Assembly (NCBI RefSeq): GCF_014199525.1
Contig: NZ_JACHNU010000001.1
Span: 1,714,182-1,778,181, forward strand
Source: Conexibacter arvalis
GTDB lineage: Bacteria; Actinomycetota; Thermoleophilia; Solirubrobacterales; Solirubrobacteraceae
Reading direction: 5' to 3'
Length of the DNA: 64,000 bases
The position numbers and the translations under genes are program-made. A model generated the notes under the pieces. The model searched no databases. It was not told where the DNA came from and saw only the letters and a list, made by a program, of their open reading frames with translations. Below, piece after piece: positions 1 to 64,000 of this stretch (the stretch's first letter is position 1; the number at the start of each line of letters is the position of its first letter).

Positions 1-1
1 C

Positions 2-1072
2 CACCCGCTGCCGGTCAACCCGTTCGACCGCGAGCGGCTCCCCGGCGCGTCGTCGAGCGGCAGCGCCGCGGTCGTCGCCGCCGGCGAGGTCGACCTCGCG
101 CTCGGCGGCGACCAGGGCGGCTCGATCCGCATCCCGGCGTCGTGGTGCGGCTGCGTCGGCCACAAGCCGACGTTCGGGCTCGTGCCGTACACCGGCGTCT
201 TCCCGGTCGAGGTGACGCTCGACCACGTCGGCCCGATGGCGCGGACGGTCGCCGCCTGCGCGCAGGCGCTCGACGCGCTCGCGGGCGCCGACGGGCTCGA
301 CCCGCGCCAGGCGGGGGTCGAGCCGGCCGCGCCGGCCGCCGCGCGGCTGCGCGACGGCGTCGCCGGCCTGCGCGTCGGCGTGCTCGCCGAGGGCTTCGGC
401 TGCCCCGGCGCCGAGCCGGAGGTCGAGCGCGCCGTCCGCGACGCGATCGCGCGCCTGGAGCGCGACGGCGCGCGCGTCGAGCCGGTCTCCGTGCCGGCCC
501 ATCGCGACGGCATGGCGCTGTGGAACGCGATCTGCCTGCAGGGCGCGACGGCGATGCTCCTCGACGGCGAGGCGGTCGGCACCAACTCGCGCGGCCACCA
601 CTGGACCGAGCTGGGCGACTTCTACCGCGAGGCGCGCCGGCGGCGCGCGGCCCAGCTGCCCGACACGCTGAAGGTGACGCTGCTGGCAGGGACGCTGCTG
701 GCCGAGCGCCGCGGCGTCCACTACTACGCCAAGGCGCAGAACCTCGGCCGGGCGCTGCGGCGCGACTACGACGCGGCGCTGGAGCGCTGCGACGTGCTGG
801 TGATGCCGACGACGCCGATGCGGGCGCCGCGGCTGCCGGAGGGCGGAAGCCCGGGCGAGCTGCTGCTGCAGACGATCGGCCTGGAGAGCGCCGCCAACGT
901 CGCGCCGTTCGACGTGACCGGCCATCCGGCGCTCTCGGTGCCGTGCCAGCGGGAGGGGGAGCTGCCCTGCGGCCTGATGGTCGTCGGGCGGCATGGCGAC
1001 GACGCGACCGTGCTGCGCTGCGGCCAGGCGGTCGAGGACGGCCTCCGCGCCGTCGCAGGGACAACCAACTAA
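2..1072 (+). CDS. Amidase signature family hydrolase (5' end outside window)
   Basis: This is the C-terminal 356 residues of an amidase-signature enzyme, which hydrolyses carboxamides through a Ser-cisSer-Lys triad. The open frame runs in from the left edge. Near its start it reads GASSSGSAAVVAAG and then GGDQGGSIRIPAS, the classic Gly/Ser-rich signature holding the cis-Ser and the nucleophile Ser. The catalytic Lys would lie upstream, outside the window. The protein ends in TAA at 1070-1072, only 40 nt before the start of a peptide-type ABC importer on the same strand. Family members include general amidases, allophanate hydrolase and GatA. No GatB/GatC genes are nearby, so a catabolic amidase is more likely, with the substrate unknown. 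Confidence 0.9.
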   Translation, partial: HPLPVNPFDRERLPGASSSGSAAVVAAGEVDLALGGDQGGSIRIPASWCGCVGHKPTFGLVPYTGVFPVEVTLDHVGPMARTVAACAQALDALAGADGLDPRQAGVEPAAPAAARLRDGVAGLRVGVLAEGFGCPGAEPEVERAVRDAIARLERDGARVEPVSVPAHRDGMALWNAICLQGATAMLLDGEAVGTNSRGHHWTELGDFYREARRRRAAQLPDTLKVTLLAGTLLAERRGVHYYAKAQNLGRALRRDYDAALERCDVLVMPTTPMRAPRLPEGGSPGELLLQTIGLESAANVAPFDVTGHPALSVPCQREGELPCGLMVVGRHGDDATVLRCGQAVEDGLRAVAGTTN

Positions 1073-1089
1073 CTGACGTACGTTCGTGA
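1073..1089. promoter_or_regulatory. Probable TetR operator upstream of the ABC importer
   Basis: The palindrome ACGTACGT at 1076-1083, in the context GACGTACGTTC, lies between the amidase stop and the solute-binding protein gene. A near copy overlaps the -10 box of the TetR gene at 6810-6819 (AACGTACGTT), and AACGATCGTT lies at 7649-7658 before the NCS1 permease. Shared sequence and position suggest one regulator controls all three units. Operator function is inferred. Confidence 0.6.
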
Positions 1090-1112
1090 CCGGACAGGAA
1101 GGCATTTCTCCC

Positions 1113-2714
1113 ATGACTGCTCCCCGTCGCCGGCACGCCGGACTGCGCGTCCGGACCGGCGCGATCCTCCTCGCAACCGGCGCCGCCCTGACCGTCGCCG
1201 CCTGCGGCAGCAGCGGCGGCTCCGCGGGCGGCGGCGCGTCGGACCGGACGCTCGACGTCGTCTTCGCGAGCGGCATCTCGTCGATCGACCCGGCGATCGC
1301 CTGCTCGCAGCACGACTACGCGATCGTCAAGAACAGCTACGACACGCTCGTCCGCTACGGGACGCCGAGCGCCGAGGACCCGCTCGGCGAGCTGCAGCCC
1401 GGGCTGGCCGAGTCGTGGGAGGTCAGCCCCGACAGACGGACCTACACCTTCCACCTGCGCAGAGGGGTCAGATTCTCAAGCGGCAACCCGCTGACGGCCA
1501 CCGACGTCGTCAAGAGCTTCGAGCGGATCCGCGACCGCCAGGGCTGCCAGGACTACGTCCTCACGCTCGGCAATCCGAAGAGCATCCAGCGGATCGAAGC
1601 GGTCGACGAGTCGACGGTCCGCTTCCGCATCGCCCGCCCCGACCCGCTCTTCCTCGGCGTCCTGGCCCAGACCGGCAACAGCCCGGTCGACTGGAGAGAG
1701 CTGGAGAGACATGGCGGCGACTCGAGAGCCGGCGACGACTGGCTGGCGCGCAACAGCGCCGGCACCGGCGCCTACGCCGTCACCTCCTACGACCCCGACA
1801 ACCAGATAACGCTCGCCGCGAACAGATCGTGGTGGGGCGGGGCGCCGAGAAACGACGAGGTCGCCGTGAAGATCGTGGGCGACACGACGACGCTCGAGAC
1901 GCTCGTCCGCTCCGGCGAGAGCGACATGGCGTGGGGCGTCCCGTTCCGTGACCTCTCCTCGATGGAGCAGCAGGGCTTCCAGCTGCTGGAGAACCCGAGC
2001 CAGTTCTACATCTACCTCGGGCTGAACACGGCGAAGGCGCCGCTCGACGACACGCGCGTGCGCCAGGCGCTGGCGGCGGCGCTGCCGCGCGAGGAGATCG
2101 CCGAGCGCTTCGGCTACGGCCACGTCGAGCTGTTCGACGGCCCGCTGCCGCCGGCGATGCCGCATTCGCCGAGGCTGTCGCCGCCCGCGCCGGACGTCGC
2201 GAGGGCGAAGGCGCTGCTGGCAGAGGCCGGCGTCGGCGACTTCGGCGTCGAGCTCGCCGTCAAGAGCGGCGAGAGCGTGCAGGCCGAGATCGCGACGGTG
2301 CTGCAGGCGGCGTGGGCGCCGCTCGGCGTCGACGTCCGGATCGAGAAGCTCGGGCCGTCGGCCTTCACCGACAGAGTCAGCAACTTCAAGGCGCAGGCCT
2401 ACCTGATCAGCGACGGCGCGCCGCTCAGCGACCCGGCCTACTTCCTCGGCTTCCTCGTCAAGTGCGGCAACGCCTTCAACTGGACGAAGTACTGCAACAG
2501 AGAGGTCGACGGGCTGCTCGCCAAGGGCCGCTTCGACTTCGACCCCGGCAACCGCGACCGCGTCTACGCGCAGCTGTCGGATCTCGTCGTCGACGACGCG
2601 GCGGTCGTGCCGATCTTCGCGCCCAACAACGTCGTCGTCGCGCGCAGAGCGGTCACCGGCTACCAGCCGACCGGCGACCAGCAGCCGCTCTTCTCCACGA
2701 TCAGCGCCGGCTGA
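1113..2714 (+). CDS. ABC transporter family 5 solute-binding lipoprotein
   Basis: This 533-residue protein is a DppA/OppA-type (family 5) extracellular substrate-binding protein, the capture component of the ABC importer encoded just downstream. The ATG at 1113 is preferred over an in-frame GTG at 1086 because AGGAAGG at 1096-1102 is well spaced and because it gives a proper signal: basic N-terminus, hydrophobic stretch, and lipobox LTVAAC with the lipidated Cys near residue 32, followed by a Gly/Ser linker. The body shows the usual family 5 organisation, with a segment near LAESWEVSPDRRTYTFHLR early in the mature protein. Family substrates are peptides, nickel, glycosides or opines. The neighbouring amidase suggests an amide- or peptide-like ligand. 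AGA is used for many arginines in this gene. Confidence 0.92.
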   Translation: MTAPRRRHAGLRVRTGAILLATGAALTVAACGSSGGSAGGGASDRTLDVVFASGISSIDPAIACSQHDYAIVKNSYDTLVRYGTPSAEDPLGELQPGLAESWEVSPDRRTYTFHLRRGVRFSSGNPLTATDVVKSFERIRDRQGCQDYVLTLGNPKSIQRIEAVDESTVRFRIARPDPLFLGVLAQTGNSPVDWRELERHGGDSRAGDDWLARNSAGTGAYAVTSYDPDNQITLAANRSWWGGAPRNDEVAVKIVGDTTTLETLVRSGESDMAWGVPFRDLSSMEQQGFQLLENPSQFYIYLGLNTAKAPLDDTRVRQALAAALPREEIAERFGYGHVELFDGPLPPAMPHSPRLSPPAPDVARAKALLAEAGVGDFGVELAVKSGESVQAEIATVLQAAWAPLGVDVRIEKLGPSAFTDRVSNFKAQAYLISDGAPLSDPAYFLGFLVKCGNAFNWTKYCNREVDGLLAKGRFDFDPGNRDRVYAQLSDLVVDDAAVVPIFAPNNVVVARRAVTGYQPTGDQQPLFSTISAG

Positions 2715-2724
2715 GGGCGAGACG

Positions 2725-4886
<2,162 letters not shown>

Positions 4887-4890
<4 letters not shown>

Positions 4891-5786
4891 GCGGCGTCAC
4901 GATCGATCCGCGCGCCGCGGCGCGCGCGCGGGGGCGGCGCGGCGGCCGCGCCCGCGCCTGGTGGAGAGCCGCCGGCGACGCGGGGCTGCGCAAGGTGCTG
5001 ATCGGCCTCGCGCTGTTCGTCGCCGTCGCGCTGCTCGGACCGCTGCTGTGGGGCAGGGACCCCGACCAGGTGCAGCTGAGAGCGGCGCTGCTGGCGCCCG
5101 ACCTGTCGCACCCGTTCGGGACCGACGAGTACGGGCGCGACGTGCTCGCGCGCTTCCTCTCGGGCGCCCGCGTCTCGCTGCTGCTGGGCGTCTCCGCGGT
5201 GCTCGGCGCGGCCGTCGTCGGCCTCGTGCTCGGCGCCGTCAGCGGCTTCTACGGCGGCTTCCTCGACGGGCTGCTCAACCGCTTCCTCGACGGCCTGCTC
5301 GCCTTCCCCGCGCTCGTGATGGGCATGTCGCTCGCGCTCGCGATGGGGCCGGGCGCGCTGCCGGCCGGCCTCGCCGTCGCGATCACCGGCGTGCCGTGGT
5401 ACGCACGCGTCGTCCGCAGCGAGGTGCTGTCGCTGAAGTCGCGCGACTTCGTCGCGGCGCAGCGGGCGCTCGGCGCCTCGCGCCGGCACATCCTCACGCG
5501 GCACATCGTGCCGTCGGTGCTCGGCGGCGTCAGCGTGCAGGCTTCGCTCGGCGTCGCCTACGCGGTGCTGGCGATCGCCGGGCTCGGCTTCCTCGGCCTC
5601 GGCGTGCAGCCCCCGACCGCCGAGTGGGGGTCGATGATCACCGAGGGGCGCAGCTACCTGACCTCCGGCCAATGGTGGATCTCGATCATCCCCGGCTTCG
5701 GGATCCTCATCCTCGTATCCCTCAGTGTGGCTCTCGGCGAGGGCCTCCGCGACCACCTGGATCCGTATGGCAAAGCTCGTTATTAG
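4887..5786 (+). CDS. ABC importer permease, DppC type
   Basis: This 299-residue inner-membrane permease forms half of the transmembrane channel. The start ATG overlaps the ATPase stop (ATGA), showing translational coupling. After a basic N-terminus there is one membrane helix, then the DppC-type periplasmic sequence DLSHPFGTDEYGRDVLAR, which is characteristic of this subfamily. The BPD_transp_1 region follows with about five helices and the EAA loop near RALGASRRHILTRHIVPS that docks on the ATPase. It overlaps the following DppB-type gene by 20 nt in another frame. The order C then B is reversed from the classical dpp operon. Confidence 0.92.
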
Positions 5787-6780
5787 CCGTCTGCTGGCGG
5801 CGCTCTCGGTCCTCTTCTTCGCGTCGCTGATCGCCTTCGTGCTGCTGCGGGTGTCGCCCGGCGACCCCGCGCGGCAGGTGCTCGGCCCGCAGGCGAGCGC
5901 GCAGGCGGTCGCCGAGCTGCGCTCGGAGATGGGCCTCGACCAGTCGCTGCCGCAGCAGTACGTCACCTACGTCTCCGACCTCGTCCGGGGCGACCTCGGC
6001 ACCTCGTGGCGGACGCGCGTGCCGGTCGCCGAGGAGCTGTCCAACCGCATCCCGGCGACGATCGAGCTGGCGGTCACCGCGATGCTGCTGTCGATCGCGC
6101 TCGCGATCCCGATCGGCGTGCTGTCGGCCGGGCGGCGACGATCGATCGACCGCATCTCGCGCGCCGGCGCGATCATCGGGCTCGGGACGCCGCCGTTCTG
6201 GCTGGGGCTCGTGCTGATCCTCGTCTTCTTCACGTGGCTGGGGATCGCGCCGGCGCCGTTCGGCCGCCTCGACGAGGGGCTCGCCCCGCCGAGCGAGGTG
6301 ACCGGCTTCCTGCTGGTCGACTCGCTGCTGGCCGGCGACTTCGCCGTCTTCTCCAACGCGCTCGCGCACCTGGCGCTGCCGGCGATCACGCTCGCGCTGC
6401 CGCTCGCCGCCTACCTGTCGCGGATCGTCCGGCGCAGCACGATCGACGTCTACCGGCTCGACTACATCCGCACGGCGCGCGCGAAGGGCGCCGGCGAGCG
6501 GCGGGTGCTGTTCCGGCACGCGCTGCCGAACGCGCTGCTGCCCGTCCTGACGCTCTCGACGCTCTACTTCGGCGAGCTGCTCGCCGGCTCGCTGCTGGTC
6601 GAGGCGGTCTTCAACTGGCCGGGGATCGGCGGCTGGGTCGCCCAGTCGATCGTCGCGCAGGACTTCGCGCCGGTGCAGGCGGTGATCCTGATGGGCGCGC
6701 TCGTCTACACGACGCTCAGCGCGATGACCGACGTGCTCTACGGCGTCGCCGACCCGCGGATCCGGACGGCGCGCACGTGA
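5767..6780 (+). CDS. ABC importer permease, DppB type
   Basis: This 337-residue protein is the partner permease. The ATG at 5767 begins MAKLVISRLLAALSVLF, the canonical DppB N-terminus (a first membrane helix starting after a few residues). An upstream in-frame ATG at 5725 would add 14 residues lying wholly inside the previous gene. The DppB-type motif LLRVSPGDPA and the C-terminal EAA loop, around RTARAKGAGERRVLFRHALP, are present. The ATG sits 20 nt inside the end of the DppC-type gene. The stop at 6778 is followed by the TetR promoter, and no obvious terminator is seen in the 43-nt gap. Confidence 0.92.
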   Translation: MAKLVISRLLAALSVLFFASLIAFVLLRVSPGDPARQVLGPQASAQAVAELRSEMGLDQSLPQQYVTYVSDLVRGDLGTSWRTRVPVAEELSNRIPATIELAVTAMLLSIALAIPIGVLSAGRRRSIDRISRAGAIIGLGTPPFWLGLVLILVFFTWLGIAPAPFGRLDEGLAPPSEVTGFLLVDSLLAGDFAVFSNALAHLALPAITLALPLAAYLSRIVRRSTIDVYRLDYIRTARAKGAGERRVLFRHALPNALLPVLTLSTLYFGELLAGSLLVEAVFNWPGIGGWVAQSIVAQDFAPVQAVILMGALVYTTLSAMTDVLYGVADPRIRTART

Positions 6781-6808
6781 CGGTGCGTCGCGCCGTCCGC
6801 GCCTCGAC

Positions 6809-6819
6809 TAACGTACGTT
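6809..6819 (+). promoter_or_regulatory. TetR gene -10 box and overlapping palindromic operator
   Basis: TAACGT at 6809-6814 fits an actinobacterial -10 box (TANNNT). The perfect palindrome AACGTACGTT at 6810-6819 overlaps it and ends 4 nt before the ATG, so binding would block transcription of the TetR gene. No Shine-Dalgarno is visible in the 9 nt between -10 and ATG, which points to a leaderless or near-leaderless message. Confidence 0.6.
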
Positions 6820-6823
6820 CGCC

Positions 6824-7573
6824 ATGTCCGCCGACGCCCTCATCGAGGAGACGACCGAGCAGCGCATCCGCCGGGTCGCGACGCAGATGTTCTACGAGCG
6901 CGGCTACCACGGCACGTCGATGCGCGACATCGCCGCGGGCGCGGGGATCAAGGCCGGCAGCATGTACAACCACTACGCCGGCAAGCAGGAGATCCTCTTC
7001 CGCATCTGCCACGACACGGCGCGCGACCTGCAGGTCGGGGCGGCGCGCCGGCTGGAGGGGGTCGACGAGCCGGCCGAGCAGCTGGAGCGGTTCGTCCACT
7101 GGCACGTCCAGTTCCACGCGCGCAACCGCTTCGCCGCGCGCGTCGCCGACGACCAGCTGGAGGCGCTGACGCCGGAGCACCGCGCCGCCGTCGTGGAGGC
7201 GCGCGACCGCCACGAGGCGCTGCTGAAGGAGATCCTCGAGCGGGGCGAGCGCGACGCCGGCTGGACGGTCGAGAACCGCTCGGTGATCTCGTTCGCGATC
7301 GGCACGATGTGCACCGAGGTCGACTCCTGGTACCGCGAGGACGGCCCGTTGACGCCCGAGCAGATCGGCGACGTCTACGCGCAGTTCATCCTGCGCGGGC
7401 TGCGCGCCGTGCCGGGCGAGGCCCCGGCGCCGCGCAGAGCGCGTCCGGCGAGGGCGAGAGCGGTCCGCAGAGCCGCGGGCAGGGCCGCGAGGGCCGCCCG
7501 CGACGGCGCGCCCGGCCGTGCGGCGAGAAGCAGCCGCGCCGCCGCGAGACGCGGCCGCAGAAGCGGCGCCTGA
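6824..7573 (+). CDS. TetR family transcriptional regulator with basic Ala/Arg-rich tail
   Basis: This 249-residue regulator has a typical TetR N-terminal DNA-binding domain (about residues 10-57), with RGYHGTSMRDIAAGAGIKAG as the helix-turn-helix and SMYNHYAGKQEIL after it. The ligand domain follows and ends near residue 200. The last 45-50 residues are almost only Ala, Arg, Gly and Pro, which is unusual for the family (normally about 190-220 residues) and may be disordered. The gene lies between the importer and the NCS1 permease. Palindromes related to its own operator precede both, so it probably represses all three units and is released by a substrate-derived ligand. Ligand identity is unknown. 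Confidence 0.9.
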   Translation: MSADALIEETTEQRIRRVATQMFYERGYHGTSMRDIAAGAGIKAGSMYNHYAGKQEILFRICHDTARDLQVGAARRLEGVDEPAEQLERFVHWHVQFHARNRFAARVADDQLEALTPEHRAAVVEARDRHEALLKEILERGERDAGWTVENRSVISFAIGTMCTEVDSWYREDGPLTPEQIGDVYAQFILRGLRAVPGEAPAPRRARPARARAVRRAAGRAARAARDGAPGRAARSSRAAARRGRRSGA

Positions 7574-7615
7574 TCCGCGGCCGGCGCGGCGGCGATCGCT
7601 GTCGCGCCGCCGCCG

Positions 7616-7658
7616 TTGACGCATGACGGCACAGTCATTACTGTGCTGAACGATCGTT
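7616..7658 (+). promoter_or_regulatory. NCS1 permease promoter with two inverted repeats
   Basis: TTGACG at 7616-7621 and TACTGT at 7639-7644, with a 17-nt spacer, form a good sigma-70-type promoter. Two perfect inverted repeats overlie it: GCACAGT-CATT-ACTGTGC at 7629-7646 across the spacer and -10, and AACGATCGTT at 7649-7658 near the expected start point. The second resembles the TetR-gene operator. The first may be a site for another regulator. GGGAGG at 7667-7672 then serves the GTG start at 7679. Confidence 0.62.
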
Positions 7659-7678
7659 AGTTAGTTGGGAGGTTCGCA

Positions 7679-9211
7679 GTGAGAGGGCGTGACGATGCCG
7701 CCGCGAGCGCTGGCGCGATCGAGCAGATCGGCGTCGAGCCGATCCCGGTGGAGCAGCAGACGGCGACCGCCGGAGCGTTCTTCCGCATCGCGCTCGGCGC
7801 CGTCATGACGACGACGACGATCGTGCTCGGGACGATCCCGATCGCGCTGGGCCTGAGCTTCCGCGCCGCGGCCGCGGCGGTCGTCGCCGGGGTCGTGCTC
7901 GGGTCGCTGCTGGTGATGCCGCTCGCGCTGCTCGGGCCGCGCACGCGCACCAACAACGCGGTCAGCTCCGGCGCGCAGCTCGGCGTCACCGGCCGCGTCG
8001 TCGGCTCGTTCCTGTCGCTCCTGATCGCGATCAGCTTCTTCACCGTCTCGGTCTGGGTCGGCGGCGACGCGCTGGTCGCGGGCGTCGCGCACGTGGCGCC
8101 CGGTCTCGGCGGCGACGGGGCCTCGGCCGCGGCCTACGCGCTGGTCGCGGCGGTGATCTTCGTCATCTGCATCGTCGGCTACCGCTGGCTGCTGGCCGCC
8201 AACACGCTGATCGCGCCGATGATCGTCGTCCTGCTGCTGCTCGGCCTCGTCGCCTTCGGCGGCCGGCTCGACCTGTCCGCGCCGGCCGACCCGTCCGGCT
8301 ACGCGCTCGGCGGCTTCTGGGCGACGTGGACCGCGGCGCTGCTGATCGTGATGGCCAACCCGGTCTCCTACGGCCCGTTCCTCGGCGACTGGTCGCGCTA
8401 CGTGCCGGCGTCGACGCCGGCGCGGAGGCTGATGGGGGCGGTGCTCGCGGCGCAGCTGCTGTCGATCCTGCCGTTCCTGTTCGGCGCGGCGACCGCGACG
8501 CTCGTCGTCGACGCGGGCGACTACATCAGCGGCCTCGTCGCGACCGCGCCCGGCTGGTACGTCGCCGCGCTGGTCGCCGTCGCCGTGTCGGGCGGGATCG
8601 CCGGCGGCGTCGCGTCGCTGTACGGCACCGGGCTCGACTTCTCGTCGGTCGTGCCGGCGCTCGACCGCGTGCGCGCGACGGCGGCGATCGGCCTCGTCTC
8701 GATCGCGCTCGTCTTCGTCGGCCGCTTCGCGATCAGCATGGTCGACACGGTCAACGCCTTCATGACGCTGATCCTCGTCTTCTCCGCGCCGTGGGCCGCC
8801 GTGATGCTGATCGGCCTCTTCACGCGCCGCGGCCACGTGCTCGTCGACGACCTGCAGGTCTTCAACCGCGGCGAGCGCGGCGGCGCGTACTGGTTCGCGA
8901 ACGGCTGGAACCCGCGCGGCGTCGGCGCGTGGGCGACCGGCAGCGTCGCGGGCCTGCTGCTCGCCAACACGACGCTCGTCGCGGGGCCGCTGCACGGCGT
9001 CGCCGGCGGGGTCGACGTCAGCTTCTTCGCGGCGCTGCTGGTCGGCGGCGCCGTCTACCTCGCGCTGCTGTTCGCCTTCCCGGAGCCGTCCTACGTCTTC
9101 GGGCCGCGCGGGCCGCGGCTGGTCCCGGCGCGCGACGCCAGGCCCGCTCCGATCGTGCCCGTCGGCGGTCCCGGCGCGACCGCGCCCGAGCCGCTGCGGC
9201 AGCCGGCATGA
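7679..9211 (+). CDS. NCS1 family purine-cytosine permease-like transporter
   Basis: This 510-residue integral membrane protein belongs to the nucleobase:cation symporter-1 family (CodB/Fcy-like, about 12 helices). The first helix region IVLGTIPIALGLSF, the segment RTNNAVSSGAQLGVTGR and the helix 6 region MANPVSYGPFLGDWSRYVP fit the actinobacterial purine-cytosine permease group. GTG at 7679 follows GGGAGG with 6 nt spacing. Members import cytosine, uracil, hydantoins, allantoin or thiamine precursors with H+ or Na+. The gene overlaps the SDR gene by 4 nt and sits beside an amidase and a TetR gene, which suggests import of an N-heterocycle or cyclic amide. The exact substrate cannot be read from the sequence. 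Confidence 0.88.
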   Translation: MRGRDDAAASAGAIEQIGVEPIPVEQQTATAGAFFRIALGAVMTTTTIVLGTIPIALGLSFRAAAAAVVAGVVLGSLLVMPLALLGPRTRTNNAVSSGAQLGVTGRVVGSFLSLLIAISFFTVSVWVGGDALVAGVAHVAPGLGGDGASAAAYALVAAVIFVICIVGYRWLLAANTLIAPMIVVLLLLGLVAFGGRLDLSAPADPSGYALGGFWATWTAALLIVMANPVSYGPFLGDWSRYVPASTPARRLMGAVLAAQLLSILPFLFGAATATLVVDAGDYISGLVATAPGWYVAALVAVAVSGGIAGGVASLYGTGLDFSSVVPALDRVRATAAIGLVSIALVFVGRFAISMVDTVNAFMTLILVFSAPWAAVMLIGLFTRRGHVLVDDLQVFNRGERGGAYWFANGWNPRGVGAWATGSVAGLLLANTTLVAGPLHGVAGGVDVSFFAALLVGGAVYLALLFAFPEPSYVFGPRGPRLVPARDARPAPIVPVGGPGATAPEPLRQPA

Positions 9212-10044
9212 GCGGCGCGACGGCACGCCGTGCCGGGCAGACGGATCCGGTCGCCGCTGGCGAGCGAGGTCGCCTCGCGGGGCGGACGGTGCCGGTCGCC
9301 GCTGGCGAGCGCGGGCGCCTCGAAGGGCGGACGGTGCTCGTCACGGGCGCGGCGCAGGGGATCGGCGAACGGGTCGCGCGGACGCTGCGCGGCGAGGGCG
9401 CGCGGCTCGTGCTCGCCGACGTCCAGGCGGCGAAGGTGCGTGCCGTCGCCGCCGAGCTCGACGCGGTCGGGCTGACGGTCGACCTCGCCGAGGAGGCGCT
9501 CGTCGCCGCGATGGCGCGCGAGGCGGTCGCCGCGACCGGCGGGATCGACGCGCTCGTCAACGTCGCCGGCATCGACGCCCCGTTCCGCGCGCCGTCGGAG
9601 GTCGACGCCGCGCACTGGGACCGGCTGATCGACGTGAACCTGACGGGGACGTGGCGCTGCATCGCGGCGCTGCTGCCGCACCTGCGCGAGCGCGGCGGCG
9701 GCCGGATCGTCAACATCGCGTCGATCTGCGGCCTCGTGCCGACGCCGGGCGTCTCGGTCGCCTACTGCGCGTCGAAGGCCGGCGTGGTCGGCCTGACGCT
9801 CGCGCTCGCGACCGAGCTGGAGCGCGACGGCATCCTCGTCAACGCGATCGCCCCCGGCAGCACCGGCGACACCGGCGAGCCGATCCCCGCCCGCGAGCGC
9901 GCCGAGTACCGCGCCCGGCAGCCGCTCGGCTTCGGCGGCGCCCAGCCGATCGCCGACGCGGTCCTCCACCTGCTCGCGAGCAGCGGCGACTGGCTGAGCG
10001 GGACCGTGATGAACGTCAGCGGCGGCTACTGGCGCGGCCGCTGA
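9208..10044 (+). CDS. SDR family NAD(P)-dependent oxidoreductase
   Basis: This 278-residue short-chain dehydrogenase/reductase has cofactor motif TGAAQGIG, the catalytic Ser in VNIASICG, and the YxxxK motif as YCASK. The ATG overlaps the permease stop (ATGA). The N-terminus is about 45 residues before the Rossmann motif, longer than usual, because a 15-residue unit (PVAAGERGRLxGRTV) is repeated in tandem at DNA level (9247-9336). Classical SDRs begin only a few residues before the second copy. It probably oxidises or reduces a carbonyl intermediate derived from the compound imported by the adjacent permease. The substrate is unknown. Confidence 0.9.
   Translation: MSGATARRAGQTDPVAAGERGRLAGRTVPVAAGERGRLEGRTVLVTGAAQGIGERVARTLRGEGARLVLADVQAAKVRAVAAELDAVGLTVDLAEEALVAAMAREAVAATGGIDALVNVAGIDAPFRAPSEVDAAHWDRLIDVNLTGTWRCIAALLPHLRERGGGRIVNIASICGLVPTPGVSVAYCASKAGVVGLTLALATELERDGILVNAIAPGSTGDTGEPIPARERAEYRARQPLGFGGAQPIADAVLHLLASSGDWLSGTVMNVSGGYWRGR
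9247..9336 (+). repeat. 45-bp in-frame tandem duplication at SDR N-terminus
   Basis: Units 9247-9291 and 9292-9336 are each 45 bp and begin with CCGGTCGCCGCTGGCGAGCG. They differ at only a few positions and encode 15 residues twice. The second copy runs into the SDR cofactor motif. The pattern suggests a recent slippage or recombination duplication that preserved the frame. Confidence 0.85.
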
Positions 10045-10190
10045 GCGGCGCCGCCACGACGATCGGGGGCGCGCCGCTCGGCGAGCAGATCGGCCTGCTG
10101 CCCTCGACCGCCGGGAGGCGGCGGCGCCGGAGGCGAACCGCGCCGCGTCCGACCTCGACTGACCCTGCCGCCGGTTCCGCGCGGTCGCGT

Positions 10191-12698
10191 TCAGCTTGCT
10201 GGCGCGGCGGGGCGGTGGGTGGCGAGGCGGCCGGGAAGGGCGATCGCGAGGAGCGCGGTGGTGAGGACCGTTGCGACGATCGTGGCGGTTGTGGCGGCGG
10301 CGGGCGAGTAGTGGGTTGGGAAGCCGGTGATGGTCTCGAGGGCGCGGGTGAGGAGCTGCTGGCCAAGGAGGCCGGCGGTGGCGCCGGCGAGGCAGCCGCT
10401 GCTGAGGAGGACGGTGGCCTCGAGGAGGAGCGCGCGCCACAGTTGGGCTGGGGTGAGGCCGTCGAGTTGGAGGCGGTGGAGGGAGGGGCGGCGTTGCCAG
10501 ATGACGCCGGTCATGGCGGCGGTCATGCTGAGGATCGCGGCGGCGATGACGAGGGTGCTGATCTGGGTGAGGCGGACGAGGCCCTGTCTGGTCGCGGTGT
10601 GGTGGCGATCGATGCGTTGCTGGCGGGTCTCGATCTGAGCGGGGAGCTGGTCGCCCAATCGGGCGCGGAGGATCGTGGCGACCGCGGTGGGGTCGGCGTG
10701 CGGAGACAGGTGCAGTTGGAGGGCGCTGGGGGTCGGGTCGTGCCAGGCGCGGGCGTAGTCGTCGGCGTTGATGACGATCGCTCCGGAGGGCCAGCCGAGG
10801 TTGTTGGAGATCCCGACGACGCGCAGCCGCAGCGGCCGCGGCGTGGGCAGGGTGACCTTGTCGTTGAGATCGGCGTGGAGCTCGTCGGCGACGGCTTGGG
10901 AGAGGATGGCGGCGCCGCCGGCGCGGAGTGCGGCGGTCGCTTGGTCGTGGTCGCCGTGGAGCAGCTGACCTGGTGGAGCCGGTGAGGGAGCGTCGGCGGG
11001 TGGGGCTTGGACCCAGGTGCGCCGGTCGCCGATGTCGAGCCAGCTGCCGCGGTAGATGCCGACCTTGGCGACGCCGGGCGTGCGGCGGACCGTGGCGAGG
11101 TCGGCACGGCTGATGTTGAGCGGGGTGATCGCGAAGGCGCTCGTGTCGCCGCGCATCGTGATCCAGATGTCGGCGTTGTCGTCGACGGCGCGGGCGGAAC
11201 CGTCGAGGCCGCGCGTGAGATCGCCGCGGGCGCCGCCGATCGCAACGAGGGCGAAGACGGCGATCGCGCCCGTCGCGGTCAACGCGAGCGTGACCGGGTT
11301 GGTGCCGGCGCTGCGCAGCGACCAGGCGGCGAAGGTCGCAGAGCCCGAGCGGGTGTGCTCGGCGGCGGCCGCGAACGCGCGAGCCGCGACGGTGAGGAGG
11401 GCGGGGAGGAGGAGCAGGAGTCCGCCGGTCAGCGCGATCAGGCCGGCCAGCGCCCAGCTCGGACGCGCGCTCGTGATCGTGATCGCGGCCGCGACGGAGG
11501 CCGCGCCGGTGGTCGTCGCGGTTCTGAGCGGGCCGCGCGCTGGTCGGGTGGGGGTGGGCTGACGGTTGCGGAGGAGGTCGAGCGCGGGGAGCAGGACGGC
11601 GGCGCAGGCGACGACGATCCCGCCGGCGGCCGCGATCGCGATCGCGCTCGCGGGGACGGTTCGGCCGGCTCCGATCGGGAAGCCGGTGGCGAGGTATCCG
11701 GGCGGCGCATCGAAGAGGCCGCGCGCGAGCTGGTCGCCGAGCAGCAGCCCGAGCCCGGTGCCGGCGACGCCGAGCACGAGCGCGTCGACGAGCACGATCG
11801 CGACGATCGAGCGGCGCTGGAACCCTTCGCGCCGCAGCATCGTGACGAGCGCGCGCCGCTGGTTCGCGGTCAGCAGGACCGCGCAGGCGGCGAAGAGGCC
11901 GCCGACGACCGCGGCGAGTACGGCGAACATCGTCGTCGACTGCGCGGTCGGGTATGCGGCGACGTCGAACACGGTCGCGTCCGCGTCGGCGTCGCGGACG
12001 TTCGCGTCGGTGCCGGCGAGCTGTTGCAGCTGGTGACGCACTTGGTCGTCGCGGCCTGGGGCCGGGAGCACGTAGATGCGCGAGACCCGGTCGGTCATGC
12101 CGGTGGCCTGCTGGGCGGCGGCCAGCGGCATGATCGCGATCGGGCTGTCGGCGAGCGTGCCGATCTCGGCGGGCCGCAGCGCGGCGCCGAGCGGCAGCCG
12201 GCTGATCCCGGCCCCGGTCTCGATCGTCACAGGGGAGAAGACGCCGAGCTGGAGCCGGTCGGCGAGCGGCGCCGGCAGCGCGAGCGCGCGCAGGCTGGCG
12301 AGCTCCTTCGGCGCGAAGCGCTTCACCAGCGTTCCGCCCATCTCCGTGAAGCTCGGATCGCCGCCGACGAGCAGCACCGAGGCGCGGCCGGCGGGACCGG
12401 CGACGTTGGCGCGCTGCTCGATGATCGCCGCGGCCGCGCGCACGCCGTCGACACGACGGACGTCGTGGAGGAGCTGCTCGCTCATTCCGGCAGGCCCGCG
12501 GGCGATCAGCTGCAGGCGCGCCTCGCCGACGATGCCGTCGGTCAGCGCCCGCACCGTGCTCGACAGGCTGGCGTTGGCGACAAGCGCGGCGAAGACGAGC
12601 GCGACCCCGGCGGCGATCCCGACGAGCGCGAGCAGCTCGCCGACGATCCGAGACCGCAGCCGGATGCGGTAGAAGGCCAGCAGCGCCGAGCCGGTCAC
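10191..12698 (-). CDS. FtsX/MacB-like ABC transporter permease
   Basis: This 835-residue membrane protein has the layout of a large FtsX-like permease (two FtsX domains): an N-terminal helix (near ELLALVGIAAGVALVFAALV), a long extracytoplasmic domain, three helices around residues 250-375, then a second extracytoplasmic region and helices near the C-terminus. Such permeases do not usually import solutes. With MacB-type ATPases they drive mechanotransmission, lipoprotein handling or peptide efflux. GTG start at 12698, 12 nt downstream of the ATPase gene at 12711-13421, makes it the last gene of the PadR-ABC-ABC-FtsX operon. It converges on the SDR gene across 146 nt with no recognised gene. 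Confidence 0.88.
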   Translation of the reverse strand: MTGSALLAFYRIRLRSRIVGELLALVGIAAGVALVFAALVANASLSSTVRALTDGIVGEARLQLIARGPAGMSEQLLHDVRRVDGVRAAAAIIEQRANVAGPAGRASVLLVGGDPSFTEMGGTLVKRFAPKELASLRALALPAPLADRLQLGVFSPVTIETGAGISRLPLGAALRPAEIGTLADSPIAIMPLAAAQQATGMTDRVSRIYVLPAPGRDDQVRHQLQQLAGTDANVRDADADATVFDVAAYPTAQSTTMFAVLAAVVGGLFAACAVLLTANQRRALVTMLRREGFQRRSIVAIVLVDALVLGVAGTGLGLLLGDQLARGLFDAPPGYLATGFPIGAGRTVPASAIAIAAAGGIVVACAAVLLPALDLLRNRQPTPTRPARGPLRTATTTGAASVAAAITITSARPSWALAGLIALTGGLLLLLPALLTVAARAFAAAAEHTRSGSATFAAWSLRSAGTNPVTLALTATGAIAVFALVAIGGARGDLTRGLDGSARAVDDNADIWITMRGDTSAFAITPLNISRADLATVRRTPGVAKVGIYRGSWLDIGDRRTWVQAPPADAPSPAPPGQLLHGDHDQATAALRAGGAAILSQAVADELHADLNDKVTLPTPRPLRLRVVGISNNLGWPSGAIVINADDYARAWHDPTPSALQLHLSPHADPTAVATILRARLGDQLPAQIETRQQRIDRHHTATRQGLVRLTQISTLVIAAAILSMTAAMTGVIWQRRPSLHRLQLDGLTPAQLWRALLLEATVLLSSGCLAGATAGLLGQQLLTRALETITGFPTHYSPAAATTATIVATVLTTALLAIALPGRLATHRPAAPAS

Positions 12699-12710
12699 GC
12701 CCGTCGCTCC

Positions 12711-13421
12711 TCAGCTGCCGCTCGCGCTCGGCGCGCGCGCCGAGCCGGTGTCGAAGGCGTGGAGGGCGCCGTCGCGCAGGGTGTGTGCCGTGTCGGCGTA
12801 GTCGGCGGCGAGCGGGTCATGGGTGACGAGGACCATCGCGACCTGTTGCTCGTCGCAGAGCTCGCGCAGCAGCTGCAGGACCTCGCGGCTGCGGCCGGCG
12901 TCGAGCGCGCCGGTCGGCTCGTCGGCGAGGACCAGCCGGGGCGCGGTCGCGAGCGCGCGTGCGATCGCGACCCGCTGGCGCTCGCCGCCGGACAGCTGCT
13001 CGGGGCGATGCCTGAGCCGCTTGTCGAGCCCGAGGCGCTCCAAGAGCGGCCGAACGGCGGCGCGGGCCTCGCGCGGCCGGCGGCCGCGACCGTAGAGCTT
13101 GGTCGCGGCCTGCTCGAGCGCGCTGACGCCAGGCATCAGATCGGGCGTCTGGGTGATGTAGCCGATCTCGCGCAGCCGGTAGTCCGCCGCGTCGGCGGCA
13201 TCGAGGGCGGTGATGTCGCGGCCGGCGACGAGCACCTCGCCGTAGTCGGGCGCGAGCAGGCCGGCGATGATCTGCAGCAGGCTCGTCTTGCCCGATCCGC
13301 TCGGTCCGTGCACCGCGGCCAGCTCTCCGCGCGAGACGCTGAGCGAGATCCCGTCGAGCGCACGAATCGTGCCGCCGTCTCCGTCGGGGTAGTGCTTGAC
13401 GACGTCGACGAGCGTCAGCAT
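12711..13421 (-). CDS. ABC transporter ATP-binding protein (MacB/LolD type)
   Basis: This 236-residue ATPase has an intact motif set: Walker A GPSGSGKT, signature LSGGERQR, Walker B LVLADEPTGALD with catalytic Glu, and H-loop VTHD. The ADEPTGALD sequence is typical of LolD/MacB/FtsE-like ATPases that pair with FtsX-fold permeases. It lies 12 nt upstream of such a permease and 6 nt downstream of a second, degenerate ATPase. The two ATPases could form an asymmetric heterodimer, or this one could act as the homodimeric motor. Confidence 0.92.
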   Translation of the reverse strand: MLTLVDVVKHYPDGDGGTIRALDGISLSVSRGELAAVHGPSGSGKTSLLQIIAGLLAPDYGEVLVAGRDITALDAADAADYRLREIGYITQTPDLMPGVSALEQAATKLYGRGRRPREARAAVRPLLERLGLDKRLRHRPEQLSGGERQRVAIARALATAPRLVLADEPTGALDAGRSREVLQLLRELCDEQQVAMVLVTHDPLAADYADTAHTLRDGALHAFDTGSARAPSASGS

Positions 13422-13427
13422 CTGGCG

Positions 13428-14201
13428 TCAGCCGCTGCGGTGCGTGCGGAGCTCGACGACCGTCGCCTGGGGGTCCTCGGGCCGGTCGGCGACCGCGCGC
13501 AGGAGCCGGCCGCGGTTGAGGAGGTAGCTCTCGTGCAGGTGCGGGCTCAGGCCGCCGGCCTCGTTGGCGGCGACGAGCACCACGCACTGCTCCTCCTCGG
13601 CGACTGAGCGCATCAGGCCGCCCACGAGCTCGCGGTGCCAGGTGTCGAGCGTGGCGACCGGATCGTCGACGACCATCACCTGCGGTCTGCGCGCGATCGC
13701 GTGCGCGAAGGCGACGAGCGTGCGCTCGGCGTCAGAGAGTTCGGCCCACGTCATGTCGCCAACGTCTGGAACGCCGGCCCGCTCGAGCGCCGCGGCGGCG
13801 AGCGCGTCGGTCTCGCGTCTGGATCGCCCCTTGGCGAGCGCGAGGCCAACGTAGGCGCGCATCGGCAGCGGCGGGATCTCCGGCGCCATGCGGTTCACGG
13901 TGACGATTCGGCGACGCAGCTCCGCCGGGTCGCGGCGCGGCCGGCCGAAGCGGCGGGTTCGCTGGCCGATCGTCGCGACGTCGACCCCGTCGAGCAGCAC
14001 CCGGCCGCTGTCGGGCGGCTCGATGCCGGCGGCAATGCTCAGCAGCGTCGACTTGCCGGCGCCGCGGTCGCCGAACACCGCGGCGAGCGTCCCAGGTCTC
14101 AGCGCCATCGACACGTCGCGAAGCGTGCGCAGTTGCCGCGTGCCGCGCTGGTGGGACTTCGCGACGGTCTGCAGCTCCAGCAGCGGGCGCACGTGCGTCA
14201 C
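13428..14201 (-). CDS. Divergent ABC-type ATPase with degenerate catalytic motifs
   Basis: This 257-residue protein aligns with ABC ATPases over its whole length but lacks several catalytic features. Walker A is present (GDRGAGKS). The signature is ELSDAER instead of LSGGQ. Walker B reads VMVVDDP, with Asp in place of the catalytic Glu. The H-loop region reads VLVAANE with no His. It can probably bind nucleotide but should hydrolyse poorly, as in the degenerate site of heterodimeric ABC exporters. It lies between a PadR regulator and an intact ATPase in one operon, so an asymmetric partnership is plausible. The alternative is a decaying paralogue. Confidence 0.85.
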   Translation of the reverse strand: MTHVRPLLELQTVAKSHQRGTRQLRTLRDVSMALRPGTLAAVFGDRGAGKSTLLSIAAGIEPPDSGRVLLDGVDVATIGQRTRRFGRPRRDPAELRRRIVTVNRMAPEIPPLPMRAYVGLALAKGRSRRETDALAAAALERAGVPDVGDMTWAELSDAERTLVAFAHAIARRPQVMVVDDPVATLDTWHRELVGGLMRSVAEEEQCVVLVAANEAGGLSPHLHESYLLNRGRLLRAVADRPEDPQATVVELRTHRSG

Positions 14202-14205
14202 CCTC

Positions 14206-14781
14206 TCATCCTTTTGGGGCGTTGTCGAGCAGCAGCTGCTCGAGGTCGACGGTCGCTCTGCCCAACCATTTGATCTGCAGCAGCAGCACGTCGTTGAGCA
14301 GCTGCTCGGCGAGCAGGTCGGCCACCTCTCGGGCGGTCGGCCGCTGGTTGCGCAGCGGTCGCGTGCGCTGCTCGCGGCGGCGCTGCTGCGCGGCCTGTGC
14401 CGCTGCGAGTCGCGCGTGCAGGTCGTTCAGCGCGGCCTCTGCGACGTTGAGCAGCGAAGGCAGGTCCTCGGGCCGGGCGAACCGCATCCGCGTCGTCAGC
14501 TCGGTCCCTGCCTCCAGGTCGGGCAGCGGCGAGCGCATCCAGCTTGCGTGCCGTCGGGCGCCGGCGTCGGTGACCGCGTAGACGACCTGCGCGGTCCTGC
14601 CACCAGAGCCGGCGCGGACGTCTATCTCCTCGACGAGCCCGGTCTGCTCCATGCGCCCGATGACCTTGTACGCCGAGATCGCGTCCCCACCGAGGCGCTC
14701 TCTCACGCGCTTGTTCACCTCATAGCAGTGGCTCGGGCCCTCCAGCAGCGCCGCCAACACGACGTTCTGTGGTGATGCCAC
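14206..14781 (-). CDS. PadR family transcriptional regulator
   Basis: This 191-residue PadR-type regulator starts at GTG 14781. Residues 1-75 form the winged helix (LAALLEGPSHCYEVNKRVRE, then ISAYKVIGRMEQTGLVEE), and a wing with GGRTAQVVYAVTDAG follows. The C-terminal 110 residues are helical and Gln/Arg-rich in the middle, fitting a PadR dimerisation arm. It is the first gene of the ABC-ABC-FtsX operon and lies 71 nt from the divergent terpene synthase. PadR proteins usually repress an adjacent transporter operon until a toxic compound binds, so both divergent units may be under its control. No clear operator was identified. Confidence 0.9.
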   Translation of the reverse strand: MASPQNVVLAALLEGPSHCYEVNKRVRERLGGDAISAYKVIGRMEQTGLVEEIDVRAGSGGRTAQVVYAVTDAGARRHASWMRSPLPDLEAGTELTTRMRFARPEDLPSLLNVAEAALNDLHARLAAAQAAQQRRREQRTRPLRNQRPTAREVADLLAEQLLNDVLLLQIKWLGRATVDLEQLLLDNAPKG

Positions 14782-14852
14782 CCCCGATCCCGCTCCCCAG
14801 GTCCGACCGCACGACGACAGTAGACGTCACCGTACATCAAGGAGGGGGCCAC

Positions 14853-15989
14853 ATGCCACCAGTAACCGGAGTTGGTGTTGTCGGGTGCTCGGCGTCGAAC
14901 CGGCGGGGGAGCGGGCGTGCGCGGACAGGGCTGTCGCGCGCGCAGTGGGTGGCGCTCGCGGCCGCGGTCGGCCGCGAGCTCACGTGGGCGCTGCCGCTGA
15001 CCGCGCGCACGATGCGCCAGTGGCGTGCACGGGCCGAGGCGATTCCCAGCGACGAGTTGCGCGCCGATGCGCTGCACTCGCTCGACCACAAGCGCGGCTA
15101 CGCCGATGGTGCGGCGCTGTTCGGGATCCTCACGCGTCGCCACCGCGGGCTGCTGGCCGTGCTGACGAGCTGGGAGACGATCGTCGACTACCTCGACAAC
15201 GTCTCGGAGCGCTGGCCGACCCACGAGAACGGCCGACGGCTTCACATCGCGCTCGTCGACGCGCTCGACCTCACCCGACTGCCCGCCGGCGACTACTACC
15301 GCCACCAGCCCTGGCGCGACGACGGCGGCTACCTCGAAGCGCTCGTCGCCAACTGCCGGCAAGCGTGCCGGCAGCTGCCCTCCTACGGAATGCTGCGACC
15401 ACACCTCGTGCGCAGCGCGGCGCGCAGACGTGTGCTCGGCCTCAACCACGAGCCCGACCCGGTCCGCCGCGACGCCGGCTTGCGCGCCTGGGCAGCCGAC
15501 GAGTTCCCGCACGCTCCGCTGCCGTGGTGGGAGCTGACCGGCGCCGCCAGCGCGACCCTGCACACGCACGCGCTGCTGGCGCTCGCTGCCGATCCGAACA
15601 CGGACTCGGCCGAGATCGCGGCCGTCGACACCGCCTACCTCTACATCGACCTCTGCACGACGCTGCTGGACTCGCTCGTCGACTGGCACGACGACCGCGA
15701 GAACGGCGCCCACTGCTACCTCGACCACTACGACGATCCGACCGCCGCGGTTGCCCGCACGCGCGAGAGCGCGGCGCTGGCGGTCCGACACGCCGCGGCG
15801 CTCCCGCGCGGCGAGCGCCACAGCGTGATCGTCGCGTGCATGATCGGCCTCTACCTCTCCGCGCCCGCATGCGACACGCCGCAGCTGCGGCCCGCCACCG
15901 AGGCGATCGCGGCCGCCGCGGGGCCGTTGGCGCGGCTGCTGATCCCCGTCCTGCGCGCCTGGCGCGCGGCATATCACCAGCGCGAATAG
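14853..15989 (+). CDS. DUF2600 (YtpB-like) terpene synthase
   Basis: This 378-residue protein matches the DUF2600 family, whose characterised member is Bacillus YtpB, tetraprenyl-beta-curcumene synthase (large, all-helical terpene synthases). Key motifs are ETIVDYLDNVSE, corresponding to YtpB's DYLDN segment, then DDGGYLEALVANCR, and WWELTGAASATLHTHAL followed by LLDSLVDWHDDREN in the second acidic motif. ATG at 14853 is chosen because AAGGAGG (14839-14845) precedes it by 7 nt. An in-frame ATG at 14769 would overlap the divergent PadR gene. It would cyclise a long-chain prenyl diphosphate. The product is unknown, and no partner squalene/hopene-type cyclase is in the window. A strong hairpin terminator follows the stop. 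Confidence 0.85.
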   Translation: MPPVTGVGVVGCSASNRRGSGRARTGLSRAQWVALAAAVGRELTWALPLTARTMRQWRARAEAIPSDELRADALHSLDHKRGYADGAALFGILTRRHRGLLAVLTSWETIVDYLDNVSERWPTHENGRRLHIALVDALDLTRLPAGDYYRHQPWRDDGGYLEALVANCRQACRQLPSYGMLRPHLVRSAARRRVLGLNHEPDPVRRDAGLRAWAADEFPHAPLPWWELTGAASATLHTHALLALAADPNTDSAEIAAVDTAYLYIDLCTTLLDSLVDWHDDRENGAHCYLDHYDDPTAAVARTRESAALAVRHAAALPRGERHSVIVACMIGLYLSAPACDTPQLRPATEAIAAAAGPLARLLIPVLRAWRAAYHQRE

Positions 15990-15994
15990 CGCGC

Positions 15995-16030
15995 AATGCC
16001 TCCCGGGGCAGTAGTGCCCCGGGAGGCATT
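15995..16030 (+). terminator. Perfect 16-bp hairpin after the terpene synthase
   Basis: Left arm 15995-16010 (AATGCCTCCCGGGGCA), loop GTAG, right arm 16015-16030. All 16 pairs are perfect, starting 5 nt after the stop codon and followed by only a short TTT-containing tail. Position and strength fit a Rho-independent-like terminator with a reduced U-tract. Confidence 0.8.
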
Positions 16031-16342
16031 TCCGCCGCGGCCGAGCGGCTCTATGGTCCTCATCGCGTCGAGCCGAGCCGCCTCTTCGCGGGCAGGCGAT
16101 TCGCCATCGGCCAACGATCCGCGGTCCTCCCCCGAACCGCCGATCGCGACGCACGACGAACGGGAGATCTCCCCCTTGCCCCGTTCGCGGTGCGGCGCGC
16201 CCTCGCTGGGATGGACGCGAGGGTGCGCCGCACGCCCCCTTCAACCGCGTCAACGACCATGCTGCCGAATTCGACATCAGTCTCCGCGCCGATCCTGCCA
16301 CTGCGACCCGCCGCACCCCCGGCCACGCCGCGGCGCGAGTGC

Positions 16343-16588
16343 ATGCTCGAGCTAGAGGCCGTCTACCAGCTGCTCAGTCAGGTCAAGGCGGCCGCGGCGC
16401 TCGCTGGGCGGCCCGAGCATCCGACCACGCTCGCAACGGTTCCGCCCCAGGCGTGGACCGCGGCGACGCTCGACCTGATGGCCGCCGGCGAGTCGCTGCG
16501 CGACCTGCTCCATGCGATCGACCCCGACCGCGCCGACGACCTGGTCCGTGCGGCGATCGGGCTTGCGGCCGCTGCGACCCAGCGCTGA
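16343..16588 (+). CDS. Hypothetical 81-residue helical protein
   Basis: This is a possible small protein beginning MLELEAVYQLLSQVK, with a regular amphipathic helical pattern and a second helix near DRADDLVRAAIGLAA. It has no signal or membrane segment. An in-frame ATG at 16259 would extend it to 109 residues with a low-complexity Pro-rich N-terminus, so 16343 is preferred. No clear Shine-Dalgarno was seen. I do not recognise the family. It is followed after 31 nt by another small unknown gene. The region 16031-16342 upstream holds no other convincing gene. Confidence 0.45.
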   Translation: MLELEAVYQLLSQVKAAAALAGRPEHPTTLATVPPQAWTAATLDLMAAGESLRDLLHAIDPDRADDLVRAAIGLAAAATQR

Positions 16589-16619
16589 TGCCGAGCCCCA
16601 TGACCGCCAGGAGCCCGCG

Positions 16620-17015
16620 GTGACGGGCCCGCGCATGCCAGGCCGGCGCGGAGGGCTGGCATCGCCGGCCGACGCGACCACCCGCCTCGCCGAGCGGACC
16701 TACCGCCGCACCCGCACGCCGCCCTTCGGCCTGCCCTATTCGGCGCTGCTGAAGCTCGCGCGTCGCGCCCGCGGCCTCCCTGCATCCGACGCCGTCGCCC
16801 GCGCGCTCGCGGCCCATTTCGACGCGATCGGGTTCCCCGCGACCCACGTGCACGCCGCGCTTCAGCGCCCCGCCGTGCGCACCGCGCTCGCGCAGACCGG
16901 CGCCGCGACCGTCCCGCTTCGGCTCGGTGATCTCACCGCGGTCACCCTCACCGTCCACCTGACCCGCCACGTCGTGCGGCGCGACCGCCTAGCCGTCCAG
17001 GTCACACGCCGCTGA
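16620..17015 (+). CDS. Hypothetical 131-residue basic protein
   Basis: GTG at 16620 follows AGGAG (16609-16613) with 6 nt spacing, which supports this start. The protein is basic, with predicted helices around YSALLKLARRARGLPASDAV and a C-terminal segment rich in Val, Thr and Arg that could form strands. There is no signal peptide or membrane helix. I do not recognise the family. It forms a probable two-gene unit with the 81-residue ORF upstream, behind the terminator of the terpene synthase. Confidence 0.5.
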   Translation: MTGPRMPGRRGGLASPADATTRLAERTYRRTRTPPFGLPYSALLKLARRARGLPASDAVARALAAHFDAIGFPATHVHAALQRPAVRTALAQTGAATVPLRLGDLTAVTLTVHLTRHVVRRDRLAVQVTRR

Positions 17016-17040
17016 AGCTGTCGCGCCGGCCGTCCGCCGA

Positions 17041-17161
17041 CCGCACCCCGGGATCCGGCGGGCACGAGCCAAGGCGCGGCAGACGCCGCCCCCGATCGGG
17101 TGGCGGCCGCCGCGCCCCTGGACGTCGCCCCATCCCCCTTGCGGCGGCGTCCGGGGTGCGG
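17041..17161. other. Possible structured RNA between gene units (weak)
   Basis: This 229-nt gene-free gap (17016-17244) contains an 11-bp perfect closing stem (17041-17051 with 17151-17161), an inner 8-bp stem (17122-17129 with 17143-17150) adjacent to it, and a small hairpin 17076-17089 (GCGGC-AGAC-GCCGC). At this GC content stems of this size arise by chance, so the call is tentative. Confidence 0.15.
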
Positions 17162-17229
17162 CCTGCATGGACCCGGCCGAGGACGGCAACGACCTGCCTG
17201 GCCGACTCACACCCGCTGCTTGCCAGCTT

Positions 17230-17248
17230 CTAGTGCCGGCACCACTAG
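17230..17248 (-). terminator. Small hairpin overlapping lipoprotein stop codon
   Basis: CTAGTG (17230-17235) and CACTAG (17243-17248) form a 6-bp stem that includes the TAG stop of the minus-strand lipoprotein gene. The inner GTGCCGGCAC is a palindrome of its own. It could be a weak terminator. No U-tract is visible. Confidence 0.3.
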
Positions 17249-18093
17249 CGCCCGGCGCCGCCTGGCAGCTCGGCGAGGTCGACGGCATCGGCGGGAGCGG
17301 TCAGCTCGACCGGCTCGTTCCAGTCGCTGAAGGCGACCTCGCCGGGTCTCGCGGCGCTGCCGACGAGCTTGAGCGGGAGCGGCTCGCCGGTCGTCGCGAC
17401 GAACAGCGTCGCGTTGCTGCCGCTGACGCCGACCGCCTCGCGGCCGTCGACCGTCTCGACGGCGCCGACGCGCAGCGGGCCATCGCCGGGGTGGGTCGCC
17501 GCTCTCAGCAGCCGCTCCATCTCGGCGAGCTGCCCGACCAGCTCGAATCTCGGATCGTCGGCCGGCACACGCAGCCATCTGCCGCCCAGCCTCGCCGCCG
17601 ACGTCCGGTCGACGACCTGCGCGAAGAACTCCTCGCCGCCGCGCAGGTGGATCGCGCCGTCGACGACGACGAGCTCGAAGTCGATGCCCTCGCGCGACAT
17701 GCGGCCGGTCGCGCCTCTCCCTCTGAGGAGGCGCAGCTCCATCGCGACCTCCCCGAGGTCGCCGTCAACGCGGACGGAGTCGGCGGCGCGCGCGGCCCCG
17801 CGGGCGGCGTCGAGGATCCGCTCGGCGCTCTGGCCGGCGATCCCGTGGTCGCCGTCCGGCGCCGGCGGGGTCGTCTGCCCGCCGGTCGTCGGCGTCGTGG
17901 TCGGCGCCGCCGCGCCGCTCCCGCCGGCGGTCGTTCCGCTGCCGCCATCGTCGCCGCCGCAGCCGGCGGCGGCGAGCGCGATCGCGACGGCGGCCGCCGC
18001 GGCGCCGCGGTGCGCCCGCCGGGCGCCGAGCGGCCGCTGTCGCCCGCCGCCGGGCATCGCGGGCGTCTCGGTCTGCTGCTCGATCGGTGACAT
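17245..18093 (-). CDS. LppX/LprAFG-like lipoprotein, copy 1
   Basis: This 282-residue secreted lipoprotein has a basic N-terminus, a hydrophobic stretch and lipobox LAAAGC, followed by an Asp/Gly/Thr/Pro-rich linker of about 45 residues. The mature domain ends in a conserved block with LFVATTGEPLPLKLVG and FSDWNEPVELTAPADA. This resembles the LppX/LprG/LprA fold (LolA/LolB-like), whose members carry lipids or respond to membrane stress in actinobacteria. A GAGGAGG motif precedes the ATG at 18093. The adjacent upstream gene encodes a close paralogue, so this is a tandem duplication. Function is inferred from fold-level resemblance only. Confidence 0.78.
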   Translation of the reverse strand: MSPIEQQTETPAMPGGGRQRPLGARRAHRGAAAAAVAIALAAAGCGGDDGGSGTTAGGSGAAAPTTTPTTGGQTTPPAPDGDHGIAGQSAERILDAARGAARAADSVRVDGDLGEVAMELRLLRGRGATGRMSREGIDFELVVVDGAIHLRGGEEFFAQVVDRTSAARLGGRWLRVPADDPRFELVGQLAEMERLLRAATHPGDGPLRVGAVETVDGREAVGVSGSNATLFVATTGEPLPLKLVGSAARPGEVAFSDWNEPVELTAPADAVDLAELPGGAGR

Positions 18094-18206
18094 GGGCCTC
18101 CTCGCGGCCGGAGGGTTGCTCGGGATCAGGGCGCCGTCAGCATGGCGCGTCCGCACTGATACCCGCCGGCCGCCGAGCGTGCACGCGCCCGAGGGGGAGG
18201 GGAGGG

Positions 18207-19022
18207 CTAACGGCGCGAGCCCTGCAGCTCGGCGACGTCGATCGCGTCGGCGGGGGCGGTCAGCTCGACCGGCTCGTTCCAGCCGCTGAAGGTGACTCGG
18301 CCCGGTCTCGTTCTGTCGCCGACCAGCGCGACCGGCAGCGGCTCGCCCTCGGTCGCGACGTAGAGCGTGCCTCTGTCGGCGGTGATGCCGATCGCCTGCT
18401 GGCCGTCGACCTCCTCGACCTCGCCCTTGGTCAGCCTGTCGGCGTCGGGATCGAGCGCCTGTCCCAGCAGCTCCTCCATGTCGGCGATCTCGGCGATGCT
18501 GCCGAAGTCGTCGTCGTCCTTCGGGACCTGGAGCCACTTGCCGCTCAGCAGGGCGGCGGCCGCTCTGCCGGCGATCTGCTCGTAGAAGGCGTCGCTGCCC
18601 TTGAGGAAGACCTCGTCGCCGACGACGATCAGCTCGAACTCCATGCCGCCCTGGGCCATCGTGCCGGTGGCGCCCTCGCCTCTGACCACGCTCAGGTCCA
18701 GTCTGAGGTCCTCCATCTCGCCGCTGACGCGCACGGCGGTCGCCGCTCTGGCGGCCTCCTGCGCCGAGGCGAGGATCTCGTCGGCGCTCTGCTCCTCGAC
18801 GCCGTTGCCCGCAGCGGTCGCCGGCTCGGTCGCGGCCGTCTGCGCCGCCGTCGCGCCGCCGCCGGCGGCGGTCGTCGCGCCGCCCTCGTCGTCGCCCCCG
18901 CAGCCGGCCGCGGCGAGCGCGAGCGCGACGGCGCCGACGCCGAGCGCCGCGCGTCCGCGCGCGAGCAGGCGACGCGGCGGGAGGGCGTCGGACGGGTCGG
19001 GCAGCAGGTCGGTCGGGGCCAT
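18207..19022 (-). CDS. LppX/LprAFG-like lipoprotein, copy 2
   Basis: This 271-residue paralogue of the next gene has lipobox LAAAGC, a Thr/Ala/Gly-rich linker and a mature domain closing with LYVATEGEPLPVALVG and FSGWNEPVELTAPADAI. The ATG at 19022 is chosen because GAGGAG lies 5 nt upstream. A longer in-frame ORF reaches 19067 but lacks a ribosome site. The two copies keep nearly identical C-terminal blocks and diverge in the linker. It would be anchored on the outer face of the membrane. Lipid binding is a family-level guess. Confidence 0.78.
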   Translation of the reverse strand: MAPTDLLPDPSDALPPRRLLARGRAALGVGAVALALAAAGCGGDDEGGATTAAGGGATAAQTAATEPATAAGNGVEEQSADEILASAQEAARAATAVRVSGEMEDLRLDLSVVRGEGATGTMAQGGMEFELIVVGDEVFLKGSDAFYEQIAGRAAAALLSGKWLQVPKDDDDFGSIAEIADMEELLGQALDPDADRLTKGEVEEVDGQQAIGITADRGTLYVATEGEPLPVALVGDRTRPGRVTFSGWNEPVELTAPADAIDVAELQGSRR

Positions 19023-19104
19023 GGAACTCCTCGGCGGCGGATCGGGGGTGAGACGGGAGCGCCGCACTGTAGCGCGGCCTGCGGCGCGCCACCCGTGCCG
19101 CCGC

Positions 19105-19542
19105 TCAGGGCATCCGCGCGGAGACGATGTCGAAGAAGGTTCTGCGCGTGACGACGCCTATGACGCGGCGCTCGGCGTCGACGACCGGGACGATCAGGAC
19201 GCGGTGGTGGAGGAAGGTCTCGGCCAGCTCGGCGTCGGAGAAGCCTTCGGTGACGGCGATCGGCTCGCGGTTGGTGTAGTCGCCGACCGGCTTGTCCAGG
19301 CAGCCGGAGCGGCGCTCGATCGCGACGTCGAGCGAGTGCGGAACGAACCCGGCGTATCTCAGTTCCTTGATGTAGCCGGGGAAGATCGCCTCGATGAACT
19401 CGCGCTCGCCGAAGATGCCGTACAGGCTGCCGCGCGCGTCCTCGACCGGAAGCGCGGGGACGTCGACCTCCTGCAGCGTCTCGACCGCCTCGCGCAGCGG
19501 GCGGTCGGAGCGGAGCGTGGGGACGTGGCTGAGGATGCCCAT
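19105..19542 (-). CDS. CBS domain pair protein
   Basis: This 145-residue protein consists of two CBS motifs. The first is near VPTLRSDRPLREAVETLQE...DVPALPVEDARGSLYGI, the second near DYTNREPIAVTEGFSDAELA...VLIVPVVDAERRVIGVVTRR. CBS pairs bind adenosine nucleotides and regulate a partner. The ATG lies 5 nt after the stop of the ArsB/NhaD-type permease, so the two genes are co-transcribed and the CBS protein probably gates or regulates that permease. Confidence 0.88.
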   Translation of the reverse strand: MGILSHVPTLRSDRPLREAVETLQEVDVPALPVEDARGSLYGIFGEREFIEAIFPGYIKELRYAGFVPHSLDVAIERRSGCLDKPVGDYTNREPIAVTEGFSDAELAETFLHHRVLIVPVVDAERRVIGVVTRRTFFDIVSARMP

Positions 19543-19547
19543 GGTGC

Positions 19548-20858
19548 TCAGGTGTAGCGCAAGAGGAGGTAGATCGTCGCCAGCACCGTGGAGAAGACGG
19601 TCACGGGGACGCCGATCTTGAGGAACTGCACGAAGCCGATCGGCTGGCCGGCGCGCGAAGCCATGCCGGCGGCGGCGACGTTCGCGGCGGCCGAGATGAT
19701 CGTCAGGTTGCCGCCGAAGCAGGCGCCGAGCGACAGCGCCCACCAGTAGGCGTTGTCGCCGGAGTCGCCGGCGATCGAGTCGACGACGGGGATCATCGTC
19801 GCCGTCAGCGGGATGTTGTCGACGATGCCGCCGATGATCGACGAGGACCACGTGATCGCGAGCAGCTCGGCGGTGCGGTCGCCGTCGGTGATCGAGACGA
19901 TCGCGCCCGTCAGCTCGTCGATCGCGCCGGTGTGCTCGAGCGCGCCGACCATCACGAACAGGCCGACGAAGAAGAACAGCGTCGGCCACTCGATCCCGCC
20001 GAGCGTCTCCTGCAGCGACTGGCGGCTGAAGGCGAGCATCGCGGTCGCGCCGCAGAGCGCCACCGTCGCCGGCTCCAGATTGAGCGGCTTGTGGACGAAG
20101 AAGGCGACGATCGTGAGGATCAGCAGCGGAGCGAGCCGCTTCAGCTCTCTCGGGTCCTCGATCGAGCGGGACGCGTCGAGCTCGAGCACCTTGTCGCGCA
20201 TCTCGGGCGCGATGCGGATCCGTCGCCGGAAGGCGAGGTACAGGAGGCAGACGACGACCGCGGTCGAGAAGTAGGCGATCGGCGCCACGTTGATGATGAA
20301 GTCCATGAACGAGAGGCCGGTCGCGCTCGCGATCATGATGTTCGGCGGGTCGCCGATCAGCGTCGCGGCGCCGCCGATGTTGCACGCCATCACCTCGATC
20401 AGGATCAGCGGGATCGGGTCGATGTCGAACGCGTCCGCCAGCAGGAACGTGATCGGGACCATCAGCAGGATGGTCGTGAGGTTGTCGAGGAAAGCCGACA
20501 GGATCGCGGTCGGCACGGCGAGCGCGACGACCAGCAGGAACGGCCGTCCTCTCGACAGCTGCCCGGCGCGGATCGCGATGAAGGTGTAGAGGCCGGTCGC
20601 CTCGGTCAGCCGGACGATGATCATCATCCCGGCGAGCAGGCCGAGCGTGTCGAAGTGGATCGCCTCGAGGGCGAGCTCCTGATCGATCGTCTGCGTGAGG
20701 AGCAGCAGCGCCGCGCCCACGAGCGCGATCTTGGTGCGGTCGAAGCGCTCGGAGACGATCAGCGCGAGCGCGCCGGCGAAGATGCATATTGAGAGGGCCA
20801 CGGCCCCACAAGACGGTACGTGCGGAAAGGCACGCAGAACATGGGGGACGCCGTGCAT
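19548..20858 (-). CDS. ArsB/NhaD (SLC13-like) ion transporter family permease
   Basis: This protein of up to 436 residues has about 11-12 helices of the ion transporter superfamily (ArsB/NhaD/CitM). Diagnostic segments are FLDNLTTILLMVPITF and IGGAATLIGDPPNIMIAS in the first half, and SSIIGGIVDNIPLTATMIP with GACFGGNLTIISAAANV in the second, the paired helical-hairpin motifs. A shorter start at GTG 20801 would give MALSICIFAGALAL, closer to the usual N-terminus. No strong Shine-Dalgarno distinguishes the two. Transport of Na+/H+, arsenite or dicarboxylate cannot be decided. The CBS gene follows directly. Confidence 0.88.
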   Translation of the reverse strand: MHGVPHVLRAFPHVPSCGAVALSICIFAGALALIVSERFDRTKIALVGAALLLLTQTIDQELALEAIHFDTLGLLAGMMIIVRLTEATGLYTFIAIRAGQLSRGRPFLLVVALAVPTAILSAFLDNLTTILLMVPITFLLADAFDIDPIPLILIEVMACNIGGAATLIGDPPNIMIASATGLSFMDFIINVAPIAYFSTAVVVCLLYLAFRRRIRIAPEMRDKVLELDASRSIEDPRELKRLAPLLILTIVAFFVHKPLNLEPATVALCGATAMLAFSRQSLQETLGGIEWPTLFFFVGLFVMVGALEHTGAIDELTGAIVSITDGDRTAELLAITWSSSIIGGIVDNIPLTATMIPVVDSIAGDSGDNAYWWALSLGACFGGNLTIISAAANVAAAGMASRAGQPIGFVQFLKIGVPVTVFSTVLATIYLLLRYT

Positions 20859-20920
20859 CCCGAATGGGGTCCAGCATGTAGTTAGTTCGACGTTCAGGTC
20901 AGCTGCGTCACACTGGAGTC

Positions 20921-21898
20921 GTGGGCCGCTCCTCTCTGCTGAAGCGCATCTTCGCCCTCAACGTCGCGGCGTTCGTCCTCGCCGGCCTCGTGCTCGCGTT
21001 CACGCCCGCGACCGTCAGCGCCGAGATCGCCCGCCTGGAGGCGGCCGTGCTCGTGCTCGTGCTGGCCGCGACCGCCGCGATCGACTTCCTCCTGCTGCGG
21101 CGCGCGCTCGCCCCACTGCGGCGGCTGTCGGGGCTGATGGAGACGGTCGAGCCGCTCCACCCCGGCCAGCGGCTGCCGGAGGAGGACTCCTCGCCCGAGG
21201 AGATCCGCCGCCTGGCGGTCGCGTTCAACGGCATGCTCGCACGGCTGGAGGAGGAGCGCCGCCGCAGCGTCGAGCGGTCGCTCGGCGCGCAGGAGGCCGA
21301 GCGGCTGCGGGTCGCGCAGGAGCTGCACGACGGCATCGGCCAGAGCCTCACGGCGCTGATGCTGCAGATCGACCGCGCGGCGAGAAGAGTGCCGCAGGAG
21401 AACCCGCTCCAGGGCGAGCTGTGCGGCGCGCGCGAGGCGGCGCGGACGCTGCTCGGGGAGGTGCGCGAGGTCGCGACGCGGCTGCGGCCGGAGGCGCTCG
21501 ACGACCTTGGGCTGGCCAACGCGCTGGAGGCGCTCTGCGCCCGCGTCGGCGACCAGAGCGGGATCCCGGTGCGGCTGTCGGTCGACCCGGGCCTCCCGCC
21601 GCTGTCGCCGGAGGCCGAGCTGGTCGTCTTCCGCATCGCGCAGGAGGCGCTGTCGAACACGCTCCGCCACGCCGACGCCTCGGCGGCCGAGCTGACGCTG
21701 GCGGTCGGCGATGACGGCACGGTGACGCTGCGCGCCGCCGACGACGGCCGCGGGCTCGGCGACAGCGTCCCCGGCGCCGGGATCCAGGGAATGCACGAGC
21801 GGGCGCTGCTGCTCGGCGGCACCTGCCAGCTGCGGACGCTGCCGGCCGGCGGGACCGAGGTGGCGCTGAGGCTGCGGACGGCGGAGGTGGTCGCGTGA
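20921..21898 (+). CDS. Sensor histidine kinase, NarL/LiaS-type (HisKA_3)
   Basis: This 325-residue membrane kinase has two N-terminal helices (about residues 8-29 and 40-58) with a very short external loop, a HAMP region (LRRALAPLRRLSGLMETVEP), the HisKA_3 phospho-acceptor site RVAQELHDGIGQSLTAL (His in ELHD), and a HATPase domain with FRIAQEALSNTLRHA and DDGRGL. The short loop suggests sensing within the membrane. GTG at 20921 follows GGAG at close spacing. It overlaps the response regulator by 4 nt and is divergent from the ArsB/NhaD unit. Confidence 0.92.
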   Translation: MGRSSLLKRIFALNVAAFVLAGLVLAFTPATVSAEIARLEAAVLVLVLAATAAIDFLLLRRALAPLRRLSGLMETVEPLHPGQRLPEEDSSPEEIRRLAVAFNGMLARLEEERRRSVERSLGAQEAERLRVAQELHDGIGQSLTALMLQIDRAARRVPQENPLQGELCGAREAARTLLGEVREVATRLRPEALDDLGLANALEALCARVGDQSGIPVRLSVDPGLPPLSPEAELVVFRIAQEALSNTLRHADASAAELTLAVGDDGTVTLRAADDGRGLGDSVPGAGIQGMHERALLLGGTCQLRTLPAGGTEVALRLRTAEVVA

Positions 21899-22554
21899 GC
21901 GCGGGCAAGACGACGCGGATCCTGCTCGCCGACGACCACGCCGTCGTCCGTCACGGGCTGCGGCTGGTGCTGGAGGCCGAGCCCGATCTGGAGGTCGTCG
22001 CCGAGGCCGGCGACGGCCACGAGGCGATCGAGCTGGGGATGCGCGCCGACATCGACCTCGCCGTGCTCGACGTCACGATGCCGCGGCTGACGGGGATCCA
22101 GGTCGCACGCGAGCTGTCGAGACGGCGGCCGGAGCTGCGCGTGCTGATCCTCTCGATGCACGACAACGAGCGCTACCTGTTCGAGGCGCTGCGGGCCGGC
22201 GCCGCCGGCTACGTGCTGAAGTCGGTCGTCGACAGAGACCTCGTCGAGGCCTGCCGCGCGGTGATGCGCGACGAGCCGTTCCTGCACCCGCAGGCGGTCA
22301 GCGCGCTGATCAAGGACCACGTCCAGCGCGCCGCCGACGGCGAGGCGATACCGGACGACCCGCTGACGCCGCGCGAATCGGAGATCGTCAAGCTCGTCGC
22401 GGAGGGCAACACCAGCCGCGAGATCGCCGATCTGCTCGTGATCAGCGAGAAGACGGTCGACCGTCATCGCGCGAACATCCTCGAGAAGCTCGGAATGCGC
22501 GATCGCGTCGATCTCACCCGCTACGCGATCCGCCGCGGCCTGGTGGAGCCGTAG
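21895..22554 (+). CDS. NarL/FixJ family response regulator
   Basis: This 219-residue regulator has an N-terminal receiver domain with acidic pocket LLADDH and phospho-acceptor Asp in IDLAVLDVTMP, then conserved Ser/Thr (LILSMHD) and Lys (YVLKSV). The C-terminal LuxR helix-turn-helix contains LTPRESEIVKLVAEGNTSRE and ISEKTVDRHRANILEKLGM. GTG start overlaps the kinase stop (GTGA), so the pair is translationally coupled. Targets are unknown. The neighbouring lipoprotein and permease genes are candidates. Confidence 0.93.
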   Translation: MSAGKTTRILLADDHAVVRHGLRLVLEAEPDLEVVAEAGDGHEAIELGMRADIDLAVLDVTMPRLTGIQVARELSRRRPELRVLILSMHDNERYLFEALRAGAAGYVLKSVVDRDLVEACRAVMRDEPFLHPQAVSALIKDHVQRAADGEAIPDDPLTPRESEIVKLVAEGNTSREIADLLVISEKTVDRHRANILEKLGMRDRVDLTRYAIRRGLVEP

Positions 22555-22714
22555 GGCGCTTCGGCGTCGCGCAGGCCGCGACGAGGGCGAAGCCCCACAC
22601 GATCAGCATCCAGCCGATGCCGGGGTTGTGCTCGGCGAAGGCGAGCCAGGCGCCGACTGCCATCAGCCCGAGCGCCGCGACGAGGAAGAGCAGATGTCGT
22701 CTGATCCACGCCAT
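22514..22714 (-). CDS. Small two-helix membrane protein (66 residues)
   Basis: This small protein begins MAWIRRHLLFLVAALGLMAV and has a second hydrophobic segment, IGWMLIVWGFALVAACA, then a basic Pro/Gly-rich tail. Two membrane helices with a short loop (AEHNPG) are predicted. Its 3' end overlaps the 3' end of the response regulator by 41 nt in convergent orientation. The ribosome site is weak. I do not recognise the family, but the hydrophobic pattern is too regular for a shadow ORF. Confidence 0.55.
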   Translation of the reverse strand: MAWIRRHLLFLVAALGLMAVGAWLAFAEHNPGIGWMLIVWGFALVAACATPKRPTAPPGRGGSRSG

Positions 22715-22856
22715 GCCATCACCATGGCAGCGACGCACCGGGAACTGAATGCATCCACGGGTGCATTTCGCCGCGGGCGACGGTGCAGGCGCCGCGCTGC
22801 GCGGGTGCACGAGCGCACCGCGGGGCCGCGCCTCGCGGCCCCGCGGAGCGGCGGCG

Positions 22857-23297
22857 CTACGCGCTCTGCTGCTGGGCGGCGTACTCCTCCGGGCCCTGCT
22901 CGGCGGCCTGCGGGTCCATCCACATGACCTCCCAGTGGTGGCCGTCGAGGTCATGGAAGCTGCGGCCGTACATGAAGCCGAAGTCCTGCGGCTCCTTCGC
23001 GGGGGTCCCGCCGGCGGCGAGGGCGGCGTCGGCGAACGAGTCGACCTCCTCGCGGCTGGCGGCGGAGACGCAGTAGAGCGCCTCGGTCGACTTCGCCGGG
23101 TCGGCGATCGGCTTCGTCGTGAAGTCGGCGAAGCGCGGCTCGACCAGCAGCATCACGTACGCCTGCTCGCTGACGATCATGCAGGTCGCCGACTCGTCGG
23201 TGAACTTCGGGTTGAACTCGAAGCCGAGCGCTCTGAAGAATCTGATCGAGGCGTCGAGGTCTCTGACGGCGAGGTTGACGAAGAGCATGCGGGACAT
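22857..23297 (-). CDS. VOC family (glyoxalase/bleomycin-resistance fold) protein
   Basis: This 146-residue single-module VOC protein begins [20 protein letters not shown] and ends the domain with [20 protein letters not shown]. It resembles the actinobacterial lactoylglutathione-lyase-like group, which often has no proven activity. Metal ligands His/Glu could be provided by the HHWEVMW segment. AAGGAG lies 6 nt upstream of the ATG. It stands alone with gaps of about 90-140 nt on both sides. Substrate is unknown. Confidence 0.88.
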
Positions 23298-23387
23298 TCG
23301 GGGCTCCTTGGCCGGGGGTTGAACTGCTTCTGCCGGTGTAGACCGGGAGCCGCGCGAAAACTCATCGACCGGTTGGCGCCGCGGCGC

Positions 23388-23813
23388 TCAGATGCCGAGG
23401 CGGCGGTACTCGATCGCCGGGCAGCGATCCATCACGACGGTGAGGCCGCGGGCGCGGGCGCGCGCGGCGGCCGCCTCGTCGACGACGCCGAGCTGGAGCC
23501 ACGCCGCCCTCGCGCCGATCGCGACCGCCTCGTCGACGTGGACGCCGGCCTCCTCCGAGCGGCGGAAGACGTCGACGACGTCGATCTCGACCTGATCGCG
23601 GGCGTCGGCCAGCGTCGGGTAGGCCGGCTCGCCGAGGATCGACAGCGCGGCCGGGTTGATCGGCACGATCCGGTTCCCGCGGGACTGCAGCAGCGCGGCG
23701 ATCCGGTGGCTGTCGCGGTCGGCGCGCGGCGAGCAGCCGACGACCGCCCACGTGCGCGGGACGGAGAGCAGCTCGCGGATCGCCTCGTCGGAGGCGTTGC
23801 CGTCGGTCGTCAT
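23388..23813 (-). CDS. CoA-binding protein, YccU family
   Basis: This 141-residue protein is a stand-alone CoA-binding Rossmann domain (YccU/CoA_binding_2). The N-terminal nucleotide loop reads TWAVVGCSPRADRDSHRIA, then IVPINPAALSILGEPAYPTL. The C-terminus ends with LTVVMDRCPAIEYRRLGI, where the MDRCPxxE motif is typical of the family. GGAGG lies 6 nt upstream of the ATG. Family members bind CoA or acyl-CoA. A biological role is not established. Confidence 0.88.
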   Translation of the reverse strand: MTTDGNASDEAIRELLSVPRTWAVVGCSPRADRDSHRIAALLQSRGNRIVPINPAALSILGEPAYPTLADARDQVEIDVVDVFRRSEEAGVHVDEAVAIGARAAWLQLGVVDEAAAARARARGLTVVMDRCPAIEYRRLGI

Positions 23814-23883
23814 GCGGTCCTCCAGCGCCGGCGCGGCGGGCGCGGCTCACGTTCGCCGCGCCGCCGGACCGGCTCGATCTCGT

Positions 23884-24330
23884 TCATCTGGCGCCCGTCC
23901 GTCCGCCGCCGGGCAGCCGGCGCCTCACGTCGCGAACGCCGGCGCCGACCCGCTCCGCGCCGCCGCGGGCGGTCCCGGCCTGGTGGGCGAGCCACCTGCG
24001 CGCCCGCCGGGTCGGAAGGTCGTGAGGGCGCGTCAGGTCTCTGCGCGCGTGGGCTCTCAGCTTCTTCGCGAGATCGCCGGCGACGGGCGGGTAGGCGGAG
24101 ATCGGCTCGCCGTCCTTCCACACGATCACGTGGCGCTGGCCGTCGACGATCGCGGCGCTGAACATCCCGTCGATCTGATCGGCCTCGCCGATCGCGATCT
24201 GCCGGTTGCGGACCCGCTCCACGTAGAGCAGGAACAGCGCCAACGCTCTCGGCCCGGCGGTCGCCAGCAGCCAGGAGCGGAAGCGCTTGTTGCGCAGCAG
24301 CCGCCAGAGCCAGACGGACCAAGGACCCAT
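23884..24330 (-). CDS. Hypothetical 148-residue protein
   Basis: The N-terminus MGPWSVWLWRLLRNKRFRSW is followed by a hydrophobic segment, LALFLLYVERVRNRQIAIGE. A middle region DQIDGMFSAAIVDGQRHVIVWKDGEPISAYPP looks like a small beta domain, and the C-terminus is basic and helical. There is no Shine-Dalgarno, but TACCTT (plus-strand positions 24337-24342) lies 6 nt upstream of the ATG, which fits a leaderless start. I do not recognise the family. It is the gene directly downstream of the kinase pseudogene and its hairpin. Confidence 0.55.
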   Translation of the reverse strand: MGPWSVWLWRLLRNKRFRSWLLATAGPRALALFLLYVERVRNRQIAIGEADQIDGMFSAAIVDGQRHVIVWKDGEPISAYPPVAGDLAKKLRAHARRDLTRPHDLPTRRARRWLAHQAGTARGGAERVGAGVRDVRRRLPGGGRTGAR

Positions 24331-24336
24331 GCGCGC

Positions 24337-24342
24337 AAGGTA
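24337..24342 (-). promoter_or_regulatory. Leaderless-type -10 box for the 148-residue protein
   Basis: Read on the minus strand this is TACCTT, followed by 6 nt and the ATG at 24330. This spacing puts transcription start at or next to the start codon. No Shine-Dalgarno is present. Confidence 0.4.
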
Positions 24343-24403
24343 CCCGGTTCGCGGGCCTGACCGACCTGCCCTCGTCCTCCGCCGCCGCGACGCCGCGCGC
24401 CGG

Positions 24404-24450
24404 ATCAATGGCGGTCTGTACAGGCATGTCCTGTACAGACCGCCATCGAT
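24404..24450. repeat. 47-nt palindromic element, copy a (kinase 3' side)
   Basis: This 47-nt near-perfect palindrome has 20 of 21 arm pairs and a 5-nt loop CATGT. The inner 17 pairs (24408-24424 with 24430-24446) are perfect. Ends are ATCA and CGAT. It lies 6 nt beyond the stop of the minus-strand kinase pseudogene and may terminate that transcript. Length, loop and ends match the element at 25505-25551 on the other side of the kinase, although the arm sequence differs. Confidence 0.75.
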
Positions 24451-24456
24451 CGCGGC

Positions 24457-25425
24457 TCAGTGGCCGTGCGGGAGGAGCGAGGCGGCCGATCTCGTGGCGA
24501 TCTGGAGCGCGACCTCCGGCGATCTCGCCTCGCCGCGGACGGCGTAGTTGCCGCCGGCGTACGCGATGAAGTACGTCGCGGTGTGGAGGTCGTCGCTGGA
24601 GGCGGTCCGCAGCGCGACGTCGCCGAAGCCGGCGATCGTCGTCGGCACGACGGTCCCGCCGGCGGTCTCCTTCGCGTACTGCCGCTCGCCGCGCCGCTGC
24701 CAGCTGCGGCCGCGCGGTCGCCGTGGTCCATCGCCGGGAAGGCGACCGTCGCGTCGTCAGGGTCCGGTGCTGCGGGGCCGGTCGCGACGCTGCGATCTGC
24801 GGCCTCCGGCTCGCGGCCGTCGGCGAGCGCGGCCGCGGCCCGCGCCAGGCCGCCGGCGGAGGCGAAGCGGTCGGCGGGCGCCTTCGCGAGCGCGCTTGCG
24901 AACAGGTCGTCCCAGCGTGCGTCGAGCGTCGGCACCAGCTCGCGCGGAGACGGGACGGGCGCGTTGACATGCGCCCACAGCTTCGCCGCGTCGTTGTCGC
25001 GGCGGTACGGCACCGAGCCGGTCAGCAGCTGGAACAGCAGGCAGCCGAGCGCGTAGACGTCGGTGCGGGCATCGACGCGCCGCCCCTCGATCTGCTCCGG
25101 CGTGCAGGAGCCGTCGCAGGTCGCCGCCAGGCAGCCAGCGCATGACGATGTACAGCTCGCCGTCGCGCTCGCCGGCGTCGTGGATCGGCACGACGTGCGG
25201 ATGGTCGAGGGAAGCGGCGGTCCGCGCCTCCTCCTGGAAGCGCTCGCGGAAGCCGGGATCGCCGGCCAGCTCGGGCGAGAGCAGCTTGAGCGCGACGCGG
25301 CGGCCGAGCGCCTCCTGCTCGGCGAGATAGACGACGCCCATGCCGCCGCGACCGATTGCCCGGACGATCCGGCAGCCGGCGACGACGGTGCCGCTGGTCG
25401 CGTCCTCGCGCATGCGAGTGGGCAT
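24457..25425 (-). pseudogene. Ser/Thr protein kinase, catalytic core deleted and frameshifted
   Basis: Three frames together encode a damaged PknB-type kinase. The first frame (from 25425) gives the N-lobe: GRGGMGVVYLAEQ glycine loop, VALKLL with the ATP-binding Lys, and YIVMRWLPGGDLRRLL. It then jumps in another frame to TPEQIEGRRVDARTDVYALG and the C-lobe helices. The catalytic loop (HRD), the DFG motif and the activation segment, some 70 residues, are missing. A second frame change within the C-terminal half leads to an external domain with GFGDVALRTASSDDLHTATY and ends at 24457, without a clear membrane helix. It cannot be an active kinase. Two 47-nt palindromes bracket it. Confidence 0.85.
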
Positions 25426-25504
25426 GCTAACCGCGGTGAGCGCGCCGTCGCGCCGGATCGGTCGGGCCCGTCAGCCCCGGTGGACGGCGCACCCGTCGCG
25501 CGCC

Positions 25505-25551
25505 ATCACTGTTGATCGGGGCACGGCATGCGTGCCCGAATCAGCAGTGAT
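25505..25551. repeat. 47-nt palindromic element, copy b (kinase 5' side)
   Basis: This 47-nt palindrome has 18 of 21 arm pairs, loop GCATG, left end ATCACTG and right end CAGTGAT. The core GGGCACGGCATGCGTGCCC (25519-25537) recurs exactly at 53941-53959, and 39 of 47 positions match there. It lies between the kinase pseudogene start and the end of the LLM oxidoreductase gene, and could also act as a terminator for the latter. Confidence 0.8.
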
Positions 25552-25582
25552 CGCCCGGGCGGCCTCGTCGCGCCGCCGCGGC

Positions 25583-26443
25583 TCACGCCGGCGGGCCGGC
25601 GGCGATTCGCTCGCGCATCGCGCCGAGCGGGCCGCGGAACCAGCCGAGCTTCTCGATCCACCAGGTGAGGCCGGCCTCGGCGTACGGGGCCAGCAGCGCG
25701 GCGCCGGGGCCGTCGGAGAGGCCCTCGACGACGAGGTCGTAGGGGGCGGTCGCGTCGATCCCGGCCGCCGCCCGCTGCTCGCGCACGAAGGCGAGCGCCT
25801 CGGCGAGCTGCTCGGGCGCGGGCGTCGCGTCGCGGGGCAGGTCGGCGAAGGTCGGGAAGGCGCCGTCCCAGCGGGCGGCGCGGCGGAACGGCGGCTTCGC
25901 CGGCCAGCGGCCCGCGATCCAGACCGGCGGGCGCGGCCGCTGGACGGGGCGGGGGAGGAAGGGCTGGCGCACGTCGACCGTCGCGTGCTCGCCGTCGAAC
26001 CGGAACGGCTCGCCGCGCCAGAGGCCGTCGACGACCGCGAGCCCCTCGTCGAGCTTGCGCGCCCGCACGCGGGGATCCGGGTCCTCGCCGAAGGCGGCGA
26101 ACTCCTCCTCGCCCTGGGAGCCGAGGCCGGCGCCGACGACCAGCCGGCCGCCCGACAGCACGTCGAGGCTCGCCAGCTCGCGCGCCAGCTTCGACGGCCG
26201 CCGCCGCGCGACCGCGGAGACCAGCACGCCGAGCCGGATCCGCTCGGTCCGGGCCGCGATCGCCGCGACCGTCACGTACGGGTCGGCGACCGGCCAGCCC
26301 GGCTCGCGGTAGGCGACGTGGTCCCAGACGAAGGCGCCGGCCCAGCCGGCCGCCTCCGCTTCCCCCGCGAGCTCTACCAGCAGCGGCGGGTCGCCGTACT
26401 CGCCGACGTTCGGCAGGCCGACGGCGCAGCGGACGGGGGCCAT
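25583..26443 (-). CDS. LLM class (F420-type) oxidoreductase
   Basis: This 286-residue TIM-barrel protein belongs to the luciferase-like monooxygenase superfamily, most of whose actinobacterial members use coenzyme F420 rather than flavin. Visible family features are AGWAGAFVWDH, RIRLGVLVSAVARRRP, the LDVLSGGRLVVGAGLGS cofactor region and PVWIAGRWPAKPP. It starts 7 nt after the Bax-inhibitor-1 gene on the same strand, so they form an operon. Substrate is unknown. Confidence 0.9.
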   Translation of the reverse strand: MAPVRCAVGLPNVGEYGDPPLLVELAGEAEAAGWAGAFVWDHVAYREPGWPVADPYVTVAAIAARTERIRLGVLVSAVARRRPSKLARELASLDVLSGGRLVVGAGLGSQGEEEFAAFGEDPDPRVRARKLDEGLAVVDGLWRGEPFRFDGEHATVDVRQPFLPRPVQRPRPPVWIAGRWPAKPPFRRAARWDGAFPTFADLPRDATPAPEQLAEALAFVREQRAAAGIDATAPYDLVVEGLSDGPGAALLAPYAEAGLTWWIEKLGWFRGPLGAMRERIAAGPPA

Positions 26444-26450
26444 CGGCGGG

Positions 26451-27113
26451 TCAGTTGCGGCTCGCGCCGAACAACTGCAGGAAGAAGAGGAAGAGGTTGA
26501 AGACGTCGAGGAAGATCGACGCCGCCAGCGGGACCGTCTCGCGCTGGCCGGCGCGGCGCAGCCGGTTGAAGTCGACGAGCGTGTAGCCGGCGAAGACGGC
26601 GATGCCGCCGAGCGCGTATATCGTCGTCGCGCCCTCGATCCCGAACAGCACGATCACGAGGCCGAAGGCGAGCAGCGCGAGCAGGCACCAGAACAGCGTG
26701 CGGTAGAGGTAGGAGAGGTCGCGCCGTGTCGCGTAGCCCCACGTGCCCATGCCGGCGACGGTCAGGCCGGTCGCGCCGGCCGCCTGCCAGACGACCGTCG
26801 GCTCGTTCTCCGCGTACCAGACGACCGTCACGCCGACCGCCAGCCCGAGCAGGAAGCCGAGCCCGAACAGCAGCGCCACCGCGAGGCCCGGCGCGCGCTG
26901 GGCGGCGACGTTCAGCCCGACGATGCAGACGAGCGCGCCGATCCACGGCACGACCCACCAGAGGCCGGTCAGGTCGCGGCCGGCCCACGCGCCGAGCGCC
27001 GCGAAGCCGCAGGTGACCGCGACGAGGCCCATCACGCGCCCGAACAGCGCGCGCGCCTCGCTCCCCTCGACGATCGGCCGTGCGCCGGGAACGCCGCTGA
27101 CGTCGTAGCTCAT
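26451..27113 (-). CDS. Bax inhibitor-1 / YccA family membrane protein
   Basis: This 220-residue protein has seven predicted helices. The first follows FGRVMGLVAVTCGFAALGAW, and the C-terminal half carries the family segment AVFAGYTLVDFNRLR, with the conserved Asp used in pH-gated calcium leak by BsYetJ, then ASIFLDVFNLFLFFLQLFG. Members act as calcium leak or stress-related channels. It is the first gene of a two-gene operon with the LLM oxidoreductase. Confidence 0.92.
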   Translation of the reverse strand: MSYDVSGVPGARPIVEGSEARALFGRVMGLVAVTCGFAALGAWAGRDLTGLWWVVPWIGALVCIVGLNVAAQRAPGLAVALLFGLGFLLGLAVGVTVVWYAENEPTVVWQAAGATGLTVAGMGTWGYATRRDLSYLYRTLFWCLLALLAFGLVIVLFGIEGATTIYALGGIAVFAGYTLVDFNRLRRAGQRETVPLAASIFLDVFNLFLFFLQLFGASRN

Positions 27114-27189
27114 GCGGCCAGTCTTCCCGATCGGCTGGATCTCGGCAAGGTGCGCTGGACGCGGGTCGGCGAGGGGAGGCCGCGCCCGC

Positions 27190-28713
27190 TCAGGCGCCGG
27201 TCGGCCGTATCGCGCGCGAGGTCCGCAGCGGTCTGCCGTCGCGGCCGATCGCGCGCACGGCGACGAGGCGGGCGTCGGTCCGCACGCGCACCGCGGTCTC
27301 GAACCCGCTGCGGCGCACCGGTCTGCCGATCGGCCGCAGCTCGTCGCGCTCGTCGCCGGCGAGCACCCGCCAGCGGCGCACGTGGGTCGCGCCGTTCCAG
27401 CTCGCCCACACGGTCGTGCGGCGCTCCGCGCGGCGGTGGGCGGCGACCGCCGGCCGCGTCGTCGGCCGGCCGCGCCACGGGAAGCGGAACGCCTGGTAGG
27501 TGTCGGCGCCCTCCGGCAGCGCGAGATCGAACAGCAGCCTGCCGTCGCGCGAGAACTCCGAGACCCGCTCCTTGGGCCCCCAGCTGACGAAGACGTTGCC
27601 GTTGGGGAGGACCTGCAGGTTGCACTCGGCGCCGGCCAGCAGCCTCTCGGGATGTCTCCACTCGCGCACGAGCGTCGCTCTCATCGCAGCGGTGTCGAGC
27701 CGCAGCTGCAGCCCGCGCGACTCGTCGGCCTTCGCCGGCGTCGCCTGGTTGTCGAACAGCGTCAGCGTCCCGTCGGGTTGCAGGCGCGCGTCGTGCTGGA
27801 AGGCGAACCTCGTCCCCGGCCCCATCTCGAAGTCGCTCGCCTTGCCGCCGAGCTTCCACGCGATCCTCCCGCTGGGGCGGTCGATCTTGTAGATCGCGTG
27901 CATGTTGCGGGCGCTGACGATCAGGTCGCCGCCGGGCGTCTCGTCGATCGAGTTGATGTGGAAGTAGTCGTGCGGCTTGTTCTCCTTGGGACCGGTCATC
28001 CCCTCGGTGACCGGCAGGTGGTCGGCGCTTCTCCACTCCCACAGCAGCCTCCCGGTCGCGACGTCGACCTCCTGGATCCGCGACTCGACGATCGTGCCGT
28101 CGCGGCCCTGGCCGACGCCGCGCAGGTCGGCTCTTCTCTCGACGTAGACCGGCATCAGCGCGGTGCCGCGCGGCGTCAGCTGGAACTCGTGGTGGTCGGG
28201 CAGCTTCGTGCCGACCGAGCGCACGCGCGCGATCTCGCGGTAGCGCGCGTCCATCACGACGTACTCGCCGTGGCCGTGGCCGAGGTGGGTGTTGCCCTCC
28301 CACCAGATCAGCACCGGTCTGCCTCTGTAGCGCTGGACCTGCACGGCCGTCGCGGTCTTGTCGCCGCCGACCGGGTGGAACCAGACCGGCTGCCCGCGGT
28401 CGTCGACGATCATCGGCCCGTCCTGGCCGGGACCGCGCTTGACGGCGAGGAAGACGTAGCCGGGGGCGACGCCGCGCGCCGGCGTCATCACCGTCAGCGC
28501 GTCGGGATCGAGGTCCTGCCGCGAGTGGAACGACTTCACCTGCGGCGGCTCGGGATCGTGCGGCGGCGTCAGCAGCTCCCACGCGGCGAGCCCGCCGGCG
28601 ACGAGCGCGACGGCGATCCCGAGCGCGGGCGCCGCCGCGCGGCGGCGCGGTCGCCGGGGCGCCGGCGGGCGCGGCGGCTGCGGCTGCAGGGTCGGAGGTC
28701 CGCTCGTGCTCAT
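27190..28713 (-). CDS. Arylsulfotransferase (ASST) family protein, membrane-anchored
   Basis: This 507-residue protein has a Pro/Arg-rich N-terminus, one membrane anchor (APALGIAVALVAGGLAAWEL, about residues 28-47) and a large extracytoplasmic beta-propeller domain of the Arylsulfotran_2 family. His-rich motifs THLGHGHGEYVVMD, LPDHHEFQL and KPHDYFHINSIDE fit the ASST active-site pattern, in which sulfate moves from one phenol to another through a histidine. ATG at 28713 is used, with an in-frame GTG at 28740 as the alternative. AGA codons are common here. The donor and acceptor are unknown, and relatives may have other roles. It is a single-gene unit. Confidence 0.87.
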   Translation of the reverse strand: MSTSGPPTLQPQPPRPPAPRRPRRRAAAPALGIAVALVAGGLAAWELLTPPHDPEPPQVKSFHSRQDLDPDALTVMTPARGVAPGYVFLAVKRGPGQDGPMIVDDRGQPVWFHPVGGDKTATAVQVQRYRGRPVLIWWEGNTHLGHGHGEYVVMDARYREIARVRSVGTKLPDHHEFQLTPRGTALMPVYVERRADLRGVGQGRDGTIVESRIQEVDVATGRLLWEWRSADHLPVTEGMTGPKENKPHDYFHINSIDETPGGDLIVSARNMHAIYKIDRPSGRIAWKLGGKASDFEMGPGTRFAFQHDARLQPDGTLTLFDNQATPAKADESRGLQLRLDTAAMRATLVREWRHPERLLAGAECNLQVLPNGNVFVSWGPKERVSEFSRDGRLLFDLALPEGADTYQAFRFPWRGRPTTRPAVAAHRRAERRTTVWASWNGATHVRRWRVLAGDERDELRPIGRPVRRSGFETAVRVRTDARLVAVRAIGRDGRPLRTSRAIRPTGA

Positions 28714-28805
28714 CGGCGGGGAGGAGTCTCCACCACGCACTTAAGGCGCGGATGAGAGTGGCGGCGCCGCCGGCGCCGGGCGCGAGGCCACGGCGCGGAC
28801 GCTGC

Positions 28806-28839
28806 TAATGTCATCAGCCGATGTCTTCGGTTGATGACA
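28806..28839 (+). promoter_or_regulatory. Promoter and 31-bp palindromic operator over the MFS start codon
   Basis: TAATGT (28806-28811) is a good -10 box. TGTCATCA (28809-28816) and TGATGACA (28832-28839) are perfect inverted arms. The inner CCGA and TCGG also pair, giving 12 of 13 arm positions around a 5-nt centre. The ATG at 28821 lies inside. The TetR gene co-transcribed downstream is the likely ligand-controlled repressor. In RNA the same sequence could hide the start codon. Confidence 0.6.
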
Positions 28840-30317
28840 AAGCGCGGCGGAGGATGGTCGCCGCGCTCGTCTTCGCCGGGCTGACCGTCTCGGTGATGTC
28901 GACGCTCGGCACGCCGCTGATCCCGACGATCGCCGAGGAGCAGGGCGTCTCGCTCGACACGGCGCAGTGGATGCTGACCGTCACGCTGCTCGTCGGCGCG
29001 GTCGCGACGCCGGTCCTCGGCCGGCTCGGCGACGGGCCGCAGCGGCGCACCGTGCTGCTGGTCACGCTCGCCTCGACGCTGGTCGGCTCGGTCGTCGCCG
29101 CGACCTCGCAGACGTTCCCGCAGCTGCTGCTCGGCCGCGCGCTGCAGGGCGTCGGCTACGGCACGGTGCCGCTCGCGATCGCGCTCGTGCGCGAGCACGC
29201 GACCGGCGAGCGGCAGCGCTCGGGGATCGCGACGCTGTCGATCACCGTCGCCGTCGGCGCCGGTCTCGGCTTCCCCGTCACCGGCCTGATCGCGCAGACG
29301 CTCGACTTCCACGCCGCCTTCTGGTTCGGCGCGCTGTTCGCGGCCGGCTCGACGCTCTCTGTCTGGCTCGCGGTCCCGCGCACGACCGGGCGCGCGAAGC
29401 CGGTCTCGCTCGACGTCCCCGGCGCGCTGCTGCTCGCCGGCGGCCTCACCGCGCTGCTGCTCGGGATCAGCCAGGGGGAGTCGCTCGGCTGGGGCTCGCC
29501 GGCCGTGCTGCTGCTGTTCGCCGCCGCCGCGGCGCTGCTCGGCGGCTGGGTGCGGGTCGAGCTGCGCAGCGGCGAGCCGCTCGTCGACCTGCGGCTCGTC
29601 TCGCAGCGCTCGATCGTCGGCGCCAACATCGCCGCGCTGCTGCTCGCGCTCGGCATGTACATCGCGCTGTCGCTCGTCAACCGCCTGATGCAGACGCCCG
29701 AGTCGGTCGGCTACGGCTTCGGCGCGACGCTCGTCACGACCGGCCTGATGCTGCTGCCGCTGTCGCTCGGCAGCCTGATCTCGCAGCCGATCACGCGCCG
29801 CGTGATCGCCCGCTACGGGATCCGCGTCGTCCTGCCGGTCGGGGCGCTGGTCGTCGGCGCGACGCTGGCGTGGCTGGCGGTCGCCCACGACAGGCTCTTC
29901 GACGTCGCGATCGCGACGGCGCTGCTCGGCGTCGGCGTCGGCTGCTCGTTCGCCGCGATGCCGGCGCTGATCGTCGCCAGCGTGCCGCAGGAGCGGACCG
30001 GCTCGGCGACCAGCCTCAACCAGGTGCTGCGCTCGGTCGGCGGCTCGCTCGGCAGCGCCGTCGGCATCGCCTTCCTCACCGCTCACCATCCCGCGGGGCT
30101 GCCGTTCCCGGAGGAGAGCGGCTACACGATCGCGTTCCTCGTCGGCGCGCTCGTCTGCTTCGCGACCGCCGGCCTTGCGATCCTGTTGGCGCCGCGCGCC
30201 GCCGCGCGCCCCGCGGTCGCGCCGCTGCCGCCGCGGGAGGTCGAGCTGCTGGAGGAGGAGGCCGCGATGGGAGCCGGGGTCGGGCCGAGCGTCTTCGGCG
30301 GGGAGCGGACGCGGTGA
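28821..30317 (+). CDS. MFS transporter, DHA2-like multidrug efflux type
   Basis: This 498-residue transporter has about 14 predicted helices. The first helix reads VAALVFAGLTVSVMSTLGTP, and motif A-like sequence GRLGDGPQRRTVLL lies between helices 2 and 3. Motif C-like GAGLGFPVTGLIA is in helix 5. The C-terminus is an acidic cytoplasmic tail with VELLEEEAAM. It overlaps the following TetR gene by 4 nt (GTGA). The palindrome over the start codon suggests repression by that TetR. Substrate is probably a toxic amphiphile. The message is likely leaderless, as the -10 box is 9 nt from the ATG. Confidence 0.9.
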   Translation: MSSVDDKARRRMVAALVFAGLTVSVMSTLGTPLIPTIAEEQGVSLDTAQWMLTVTLLVGAVATPVLGRLGDGPQRRTVLLVTLASTLVGSVVAATSQTFPQLLLGRALQGVGYGTVPLAIALVREHATGERQRSGIATLSITVAVGAGLGFPVTGLIAQTLDFHAAFWFGALFAAGSTLSVWLAVPRTTGRAKPVSLDVPGALLLAGGLTALLLGISQGESLGWGSPAVLLLFAAAAALLGGWVRVELRSGEPLVDLRLVSQRSIVGANIAALLLALGMYIALSLVNRLMQTPESVGYGFGATLVTTGLMLLPLSLGSLISQPITRRVIARYGIRVVLPVGALVVGATLAWLAVAHDRLFDVAIATALLGVGVGCSFAAMPALIVASVPQERTGSATSLNQVLRSVGGSLGSAVGIAFLTAHHPAGLPFPEESGYTIAFLVGALVCFATAGLAILLAPRAAARPAVAPLPPREVELLEEEAAMGAGVGPSVFGGERTR

Positions 30318-31015
30318 GCGCCGAATCCGCCCCGCGACCGGGCGCGCGCGGGCACGGCGCCGAGCCGGCGTCCGGCGCGGCCCCGCGCCGCGGGCGCAGA
30401 CGGGACGCCGAGGCGACCCGGCGGGCGCTGCTGGAGGCGGCCGGCGCGCTCTTCGACGAGCGCGGCTTCGACCGCGCGACGATCCGCGACATCGGCGAGC
30501 GGGCCGGCGTCGACCCGGCGCTGATCGCGCGCTACTTCGGCGGCAAGGAGCAGCTCTACATCGCTGCGCTCGCCGACGAGGGGCGGATCGCGAGACGGCA
30601 GCCGCAGGTCGCCGACCTGCACGCGATCGCCGAGCGCCTGCTGGCGCGCTGGGATCGCGGCGGCACCTCGCCGGTGCGGCGGGCGCTGTCGGACCCGGCG
30701 CCGGCCGATCCCGACCAGCGGGCGCTGCTGCGGCGGATCATGAGACCGGGCGTGATCGACCCGGCGAAGGAGGCCGTCGGGGGCGAGGAGGCGGCCTTGC
30801 GCGCCGAGCTCTTCCTCGCGCTGCTGCTGGGCGTCTCCGCCGCCCGCTCCAACGGGACGCTCAGCGCCGTCGCCAACGCCTCGCGCGCCGAGCTGCTGCG
30901 CCAGCTGGGGCCGCTGCTCGACGCGCTGGCCGACGCGCCGCCGCGCGCCGACGCGCCCGACGCGCCGCCCGCCGACGCGCCTGACGTCCCGCCGCCCGCG
31001 GACGCGGGCGGCTGA
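30314..31015 (+). CDS. TetR family transcriptional regulator (paired with MFS)
   Basis: This 233-residue regulator has an Arg/Gly-rich leader, then the TetR helix-turn-helix (ALFDERGFDRATIRDIGERAG, then LIARYFGGKEQLY). The ligand domain follows, and the last 25 residues are Ala/Asp/Pro repeats (PPRADAPDAPPADAPDVPPP). GTG overlaps the MFS stop. Co-transcription with the pump and the palindrome upstream suggest a feedback loop: pump substrate releases the repressor. The gene ends 3 nt from the stop of the convergent TetR gene. Confidence 0.9.
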   Translation: MSAESAPRPGARGHGAEPASGAAPRRGRRRDAEATRRALLEAAGALFDERGFDRATIRDIGERAGVDPALIARYFGGKEQLYIAALADEGRIARRQPQVADLHAIAERLLARWDRGGTSPVRRALSDPAPADPDQRALLRRIMRPGVIDPAKEAVGGEEAALRAELFLALLLGVSAARSNGTLSAVANASRAELLRQLGPLLDALADAPPRADAPDAPPADAPDVPPPADAGG

Positions 31016-31018
31016 CGC

Positions 31019-31732
31019 TCACCCGTCCCGCTCGCCCGGCCGCGCGCGCAGGCCGTCGAGCACGATCGCGACGTAACGGCGCCAGTTGACGACGCCGGCC
31101 TGCACGATCGACGCGAGCGCGGCGTAGAACGGCGGCATGTCGGTCGCCTTCAGGTCGGCGCGCACGACGCCGGCGGCGTGGGCTCTGGCGAGCAGCTGCT
31201 CGGTCAGGTCGAGCATCTCCTCGACCTGGTCGCCGGCCGGGCCGACCGGGCCGCCGCCGACCAGCGGCCCGCTGCCCGCGACCGAGGCGACGAGCTCGGC
31301 GTAGCCGCGGTCGCGCTCCTGCATCGAGCCGCAGAACTCGAACGAGCGCTCGAGCGCGCGCCACGGGTCGGGGTCGACCAGCAGCTCGTCGCGGATGAAC
31401 GCGAGGATCTGCTCGAAGCGCTGCTGGACCATCGCCTGCGCCAGCGACTCCTTCGTCGGGAAGTGGCGGTAGACGGTCCCGACGCCGACCCCGGCGCGCC
31501 TGGCGATGTCGTCCATCTGCGCGTCGCGGCCGTCCTGGGCGAAGGCGGCGCGCGCGGCGTCGAGCACCTTCAAGCGGTTGCGGGCGGCGTCGGCGCGCAG
31601 CGGCCTCGCCGCCGGGCAGGGGCCGGGCGGCGCCGTCGCGTCGGCTTGGGGGTCGTGCAGCGCGTCGGGCGTGGTCGCGTCGGGCGCCGTCGCGCCGGCT
31701 TCCGGTTCGGGGATCGCGGGTGGGGTTGACAA
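31019..31732 (-). CDS. TetR family transcriptional regulator (divergent from MFS)
   Basis: This 237-residue regulator has helix-turn-helix region QDGRDAQMDDIARRAGVGVG followed by TVYRHFPTKESLAQAM and a C-terminal ligand domain. The TTG at 31732 gives LSTPPAIPEP and a Pro/Ala/Asp-rich leader of about 45 residues. The frame is open further upstream but would run through the promoter. The start remains uncertain. It is divergent from an EmrB-type MFS gene. The intergenic palindrome at 31764-31783 and a half-site at 31735-31741 (GGAACCG) would let it repress both. Confidence 0.85.
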   Translation of the reverse strand: MSTPPAIPEPEAGATAPDATTPDALHDPQADATAPPGPCPAARPLRADAARNRLKVLDAARAAFAQDGRDAQMDDIARRAGVGVGTVYRHFPTKESLAQAMVQQRFEQILAFIRDELLVDPDPWRALERSFEFCGSMQERDRGYAELVASVAGSGPLVGGGPVGPAGDQVEEMLDLTEQLLARAHAAGVVRADLKATDMPPFYAALASIVQAGVVNWRRYVAIVLDGLRARPGERDG

Positions 31733-31783
31733 GCGGAACCGTGCCTCCGTATCGTGCCTGAAAGGAACCGGAGTTCCGGTTCC
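31726..31783 (+). promoter_or_regulatory. MFS promoter and GGAACCG-type TetR operator
   Basis: TTGACA (31726-31731) and TATCGT (31750-31755), with an 18-nt spacer, form a strong promoter for the MFS gene. The perfect palindrome GGAACCGGA-GT-TCCGGTTCC lies at 31764-31783 just downstream of the start point, with an extra half-site GGAACCG at 31735-31741 inside the spacer. Repression by the divergent TetR is inferred. Confidence 0.65.
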
Positions 31784-31814
31784 ATATGCACATCTTACCC
31801 TTGGAGAAGCCCTG

Positions 31815-33281
31815 ATGTCCGACACCGTCCCGGCCCAGGACGGGCTCGATCCCAAGCGCTGGGCCGCGCTCGTCGTGCTCGCGATAGCGCAGTTCATGGT
31901 CGTGCTCGACGCCTCGATCGTGAACGTCGCGCTCCCGTCGATCCAGTCCGATCTCGACTTCACCGACTCCTCGCTGCAGTGGGTCGTCAACGCCTACACG
32001 CTCGCGTTCGGCGGCTTCCTGCTGCTCGGCGGCCGCGCCGCCGACCTGTTCGGCCGCCGGCGCGTCTTCATCGCGGGCCTCGGCCTCTTCTCCGTCGCCT
32101 CGCTCGCGGGCGGCTTCTCGACCACCTCCGAGCAGCTGATCGTCGCCCGCGGCGTGCAGGGGCTCGGTGCGGCGATCGTCTCGCCGGCGGCGCTGTCGAT
32201 CGTCACCACGACCTTCACCGAGGGCGCCGAACGCAACAAGGCGCTCGGGATCTGGGGCGCGCTCGCCGGCGCCGGCGGCGCGGTCGGCGTGCTGCTCGGC
32301 GGGATGCTGACCGAGTGGGCCGGCTGGGAGTGGGTCCTGTTCGTCAACGTCCCGATCGGCCTCGCCGCCGCGATCGCCGCGCCGCGCTGGGTGCGCGAGA
32401 GCCACGGCCACGAGAGAACGAGCATGGACATCGCGGGCGCCGCGCTCGTGACCGGCGGCTTGATCGTGCTTGTCTACGCGCTCGTCGACGCCGAGAGCGC
32501 CGGCTGGGCGTCGTTCCAGACGATCGGCCTGCTGGCGCTGTCGCTGGCGATGCTCGCCGCCTTCGCGTTCGTCGAGCTGAAGGTCGTCAGGTACCCGGTG
32601 ATGCCGTTGAAGATCTTCCGCAATCGCAACGTCGCGAGCGCCGACGCGGTCGCGCTGCTGGTCGGCGCGTCGCTCTTCTCGATGTTCTTCTTCATCTCGC
32701 TCTACCTGCAGCAGGTGCTCGGCTACTCGGCGCTGAAGGCCGGCCTCTCCTACCTGCCGCTGGCGCTGACGATCATCGTCTCGGCCGGCATGGCCTCGCA
32801 GCTGGTGACGAGAGTTGGGACGAAGCCGATCCTCGTGCTCGGGCTGGCGCTGACGGCCGTCGGGCTGCTGCTGTTCTCGTTCGTCTCGGTCGACGGCACC
32901 TACCTCGGCGACGTGCTCGTCCCGTCGCTGATCGTCGCGGCCGGGCTCGGCTTCTCGTTCGTGCCGCTGACGATCACGGCGGTCGCCGGCGTGACCCACC
33001 ACGAGGCGGGCCTCGCCTCCGGCCTCATCAACACCGCGCAGCAGGTCGGCGGCGCGCTCGGGCTCGCGATCCTCTCGTCGATCGCCAACTCGCGGCTGAA
33101 CGACGTCGCCGGCGTGCCGCCGAATCCGGAGCTGCTGCCGAAGGGGCTGACGGAGGGATTCCAGCTCGCCTTCCTCGTCGGCGCCGGCTTCGCCGCCGTC
33201 GGCATCCTGATCGCCCTGATCGCCGTGCCGCGCGTCGGCCGCGAGGAGCTGCCGCAGGAGGGGGCCGCCGCGGCGGCGTGA
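31815..33281 (+). CDS. MFS transporter, EmrB/QacA (DHA2) family
   Basis: This 488-residue transporter has the 14-helix DHA2 layout. Diagnostic motifs are QFMVVLDASIVNVALPSIQ in helix 1 (motif D1), GGRAADLFGRRRVFIAG (motif A) and GVLLGGMLTEWAGWEWVLFVN (motif C then the helix 5/6 loop). ATG at 31815 follows GGAGAAG (31803-31809). The divergent TetR and palindromic operator make this a standard inducible drug-efflux pair. The C-terminus is short and Ala/Glu-rich. Confidence 0.93.
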   Translation: MSDTVPAQDGLDPKRWAALVVLAIAQFMVVLDASIVNVALPSIQSDLDFTDSSLQWVVNAYTLAFGGFLLLGGRAADLFGRRRVFIAGLGLFSVASLAGGFSTTSEQLIVARGVQGLGAAIVSPAALSIVTTTFTEGAERNKALGIWGALAGAGGAVGVLLGGMLTEWAGWEWVLFVNVPIGLAAAIAAPRWVRESHGHERTSMDIAGAALVTGGLIVLVYALVDAESAGWASFQTIGLLALSLAMLAAFAFVELKVVRYPVMPLKIFRNRNVASADAVALLVGASLFSMFFFISLYLQQVLGYSALKAGLSYLPLALTIIVSAGMASQLVTRVGTKPILVLGLALTAVGLLLFSFVSVDGTYLGDVLVPSLIVAAGLGFSFVPLTITAVAGVTHHEAGLASGLINTAQQVGGALGLAILSSIANSRLNDVAGVPPNPELLPKGLTEGFQLAFLVGAGFAAVGILIALIAVPRVGREELPQEGAAAAA

Positions 33282-33353
33282 GTCCCATCTGTGCGCTGTA
33301 GACGGGCGATTCGCGGTGGGAGTACAGTCGCGTCGTACCGCGTGTCGGTGCCC

Positions 33354-33383
33354 CGGGCGGGCGTCGGGGCCGACTCCCGCCCG
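33354..33383. terminator. GC-rich hairpin between convergent units
   Basis: CGGGCGGG (33354-33361) pairs with CCCGCCCG (33376-33383), and the inner TCGG pairs with CCGA. It lies downstream of both the plus-strand MFS gene (stop at 33281) and the minus-strand 25-residue peptide gene (stop at 33408), so it could act as a two-way terminator. Confidence 0.5.
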
Positions 33384-33407
33384 AGGCTGTGTTGGGTTGT
33401 GTGGGCG

Positions 33408-33485
33408 CTACCTGCGGCTCATCCGGTCGATGACCAGGATGGCATGCAGGAGCGCCCACGCCAGGACAAGCACTGCTATGTCCAT
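33408..33485 (-). CDS. 25-residue single-helix membrane peptide
   Basis: A very small ORF encodes MDIAVLVLAWALLHAILVID followed by RMSRR: an acidic residue at the N-terminus, one hydrophobic helix of about 17 residues and a positively charged cytoplasmic-type end. A strong Shine-Dalgarno (AGGAGGTG) lies just upstream of the ATG at 33485, and a GC-rich hairpin follows the stop. These three features make it more credible than a chance ORF. It lies in the 437-nt gap between the MFS and DUF1707 genes. The remaining gap, 33486-33718, shows no other gene. Family is unknown. Confidence 0.55.
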   Translation of the reverse strand: MDIAVLVLAWALLHAILVIDRMSRR

Positions 33486-33705
33486 TCCACCTCCTCTCTC
33501 CGCGTGGGGAGCCGCCGGTCGGCCCCGTGCGGGCGGTCCCGAGAGGGGAGGTCCAACACCAACGCCCGCCATTCTCCGAAAGGTCGTGTGGCGTCTCCAC
33601 AACCTGTTTGCCGCAGCACTGCGGAGGAGCGGCGGAGACGAACGCAACGCACGTGGAACGCCTGCCCGGTGGGCAGCGCCGCGATGCGAGACGGGGGCGG
33701 CGCGG

Positions 33706-33711
33706 TACGCT
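33706..33711 (+). promoter_or_regulatory. Leaderless-type -10 box for DUF1707 gene
   Basis: TACGCT is followed by 7 nt and the GTG start at 33719. The intervening GGAGG is too close to the start for normal ribosome binding, so a leaderless message is the better reading. Confidence 0.45.
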
Positions 33712-33718
33712 CGGAGGC

Positions 33719-34405
33719 GTGGAGCAGCCGCCGCTTCGTGCCAGTGACGCCGACCGCGACCGCGTGATCGCGCTGTTGCGCGAGGCGTCGGTCGACGGGC
33801 GGCTGACCGTCGAGGAGCTGGCCGAGCGGGCGGAGCAGGCCGAGGACGCGAGAACGGTCGCGCAGCTGCAGTCGATCGTCGCCGACCTGCTGCCGGCCGG
33901 CGCGTCGATCCCGGTCGCGCCGCTCGGCGGCGGGCTCGCCGAGGTGACGACCGTCGAGCGCCACCGGGCCGTGCTCGCCAGCCTTCAGCGCCGCGGCCGC
34001 TGGCAGCTCGCGCCGCGCAGCCGCTTCGTCGCGACGCTCGGCTCGATCGAGCTCGACCTGCGGCAGGCGATCATGCCCGGGCCCGAGGTCGAGATCGAGC
34101 TGAAGGCCGTGCTCGGCTCCTGCCACCTGCTCGTCCCCGAGGGGACCGACGTGCGCGTCAGCGGCGGCAACGCGCTCGGCTCCTGCGAGCTGCACCTCGG
34201 CAGCGAGGCGCCGCCGCCCGGCGCGCCGATCGTCCACGTGATCGTCGCCGGCGCGCTCGGCTCGGTCGAGGTGCGCAGCCAGAACCGCTTCGCCGACCGC
34301 ATCAAGCAGGAGGCGAAGCGCTTCGCGCAGCGGCTGATGGAGTCGCCGCGCGTGCCGCGGCCGCCGACGCCGCGCGCCCCGCGAGCGCCCCGCCCGCCGC
34401 GCTGA
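33719..34405 (+). CDS. DUF1707 domain protein with C-terminal LiaF-like domain
   Basis: This 228-residue protein starts with the actinobacterial DUF1707 domain: LRASDADRDRVIALLREA, DGRLTVEELAERAEQAEDA. After a linker, a beta-rich domain (about residues 80-190) has repeated glycine turns, LGSIELDLRQAIM, VLGSCHLLVPEGTDVRV, ALGSCELHLGSEA, and VAGALGSVEVRSQ. This resembles the LiaF/toastrack (DUF2154-like) C-terminal fold of cell-envelope stress proteins. The C-terminus is basic and Pro-rich. There is no membrane helix, so it is cytoplasmic or surface-associated. Function is inferred only from domain class. Confidence 0.85.
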   Translation: MEQPPLRASDADRDRVIALLREASVDGRLTVEELAERAEQAEDARTVAQLQSIVADLLPAGASIPVAPLGGGLAEVTTVERHRAVLASLQRRGRWQLAPRSRFVATLGSIELDLRQAIMPGPEVEIELKAVLGSCHLLVPEGTDVRVSGGNALGSCELHLGSEAPPPGAPIVHVIVAGALGSVEVRSQNRFADRIKQEAKRFAQRLMESPRVPRPPTPRAPRAPRPPR

Positions 34406-34509
34406 GCCGCCGCGCGCCCGCCAGGTCGCTGGCCGTCACGGCGCGAACCATGACAAAACGCATGGCGGGGCGGTGGGGCAGCCGCATCGTGCGAGCGGGC
34501 TGGCGCCGA

Positions 34510-34515
34510 TACGTT
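34510..34515 (+). promoter_or_regulatory. Leaderless-type -10 box for the third MFS gene
   Basis: TACGTT lies 7 nt upstream of the ATG at 34523, and there is no Shine-Dalgarno. This is the same spacing as at 33706 and 47312. Confidence 0.45.
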
Positions 34516-34522
34516 CGGCGGC

Positions 34523-36277
34523 ATGCTGGCCGAGGACCCACCGCAGCCGCAGCCGCAGCCGCAGCCGGCTGCCGCGCTCCGGCGCGAGCGCGGTGCGCTG
34601 GCGGCGGCGGGGCTCACCGGCGGGCCGGCCGAGCTGATCGACTTCCTGCTGCCGCTGTGGGCCGGGATCGCGCTCGGCGCCAGCGCGACGGAGGTCGGGC
34701 TGCTGGTCGCGCTCGAGATGGCCGTCTCGCTCGTCGCCCGGCCGATCGCGGGCGTCCTCGCCGACACGCGCGAGCGGCGCACCGTCGCGAGCGCCGGCGC
34801 GCTCCTCTACGCGCTCTCGTGCGCCGGCTACGCAACCGCCGGCTCGATCGGTCACGCGTACGCGGCGGCGGCGCTCGGCGGCGTCGGCGGCGCGTTCCTG
34901 TGGGTGGCGCTGCGGGCGATCGTGAGCGAGCGGCTGCAGGAGGACACGGCCGTCTACCCGCGCCTCATGTCGGCGACCGAGACCGGCACGTGGGTCGCCT
35001 TCGTCTGCGGCTTCACGCTGCTCGACCTGATCGACTTCGAGGGCCTCTTCGCCGGCTGCGCGCTCGCCTGCCTCGTCGCCGCCGTCTGGCTGCTGGCGAG
35101 CCCGCCGCGCGAGCTCGCGCTCGCCGGCGCGGGCGCCGGCGCGGCCGGCGTGGGCGTGGCCGGCGTGGGCGTGGCCGGCGCCGGCGCGGCCGGCGTGGGC
35201 GCGGCGGATCGGGGCGCGGCTGGCGCCGACGCGGCCGGCGCCGATGCCGCCGGCGTCGCGACGGCGGGCGGGCACGGGGGCGCGCTCGGCGCGGTCGGGC
35301 GGCGGCTGCGTCCGATGCTGCTCGCCGTCGCGTTCACGATGGCCGCCGAGGCCGCGGTCGGGCTGCTGCTCCTGCTCCACCTCCAACGCGGCTTCGAGCT
35401 GGAGGTCGTCGAGATCGCGTTCGTCTTCCTCCCGGGTGCGATCGCGATGTCGCTGCTGCCCGAGCGGATCCACCGGCTGGTCCTGCGCTTCGGCCGGGCG
35501 CGCGTGCTGGCGGCCGGGTCGATCGCCAGCGGCTGCTTCGCGCTGACGCTCGCGTGGGCGCCGAACCCGGTTGCGATCGCCGGGCTGTGGGTCCTGAGCG
35601 GCCTCGCGTGGGCGGCGGTGATGCCGATCCAGCAGGCCGTGATCGCCGAGGCCTCCGGCGAGCGGGTTGGCCGCGGCATGGGCCTCTACGAGTCGGCGGC
35701 GCTGGCCGGCGGCTTCGTCGGCTCGCTCGGCGCCGGCCTGCTCTACGACGCCGCCTCGTGGCAGGCCGCATGCGTCGTCGCGGCCGCGGTGATCGCCTCC
35801 GGGGCGGTGATCGTCCCCCGCTCGGTCCGGATGCTCGGGGTCGCCGACGTCCCGGTCGAGCGTGGCGCCGACGTCGGGGAGGAATGCCGTTCTGGGGGTG
35901 ATATCCACCCCCAGAACGCCACTCCTCCCGCCGACGCGCGGGACGGGCAGGCGCCGGGGGGATCGCCTGCGGCCGAGCCGGCGCCGCCGCGTCCGCCCGC
36001 GACGACCGGCTCGCGGCTGCGCGACCTCCGCTCGCACGCGCTGCTGTACCTCGTCGCCCAGGTCTCGCTCGTGCTGGTCGGCTCCTCGTGGCTGTTCGAT
36101 CTCGCAAGCGGCGACGGGTCGCTGCTGAACGGCGGCGGCGGGGAGGGGCTCGACGGGGTGCTGACCGGCGTCGGGCGCGTCTGGACGGTCGTGCTGGCCT
36201 GCGACGCCCTCTGGACGCTTGCGGTGGTCGCGCGCGCTCGCGCTCGCGCCCGCGCCCGCGCCCGGCGCGAACGCTAG
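34523..36277 (+). CDS. MFS transporter with low-complexity loop and C-terminal membrane extension
   Basis: This 584-residue protein has a Gln/Pro-rich start (PQPQPQPQP), then an MFS core. The first half runs from ELIDFLLPLWAGIALGASA with motif A-like RPIAGVLADTRERRTVA. The central cytoplasmic loop is expanded by about 50 residues of Ala/Gly/Val repeats (DNA 35122-35276). The second half ends near SVRMLGVADVP. About 130 further residues follow: a linker encoded by a near-perfect hairpin (35877-35929), then two extra predicted helices (LLYLVAQVSLVLVGSSWLF and VGRVWTVVLACDALWTLAVV) and a run of alternating Arg and Ala. The extension is unusual and may be a later fusion. Substrate is unknown. Confidence 0.82.
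   Translation: MLAEDPPQPQPQPQPAAALRRERGALAAAGLTGGPAELIDFLLPLWAGIALGASATEVGLLVALEMAVSLVARPIAGVLADTRERRTVASAGALLYALSCAGYATAGSIGHAYAAAALGGVGGAFLWVALRAIVSERLQEDTAVYPRLMSATETGTWVAFVCGFTLLDLIDFEGLFAGCALACLVAAVWLLASPPRELALAGAGAGAAGVGVAGVGVAGAGAAGVGAADRGAAGADAAGADAAGVATAGGHGGALGAVGRRLRPMLLAVAFTMAAEAAVGLLLLLHLQRGFELEVVEIAFVFLPGAIAMSLLPERIHRLVLRFGRARVLAAGSIASGCFALTLAWAPNPVAIAGLWVLSGLAWAAVMPIQQAVIAEASGERVGRGMGLYESAALAGGFVGSLGAGLLYDAASWQAACVVAAAVIASGAVIVPRSVRMLGVADVPVERGADVGEECRSGGDIHPQNATPPADARDGQAPGGSPAAEPAPPRPPATTGSRLRDLRSHALLYLVAQVSLVLVGSSWLFDLASGDGSLLNGGGGEGLDGVLTGVGRVWTVVLACDALWTLAVVARARARARARARRER
35122..35276 (+). repeat. GC-rich in-frame low-complexity repeat in MFS loop
   Basis: This stretch consists of imperfect repeats of GGCCGGCGTGGGCGT-like units encoding Ala-Gly-Val runs. 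It lies in the loop between the two MFS halves, so length changes in multiples of three should be tolerated. Slippage makes it a likely variable site between strains. Confidence 0.7.
35877..35929. repeat. 53-nt near-perfect hairpin inside the MFS coding sequence
   Basis: The 24-nt arms 35877-35900 and 35906-35929 pair at 22 of 24 positions around the loop ATATC. The inner 13 pairs (CGTTCTGGGGGTG with CACCCCCAGAACG) are perfect. The element lies exactly where the MFS core ends and the unusual C-terminal extension begins. It is in frame and contains no stop. Confidence 0.8.
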
Positions 36278-36326
36278 GAGCCGGGCTCCTCTCCCGCGCC
36301 ACGCGACGCGGCGGCGCCGGCCCCGC

Positions 36327-37130
36327 TCAGCGGCTCTGCCGCTCGCCGCGGCGCGCCAGCCGCCGCGCGCGCAGCGGCTCGCCGGCCTCGTCGCGGTTCG
36401 GCGCGCCGCCGATCAGGTCGAGCAGGCGGTCGCGGTGGACGGCGAACGGGCGCTCCGGGGAGAAGCGCTTGCGGGCGCGCTCGAGCTTCGCCCCGCGGTA
36501 GCGCCAGCGCGCCCACGGCGAGTCGGGCGTCGCCAGCCGGCAGGCGGTGTAGAGCCCGATGAACGGCAGGTGCAGGGCGACGATTCCGAGCACGAAGCGA
36601 CCCTTCATGAAGGTGATCCCGGAGAGCAGGACGAGCAGCAGAACGGCGCCGATCGAGGCGAAGACGCCGCCCGCGTCGCCGAGGCCGACCGGGCGCACGC
36701 CCATCGCGACGATCGTCGCGAAGACGGTCGCGAGCACGACGGCGTCGAGCGAGCTGCGTCCCTCCTTCGCCCAGTAGACGTCCTCGAGGTGGAGCCACAG
36801 CGCGAACTCGTCGAGCGTCAGCCCGGCGCCGATCCCGAAGCCGATCGCCGTGATCTGCATCCACGGCTCCTTGAACTCGGTCGCGAAGCCGACGAAGCCG
36901 GAGATCAGCAGCAGCGAGATCCCCCACACCAGGTGGTGGATGTGGAGGCCGGCGCCGGTTCTGACGCTGCCGGGCCACCAGCTGACCCGCTCGCTGCGCA
37001 TCAGGCGCGCGCTCGTGCGGATGAAGCCGAACGACAGCAGGAACGAGATCAGCACGAGCAGTGCCGGCCCGCGCGGCGAGTCGGGCGAGAGGTCGAGGTC
37101 GAACGTGATGCCGGCGAAGAGCGGGAACAT
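36327..37130 (-). CDS. Conserved-looking integral membrane protein with His-rich motif
   Basis: This 267-residue protein has about seven predicted helices. Notable motifs are GLHIHHLVWGISLLLISGF, in a helix with an HIHH cluster, and GAGLTLDEFALWLHLEDVYW, with several acidic residues and His in or near a membrane segment. These could bind a metal. The C-terminus (about 55 residues) is basic. I do not recognise a named family, though such HxHH and DEFALWL patterns look conserved by design. It lies between an MFS gene (convergent) and yihY. No Shine-Dalgarno is obvious before the ATG at 37130. Confidence 0.75.
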   Translation of the reverse strand: MFPLFAGITFDLDLSPDSPRGPALLVLISFLLSFGFIRTSARLMRSERVSWWPGSVRTGAGLHIHHLVWGISLLLISGFVGFATEFKEPWMQITAIGFGIGAGLTLDEFALWLHLEDVYWAKEGRSSLDAVVLATVFATIVAMGVRPVGLGDAGGVFASIGAVLLLVLLSGITFMKGRFVLGIVALHLPFIGLYTACRLATPDSPWARWRYRGAKLERARKRFSPERPFAVHRDRLLDLIGGAPNRDEAGEPLRARRLARRGERQSR

Positions 37131-37181
37131 CTGCGCCGAGAAGGGTAGGGCGTCGGGCGACGGGCGCCCGACGCCCCGACG

Positions 37182-38270
37182 CTACGGCTTCGGCGCCTGG
37201 CGCGGCTCGAGCTGCAGCTCGCGTGCCGCCTCGGGCTGGCCCGACTCCAGCTCCCGCTGCCGCTCCAGCTCGGCGTCGAGCTCGACGCCGAACAGCAGCG
37301 CGAGGTTGGCGATCCACAGCCACACGAGGAAGACGATCACGCCGCCGAGCGCTCCGTACGTCGCGTTGTAGCTGCCGAAGTTGGCGACGTAGAAGGCGAA
37401 GCCGGCGGAGGCGAGGATCAGCGCGAGCAGGCCGAGCGCCGAGCCCGGCGTGATCCAGCGGAACGTCGGGTGCTTGACGTTCGGCCCGACGTAGGTCAGC
37501 AGCGCGATCATGACCGTCGCGATCAGCAGCATCACCGGCCACTTCGCGATGCTCCAGACGTCGACGGCGGTGCCGCCGAGGCCGATCGTGTCGCCGAGCG
37601 AGCGCGCGATCGAGCCGCTCACGACGAAGCCGATCGCCAGCGCGGCTATCAGCACGACCATCACGGCGGTGACGGCGAGCTGGAGCGGGCGCAGCTTCCA
37701 GAACGGACGTCCCTCCTCGACGTCGTAGACGGCGTTGGAGGCGCGCATGAACGCGCCGATGTAGCCGGAGGCCGTCCACAGCGCCGTCAGGAGGCCGACG
37801 CCGAGCAGCGCTCCCGCGCCGCCCTTGTTTCTGACGACGCCGGTGATCGATCTCTCGAGCGTGTCGGCGCTCGAGCCCGGCGCGACGTCGCGGATGATGT
37901 CGAGCATCGCGTTGACGGTGCGCGGATACTCGCCGAACAGGCCGATCAGCGCGACGAAGACGAGCAGCAGCGGGAACAGCGACAGCACGCTGTAGTAGGT
38001 CAGCGCCGCGGCCCAATCCTGCAGGCCGTCGTCCTTGAACTCCTTGCCGGTCCGCTTCAGCGTCGCCAGCCAGCCGCGCGGCTCGATGTCGGTCGGCGAC
38101 TCCGGCGGCGTCTCGCCGCGCTCGGCGGCGGCGCGCGCCCGCTCGCGGTCGCTGTCGAGCACGTCGGCCGATTCGCCGGGCCGGCGCTCGACCTCGGGCG
38201 CGGTGCCGGGCGCGGTCCCGCCGCGCAGGCGGCCGACGAGACCGCCGGTGCGGTGTCGGGTGCGTGCCAT
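37182..38270 (-). CDS. YihY/BrkB family inner-membrane protein
   Basis: This 362-residue protein has a charged N-terminus of about 75 residues, then the YihY/virulence factor BrkB domain with six helices. Diagnostic segments are DWAAALTYYSVLSLFPLLLV, SRSITGVVRN-like helical linker, YDVEEGRPFWKLRPLQL, and the C-terminal NFGSYNATYGALGGVIVFLVWLW, which is highly typical. The C-terminal tail is Glu/Gln-rich. GGAGGA precedes the ATG at 38270. It is the last gene of a Holin-X / DUF3618 / YihY unit often seen together in actinobacteria. Function is not established. Confidence 0.92.
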   Translation of the reverse strand: MARTRHRTGGLVGRLRGGTAPGTAPEVERRPGESADVLDSDRERARAAAERGETPPESPTDIEPRGWLATLKRTGKEFKDDGLQDWAAALTYYSVLSLFPLLLVFVALIGLFGEYPRTVNAMLDIIRDVAPGSSADTLERSITGVVRNKGGAGALLGVGLLTALWTASGYIGAFMRASNAVYDVEEGRPFWKLRPLQLAVTAVMVVLIAALAIGFVVSGSIARSLGDTIGLGGTAVDVWSIAKWPVMLLIATVMIALLTYVGPNVKHPTFRWITPGSALGLLALILASAGFAFYVANFGSYNATYGALGGVIVFLVWLWIANLALLFGVELDAELERQRELESGQPEAARELQLEPRQAPKP

Positions 38271-38282
38271 CCGTCCGTCCTC

Positions 38283-38645
38283 CTAGCGTCCCGTCATGCG
38301 GCCGAGCAGGAAGCCCGCGGCGGCCGCGCCGAGCGCGATCAGCGGCAGCGGGTGTGCTCTCGCCTGCTCCGCGGCGGCGTGGGATGCCTGCGTAGCGCGG
38401 TCGCTCGCGGCGGGGCCGGCGGCTTCGGCGCGGTGCATCAGCGCCGCCCTCCGCTCCATGGCCCGCCGCCTGGCCACCGCGATCCGCTCGCGTGCCTGCT
38501 GCTTGACGTCGGTCTTCGCCGCCAGCGCGGCGACGGTGTCGCCCAGCTCGACGCGCGTCGCCTCGATCTGCTGGCGGATGCGGACAGGATCGCCTTCGGC
38601 GATGATCAGTGTTGGCGTGCCGTCCGTGCGCGGGTCGTCGCCCAT
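38283..38645 (-). CDS. DUF3618 family protein
   Basis: This 120-residue protein has the DUF3618 hallmark in the N-terminal half: DPVRIRQQIEATRVELGDTV followed by AALAAKTDVKQQARER. A middle coiled-coil-prone helix follows, and the C-terminus has one membrane anchor (PLPLIALGAAAAGFLLGRM). GGAGG precedes the ATG at 38645. It overlaps the upstream Holin-X gene by 40 nt and ends 12 nt before yihY. Function is unknown. The helical form and anchor suggest an envelope-associated protein. Confidence 0.88.
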   Translation of the reverse strand: MGDDPRTDGTPTLIIAEGDPVRIRQQIEATRVELGDTVAALAAKTDVKQQARERIAVARRRAMERRAALMHRAEAAGPAASDRATQASHAAAEQARAHPLPLIALGAAAAGFLLGRMTGR

Positions 38646-39055
38646 TGCACGTCCTCCTTCACGGTCTCGACGGTCTGCTCGGGAAGCGGCGGCGTCGCTC
38701 TCCTCACCTGGCGCCTGCCGGCCAGCGCCGCGACGCCCGCGACGAGGAACAGCACGGCGGCGACGATCAGCGCCGCGAGCCAGCTCGCGACGGCGAGGCT
38801 GAGCGCGAGGATCGCCGCCGCGACGAGCGCGCCGACGCCGTACAGCGCGCACACGGCGGCGCCGCCGAACATCCCGGCACCCCTGCTCGCGCGTCTGCCC
38901 TTCTCGGCCAGCTCGGCCTTGGCGAGCGCGACCTCCTCCCGCATCAGCAGCGAGGTCTGGTCCGAGAGGCGCCGCAGCAGCTGCGCCATCGGAAGCTGCG
39001 AGAGCTCCGCCTCTGTCGTGCGCGGCCCTGCTCCGTTCGTGCCGATGCCGCTCAT
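38606..39055 (-). CDS. Actinobacterial Holin-X family protein (Phage_holin_3_6)
   Basis: This 149-residue membrane protein has an N-terminal amphipathic helix (LLRRLSDQTSLLMREEVALA), two hydrophobic helices (about residues 60-83 and 88-112) and a basic, then polar tail. This matches the Holin-X/DUF1469-like family, which is chromosomal and not a true phage holin. A strong Shine-Dalgarno (GGAGGTGACC) precedes the ATG at 39055. It is the first gene of the Holin-X / DUF3618 / YihY unit. Confidence 0.88.
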   Translation of the reverse strand: MSGIGTNGAGPRTTEAELSQLPMAQLLRRLSDQTSLLMREEVALAKAELAEKGRRASRGAGMFGGAAVCALYGVGALVAAAILALSLAVASWLAALIVAAVLFLVAGVAALAGRRQVRRATPPLPEQTVETVKEDVQWATTRARTARQH

Positions 39056-39268
39056 CTACGGTCACCTCCGGGGGTTTGCCGACGGCCCTCGTGTACCCGC
39101 CCTGCGGCCGGCGACACGCACGTCCGGGCGCACTGACACGCGACGCTCGACGGCGCCTCCGCTGTCGCCGGAGGCCGCGCTACGCTGGAGGACGTCCGCG
39201 CGGAAACGCCGCCCCGCGCCGCCGTCCCGTCTTTCGATGCCGGAGCGCCCCCTGCGCGGACGATCGTC

Positions 39269-40168
39269 ATGCGCAGGTCGCCAACCGTCATCACGCTGCT
39301 CGTCGCGCTCGCGCTGATCGCCCTGCCGGTCGCCGCCCACGCCTTCGCGCGGACCTCCGCGCCGGCGGCCGAGCGGGGGCCGGGGGAGCCGGGCCGCGCG
39401 TCCGCACCGACCGCCGCTGCCGTCGGCGGCGCGCCGGCCGCCTCCCGCGCACGGGCGGCGGCGAGCGAATCGAGCCCCCTGGCCGGCCCGCCGGCGCCCG
39501 AGCACGGCGCCGAGATCCTGCTCGCGCCGCAGGTCGCGCCGCCGTTCGCGAACGCCCGCGCGGTGCGCAGAGCGGCGCGCGCGGCGGCGCTCGCCGCGGC
39601 CGCCGCCGAGGAGGCCGACGTGCTCGTCGACAAACGGCGGGGCCTCGGCGCCCGCTACCGCCCCCGCGACCTCGTCGTCCCGCGGGTCGCCTTCCTCGCC
39701 GGCACCTCGCGGGAGGGCCGCCACCTGCGCCGTCCCGCCGCCCGCGCGCTGGAGCGGATGTTCGCCGCCGCCCGCCGCGACGGCGTGCGGCTGGCGGGCG
39801 TCTCGGGCTTCCGCAGCTTCGCCTCGCAGCGCGACCTGTTCGCCGGCTACGCGCGCGAGCGCGGCGTCGAGAACGCCGCGCACGTCAGCGCCCGCGCCGG
39901 CCACAGCGAGCACCAGACCGGGCTCGCGGTCGACATATCTGGCGCGAGCGGCCGCTGCGCCGCGACCGCCTGCTTCGCCGGCACGCGGCCCGCGCGCTGG
40001 CTCGCCGGCCATGCCCACGAGCACGGCTTCGTCGTCCGCTACCCGCGCGGGCGCGAGCACGTCACCGGGTACGACTACGAGCCGTGGCACCTCCGCTACG
40101 TCGGCGCCGCGCTCGCCCGCGAGGTCCGCGACAGCGGCCGCACGCTCGACGAGCTGCTGCCCCGCTGA
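39269..40168 (+). CDS. M15B D-alanyl-D-alanine carboxypeptidase family protein
   Basis: This 299-residue secreted protein begins with a signal peptide (VITLLVALALIALPVAAHA). A 100-residue Ala-rich linker precedes the VanY-type catalytic domain, with VSGFRSFASQRDLFAGYARE, zinc motif SARAGHSEHQTGLAVDIS (His and Asp ligands) and YDYEPWHLRYVG (catalytic Glu and third His). It would trim the terminal D-Ala from peptidoglycan stems outside the membrane. No Van resistance genes are nearby, so a wall-remodelling role is likely. A convergent hairpin terminator follows. Confidence 0.92.
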   Translation: MRRSPTVITLLVALALIALPVAAHAFARTSAPAAERGPGEPGRASAPTAAAVGGAPAASRARAAASESSPLAGPPAPEHGAEILLAPQVAPPFANARAVRRAARAAALAAAAAEEADVLVDKRRGLGARYRPRDLVVPRVAFLAGTSREGRHLRRPAARALERMFAAARRDGVRLAGVSGFRSFASQRDLFAGYARERGVENAAHVSARAGHSEHQTGLAVDISGASGRCAATACFAGTRPARWLAGHAHEHGFVVRYPRGREHVTGYDYEPWHLRYVGAALAREVRDSGRTLDELLPR

Positions 40169-40232
40169 GCGCAGCCGCCTCGTCCGGGTGACCCCGGAAT
40201 CGCCGCCACGGCGGTCGATCCCGCGGTCATCG

Positions 40233-40255
40233 CTCACCCTCGACCTGAGGGTGAG
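40233..40255. terminator. Bidirectional hairpin terminator
   Basis: CTCACCCTC-GACCT-GAGGGTGAG forms a perfect 9-bp stem between the convergent VanY gene (stop at 40168) and acyl-CoA dehydrogenase gene (stop at 40264). The U-tract is weak on both strands. Confidence 0.65.
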
Positions 40256-40263
40256 GTCCGTCG

Positions 40264-41520
40264 CTATCTGACGTGCACGCCCGAGATCGCGCGCGCGATC
40301 ACGAGCCGCTGGATCTCCGAGGTGCCCTCGAAGATCGTGTAGATCTTCGCGTCGCGGTGCCAGCGCTCGACCGGGTACTCGCGCGTGTAGCCGTTGCCGC
40401 CAAGGATGTGGATCGCGCGCTCGGTCGCCCACACCGCGACCTCGCCGGCCTTCAGCTTCGACATCGACCCCTCGGCGTTTCTGAACGGGATCTGGTTGCG
40501 GCCCATCCAGGAGGCGCGCCAGACGAGCAGGCGGGCGGCGTCGATCTCGAGCTTCATGTCGGCGAGCGCGAACGCGATCGCCTGGTTCTCGATGATCGGC
40601 CGGCCGAACTGGACGCGCTCTCTCGCGTAGTCGAGCGCGTACTCGTAGGCGGCGCGCGCGATCCCGAGCGCCTGCGCCCCGACCGTCGGGCGCGACGCCT
40701 CGAAGGTCGCCATCGCCGCCTGGCCGCGTGACTTTCTCCCCTCGCGGGCGCGCGCGAGCCGCTCGTCGAGCTTCTCCTTGCCGCCGAGCAGGCAGGAGCC
40801 GGGGATGCGGCAGTCGTCGAGGAAGACGTCGGAGGTGTGCGAGGCGCGCAGGCCGTGCTTTCTCAGCTTCGTGCCCATCACGAGGCCGGGGGTGTTCGGC
40901 GGGATCACGAACGACGCCTGTCCGCGCGCGCCGAGCTCGGGCTCGACCGAGGCGACGACGACGTGGACGTTGGCGATGCCGCCGTTGGTCGCCCACGCCT
41001 TCTGGCCGTTGAGCACCCATGTGTCGGTCGCCGCGTCGTACTTCGCGCGCGTGCGCAGCGCCGAGACGTCGGAGCCGGCGTCGGGCTCGGAGACGCAGAA
41101 GCAGGCGACCTGCGGGTCCTCGGGCGTGCCGAAGCACTGCGGGATCCACTCGCCGATCTGCTCTCCGGTGCCGTTGGCGAGGATGCCGGCGGCGGCGAGT
41201 CCGGAGCCCATGATCGCCATGCCGATGCCGGCATCGCCCCAGAACAGCTCCTCGTTGACGATCGGCAGCGTCAGGCCGCTCGGGTCGGCGAAGAACTGCG
41301 CGAGGCCCTCGAAGCCGTAGAGGCCGATCTTGGCGGCCTCCTGGATGATCGGCCACGGCGTCTCCTCGCGCTCGTCCCACTCCGAGGCGGCGGGGCGGAC
41401 GACGTTCGCGGCGAAGCCGTGCACCCAGTCGCGCACGTCCTTCTGGTCCTGCGTCAGCTCCAGCGAGAACGGGACGCCGTCGGCGTCGGGGGTCTCGGGC
41501 AGCTGCGTGATCGCTTCCAT
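40264..41520 (-). CDS. Acyl-CoA dehydrogenase
   Basis: This 418-residue FAD enzyme oxidises acyl-CoA to enoyl-CoA. Signature motifs are [18 protein letters not shown] in the FAD-binding middle domain, [14 protein letters not shown], and the C-terminal [20 protein letters not shown] followed by [13 protein letters not shown], with the catalytic base Glu in FEGTSE. A charged insert [17 protein letters not shown] in the mid region is longer than usual. The ATG at 41520 follows a GAGGA at wider spacing. No other beta-oxidation genes are adjacent, so its chain-length or branched-chain preference is unknown. Confidence 0.93.
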
Positions 41521-41746
41521 GGCGGCGAATCCTCTTCCGAACGGGGGCGTTTCGACGTCGTGTCAGGCGGCAGGGTAGCGCCGCCGGCTGGCCGGCGAGC
41601 CAGTCTGCGGTCGGGGCGCGAGGGCGTGATCGGGCGCGGCGCTGTCGGTCGCGGCCGATGTCGTGACGATGACCTTGGCTGGCTCGGGCACCGCGTGCCC
41701 GGTAGGTTGGCGCCCGGCTCTTCAATCCAGAAGAAGGGGTAACGAC

Positions 41747-44523
41747 ATGCCGGGGACCGGGGCGGTAGGCCGGCGTGGGAGCGAGCGGCTCCTGCGCCTG
41801 TGGTGGGCTGCGCTCGCGCTCGCGCTGTGCGCGCTGACGTGGGCCGGCGCGGAGTCCGCGCGGGCGGCGACGCTGAGCGGCACGGTGTCGGCCGGCAGAA
41901 ACGCCGACCGCACACCGCTGGAGGGGGCGACGGTGACGTCACCGACTGGATCACCAGATCGCCGGTCGCGACCGTCAGAACCGACGCCGACGGCGACTAC
42001 GGCATCTTCGTCCCCGACGGCGTCTACGACCTCGACGTCGTGCCGGCCGATCCGGCGATGCGGACGCAGCGCGTCACCGGGATGGTCCTGAGCGGCGCGG
42101 TCAGACACGACGTGACGCTGACGTGGGAGGGCTGGGTCCACATCGCCTTGCAGCTCGAGGCGCCGACCGTCTCGGTGGCGGGAGCGGCCGTCGAGGTCGG
42201 CGGGCAGACGACGACGACCGGCCCGGACGGCCGCTTCGACCTGTGGCTGCCGCAGGGGACCTACCCCTTCTCGATCGTCGCGAGCGACGGCCGGTGGCAG
42301 TACGGCGGCCGGGGGCTGGTCGCCACAGCGGACATCGACGCGTCGGCGACGTTGCCGCCGGAGACGACGCTGACCGTCGGCGTCACCGACGCGCGGGACG
42401 GGAGAGCGATCGAGGGCGCCGCCGTGTCGCTGCCGCGCGTGTCGCTCTCGCTGACGGCCGGCGAATTCACCGGCGGCCTCGGCACGCCGCCGCAGAGCGG
42501 TGAGACCGACGCCGACGGCGAGGTCGTCTTCACCGCCTTCCTCCGCTCCCACGGGAATGGGTTCGACGAATACGGGGAGGCGAGCGCCGGCCCGCGCTTC
42601 GTCACCCAGTTGTTCGACCCCGGCTTCCCCGTCGCGGACGGGCGCGTCGATATCGCGCTCGCCTGGCGGCCGCTCGTGACCGGGACGGTCACCGACGCGA
42701 GCGGACAGCCGGTCGAAGGGCTCGAGATCGGCGACGGCGGCGCCGTCACGACCGGCCCCGACGGCACCTTCAGCACCTACGTCGACCCGCGCACCACCCA
42801 GGGCATGCTCGTCAGCAAGGTCCGGCCCGACGGGAGAGGCGTCTGGTACATGCGCGTCCCGGTCGACCTGACGAGAGACTCGGTCCGCGACGTCAGACTG
42901 CCGCCGGAGGAGACCGACGTGATGGTGCGCGTCGTCGACCCCGACGGCAGACCGATCGAGGGGGCGGTCGTCGCCCCGACGAGCGCGGGCGAGGTGACGC
43001 TCGGCGACGGGACGGTCGTCAGAGCGGGCTACGAGCGCACGGGGCTGGTCCCGACCGGCGCCGACGGCCTCGCCTCGTTCCGGCTGTTCGACGAGCTGTC
43101 GGCGGACGGCCGCTTCGCCGCGGCTCCACGTCCTGACCTGTCGCCGCGCGGCTTCCTCCAGCGCGGCCCGATCACGACGATCACGCTGCTCGACGACCAG
43201 ACGTGGGTGACGCTCGCCGGCGTGCTCGCGCCCGAGGGCGAGCCGCTCGCGGGCGCGACGGTGACGCTCGGCGGCGAGACGGTCACGACCGACGCCGACG
43301 GCTGGTTCATGTTCACCGTGCAGCCGGGCGAGCACGCCTTCGGCGGCGAGTGGAGAGCGGCCGACGGTGCGGTCTTCCGCTTCGCCGATCCGACGCTCGA
43401 CGTCGGCGCCGACCAGCTGCGGACGCTCAGCTGGAGCCCGCGCACGCCGCGCACGGTCGCCGTCGTCGACCAGGCCGGCAGACCGGCGGCCGGCGCCGTC
43501 GTGACGCTCCCCGACTACGCCGACGCGAGCGCGCCGGGCGAGGTCCCCGCCGGCACGGTGCTGACCACGAGACTGCCGTCGGTCGTGACCGACGCCGACG
43601 GGGAGGCCGTCTTCCAGATCCCCGCCGACGCCGAACCGAGCGCGCCGAACGGCACCGTCGACCCGCCGTCCGGCTCGCCGGTCCCGCCGGTCTCCTTCCC
43701 GGCGTTCACGCCGGAGGGCGCCGACCACGTGCTGGTGAGACTGCTCGACCCGGGCCCGTCGATCGCCCTCGACGTGGTGCCGCCGCCGTCGGCCGGCGAC
43801 TGGTGGACGGTCGCGAGCGTCGCCGTGCAGGTGACGGCGACCGATGCCGCCGGCGTCAGATCGCTGTCGTGCGCCGTCGACGGCAGCGTCCGCAGATTCG
43901 CGCAGACCGGCGATGCGACGACGCGCAGCGGCAGCTTCGACGTCAGAGGCGAAGGCCGCCACGTCGTGACGTGCGCCGCGACCGACGCGCTCGGCAACGA
44001 GAGCGACGGCTCGCGGCCGATCGGGATCGACCGCGGGAACCCGTTCGCGCCGACGCTGTCCGCCGACCGCCCGGCCGACTCGGCCAACGGCTGGTTCCGC
44101 GACACCGTCACCGTCTCGACCGCCGACGACGGCGATCGGATGCTGGCCGACGGGACCGCGGGCAGCGGCGTCGATCCGGACAGCGTCCCGGCGCCGCAGA
44201 CGTTCGCCACCAGCGGCAGGCACATCGCGTCGGGCGCGGTCAGGGACCGTGCCGGGCGCGTCTCCCCGACGCGGTGGCTGACGGTGAAGGTCGACGCCGA
44301 CGCCCCGTCGAACACGCTGCACTGCCCGGCCGGGGCGGTCACCGTCGGCACGAGAGCGAAGGCGACGTGGGCGGCCGCCGACGCCCAGTCGGGCCTGCAG
44401 GGCCCGAGAACCGGCAGCGTCGCGCTCGACACCTCCTCAGCCGGCTCGTTCGAGGTCGCGCACACGGCCGTCGACCGGGTCGGCCACAGAACGACCTCCT
44501 CGTGCACCTACGAGGTCGTCTGA
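41747..44523 (+). CDS. Secreted repeat protein (carboxypeptidase-regulatory/Ig-like), frameshifted near N-terminus
   Basis: The ATG at 41747, preceded by GAAGGGG, opens a frame with a signal peptide (LLRLWWAALALALCALTWAG) and the first repeat up to TPLEGATVTSP near 41945. The rest of the protein is in another frame, beginning VTDWITRSPVATVRTDADGD and running to 44523, so about one base is missing around 41935-41950. The body has repeated beta-sandwich units marked by TDADG, TGPDG or GADG turns (for example TTTTGPDGRFDLWLPQGTYP), then C-terminal Ig-like units with LSCAVDG and VTCAATDALGNES. No cell-wall anchor is visible. It may be a surface or secreted scaffold, inactivated or mis-sequenced. 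Confidence 0.7.
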
Positions 44524-44571
44524 CGCGACGGGTGAGGCGGCGGCGTCGCGCCGCCGCCCCGCCGGTCGGCC

Positions 44572-45177
44572 CTACAGCCAGCCGCGCTCCTCGGCGACGC
44601 GGATCGCCTCGATCCGGCTGCCCGCGCCGAGCTTGCCCATGATCGTCGACAGGTGATTGCGGACAGTGCCGTGGGAGAGGTGCAGGGTGCCGGCCAGCTC
44701 GGCGATCGTGCCCTTGGTGCGGGCGGCCGCGAGCACCTCGCGCTCGCGCGCCGTCAGCGGGTTCTCGCCGGCGCTGAGCGCGGCGGCGGCGAGGCCGGGG
44801 TCGACGATCCGCTCGCCGGCGACGGCGCGGCGGATCGCGGCGGCCAGCTCGCTCGCCGGCGCGTCCTTGAGCATGAAGCCGGCGGCGCCGTCCTCCATCG
44901 CCCGCCGCAGGTAGCCGGGACGGCCGAAGGTGGTGAGGATCACGACCTTGCAGGCGGGCATCGCCGCGTGCAGCGCGGCGGCGGCGTCGAGCCCCGTCAT
45001 CCCCGGCATCTCGATGTCGAGCAGCGCGACGTCGGGCCGGGTGGTCGCGGCGGCGGCGACGACCTCGTCGCCGCGGCCGACCTCGGCGACGACGACGATG
45101 TCGCGCTCGAGCCCGAGCAGGCTCGCGAGCGCGCCGCGGACCATCGCCTGGTCCTCGGCCAGCAGGACGCGGATCAC
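44572..45177 (-). CDS. NarL/FixJ family response regulator (DesR-like)
   Basis: This 201-residue regulator has a receiver domain with LLAEDQAMVRGALASLLG, phospho-acceptor Asp in DVALLDIEMPG and Lys in FMLKDAPAS. The LuxR-type helix-turn-helix reads LTAREREVLAAARTKGTIAE and LSHGTVRNHLSTIMGKLGA. GTG at 45177 is chosen because GAGGAG precedes it by about 6 nt and it gives the standard VIRVLLAED start. The longer GTG at 45201 overlaps the kinase stop. It is the downstream partner of the DesK-like kinase. Confidence 0.92.
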   Translation of the reverse strand: MIRVLLAEDQAMVRGALASLLGLERDIVVVAEVGRGDEVVAAAATTRPDVALLDIEMPGMTGLDAAAALHAAMPACKVVILTTFGRPGYLRRAMEDGAAGFMLKDAPASELAAAIRRAVAGERIVDPGLAAAALSAGENPLTAREREVLAAARTKGTIAELAGTLHLSHGTVRNHLSTIMGKLGAGSRIEAIRVAEERGWL

Positions 45178-45197
45178 GGCCCGCTCCTCGCCGGCGA

Positions 45198-46367
45198 TCA
45201 CGCCGCCGCTCCGGCCGCGAGCGGCACCGTCACGCGCAGGCGGAAGCCGCCGTCGGGCGCGGCGCCGGCCTCGACCGTCCCGGCCAGCAGCGACGCCCGC
45301 TCCCGCAGCCCGTCGAGCCCGTTGCCGGCGCTGCCGCGGCTGGGTGCGCCGCCGTCGGAGCCGCGGCCGTCGTCGTGGATCTCGGCGCTGGCGGCGCCGG
45401 CCGCCGGATCGGGGACGATCGCGATCTCGCAGCGGCGGGCGCCGCTGTGGCGGATCACGTTCGTCGTCCCCTCGCGCACCGTCCACGCGAGCAGCGCCTC
45501 GACCTCGGCCGGCAGCTCGCCGTCGCGCTCGCGCTCGCGCACGCGCATCTCGATCCCGGCGGCGTCGAGCGCGACGCGCGCGCCGGCCAGCTCGCCGGCG
45601 AGCGTCGGGCGGCGGTAGCCGCTGACAGTCTCGCGCACCTCGCCGAGCGCGTCGCGCGCGACGCGCTCCAGCTCGCCGACGTGGCGCCGCGCCTCCTTGG
45701 GGCGATCGGGCAGCAGGCGGCCGCTCAGCTCGGCCTTCAACGTGATGACCGAGAGGCTGTGCCCCAGCAGGTCGTGGAGATCGCGCGCGAACCGCTCCCG
45801 CTCGGCCTCGACGGCGAGCTGCTCGATCCGCTCGTGCGCCGCCTGCAGCTGCATGTTGGCGTGGATCAGCCGCCCGAGCGCGAGCATCAGCGCCCCGACG
45901 CCGAGCGCGGTGACGCCCCACGAGACGGCGTTCGCGACGCCCTCGTGCAGGTTGAGCACGGTCGCGAGCGCGACGAAGGCGAACAGCAGCGGCGCGCCCT
46001 GCCGCGGCTCCAGGTGGATGCCGGAGATCACCGAGCCGTAGGTGAAGAGGATCGCCCACGAGGGCGAGACGACGAGCGTCAGCACGATCCCGGCGAGCGT
46101 GATCGTCGCGAGCGCGGCGTGGACGCGCCGGTCGGCGTGGGGAGGTCGTCTGCCGCCGATCCCGTCCAGGTAGGCGAGCAGCGCGGCGCCGAACAGGACG
46201 ACGCAGAGGGCCACTCTCCACGCCGTCTGCGACGAGGTCGCCGTGTTGATGATCGGGATCGCCAGCCAGCCCATCCCGAGCACGACGCCGAGCACCTGGC
46301 TCGCGCGGCTCCCCTCGTCGAACGGGAAGGGGTCCCGGGGCTCGAACGGGTGACAACGCTGCTCCAT
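45198..46367 (-). CDS. Sensor histidine kinase, DesK/LiaS type
   Basis: This 389-residue kinase has five to six membrane helices in its N-terminal half (from SQVLGVVLGMGWLAIPIINT onward), a coiled linker (LQAAHERIEQLAVEAERERF), the HisKA_3 motif ARDLHDLLGHSLSVITLKAE and a HATPase domain with VREGTTNVIRHS and DDGRG. The multi-helix sensor resembles DesK, which senses membrane state. The ATG at 46367 is preferred because a -10 box (TACGCT on the minus strand) lies 10 nt upstream. A longer ORF from 46436 would run through it. The response regulator follows. Confidence 0.9.
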   Translation of the reverse strand: MEQRCHPFEPRDPFPFDEGSRASQVLGVVLGMGWLAIPIINTATSSQTAWRVALCVVLFGAALLAYLDGIGGRRPPHADRRVHAALATITLAGIVLTLVVSPSWAILFTYGSVISGIHLEPRQGAPLLFAFVALATVLNLHEGVANAVSWGVTALGVGALMLALGRLIHANMQLQAAHERIEQLAVEAERERFARDLHDLLGHSLSVITLKAELSGRLLPDRPKEARRHVGELERVARDALGEVRETVSGYRRPTLAGELAGARVALDAAGIEMRVRERERDGELPAEVEALLAWTVREGTTNVIRHSGARRCEIAIVPDPAAGAASAEIHDDGRGSDGGAPSRGSAGNGLDGLRERASLLAGTVEAGAAPDGGFRLRVTVPLAAGAAA

Positions 46368-46478
46368 CGCGTCTGCCAGCGTACGACGGCGCCCAGCGAC
46401 ACGGAAGTGGCGCCCGTCCCGATCTCCCCATGACATCCGTCAGGGGCGGCGACCTCCAGGGGCCCCGCGGCCCGATGC

Positions 46479-46484
46479 GATACT
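46479..46484 (+). promoter_or_regulatory. Leaderless-type -10 box for methionine aminopeptidase
   Basis: GATACT lies 6 nt upstream of the ATG at 46491, with no Shine-Dalgarno in the gap. Confidence 0.4.
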
Positions 46485-46490
46485 CAGGGC

Positions 46491-47234
46491 ATGTCGATCG
46501 AAACGCCAGAGGACCTCGCCGGGCTGAAGGCGGCCGGCGCCGTCGTCGCCGCCACCATCAGAGCCTGCCGGCAGGCCGTCCGGCCCGGCGTCACCACCGC
46601 CGACCTCGACGCCGTCGCCGCGAAGACCTTCGCCCGCCACGGCGCCCGCTCCGGCCCGTGGCTGACCTACCGCTTCCCCGGCACGATCTGCATCTCGGTC
46701 AACGACGAGGTCGTCCACGGGATCCCCGGCTCGCGCCGCCTGCGCGACGGCGACCTCGTCAAGCTCGACGTCACCGCCGAGCTGAACGGCTACTACGCCG
46801 ACGCCTGCGTCTCGGTCCCGGTCGGCAAGCCGAAGCCGGCGAGCGCCCGCCTCGCCGCCGCCTCGCAGGCGGCGCTGCGGAGAGGGATCGACGTCGCCCG
46901 CGCCGGCGCCCCGCGCAGCGCGATCGGCGCCGCGGTCGAGGCGGAGGTCGAGAAGCGCGGCTTCCGCGTCATCCGCGAGCTGACCGGCCACGGCATCGGC
47001 AAGAGACTGCACGAGCGCCCCGACGTGAAGAACTGGCCCGACCCGGCCGACGACGACCCGCTGACCGAGGGGCTCGTGATCACGATCGAGCCGATGATCG
47101 CGGCCGGCTCGCCGGAGATCGCCGAGCTCGACGACGGCTGGACGATCGTCACGCTCGACGGCGCCCGCTCGGCCCATTTCGAGCACACGATCGCGATCCG
47201 CAGGGACCAGCCGGCGCTCGTGCTGACCGCCTGA
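46491..47234 (+). CDS. map: Type I methionine aminopeptidase
   Basis: This 247-residue enzyme removes the initiator Met from nascent proteins in the cytoplasm. All five metal ligands can be seen: Asp in VKLDVTAELNGYYADACVSV (two Asp), His in LTGHGIGKRLHERP, Glu in VITIEPM and Glu in SAHFEHTIAI. It lacks the N-terminal zinc-finger extension, so it is the short MapA-like class. It is not in the usual ribosomal/SecY cluster, suggesting a second isoform. The message seems leaderless. Confidence 0.93.
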   Translation: MSIETPEDLAGLKAAGAVVAATIRACRQAVRPGVTTADLDAVAAKTFARHGARSGPWLTYRFPGTICISVNDEVVHGIPGSRRLRDGDLVKLDVTAELNGYYADACVSVPVGKPKPASARLAAASQAALRRGIDVARAGAPRSAIGAAVEAEVEKRGFRVIRELTGHGIGKRLHERPDVKNWPDPADDDPLTEGLVITIEPMIAAGSPEIAELDDGWTIVTLDGARSAHFEHTIAIRRDQPALVLTA

Positions 47235-47311
47235 CGCTGCGGCGTGCGCGCGGGATTCCGGGCTGCCCGCGCGGCGCTCGACCCGGCGTCGCTCCGGCTC
47301 CGCCGCGCCCG

Positions 47312-47317
47312 TAGGAT
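47312..47317 (+). promoter_or_regulatory. Leaderless-type -10 box for MerR gene
   Basis: TAGGAT lies exactly 7 nt upstream of the ATG at 47325, with no Shine-Dalgarno. It is among the clearest of the leaderless starts in the window. Confidence 0.5.
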
Positions 47318-47324
47318 GTGATGC

Positions 47325-48101
47325 ATGGGCGAGCAGCAGCAGGCCGACGGCGAGCTGACGATCGACGAGCTCGCGCGCGTCACCGGGATGACCGTGCGCA
47401 ACATCCGCGCCCACCAGTCGCGCGGGCTGCTGCCGCCGCCCGAGGTGCGCGCCCGCACCGGCTACTACGGCCCCGAGCACGTCGCGCGCCTCGCGCTGAT
47501 CCAGGACATGCAGGCCGAGGGCTTCAACCTGAAGGCGATCGAGCGGCTGATCACCGCCTCGGGCGGGGGCGACCAGCTGCTCGACTTCGGCCGCGCCGTG
47601 CTGACCGCCTTCGCCGACGAGGAGCCGGAGCTGATCACGCGCGAGGAGCTGGAGGCGCGGATAGGCGGACCCGACCCGAAGGCCCAGAAGAAGGCCGAGC
47701 GGCTCGGCGTGATCCGCCAGATCGCCGGCGACACCTACGAGGTCCCCAGCCCGACGCTGCTGCGGGCCGGCGCCGAGCTGATCAGGATGGGCGTGCCGGC
47801 GATGCACGCGCTGGCGGTCGCCGACCAGATCCAGCGCAACACGAAGGCGATCGCCGAGGCGTTCGCGAGACTGTTCATCGTCGATCTCGCCGGCGGCAAC
47901 ATCGACCCGGAGAGACGGACGCCGGAGGAGTGGGAGCAGCTCGGCGAGGCGCTCGCCAAGCTGCGCCCGCTGGCGACCGAGGCGGTCGCCGCGGGCTTCC
48001 AGCAGGAGATGACCGGCGTGATCGAGAAGCAGCTGCAGAAGGTGCTCAAGCACCCGGAGGTGCTCAAGCGCCCCGAGGTGCTGAAGCGGCTGGCCGGCTG
48101 A
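47325..48101 (+). CDS. MerR family transcriptional regulator
   Basis: This 258-residue regulator has an N-terminal MerR winged helix (TIDELARVTGMTVRNIRAHQ, then SRGLLPPPEVRARTGYYG and HVARLALIQDMQAEGF). The C-terminal 150 residues are helical and lack the Cys pattern of metal sensors, so an organic ligand or protein signal is likely. The end carries a short tandem repeat (HPEVLKRPEVLKR). Its last 38 nt overlap the convergent epimerase gene. No divergent target lies adjacent, so the regulon is unknown. Confidence 0.9.
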   Translation: MGEQQQADGELTIDELARVTGMTVRNIRAHQSRGLLPPPEVRARTGYYGPEHVARLALIQDMQAEGFNLKAIERLITASGGGDQLLDFGRAVLTAFADEEPELITREELEARIGGPDPKAQKKAERLGVIRQIAGDTYEVPSPTLLRAGAELIRMGVPAMHALAVADQIQRNTKAIAEAFARLFIVDLAGGNIDPERRTPEEWEQLGEALAKLRPLATEAVAAGFQQEMTGVIEKQLQKVLKHPEVLKRPEVLKRLAG

Positions 48102-49065
48102 CGCCGCCGCCGTTCCCGCCGCCTCCGCCCTCGCCGCGCCCGAGCGCCGCGAACCCCTCGCGCCACGAGCGCCACCGCGGCGTCCAGCCGAGCTCCTGCC
48201 GCGCCTTCGCGTTCGAGGAGCCGCGGATCTCGCAGGTCAGCGCGACGAGGTGGGCGCCGAGCAACCGCCCGACCCAGCGCGGCACGTGCCGCGGCGGCGG
48301 CGCGCCGATCGTGCGCGCGAGGTACGGCAGCCAGTCGCGCAGCGGCGCCGGGTCGTCGTCGCAGATGTTGTAGACCTCGCCCGGCGTCCAGCGGGCGAGC
48401 GCCGCGACGGTCGCCGCGGCGGCGTCGTCGATCTGCGCGAACGACCAGATCCCGCCGCCGTCGCCGACGAGCGGGAACTTCCGCCTCATCACCAGCTCCC
48501 ACTGGTCGCCGCCGGGCGCCATGCCGGTGCCGGGGCCGTAGAAGCCGCCGTAGCGCAGCGCGACGCCGCCGGCGGCGGTCACGTCGGTTTCGAGCCGGCG
48601 GATCGCGTCGAGCGTCGTGCGCATCTGCGCCGGCGGGTCGGGGTCGAGCGGGTCGTCCTCGTGCTTGACCGGGCCGCCGCTGCGGGCGTACGGCCAGCCG
48701 GTGTAGCTCTGCGCGACGACCTTCTCGACGCCGTTGCGCCGGGCGGCCTCGAGCAGATGGGCGAGCCCTTCGGTGCGCAGGCGGTTGGTCTGCTCGAAGG
48801 CGCGCGCGAAGCGGCGCAGGTCGGTCAGGCCCGAGAGCGCCGTCATCTCGTGGACGATCGCGTCGGGGCGGGCGGCGGCGACGGCGGCGAGGACGGCGTC
48901 GCGGTCGAGGCCGTCGACCACGACCGGCTCGGCGCCGAGATCGCGCAGCAGCGACGCCTTCGCCGGGCTGCGGGTGGTGCCGACGACCCCGTGGCCGGCG
49001 GCGGTCAGCTGGGGGACGAGCGACCGGCCGAGCGCGCCGGTGGCTCCTGCGAGAAAGATCTTCAT
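48064..49065 (-). CDS. NAD-dependent epimerase/dehydratase family protein (probable ECF41 target)
   Basis: This 333-residue extended-SDR-like protein has cofactor motif GATGALGRSLVPQL, a segment DAIVHEMTALSGLTDLRR, and the mid-domain YGGFYGPGTGM with WSFAQIDDAAAATVAAL, as in the actinobacterial NAD-epimerase group. The C-terminal 25 residues are Gly/Ser/Ala-rich and overlap the MerR gene end. It is divergent from an ECF41 sigma factor, and a matching ECF41-type promoter lies upstream (49074-49100). This is the COE (carboxymuconolactone decarboxylase, oxidoreductase or epimerase) gene class that accompanies ECF41 factors. Substrate is unknown. Confidence 0.9.
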   Translation of the reverse strand: MKIFLAGATGALGRSLVPQLTAAGHGVVGTTRSPAKASLLRDLGAEPVVVDGLDRDAVLAAVAAARPDAIVHEMTALSGLTDLRRFARAFEQTNRLRTEGLAHLLEAARRNGVEKVVAQSYTGWPYARSGGPVKHEDDPLDPDPPAQMRTTLDAIRRLETDVTAAGGVALRYGGFYGPGTGMAPGGDQWELVMRRKFPLVGDGGGIWSFAQIDDAAAATVAALARWTPGEVYNICDDDPAPLRDWLPYLARTIGAPPPRHVPRWVGRLLGAHLVALTCEIRGSSNAKARQELGWTPRWRSWREGFAALGRGEGGGGGNGGGVSRPAASAPRGA

Positions 49066-49073
49066 GCCCCTTC

Positions 49074-49100
49074 GACGAGACGAGCTGGCAGGCTGTGACG
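49074..49100 (-). promoter_or_regulatory. ECF41-type promoter for the epimerase gene
   Basis: On the minus strand CGTCACA (plus positions 49094-49100) is followed by a 16-nt spacer and CGTC (49074-49077), then 8 nt and the ATG at 49065. From memory, the ECF41 group recognises TGTCACA-N16-CGTC, so this matches at 10 of 11 fixed positions. Confidence 0.65.
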
Positions 49101-49101
49101 G

Positions 49102-49995
49102 GTGGAGACGAACGAGCGACTGCGGCGCCTGGCCTTCGACGTCGGCTACCGGATGCTGGGCAGCGTCGCCGAGGCCGAGGACGTCGCACAGGAGACGCTG
49201 CTGCGGCTGCACGGCGCCGAGGGCGTCGCCAACGCGGAGGGCTTCGCGACGACGGTCGCGACGCGCCTGTCGATCGACGTGCTGCGCTCGGCGCGGGTCC
49301 GCCGCGAGACCTACGTCGGCTCGTGGCTGCCGGAGCCGCTGCTGGCGGCGGGCGCCGACGCGCCGGCGCGGGTCGAGCAGGAGGAGACGGTCTCGCTCGC
49401 CTTCCTGGCGCTGCTGGAGCGGCTGACGCCGGAGGAGCGGGCGGTGCTCGTGCTGCGCGAGGCGTTCGACTACGGCTACGGCGAGATCGCCGCCGTGCTC
49501 GACCGCAGCGAGGCGAGCTGCCGCCAGCTGCTGAGCCGCGGCCGCCGCCGGATCGACGCCGACCGGCCGCGCTTCGACGCCGACCCCGAGCGCCGCGACG
49601 AGCTCGCCGCCCGCTTCCTCGACGCCGCGCGCGACGGCGACCTCGAAGGCCTCGTCGCGCTGCTGGCGGACGACGCGGTGCTGGTCGGCGACGGCGGCGG
49701 CAAGGCGCGCGCGATCGCCGCGCCGCTGGTCGGCGGCCGCGCCGTCGCCCGCGCGCTGGCCGCCTTCACGCGCCTGGGCGCCGGGTGGGGCGTCGCGCTC
49801 GAGCCGGCCGTCGTCAACGGACAGCCGGGCCTGCGCGCGCTCGACCGCGACGGCCGGATCGTCAGCGTCGTCGGCCTCGACATCGCCGACGGCCGCGTCG
49901 TCCGCCTCAACTCGATCGTCAACCCCGACAAGCTCGCCCACCTTGGCCCCGTCTCCGACGTCGCCCTGCGCCCGTCGGGGAGGCACGCGCGGTAG
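49102..49995 (+). CDS. ECF41 group RNA polymerase sigma factor with SnoaL-like C-terminus
   Basis: This 297-residue extracytoplasmic-function sigma factor has region 2 (FDVGYRMLGSVAEAEDVAQE) and region 4 (LTPEERAVLVLREAFDYGYG and EIAAVLDRSEASCRQLLSRG). The 110-residue C-terminal extension has the SnoaL-like fold and the two ECF41 hallmarks DGGGK and NPDKL. The linker WLPEPLL is also typical. In this group the extension both activates and restrains the sigma factor in place of an anti-sigma partner. It is divergent from an epimerase with an ECF41-type promoter. GTG at 49102 lacks a clear Shine-Dalgarno. Confidence 0.92.
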   Translation: METNERLRRLAFDVGYRMLGSVAEAEDVAQETLLRLHGAEGVANAEGFATTVATRLSIDVLRSARVRRETYVGSWLPEPLLAAGADAPARVEQEETVSLAFLALLERLTPEERAVLVLREAFDYGYGEIAAVLDRSEASCRQLLSRGRRRIDADRPRFDADPERRDELAARFLDAARDGDLEGLVALLADDAVLVGDGGGKARAIAAPLVGGRAVARALAAFTRLGAGWGVALEPAVVNGQPGLRALDRDGRIVSVVGLDIADGRVVRLNSIVNPDKLAHLGPVSDVALRPSGRHAR

Positions 49996-50033
49996 CGCGA
50001 CGCCCGAACGTACGCCGTGCTCCGCGAAAAACT

Positions 50034-50078
50034 GCACATATGAGTGTAATAATGCGCTTATGTGCGATACGGTGCACA
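50034..50078 (+). promoter_or_regulatory. AT-rich promoter and repeated operator for HTH-nucleotidyltransferase gene
   Basis: In this GC-rich window the segment 50024-50070 is strikingly AT-rich. It holds TAATAAT (50047-50053) as a likely -10 region, flanked by GCACATA (50034-50040) and TATGTGC (50059-50065), a perfect 7-bp inverted pair. A third half-site with GCACA lies at 50074-50078. Autoregulation by the winged helix of the encoded protein is inferred. Confidence 0.6.
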
Positions 50079-50706
50079 CATCGACCTCTCCCGTCCTTAC
50101 AGCGCTGTGTCACCGGGGCTGGCCGGCGACGTGCTCGCCGTGCTCGCCGGCACGACCCGCCCGCTGACCGGGCGCGAGGTGGCGCGGCTCGCCCGCCGCG
50201 GTTCGCCGCGCGGGGTGCTCACGGCGCTCGACCGCCTGGTCGAGCAAGGACTCGTCGCCCGGGCGGAGGCGGGGCGCGCGATGCTCTACACGCTGAACCG
50301 CGACCACGTCGCCGCGCCGGCGGCCGTCGCGCTCGCGCAGCTGCGGTCGGAGGTGGTCGAGCGGGCGCGCCGCGAAGTCGCCGCGTGGCAGATCGCCGCG
50401 CAGCACGCCTCGGTCTTCGGCTCGTTCGCGCGCGGCGACGGCGACGTCGGCAGCGACATCGACCTCTTCGTCGTCCGGCCGGCCGGCGTCTCGGCCGACG
50501 ACGCCGACTGGCGCGAGCAGCTCGATCGCCTCGCCGAGCGCGTCCGTGCCTGGACCGGTAACCACGCGAGCATCGCCGAGGTGGCGAGCGACGACCTCGC
50601 GCGCCTGCGGGAGGATCGCCCTCTGATCGTCGACGAGCTGTCCGCCGACGCGATCGCGCTCGCAGGTCCCGAGGCGCTCCAGCTCTTTGAGAGGGATGCG
50701 CGATGA
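50062..50706 (+). CDS. Winged-helix plus minimal nucleotidyltransferase (MNT) protein
   Basis: This protein of up to 214 residues has an N-terminal winged helix (DVLAVLAGTTRPLTGREVAR, LARRGSPRGVLTALDRLVEQ) fused to a minimal nucleotidyltransferase. Its motif GSFARGDGDVGSDIDLFVV fits GSx10DxD, the metal-binding active site. GTG at 50107 is a possible later start that still keeps both domains. The next gene encodes a HEPN-type protein overlapping by ATGA in a frame that then breaks. MNT/HEPN pairs are toxin-antitoxin modules in which the nucleotidyltransferase adds AMP to the HEPN RNase. The fused DNA-binding domain would add autoregulation at the AT-rich operator. Confidence 0.85.
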   Translation: MRYGAHIDLSRPYSAVSPGLAGDVLAVLAGTTRPLTGREVARLARRGSPRGVLTALDRLVEQGLVARAEAGRAMLYTLNRDHVAAPAAVALAQLRSEVVERARREVAAWQIAAQHASVFGSFARGDGDVGSDIDLFVVRPAGVSADDADWREQLDRLAERVRAWTGNHASIAEVASDDLARLREDRPLIVDELSADAIALAGPEALQLFERDAR

Positions 50707-50802
50707 GCCGCCGCGGCGGGCGCACCCAGGTCTGCTCCGCGGCCGACGCGCGCTCGTCTCACGCACGCGAGCAAGTTCCTCGAAGTTGCGGAGCTCGTCG
50801 CG

Positions 50803-51120
50803 ATGGAGGAGCCCGACAACCCCGAGTCCGCGAACGTCGCCGCGTCGCTCGCGGTCCTCGCCGGGATCGCCGCATCCGACGCGGCATGCTGTGCGGCGCT
50901 CGGCCGGCGCTCGCGCGGGCAGGATCACCGCGACGCGGAGGCGCTGCTCGGCGAGGTGGTGCCGGGCGGTGATGTGGCAGCGAAGCGGCTGCGGCGCCTG
51001 CTCAACCTCAAGGACGCCGCGCAGTATGGGTTCATCCACGTCTCGGGAGCCGAGCTGCGCGCCGTGCTTCGTCAGGCCGAAGCGCTGGTCGACTTCGCGC
51101 GGCGCGTGCTGCTGCGGTGA
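50803..51120 (+). CDS. HEPN-like partner protein, N-terminal region out of frame
   Basis: This 105-residue ORF has the helical HEPN pattern, with LAGIAASDAACCAALGRRSR followed by GQDH, giving an Rx4-6H type motif, then LKDAAQYGFIHVSGAELRAV. The same frame is open back to 50707 and encodes a HEPN-like start (LTHASKFLEVAELVAMEEPD), but no start codon lies there. ATG at 50703, which overlaps the nucleotidyltransferase stop (ATGA), is in a different frame. One small indel near 50745-50760 would restore a protein of about 140 residues. The HEPN gene is therefore either truncated with a start at 50803, disrupted, or expressed by frameshifting. Confidence 0.65.
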   Translation: MEEPDNPESANVAASLAVLAGIAASDAACCAALGRRSRGQDHRDAEALLGEVVPGGDVAAKRLRRLLNLKDAAQYGFIHVSGAELRAVLRQAEALVDFARRVLLR

Positions 51121-51162
51121 CGACGGCGGCGCGCGGAGATGGCGCCGCGCCGGAGCGGCGCG

Positions 51163-52719
51163 CTACTTGAACTTCGGCAGCGGCCCTCTCGCGTCTCTGA
51201 CGAGCATGCCGCGGTACATCTTGCGCACCTGGGCGGGGTTGCTGGCGGCGAGGTTGCGGACCTCGCGCCGGTCGCGGCGGAGGTTGTAGAGCTCCGGTCT
51301 GCCGCCCTGGGAGTCGGCGACGTACGACCAGTTGCGGTCGCGCGCGAAGACGATCGAGCTGTAGGAGCCGGTGACGTAGTCGCGTCTCTTCTTCGGCTTC
51401 TTGCCCTCCAGCAGCGGCATCAGGTTGATGCCGTCCATCCACCGCGGCCGCTTGACGCCGGCGGCGGCCAGCAGGGTCGTCGCGACGTCCTCGGTCTGCG
51501 AGTAGAAGTCGGTCTTCTTGCGCGCGCCCCTGCCGCCCGGGTGGCGCAGCATCATCGGCACCTGGATCAGCTCCGGGTGCAGCTCCCAGGCGAACTTCGC
51601 GACGTAGCCGCGCTCGCCGAGCAGGAAGCCGTGGTCGCTGAGGAACATGATGACCGTGTCTCTCTCGAGGTCGAGCTCGTGGAGACGCTGCATGAAGTTG
51701 CCGAACCAGCGGTCGGCCATCGTCAGCTCGGCGTAGTAGAGCGCCTTCATCGCCTTGATGTCGGCGGAGCTGAGGCCGTTGGCCTTCGCGGTGCCGTTGA
51801 GGACCGTGCCCGGCTGCCAGGCGCGGCTGTAGCTGCCGCCGTGCAGCTCGAGGTATCTCTTCGGCGGGTCCCACGGCTCGTGCGGGTCGAAGCAGTCGAT
51901 CGCGATCGCGAACGGCTTTCTCGACTTCGCGCCCTCCTCCAGCAGCCGCATGCCGGCGGTGAAGACGCGCGCCGGGAGGTAGTCGTCCTCTCTTCTGACC
52001 GGCAGCTGGTTGGCCAGGTACTGGCGCATCTTCTGGCCCGAGGAGGAGGTGAGGATCTTCGGCGCGACCCACTTCGCCAGCTCGGCGTCGCTGATCTGCG
52101 AGGCGTCGGCGGTGACGGTGCCGGTCTGGCCCTTGATCGGGACGTATCTGTCCCAGTCGCGCTGGAACGGCTTCTGCGAGTCGACCATCACCCACGGCGT
52201 GTCGACGGCGTAGCCGGTCCAGTAGCCGGCCCGTCTCAGCGTCGAGATCAGGTTCTCGTCGGGCACCGGCTGCCAGCCCGGCGTGCCCGGCATGTCGGCC
52301 GGCTTCTTCCAGTTGCGGAACGGGAAGAGGCGGGTGCCGCCGAAGATCGTCGCGCGCGCCGGACCGGTCGGGAACGACTCGGGGTAGCACTGCGTGAAGC
52401 GCAGCGACTCGCGCGCGAGCGCGTCGAGGTTCGGCGTGTGGGCGTTGCGGCGGCCGTAGGAGCCGAGCGCGTCGGCGCGGACCGAGTCGATGATGACGAG
52501 CAGCAGGTTCGGGACGTCGCCCTTCTTGACCTTTCTCGCGAACCGCTGCGGCGTGCGCGGCTTCGCCGCGACGGTCGCGGCGACGTTCGACGCGCTGACG
52601 GTCGCGGAGCCGCCGCCGCCGTCGCCGCTGCCGCAGCCGGCGATCCCGAGGACGCCGACGCCGGCGGCGCCGACGCCCGCGCGGCGCAGCAGTTCTCGTC
52701 GATCGATCTCGTTGGGCAT
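51163..52719 (-). CDS. Sulfatase-fold hydrolase with Thr in place of the formylglycine Cys
   Basis: This 518-residue exported protein has an RRELLRRAG start with a hydrophobic stretch ending in a lipobox-like GIAGC. The alkaline-phosphatase fold follows: LLLVIIDSVRADALGSYG (metal Asp), the nucleophile region FPTGPARATIFGG, AIDCFDPHEPWDPP, and FLSDHGFLLGERGYVAKFAW (Asp-His metal site). In sulfatases the nucleophile lies in CxPxR or SxPxR. Here the aligned residues are TGPAR, so Thr would be the nucleophile, as in LtaS-like phosphotransferases, and formylglycine is not possible. It may act on phosphate or phosphonate esters. GGAGG precedes the ATG. AGA codons are frequent. Confidence 0.85.
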   Translation of the reverse strand: MPNEIDRRELLRRAGVGAAGVGVLGIAGCGSGDGGGGSATVSASNVAATVAAKPRTPQRFARKVKKGDVPNLLLVIIDSVRADALGSYGRRNAHTPNLDALARESLRFTQCYPESFPTGPARATIFGGTRLFPFRNWKKPADMPGTPGWQPVPDENLISTLRRAGYWTGYAVDTPWVMVDSQKPFQRDWDRYVPIKGQTGTVTADASQISDAELAKWVAPKILTSSSGQKMRQYLANQLPVRREDDYLPARVFTAGMRLLEEGAKSRKPFAIAIDCFDPHEPWDPPKRYLELHGGSYSRAWQPGTVLNGTAKANGLSSADIKAMKALYYAELTMADRWFGNFMQRLHELDLERDTVIMFLSDHGFLLGERGYVAKFAWELHPELIQVPMMLRHPGGRGARKKTDFYSQTEDVATTLLAAAGVKRPRWMDGINLMPLLEGKKPKKRRDYVTGSYSSIVFARDRNWSYVADSQGGRPELYNLRRDRREVRNLAASNPAQVRKMYRGMLVRDARGPLPKFK

Positions 52720-52934
52720 CAGGCCTCCGGCGGCTCGGGTGCGTCGTGGGGGCGATCCGGGCCGGGTCGGCCGGTCCTGGATTTCAACCCATCGGGGCCG
52801 CGAAGGATGCGGCGACGCCCCATGTTAGGAAACGCGCCCGCCGGACCCCGCCGCACGGAGCGGCGAGGTCCGTCGCCGGACGAGGGCGGCGGCCGACCTC
52901 CTCCGCCGCCCGGGGGCGGGGCCGCGCGTCGCGG

Positions 52935-53876
52935 TCAGCTCGCGGACCGGGCGGCGCGCGGGTTCGGGAGCGGGGTCAGCGCCGGCTCGATCTGCGCCCG
53001 CAGCGGCTCCAGCCGCGGCGGCAGCACGAGCGACTCGCCGAGGCGCTCCAGCGGCTCGTCGCTGGTGAAGCCCGGCCCCAGCGTCGCCAGCTCGAACAGC
53101 ACGCCGCTCGGCTCGCGGAAGTAGACGCTTCTGAACCAGAAGCGGTCGACGAGGCCGGAGGTGTGGCGGCCGGCCTTCGTCACCCGCTCCTCCCACGCCT
53201 CGATGTCGTCGTCGTAGCTGGCGAAGGCGACGTGGTGGACGGTGCCGGCCCCCTGCAGCCCGCGCTCGGCCGGCGCCGGATCGTAGGCGTAGAAGCCGCC
53301 GCGCCGCTCGCCGCGCGCCTCCCAGTGGAGCTGGTCGTCGTGGTCGGAGATGAAGCCGAGCACGTCGCGCAGCAGCGGGGCCGAGCGCTCGGGCGCGGCG
53401 CTGTAGGCCCGCACGCCGGCGAAGCCGCGGATCGCGTGCTCGGCCGGGATGTCGGGGCTGACCGCGGTCAGCGGCTCGTCGCCGCTCTCGTCGACGACCA
53501 GCTCGTAGCCGAGTCCTTCCGGGTCGGCGAAGCGCAGCGACCCCGGTCCCTCGCCGACCCGCTCGCTGTCGATCTGCTCGTCGGCGAGCCGCAGCCGCCA
53601 GAAGTCGAGCGACGCCTCCGAGCCGACGCGCAGCACGATCGTGTGGATCATCCCCGCGCCGGCGCGCCCGCGGCGGGCGCCGGGGTACTCGAAGAAGGTC
53701 AGGTCGGCGCCGGGGCTGCCCTGCTCGTCGGCGTAGAAGAGGTGGTAGACGGTCGGATCGTCCTGGTTGACGGTCTTCTTGACCATCCGCAGCCCGAGCA
53801 CGCGCACGTAGAAGTCGACGTTGCGCGGGGCGTCCCCGGTGATCGAGCTGATGTGGTGAATGCCTTCCAGCTGCAC
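52935..53876 (-). CDS. Ring-cleaving dioxygenase-type VOC protein (MhqO/PcpA-like)
   Basis: This 313-residue two-module VOC protein begins VQLEGIHHISSITGDAPRNV, with DFYVRVLGLRMVKKTVNQDD, as in MhqO/MhqA and PcpA-like hydroquinone dioxygenases. The second module contains GTVHHVAFASYDDDIEAWEE and VLFELATLGPGF. Fe(II) ligands would be His in the first HH, His in VHHVAF and Glu in FELAT. GTG at 53876 is chosen because GGAGGG precedes it by 5 nt. An upstream ATG at 53888 lacks a ribosome site. A MarR-like palindrome lies at the promoter. Relatives are induced by quinones. Confidence 0.85.
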   Translation of the reverse strand: MQLEGIHHISSITGDAPRNVDFYVRVLGLRMVKKTVNQDDPTVYHLFYADEQGSPGADLTFFEYPGARRGRAGAGMIHTIVLRVGSEASLDFWRLRLADEQIDSERVGEGPGSLRFADPEGLGYELVVDESGDEPLTAVSPDIPAEHAIRGFAGVRAYSAAPERSAPLLRDVLGFISDHDDQLHWEARGERRGGFYAYDPAPAERGLQGAGTVHHVAFASYDDDIEAWEERVTKAGRHTSGLVDRFWFRSVYFREPSGVLFELATLGPGFTSDEPLERLGESLVLPPRLEPLRAQIEPALTPLPNPRAARSAS

Positions 53877-53890
53877 GTCGCCCTCCATTG

Positions 53891-53913
53891 AGTTGATTGC
53901 GCAAGCAACTATA
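53891..53913 (-). promoter_or_regulatory. Dioxygenase promoter with MarR-like operator
   Basis: On the minus strand TATAGT (plus 53908-53913) is a good -10 box and ACGACA lies about 18 nt upstream. The palindrome AGTTGATTGCGCAAGCAACT (53891-53910) pairs at 9 of 10 positions and overlaps the transcription start region. Its form fits MarR/DUF24-type repressors that sense quinones. No such regulator gene lies in the window. Confidence 0.6.
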
Positions 53914-53926
53914 GCGCTGCGAGGGG

Positions 53927-53973
53927 ACCACTGTCGTCCTGGGCACGGCATGCGTGCCCAGATCAGCAGCGAT
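53927..53973. repeat. 47-nt palindromic element, copy d
   Basis: The same 47-nt element as at 25505-25551, with 39 identical positions and the core GGGCACGGCATGCGTGCCC at 53941-53959. The outer arms pair less well here (14 of 20), suggesting decay. It lies between the dioxygenase promoter and the NAD(P)-binding protein gene. Confidence 0.8.
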
Positions 53974-53985
53974 CCGGGCGGACAC

Positions 53986-53999
53986 CGGGTACGTACCCG
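53986..53999. promoter_or_regulatory. 14-bp perfect palindrome before NAD(P)-binding gene
   Basis: CGGGTACGTACCCG is a perfect palindrome that ends 4 nt before the ATG at 54004. It could be an operator over a near-leaderless promoter. No dedicated regulator is adjacent. It resembles the ACGTACGT sites near 1079 and 6814 only in its centre. Confidence 0.4.
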
Positions 54000-54003
54000 A
54001 TGC

Positions 54004-54909
54004 ATGCGCGTCCTGTTGACCGGAGCGAGCGGGTACGTCGGCGGGCGGCTGGCACCGCGGCTCGCCGCCGCCGACGACGCCGGCCCCGCCGGCGAGCTGC
54101 GGCTGCTGGCGCGCAGACCCGGGCGGGTCGAGCCGCCGGCCGGCGCGCGCGTGCTCCAGGGCGACGTCGTCTCGGGCGAGGGCTTGGAGGCGGCGCTCGA
54201 CGGGGTCGAGGTCGCCTACTACCTGGTCCACTCGATGGGTCGAGGCGGCGACGACGACTTCGCCGCGCGCGACCGCGGCGCGGCGGAGACCTTCGCCCGC
54301 GCCGCTCGCACGGCCGGGGTGCGCCGGGTGATCTACCTCGGCGGCCTCTCCGGCGGCGCGGCGGACGCCTCCTCGGCGCACCTGCGCAGCCGCGAGGAGG
54401 TCGCCGAGCTGCTCGGCGAGCACGGGCCGCCGCTCGTCCACGCGCGCGCGGCGATGGTGATCGGGGCCGGCAGCGCCTCCTTCCAGATGCTCGTCGCGCT
54501 CGTGCGGCGGCTGCCGGCGATGGTCTGCCCGCGCTGGGTGGAGACGCGCACCCAGCCGATCGCGATCGACGACGTCACGGGCGCGCTCGCGGCGCTGCGC
54601 GACCTCCCCGACGCGCCCGGCGAGGTCCAGCTCGGCGGCCCCGACGCCCTCAGCTACCGCGAGATGATGGAGCGGACGGCCGACGCGATCGGCCGGCGGC
54701 GGCCGCTGATCGTGCAGGTGCCGGTGCTGACGCCGCGGCTGTCGTCGCTGTGGGTGCAGCTCGTCACGCCCGTCGAGGGCGGGCTCGTGCGGCCGCTCGT
54801 CGACGGGCTGCGGGAGGAGATGCTCGTGCGCGTGCCGCCGCCGGCCGGCGTCAACGACGACCCGCGCGACCTCGGCGCGGCAGTCCGCGCCGCGCTCGAC
54901 GGCCGCTGA
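54004..54909 (+). CDS. NAD(P)H-binding atypical SDR protein
   Basis: This 301-residue protein has the Rossmann motif [17 protein letters not shown], then [13 protein letters not shown] and [10 protein letters not shown], matching the NAD(P)H-binding (NmrA-like, YtfG-related) group of actinobacteria. [20 protein letters not shown] is the usual strand-helix region of these proteins. Family members may be reductases, isomerases or sensors. The ATG at 54004 is chosen because the longer ORF upstream crosses the repeat element and promoter. It is followed after 48 nt by acetaldehyde dehydrogenase, so co-transcription is possible. Confidence 0.85.
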
Positions 54910-54957
54910 TAGGCTCGCCCGATCGGCCCGCGAGGGGCGGCGAGAGGGGGCTCCAGG

Positions 54958-55830
54958 ATGGGAATCAAGGCCGCGGTGCTCGGCCCCGGGAACATCGGCA
55001 CCGACCTGCTGGTGAAGCTGCGGCGCAGCGATCTGGTCGACGTGGCGCTGATGGCCGGCATCTACGACGACTCGCCCGGGCTCGCCCGCGCGCGCGAGCT
55101 GGGCGTCGAGGCGAGCGCGCGCGGACTCGACGCGGTGCTGGAGCGCGACGACGTCGCGCTCGTCTTCGACGCGACCGGGGCGCGCGCCCACCGCGAGAGC
55201 GCGCCGCGGTTCGAGGCGGCCGGCAAGGTCTGCGTCGACCTGACCCCCGCGGCGCTCGGCCCCTACGTCGTGCCGCCGGTCAACCTCGACGAGCACCTCG
55301 ACGCGCCCGACCTCAACATGGTCACGTGCGGCGGGCAGGCGACGATCCCGATGGTCCACGCGATCGACCGCGTCGCCGACGTCGCCTACGCCGAGATCGT
55401 CGCGACGATCTCCTCGCGCAGCGCCGGGCCGGGGACGCGCCAGAACATCGACGAGTTCACCGAGACGACGGCGCGCGGGCTGGAGCTGGTCGGCGGCGCC
55501 GACGTCGGCAAGGCGATCATCATCCTCAACCCGGCCGAGCCGCCGATCCTGATGCGCGACACCGTCTTCGCCCAGGTGCGCGAGCCCGACGCGCCGGCGA
55601 TCGAGCAGTCGGTGCTGGAGATGCTGGAGCGGATGAGGTCCTACGTCCCGGGCGTCAGGCTGCGCCTCTGCGATGTCGACGGCGGCCTCGTCACCGTGCT
55701 GCTGGAGATCGAGGGCGCCGGCGACTTCCTGCCGCCGTACGCCGGCAACCTCGACGTGATGACGGCGGCCGCCGCGGAGGTCGGCGAGCGGCTCGCCGAG
55801 CGGATGCTGGCCCGCGAGGCGGCGGCATGA
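54958..55830 (+). CDS. Acetaldehyde dehydrogenase (acetylating)
   Basis: This 290-residue enzyme converts acetaldehyde, NAD+ and CoA to acetyl-CoA, the last step of catechol meta-cleavage (MhpF/DmpF family). The NAD motif is [12 protein letters not shown], and the catalytic Cys is in [19 protein letters not shown]-type segment [12 protein letters not shown] and the C-terminal [14 protein letters not shown] are family-typical. The stop overlaps the aldolase start (ATGA). In known systems this enzyme channels acetaldehyde from the aldolase in a complex. Confidence 0.94.
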
Positions 55831-56861
55831 TCACGCTCGTCGACTCCTCGCTGCGGGACGGGATGCACTCCGTCCGCCACCAGTTCTCGCCCGAGCACGT
55901 CGCGGCCGTCGCCGCCGGCCTCGACCGCGCCGGCGTCGACGTGATCGAGGTCTCGCACGGCGACGGCGTCGGCGGCTCCTCGATCCAGTACGGCCGCGCC
56001 GCCTTCTCCGACGCCGAGCTGATCGAGGCGGCGGCCGGGGGTGTCGCGCGGGCGCGGATCGCCGCGCTGCTGCTGCCGGGCATCGGCACGCTGAGACGGC
56101 TGACCGAGGCGCAGCGGCTCGGCGCGACCGTCGCGCGCGTCGCGACCCACTGCACCGAGGCCGACATCGCCGAGCAGCACATCGCCTGGGCGGCCGAACA
56201 CGGCATGACCGCCGTCGGCTTCCTGATGATGAGCCACATGATCGACGCCTCCCAGCTCGCCGACCAGGCGCGGCTGATGGAGTCCTACGGCGCGTCGGTC
56301 GTCTACATCGTCGACTCGGCCGGCGCGCTCGTCCCGCGGACGGCCGCCGAGCGGGTCGCGGCGCTGCGCGACGCGCTGCTGGCCGAGACCGCGGTCGGCT
56401 TCCACGCCCACAACAACCTTGGCTGCGGCGTCGGCAACGCGCTCGCCGCCGCCGACGCCGGCGCGACCTGGCTCGACGGCTCGCTGCGCGGCCTCGGCGC
56501 CGGCGCCGGCAACGCCCAGCTGGAGGTGCTGGCGGCGGCGCTGGAGCGCTCCGGCCACGCGACCGGCGCCGAGCTGTTCCCGCTGATGGACGTCGCCGAG
56601 GAGGTCGTCGCGCCGCTCATGCCGCGGCCGCAGATCGTCGACCGCACGGCGCTGTCGCTCGGCTACGCCGGCGTCTACAGCTCCTTCCTGCTGCACGCCG
56701 AGCGCGCGGCCGCCAAGTTCGACGTCGAGCCGCGCGCGGTGCTGATGGAGCTGGGGCGCCGCCGGATCGTCGGCGGCCAGGAGGACATGATCATCGACGC
56801 CGCGGCCGAGCTGGCCGACCGGACGGCGCCCGCTCAGACCGGATCCTCACCCGGCGCTTAG
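55827..56861 (+). CDS. 4-hydroxy-2-oxovalerate aldolase
   Basis: This 344-residue enzyme splits 4-hydroxy-2-oxovalerate (or related 4-hydroxy-2-oxoacids) to pyruvate and acetaldehyde, and belongs to the HMG-CoA lyase-like DmpG/MhpE family. Motifs include [15 protein letters not shown] with the catalytic Arg-Asp pair, [18 protein letters not shown], and the metal His pair in [17 protein letters not shown]. The C-terminal domain reads [20 protein letters not shown], which forms the channel with the dehydrogenase. It overlaps the dehydrogenase gene by 4 nt. The hydratase of the pathway is not in the window. Confidence 0.94.
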
Positions 56862-56884
56862 GTTCGCGCGGGAGACTGCCGCGC

Positions 56885-56998
56885 ATGCCGATCACGCGCG
56901 ATTTCTTCCTGTGGGTGGCGACGACGCTGCGCTGGGTCCTCGGACCGGGCGCCCCGCCGCCGCCCGCGCCGGTCTCCGTCGCCGGCGCGTCGGCTTAG
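56885..56998 (+). CDS. Possible 37-residue small protein
   Basis: This short ORF encodes MPITRDFFLWVATTLRWVLG followed by a Pro/Ala tail. The first half could be an amphipathic or membrane-associated helix. GGGAGA lies about 9 nt upstream. It fills the gap between the aldolase stop and the convergent LysR stop and overlaps the latter by 4 nt. Nothing in the sequence identifies it. Confidence 0.3.
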   Translation: MPITRDFFLWVATTLRWVLGPGAPPPPAPVSVAGASA

Positions 56999-57984
56999 GG
57001 CCCTTCGCTCGGCCGGCCGCCGACCGAGCGCCACAGCGTGACGTGGACCGCCGGGCGGGCGCGTGCCGACGCCGTCCCGACGCGCCCGGCCGACATCGCC
57101 TGCATCGCCTCCGCGGTCGTGGCGAAGCGCTGGAGCGCGAGCGCGGCCGGCGGCGCGCGGTCGAGCCCGAGCGTGCTCGCGTGCCACAGCTCGACGAGCG
57201 GCGTCCCGCGCACGTCGAGCGCGACCAGCGAGCGGCGGCGCAGCTCGTCGTGGACCGAGTGGCTGAGCGTCAGCGCGATCCCCTCGCCGGCGCCGGCCGC
57301 GGCGAGCGCCGCCGCGTGGCTGGAGTAGGCGCCGACGTCGCGCGGCGCGACGCCGGTGCGCGCGAACCAGAGGCCGGCGCCGGTGGTCGGGTCGATCGGC
57401 GGCGGGCCGACCAGCCAGCGCTCGCGCTCCAGCGCGGCCGGCGGGATCGACCGCCGCCGCGCCAGCGGATGGGCCGGGGAGGCGACGATCACGCGCCGGC
57501 AGCGCAGGAACGGGACCGTCGCGATCGTCGCGAGGCGGTCGAGCGCCGGGCGCGGCCCGAAGGTGATGTCGGCGCGGCGCTGGTCGAGCAGGTCGGCGAA
57601 GGCCGCCCCGGGCGCAGGCTCGACCGCCAGCTCGACGGCCGCCTCGCGCGTCGTGAAGGCGTCGAGCAGCGGGCCGAGGTGCTCGGCGACGACGCCGGTC
57701 GCGGCGATCTCGATCCGCGCCTGGCCGCCGGCGGCGGCGACCGAGCGGCGCGCCTGCTCGGCGAGGCCGAGGATCTCGGCGCCGAGCGCGGCGAGGCGGC
57801 GGCCGCCGGGCGTCAGCGCGATCCCTCGGCCCGCGCGGACGAACAGCTCGTCGCCGAGCTCCCTGCGCAGCGCCCCGACGGCGACCGAGACCGCCGGCTC
57901 GGTCACCTCCAGCTCCGCCGCGGCCGCCTTCACCGAGCCCAACCGCGCCACCAGGACGAACGACTGCAACTGCGCGAGCGTCAT
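56995..57984 (-). CDS. LysR family regulator divergent from cox operon
   Basis: This 329-residue regulator begins MTLAQLQSFVLVARLGSVKA. The helix-turn-helix follows (AELEVTEPAVSVAVGALRRE), then LFVRAGRGIALTPGG. The periplasmic-binding-type ligand domain has IEIAATGVVAEHLGPLLDAF and ITFGPRPALDRL. The ATG at 57984 is preferred over earlier in-frame starts at 58002 and 58038 because a LysR-like box (58002-58015) would otherwise lie within the gene. Divergent arrangement with coxM and about 128 nt of shared control region suggests it regulates CO oxidation. Confidence 0.9.
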   Translation of the reverse strand: MTLAQLQSFVLVARLGSVKAAAAELEVTEPAVSVAVGALRRELGDELFVRAGRGIALTPGGRRLAALGAEILGLAEQARRSVAAAGGQARIEIAATGVVAEHLGPLLDAFTTREAAVELAVEPAPGAAFADLLDQRRADITFGPRPALDRLATIATVPFLRCRRVIVASPAHPLARRRSIPPAALERERWLVGPPPIDPTTGAGLWFARTGVAPRDVGAYSSHAAALAAAGAGEGIALTLSHSVHDELRRRSLVALDVRGTPLVELWHASTLGLDRAPPAALALQRFATTAEAMQAMSAGRVGTASARARPAVHVTLWRSVGGRPSEGP

Positions 57985-58001
57985 CCGGAACCGCCGCCTC
58001 A

Positions 58002-58015
58002 TAAGGGATCGCTTA
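58002..58015. promoter_or_regulatory. Possible LysR binding box in cox control region
   Basis: TAAGGGATCGCTTA is palindromic except for one pair. It lies in the LysR-coxM gap just upstream of the chosen LysR start. TTGACG (58023-58028) follows as a possible -35 for the cox operon, but no good -10 is evident. Confidence 0.4.
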
Positions 58016-58112
58016 ACCCGGCTTGACGAGACAACCATAACCGGAGCAACGTGCTCTGGAGGAGACCGGTCCGGCTCTCGGGCGCGGCTCCGCGCCAGGA
58101 GGAGAGCAGCCC

Positions 58113-58988
58113 GTGCAGGTACCGCCGCAGTTCGAGTACGAACGCGCCACCAGCATCGAGCAGGCGCTGGAGCTGCTGGCGCGCCTGGGCCCCGAGGCCC
58201 GCCTGCTGGCCGGCGGCCACTCGCTGCTGCCGATGATGAAGCTGCGGCTGGCGGCGCCCGAGCACCTGATCGACATCGACCCGCTCGCCGACGAGCTCGG
58301 CTACGTGCGCGAGCAGGACGGCGAGCTCCGGATCGGCGCGATGACGCGCCATCGCGAGCTGCTCGACTCCGAGCTGCTGCGCCGCCGCGCCGCGATCTTC
58401 GCCGACGCCGAGCGGGTGATCGCCGACCCCGTCGTGCGCAACCGCGGCACGATCGGCGGCGCGCTCTGCCAGGCCGACCCGGCCGAGGACCTGTCGGCGG
58501 TCTGCGCCGCGGTCGGCGCGCGCGTCGTGATCCGCGGCCGCGACGGCGAGCGCGTCGTCGTGATGCCAGAGTTCCACCGCGGTCCGTACGAGACCGCGGT
58601 CGGCGAGGCCGAGATGGTGACCGAGGTGCGGATCCCGCTGTCGCCCGGCTTCGGCAGCGCCTACGAGAAGGTCGAGCGGCGCGTCGGCGACTGGGCGGTC
58701 GCGGCGGCCGGCGCGTCGGTGCGGATGGACGACGGCGAGATCGCGCGGGCCGGGATCGCGCTCGCCGCCGTCGGCGCCGGCGTCACCTCCGCGGAGGCGG
58801 AGGCGGCGCTCGCCGGCAGGCGGCCGTCGGAGGAGGCGTTCGCCGAGGCCGCGCGGCTCGCCGTCGAGCACTGCTCGCCGGTCGACGACCAGCGCGGCTC
58901 GGCCGAGTACAAGCGGCACGTCGCCGGGGAGCTGACGCGGCGGGCGCTGCGCCGGGCGACCGCGCGGGCGCTGCGAGAGGAGGGGTGA
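58113..58988 (+). CDS. coxM: Aerobic CO dehydrogenase medium (FAD) subunit
   Basis: This 291-residue subunit carries the FAD that passes electrons from the molybdenum and iron-sulfur centres. The FAD-binding motifs are LLAGGHSLLPMMKLRLAAPE and, after VRNRGTIGGALCQADPAEDL, the second flavin loop (TIGG). The C-terminal CO_deh_flav_C domain contains YEKVERRVGDWAVAAAGASV. GTG at 58113 follows AGGAGGAG (58097-58104). The stop overlaps the coxS start by 1 nt (TGATG). The M-S-L gene order is that of form I CO dehydrogenase operons. Confidence 0.92.
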   Translation: MQVPPQFEYERATSIEQALELLARLGPEARLLAGGHSLLPMMKLRLAAPEHLIDIDPLADELGYVREQDGELRIGAMTRHRELLDSELLRRRAAIFADAERVIADPVVRNRGTIGGALCQADPAEDLSAVCAAVGARVVIRGRDGERVVVMPEFHRGPYETAVGEAEMVTEVRIPLSPGFGSAYEKVERRVGDWAVAAAGASVRMDDGEIARAGIALAAVGAGVTSAEAEAALAGRRPSEEAFAEAARLAVEHCSPVDDQRGSAEYKRHVAGELTRRALRRATARALREEG

Positions 58989-59487
58989 TGCAGGTCACGG
59001 TGTCGGTCAACGGCGAGGAGCGGGCGCGCGAGATCGAGCCGCGGCTGCTGCTCGTCCACTTCCTGCGCGACGTGCTCGGGCTCACCGGCACGCACTGGGG
59101 CTGCGACACGTCCAACTGCGGCACGTGCGTCGTGCTGATGGACGGGCGGCCGGTGAAGTCGTGCACGGTGCTGGCCGCCTCGGCGGCCGGCCACGAGATC
59201 ACGACCGTCGAGGGGCTGGAGCGCGACGGCGTGCTCGACCCGGTCCAGCAGGGCTTCCACGAGGAGCACGGGCTCCAGTGCGGCTTCTGCACGCCCGGAA
59301 TGATGCTGACCGCCCGCGCGCTGCTCGACGAGAACCCGAACCCGAGCGAGGCCGAGATCCGCGAGGCGATCTCCGGCCAGATCTGCCGCTGCACCGGCTA
59401 CGCGACGATCGTGCGCTCGATCCGCTGGGCCGCGGAGCATCCGGCGGCCGCCGGCGCCGCCGCGGAGACGGCCGGGGAGGCGGCGCC

Positions 59488-59491
<4 letters not shown>
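58988..59491 (+). CDS. coxS: Aerobic CO dehydrogenase small (2Fe-2S) subunit
   Basis: This 167-residue subunit holds two [2Fe-2S] clusters. The N-terminal plant-type ferredoxin site is GCDTSNCGTCVVLMDG plus the later Cys in VKSCTVLA. The C-terminal site is LQCGFCTPGMMLTARAL and GQICRCTGYATIV. Length and spacing are normal for the family. The tail is Ala/Glu-rich. The start overlaps coxM and the stop overlaps coxL, so the three subunits are translationally coupled. Confidence 0.95.
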
Positions 59492-61844
<2,353 letters not shown>

Positions 61845-61848
<4 letters not shown>

Positions 61849-62618
61849 GCGCAGCCGAGCCGATCGCGCGCCGGGCCGAGCTGCTGCGCGCCGACGGGAT
61901 GCCGTACGTCGAGGCGACGATCGTCCGCGTCGAGCACCCGGCGAGCGTGCGGCCCGGCGACGCCGCGCTGGTCGAGGCCGACGGGACGATCGACGGCTTC
62001 CTCGGCGGCCACTGCGCGCAGGCGTCGGTGCGGCTGCACGCCGCGCGCGTGCTGGAGACCGGCGAGCCGCTGCTGCTGCGGATCGTCCCCGAGCCGGCGC
62101 CCGGCGGCGCCGCCGCGCCCGACGACGGCACCGCCGTCGAGCACAACCCCTGCCTCTCCGGCGGCGCCTTCGACGTCTTCCTGCAGCCGCGCCTGCCGGC
62201 GCCGCGGATGGTCGTCGTCGGCGACGCGCCGATCGCCCGCGCGCTCGGCGAGCTGGCGCGCGCCGCCGGCTACGAGGTCGCCGCCGTCGCGGCCGAGGAG
62301 GCCGAGCGGGCGCGGCCGGCGGCCGGCGACGCGGCCTGCGTCGTCGCCGCCCACGGCGTCGGCGACGAGGCCGGCGCGCTGGCCGCGGCGCTGCGCGAGG
62401 GCGTCCCGTACGTCGCGCTGGTCGCCTCGGCCAGACGGGGCGCAGCGGTGCTCGACGCGCTGGAGGCGCCCGACGAGCTGCGCGACCGCGTCCACGTCCC
62501 GGCCGGCCTCGACATCGGCGCGCAGACGCCGGTCGAGGTCGCGCTCTCGATCCTCGCCGAGCTCGTCGCCGAGCGGCGCGCGGCGCCGGTCCTGACGGGG
62601 CGCGATGGCCGGCCGTGA
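61845..62618 (+). CDS. XdhC/CoxF-type molybdenum enzyme maturation protein
   Basis: This 257-residue protein has an N-terminal XdhC_CoxI domain (MPYVEATIVRVEHPASVRPG, GFLGGHCAQASVRLHAAR) and a C-terminal XdhC_C Rossmann domain (RMVVVGDAPIARALGELARA). The conserved Cys in GGHCA is typical. Such proteins help insert or sulfurate the molybdenum cofactor. The start overlaps the coxL stop (ATGA), so it belongs to the operon. In other form I loci the equivalent is CoxF or CoxI. Confidence 0.88.
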
Positions 62619-63207
62619 CGCGCCGGTCGCCGGCCTCGTGCTGGCCGCGGGCGGATCGCGCCGGCTCGGCCGGCCCAAGCAGCTGCTGCCGTACGGGGGC
62701 GCGACGCTGCTCGACCACACGCTCGCGACGGCGCGCGCCTGCCGCTTCGACCAGCTGATCTGCGCGCTCGGCGGCGCCGCCGACGAGATCGCGGCGACGG
62801 TCGACCTGAGCGGCGCCGAGATCGTCGTCAACCGCGCCTTCGGCGCGGGCTGCTCGTCGTCGATCGCCGCCGCGCTCGCCGCCGTCGAGGAGCGCTGCGA
62901 GCTGCTCGTGCTCCTGCTCGGCGACCAGCCCGGCGTCACGCCGGCAACCGTCGCGACGCTGCTCGCCGGCCGCGGCGAGGCGCCGCTGGCCGCCTGCCGC
63001 TACGACGACGGCCGCGGCCACCCGCTCGCGTTCGCGCGCCCGGTCTTCGGCGAGCTGGCGGCGCTGCACGGCGACAAGGGGGTCTGGCGGCTGCTCGACG
63101 CGCGCGCCGGCGAGGTCGCCGACGTCCCGGTCGCCGGGCCGGTGCCGCGCGACGTCGACACGTGGGAGGACTACGACGCCGTGCTGGCGCAGGCGGGCGC
63201 GCGGTGA
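62605..63207 (+). CDS. MobA-like nucleotidyltransferase (MocA-type cofactor cytidylyltransferase)
   Basis: This 200-residue protein has the NTP-transferase start LVLAAGGSRRLGRPKQLLPY and metal motif LLVLLLGDQPGVTPATVATL. Members near molybdenum hydroxylases transfer CMP to molybdopterin to make the dinucleotide cofactor that CoxL needs. It overlaps the XdhC-like gene by 14 nt and the next gene by 4 nt. The position next to coxMSL supports the MocA reading over MobA (GMP transfer). Confidence 0.88.
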   Translation: MAGRDAPVAGLVLAAGGSRRLGRPKQLLPYGGATLLDHTLATARACRFDQLICALGGAADEIAATVDLSGAEIVVNRAFGAGCSSSIAAALAAVEERCELLVLLLGDQPGVTPATVATLLAGRGEAPLAACRYDDGRGHPLAFARPVFGELAALHGDKGVWRLLDARAGEVADVPVAGPVPRDVDTWEDYDAVLAQAGAR

Positions 63208-64000
63208 GCCCGGCGGCGCACAGCGGCGCCGAGGCGGCGGTGCGGGCGCTCGTGCCCGACGTCGAGACGCTCGCGCGGCGGCTGGCGGAGGTCGACTACC
63301 TCGCCGACGAGGGGCTCGCGACCGCGCTCTTCTTCGCGCTGCGGCTGCCGCAGCCGCTGCTGCTGGAGGGGGAGGCCGGCGTCGGCAAGACCGAGGCGGC
63401 GAAGGCGCTCGCCGCACTGCTCGGCACCCCGCTGATCCGCCTCCAGTGCTACGAGGGGATCGACGCCGCCGAGGCGCTGTACGAGTGGAACTACCCGCGG
63501 CAGCTGCTCGCGATCCGGCTCGCCGAGCACGGCGGCGAGCCGGTCGACGAGCGGCGCCTCTTCTCCGGCGACTACCTGATCCGCCGGCCGCTGCTGGCGG
63601 CGATCGAGCACCCGGGGCCGCTCCCGGCCGTGCTGCTGATCGACGAGCTCGACCGCGCCGACGACGACTTCGAGGCGTTCCTGCTGGAGCTGCTCGCCGA
63701 CGCGGCGATCACGATCCCCGAGCTCGGCACCGTCCGCGCGACCCATCCGCCGCTGGCGATCCTCACCTCCAACCGCACGCGCGACCTCCACGACGCGCTC
63801 AAGCGCCGCTGCCTCTACCACTGGATCGACTACCCCTCGGCCGAGCGCGAGGCGGCGATCGTCCGCCTGCGCGTCCCCGACGCCGCGCGGGAGCTGGCGG
63901 TCGACGTGGCCGGCGCGGTGCGGCGGCTGCGCGACGGCGAGCTGCAGAAGCCGCCGGGGATCGCGGAGGCGATCGACTGGGTCGCGGCGCTGCGCCTGCT
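63204..64000 (+). CDS. coxD: CoxD-like MoxR family AAA+ ATPase (3' end outside window)
   Basis: This ORF of at least 265 residues is open at the right edge. The GTG overlaps the previous stop. The AAA+ motifs are Walker A LLLEGEAGVGKTEAAKALAA, Walker B AVLLIDELDRADDDFEAFLL and sensor 1 region LAILTSNRTRDLHDALKRRC. MoxR proteins with this sequence type in cox operons are CoxD, which assists sulfuration and copper insertion at the CODH active site. CoxE would be expected next, beyond the window. Confidence 0.92.
   Translation, partial: MSPAAHSGAEAAVRALVPDVETLARRLAEVDYLADEGLATALFFALRLPQPLLLEGEAGVGKTEAAKALAALLGTPLIRLQCYEGIDAAEALYEWNYPRQLLAIRLAEHGGEPVDERRLFSGDYLIRRPLLAAIEHPGPLPAVLLIDELDRADDDFEAFLLELLADAAITIPELGTVRATHPPLAILTSNRTRDLHDALKRRCLYHWIDYPSAEREAAIVRLRVPDAARELAVDVAGAVRRLRDGELQKPPGIAEAIDWVAALRL

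What the first reader, a model, noticed from the sequence alone, without database searches (positions are those of the whole stretch)
50024..51120. HTH-fused MNT with a HEPN partner whose start is out of frame
The first gene joins a winged helix to a GSx10DxD nucleotidyltransferase and has an AT-rich operator with repeated GCACA half-sites. The partner has an Rx4-6H HEPN motif, but its natural N-terminus (50707-50802) is not in frame with the coupled ATG at 50703. Either the toxin is disarmed, or it is made by programmed frameshifting or from an internal start. Autoregulation by the fused domain differs from classic MntA-HepT pairs.
Basis: partly seen in the sequence, partly recalled or inferred. 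Interest (0 to 1): 0.6.

Follow-up and report, generated by a model that had tools for sequence, protein, structure and literature searches.

The report
Frame-broken HEPN toxin beside intact antitoxin
This is an actinobacterial copy of a known kind of toxin-antitoxin gene pair in which the toxin gene's reading frame is broken near its start while the antitoxin gene is whole; such one-sided damage recurs in relatives and is what one expects when a toxin is lost but its antidote stays.

Summary
The observation largely holds. A winged-helix/minimal-nucleotidyltransferase fusion (wHTH-MNT, 50062-50706) is followed by a HEPN gene. Its first ~17 codons lie in the frame of ATG 50703; the rest (to 51120) lies in another frame with no start codon until an internal ATG at 50803. 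Relatives read the whole HEPN unbroken from the ATG next to the MNT stop. ATG to a conserved codon is 75 nt in four relatives, 73 nt in the window. So this is a lesion (or a sequence error), not a conserved frameshift signal or a natural internal start; the internal ATG is not conserved and would remove helix 1.

The pair is not Class I MntA-HepT. It fits "Class II HEPN/MNT" and PADLOC's candidate PDC-M05. In the order, 5 of 21 MNT loci keep an intact MNT beside a damaged HEPN; none shows the reverse. The pair sits between two convergent genes that abut in two congeners.

New member of a known kind, in damaged form. The repeated loss of the HEPN side is the most interesting part.

The parts
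50033..50078 (+). AT-rich stretch before the MNT gene with GCACATA-N18-TATGTGC and GCACA half-sites; candidate operator/promoter
   Evidence: Sequence. Weak on its own, but its reverse complement aligns to the congener's upstream region better than 200 of 200 shuffles, and 6 of 18 homologous upstream regions carry inverted repeats matched or beaten by at most 1 of 100 shuffles.
50062..50706 (+). wHTH-MNT fusion (antitoxin candidate, PDC-M05A-like), GTG start, 214 aa
   Evidence: PF01909 3.5e-7; PDC-M05A 2e-13 over residues 24-139; family alignment
50113..50346 (+). winged-helix domain (residues 18-95)
   Evidence: AF2 model matched to ArsR/MarR repressors, Z 11.7
50419..50463 (+). GSx10DxD nucleotidyltransferase motif, intact
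   Evidence: (GS, D and D invariant in 12 sequences)
50703..50756 (+). Start of the HEPN gene in the frame of the coupled ATG: first ~17-18 codons homologous to relatives
   Evidence: (profile positions 1-22)
50745..50760 (+). Frame break in a GC-repeat; window net 2 nt shorter than all five relatives aligned
   Evidence: ATG to conserved F codon 73 nt versus 75 nt in four relatives
50755..51120 (+). HEPN body in the second frame (open from 50707), no further stops, 71% identical to the congener
50803..50805 (+). Internal ATG, not conserved; a product from here lacks helix 1
50926..50928 (+). Invariant His of the family (helix 2-3 loop)
   Evidence: H75 of the reference; aligned to the loop His of 2hsb
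51010..51027 (+). Invariant Lys and Tyr (KxxAxY) at the end of helix 3; the Tyr is the candidate AMPylation site

Best explanation
A wHTH-MNT/HEPN toxin-antitoxin module of the Class II (PF05168/PF01909, PDC-M05) kind, gained or lost as a unit between two convergent chromosomal genes, whose toxin gene carries a lineage-specific frame-breaking lesion about 45-55 nt after its start. In intact relatives (inferred mechanism) the wHTH binds the AT-rich operator and limits transcription. The MNT domain uses GSx10DxD to adenylylate the invariant Tyr at the end of HEPN helix 3. Unmodified HEPN acts as an RNase or RNA-binding inhibitor through the loop His with the helix-3 Lys. In this genome full-length HEPN is not made from the coupled ATG: that frame runs on to a stop at 50970-50972 as an 89-aa peptide unrelated to HEPN after its first ~18 residues. 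The module is therefore disarmed, with an intact antitoxin/regulator left behind. Shown: domain anatomy, frame break, intact relatives, recurrence of HEPN loss. Inferred: toxicity, AMPylation, autoregulation.
For: Unbroken HEPN ORFs with homologous N-termini in G005, G020 and G059, and 13 intact HEPNs among the 21 MNT loci of the order. Two-frame profile match in the window. A 2-nt length difference at one GC-repeat. Third-position-biased divergence (0.45 against 0.18-0.21) shows that the HEPN was under protein-level selection until recently. Five loci in the order have an intact MNT with a damaged HEPN (window; G456 first ~75-80 aa gone; G606 cut after ~62; G523 cut after ~90; G032 35-aa internal deletion); G016 is damaged in both; no locus has a broken MNT with an intact HEPN. 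The phylum sample adds G402 and G241, against one frame-broken MNT (G206) whose HEPN has lost the invariant Tyr. 10 of 27 family members match PF05168. The predicted fold of an intact relative matches 2hsb, Z 16.9 over 120 residues. Invariant H, K, Y. Empty site in G003 and G004. Frame breaks are otherwise rare in 464 kb of this genome.
Against: No reads were available, so a 2-nt sequence error cannot be excluded; the rest of the HEPN frame is clean, which fits either a very young lesion or an error. Toxicity and AMPylation have not been shown for this family. Class II HEPN/MNT pairs had no biochemistry when described (PMC7641770), so calling the HEPN the toxin rests on analogy and on the decay pattern. 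Some of the damaged relatives are draft assemblies.
Confidence: 0.68

Rival explanations
1. Assembly or sequencing error: the gene is intact in the organism and the 2-nt difference in the GC-repeat is an artefact.
For: Single small indel in a GC-repeat, no further stops or frame changes in the remaining ~120 codons, and purifying-type divergence: exactly what an error in an intact gene would look like.
Against: Genome of 5.2 Mb in 18 contigs, 99.2% complete. In 464 kb around it only 4 of 381 coding segments lack a start and five places show a direct frame change (two of them in one damaged kinase gene), so indel errors are not common. HEPN damage that cannot be a sequencing slip recurs in relatives.
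Confidence: 0.22
2. The HEPN is still made, by ribosomal frameshifting near 50745-50760 or from the internal ATG 50803, as a regulated or shortened form.
For: Frame intact after the break; an ATG exists at 50803.
Against: Relatives with an intact gene need no frameshift, so no conserved recoding signal is expected. The internal ATG is not conserved and its product lacks helix 1 of the four-helix core.
Confidence: 0.05
3. The wHTH-MNT is kept for a job of its own after toxin loss (stand-alone autoregulated nucleotidyltransferase/regulator, or protection against incoming relatives of the module). This can be true together with the best explanation.
For: MNT intact beside damaged or missing HEPN in several lineages; orphan MNT in G036 with no HEPN found. 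Window MNT keeps all catalytic residues and GC3 0.91.
Against: Retention after recent toxin loss needs no selection; antitoxins are expected to outlast toxins. MNT divergence (58% identity to the congener) exceeds that of the HEPN (71%).
Confidence: 0.2

Closest known systems
Class II HEPN/MNT modules (PF05168/PF01909; PMC7641770)
   Same: MNT first, HEPN second; GSx10DxD kept in the MNT; no RX4HXY in the HEPN; conserved Tyr in the HEPN
   Different: MNT fused to an N-terminal winged helix; the window's HEPN is frame-broken
PADLOC PDC-M05 (M05A nucleotidyltransferase + M05B HEPN), candidate defence system
   Same: MNT matches PDC-M05A across the wHTH and catalytic parts (2e-13); 10 of 27 HEPN relatives match one PDC-M05B model (PDLC04375), best 2.5e-6
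   Different: The window's own HEPN does not reach PDC-M05B; antiviral role unconfirmed (PMC12988326)
AF0298 (2hsb) HEPN-T proteins
   Same: Best structural and profile match among HEPN structures; same loop His, basic residue and Tyr pattern (PMC3710099)
   Different: AF0298 has Arg where this family has Lys; ~20% identity
MntA-HepT type VII (Class I) toxin-antitoxin (SO_3165/SO_3166; 5YEP, 7AE2)
   Same: MNT with GSx10DxD upstream of a HEPN of similar fold (Z about 9-10)
   Different: No RX4HXY; HEPN of another Pfam family; MNT has a fused wHTH
9XBD/9XBC (HEPN and nucleotidyltransferase chains, solved structures)
   Same: Second-best sequence match of the HEPN profile (9xbd_A) and best of the MNT profile (9xbd_E); 9xbc bears Phe at the Tyr position
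   Different: Weak similarity (E 0.005 for the HEPN); no publication found here

Membership tests
Class II HEPN/MNT (PF05168/PF01909) | MNT of PF01909 with GSx10DxD | tested here: met
Class II HEPN/MNT (PF05168/PF01909) | Partner HEPN of PF05168 | tested here: met
   10 of 27 family members match PF05168, best 1.8e-7, though not the window protein itself; fold match of an intact relative to 2hsb Z 16.9
Class II HEPN/MNT (PF05168/PF01909) | No RX4HXY; conserved Tyr | tested here: met
   Invariants A, H, K, Y only; KxxAxY
Class II HEPN/MNT (PF05168/PF01909) | HEPN toxic and neutralised by MNT | not testable with these tools
   Needs expression assays
Class I MntA-HepT (type VII TA) | RX4HXY at the end of HEPN helix 3 | tested here: not met
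   Window has RLLNLKDAAQYG there; the His-containing RRSRGQDH lies in the helix 2-3 loop and its Arg is not conserved
PDC-M05 (PADLOC) | M05A-type nucleotidyltransferase | tested here: met
   2e-13
PDC-M05 (PADLOC) | M05B-type HEPN next to it | tested here: inconclusive
   10 of 27 relatives match one M05B model (PDLC04375), best 2.5e-6; the window HEPN does not
PDC-M05 (PADLOC) | Protects against phage | not testable with these tools
   Candidate status only
Programmed-frameshift gene | Frame change conserved in relatives | tested here: not met
   Unbroken frame in relatives with an intact gene

The most novel reading that the evidence does not exclude
The wHTH-MNT half is repeatedly kept and used after the HEPN toxin is lost, as a stand-alone autoregulated nucleotidyltransferase or an anti-addiction shield against incoming copies of the module.
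Probability: 0.18. Interest if true: 0.5.

Novelty: new member of a known kind. Interest (0 to 1): 0.3.

Why it matters
Class II HEPN/MNT pairs are widespread but were biochemically untested when described. The family here gives a compact set of three invariants (loop His, helix-3 Lys, Tyr) to test, and a natural experiment, repeated HEPN damage beside intact MNTs, that argues independently that HEPN is the harmful half. The frame break itself is an ordinary loss-of-function event or a sequence error, not a new mechanism.

Tried and rejected
Two scans of genome contigs with the window HEPN and with an intact relative found few loci; whole-genome searches worked better. A scan of viral contigs found none. 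A first coding-potential model trained on the longest ORFs learned the antisense strand and its output was discarded; retraining on verified genes fixed it. A first codon-position comparison of the HEPNs used a wrong offset in the relatives and was replaced. The operator's GCACA repeats and inverted repeat are not significant alone. Programmed frameshifting and a natural internal start were rejected from relatives. The Rx4-6H reading was rejected because the Arg is not conserved and the motif is in the wrong place. No restored HEPN sequence was built or folded; the structure model is of the intact relative from locus L010.

Full report
Anatomy. The MNT gene (50062-50706, GTG start) encodes an N-terminal winged helix and a nucleotidyltransferase with GSx10DxD. 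The AF2 model is only moderate (mean pLDDT 68.6), but the wHTH part is better and matches ArsR/MarR repressors at Z 11.7. The protein matches PADLOC's PDC-M05A at 2e-13 over residues 24-139, so the fusion lies inside an already catalogued family. The HEPN gene begins at ATG 50703, overlapping the MNT stop.

The frame. From ATG 50703 the window reads MSRRGGRTQVCSAADAR, which aligns with the relatives' MARKPGRTQLCTAADAR (G005), MARAVTRTQTCSDQDAK (G020) and MARQKGRTQDCTPAQAR (G059). Then homology jumps to the second frame, LTHASKFLEVAELVA..., to the stop at 51120. A three-sequence profile hits both frames (profile 1-22 and 13-139). The second frame opens at 50707 after a stop and has no ATG/GTG/TTG before 50803. 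An alignment with five relatives puts the difference in a GC-repeat near 50745-50760, where the window is 2 nt shorter; ATG to the conserved Phe (Tyr in G475) codon is 73 nt against 75 nt in G005, G020, G059 and G475.

Lesion, error or recoding. Relatives need no frame change, so a programmed frameshift is not a property of the family. The ATG at 50803 corresponds to Leu in the congener, and a product from it would lose helix 1 (residues 13-35 of the L010 model, pLDDT 88). Divergence between window and congener HEPN is concentrated at third positions (0.45 against 0.21 and 0.18) at 71% amino-acid identity, more conserved than the MNT (58%). The gene was therefore under protein-level selection until very recently, or still is and the sequence is wrong. 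In 464 kb of this genome a codon-usage model finds 381 coding segments, 4 lacking a start and 5 direct frame changes, two of them in one damaged kinase gene, so indel errors are not frequent. I favour a real, young lesion about 3:1 over an error.

Decay pattern. All 232 held genomes of the order were searched with the MNT profile: 21 loci in 20 genomes. Thirteen have an intact HEPN. Five have an intact MNT with a damaged HEPN: the window, G456 (first ~75-80 residues gone), G606 (cut after ~62), G523 (cut after ~90) and G032 (35-residue internal deletion). G016 is damaged in both genes; G036 and the distant G491 have no HEPN found. No intact HEPN lacks an intact MNT. In a phylum sample G402 and G241 have a damaged HEPN beside an intact MNT, G116 and G433 are damaged in both, and G206 has a frame-broken MNT with a HEPN whose invariant Tyr is Cys. 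Counting 7 HEPN-only against 1 MNT-only lesions, with gene lengths of about 138 and 207 codons, a length-proportional chance gives about 0.009 (hand calculation). Draft-assembly errors could inflate the count, but the large deletions cannot be single-base slips. This one-sidedness is what a toxin and antidote should show.

What kind of HEPN. Across 27 members only A23, H75, K103 and Y108 (reference numbering) are invariant. Ten of 27 match PF05168, best 1.8e-7. The L010 model matches 2hsb (AF0298) best, Z 16.9, 120 residues, 2.2 A, and a profile aligns the loop His, the basic residue and the Tyr with those of 2hsb and 9xbd. PMC3710099 described just this variant: no His in the helix-3 motif, its basic residue kept, and an alternative His in the helix 2-3 insert. 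The Class II HEPN/MNT of PMC7641770 is defined by PF05168 without RX4HXY and shows a conserved Tyr and GSx10DxD, with no biochemistry known at the time.

Regulation. The upstream region is AT-rich (0.50 against about 0.25 in the genes). Its repeats are not beyond chance alone, but its reverse complement resembles the congener's upstream region (0 of 200 shuffles) and 6 of 18 homologous upstream regions carry inverted repeats matched or beaten by at most 1 of 100 shuffles. With a fused wHTH this makes autoregulation likely, but it is inference.

Setting. G020 corresponds to a Solirubrobacteraceae MAG, and it is in the same family as the window's genome, so the window is probably from that family. 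In the window and in G005 the pair lies between a sigma-factor-like gene and a sulfatase-like gene; in G003 and G004 these two genes abut with gaps of 44 and 22 nt and no pair. In G006 a PemK/MazF toxin pair sits beside the same sulfatase gene, so the spot may accept different toxin-antitoxin modules.

Verdict. A damaged (or mis-sequenced) member of a known, little-studied kind. The frame break is ordinary; the recurrent HEPN-side loss and the H/K/Y invariants are worth a specialist's attention.

Noticed in passing
L104:3124-3707 (G006), beside the sulfatase homologue of window 51163-52719: A small ribbon-helix-helix-like gene followed by a PemK/MazF toxin gene (PF02452, 4.7e-24) sits at the 3' end of the same sulfatase gene that borders the MNT/HEPN pair in the window: a possible hot spot for different toxin-antitoxin modules.
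   Followed up: partly
window 24405-25505, - strand: A serine/threonine kinase gene appears broken: kinase start and end match Pkinase in different frames (profile 3-90 and 165-253) with the middle, including the catalytic loop, missing.
   Followed up: partly
window 49996-51162 versus G003 and G004: The gap between convergent sigma-factor-like and sulfatase-like genes is 44 and 22 nt in two congeners and about 1.17 kb with the pair in the window: a clean occupied/empty site.
   Followed up: yes
L026 (G206): The only locus seen with a frame-broken MNT and a full-length HEPN frame has Cys instead of the invariant Tyr in the HEPN.
   Followed up: partly
L050 (G586) upstream of MNT: A perfect 17-bp inverted repeat (4-nt spacer) just before the MNT start; a strong operator candidate in a relative.
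   Followed up: no
PDB 9xbc/9xbd: Recent solved structures of a HEPN protein (9xbc with Phe at the Tyr position) and a nucleotidyltransferase match this family's profiles; no paper was found in the library.
   Followed up: no
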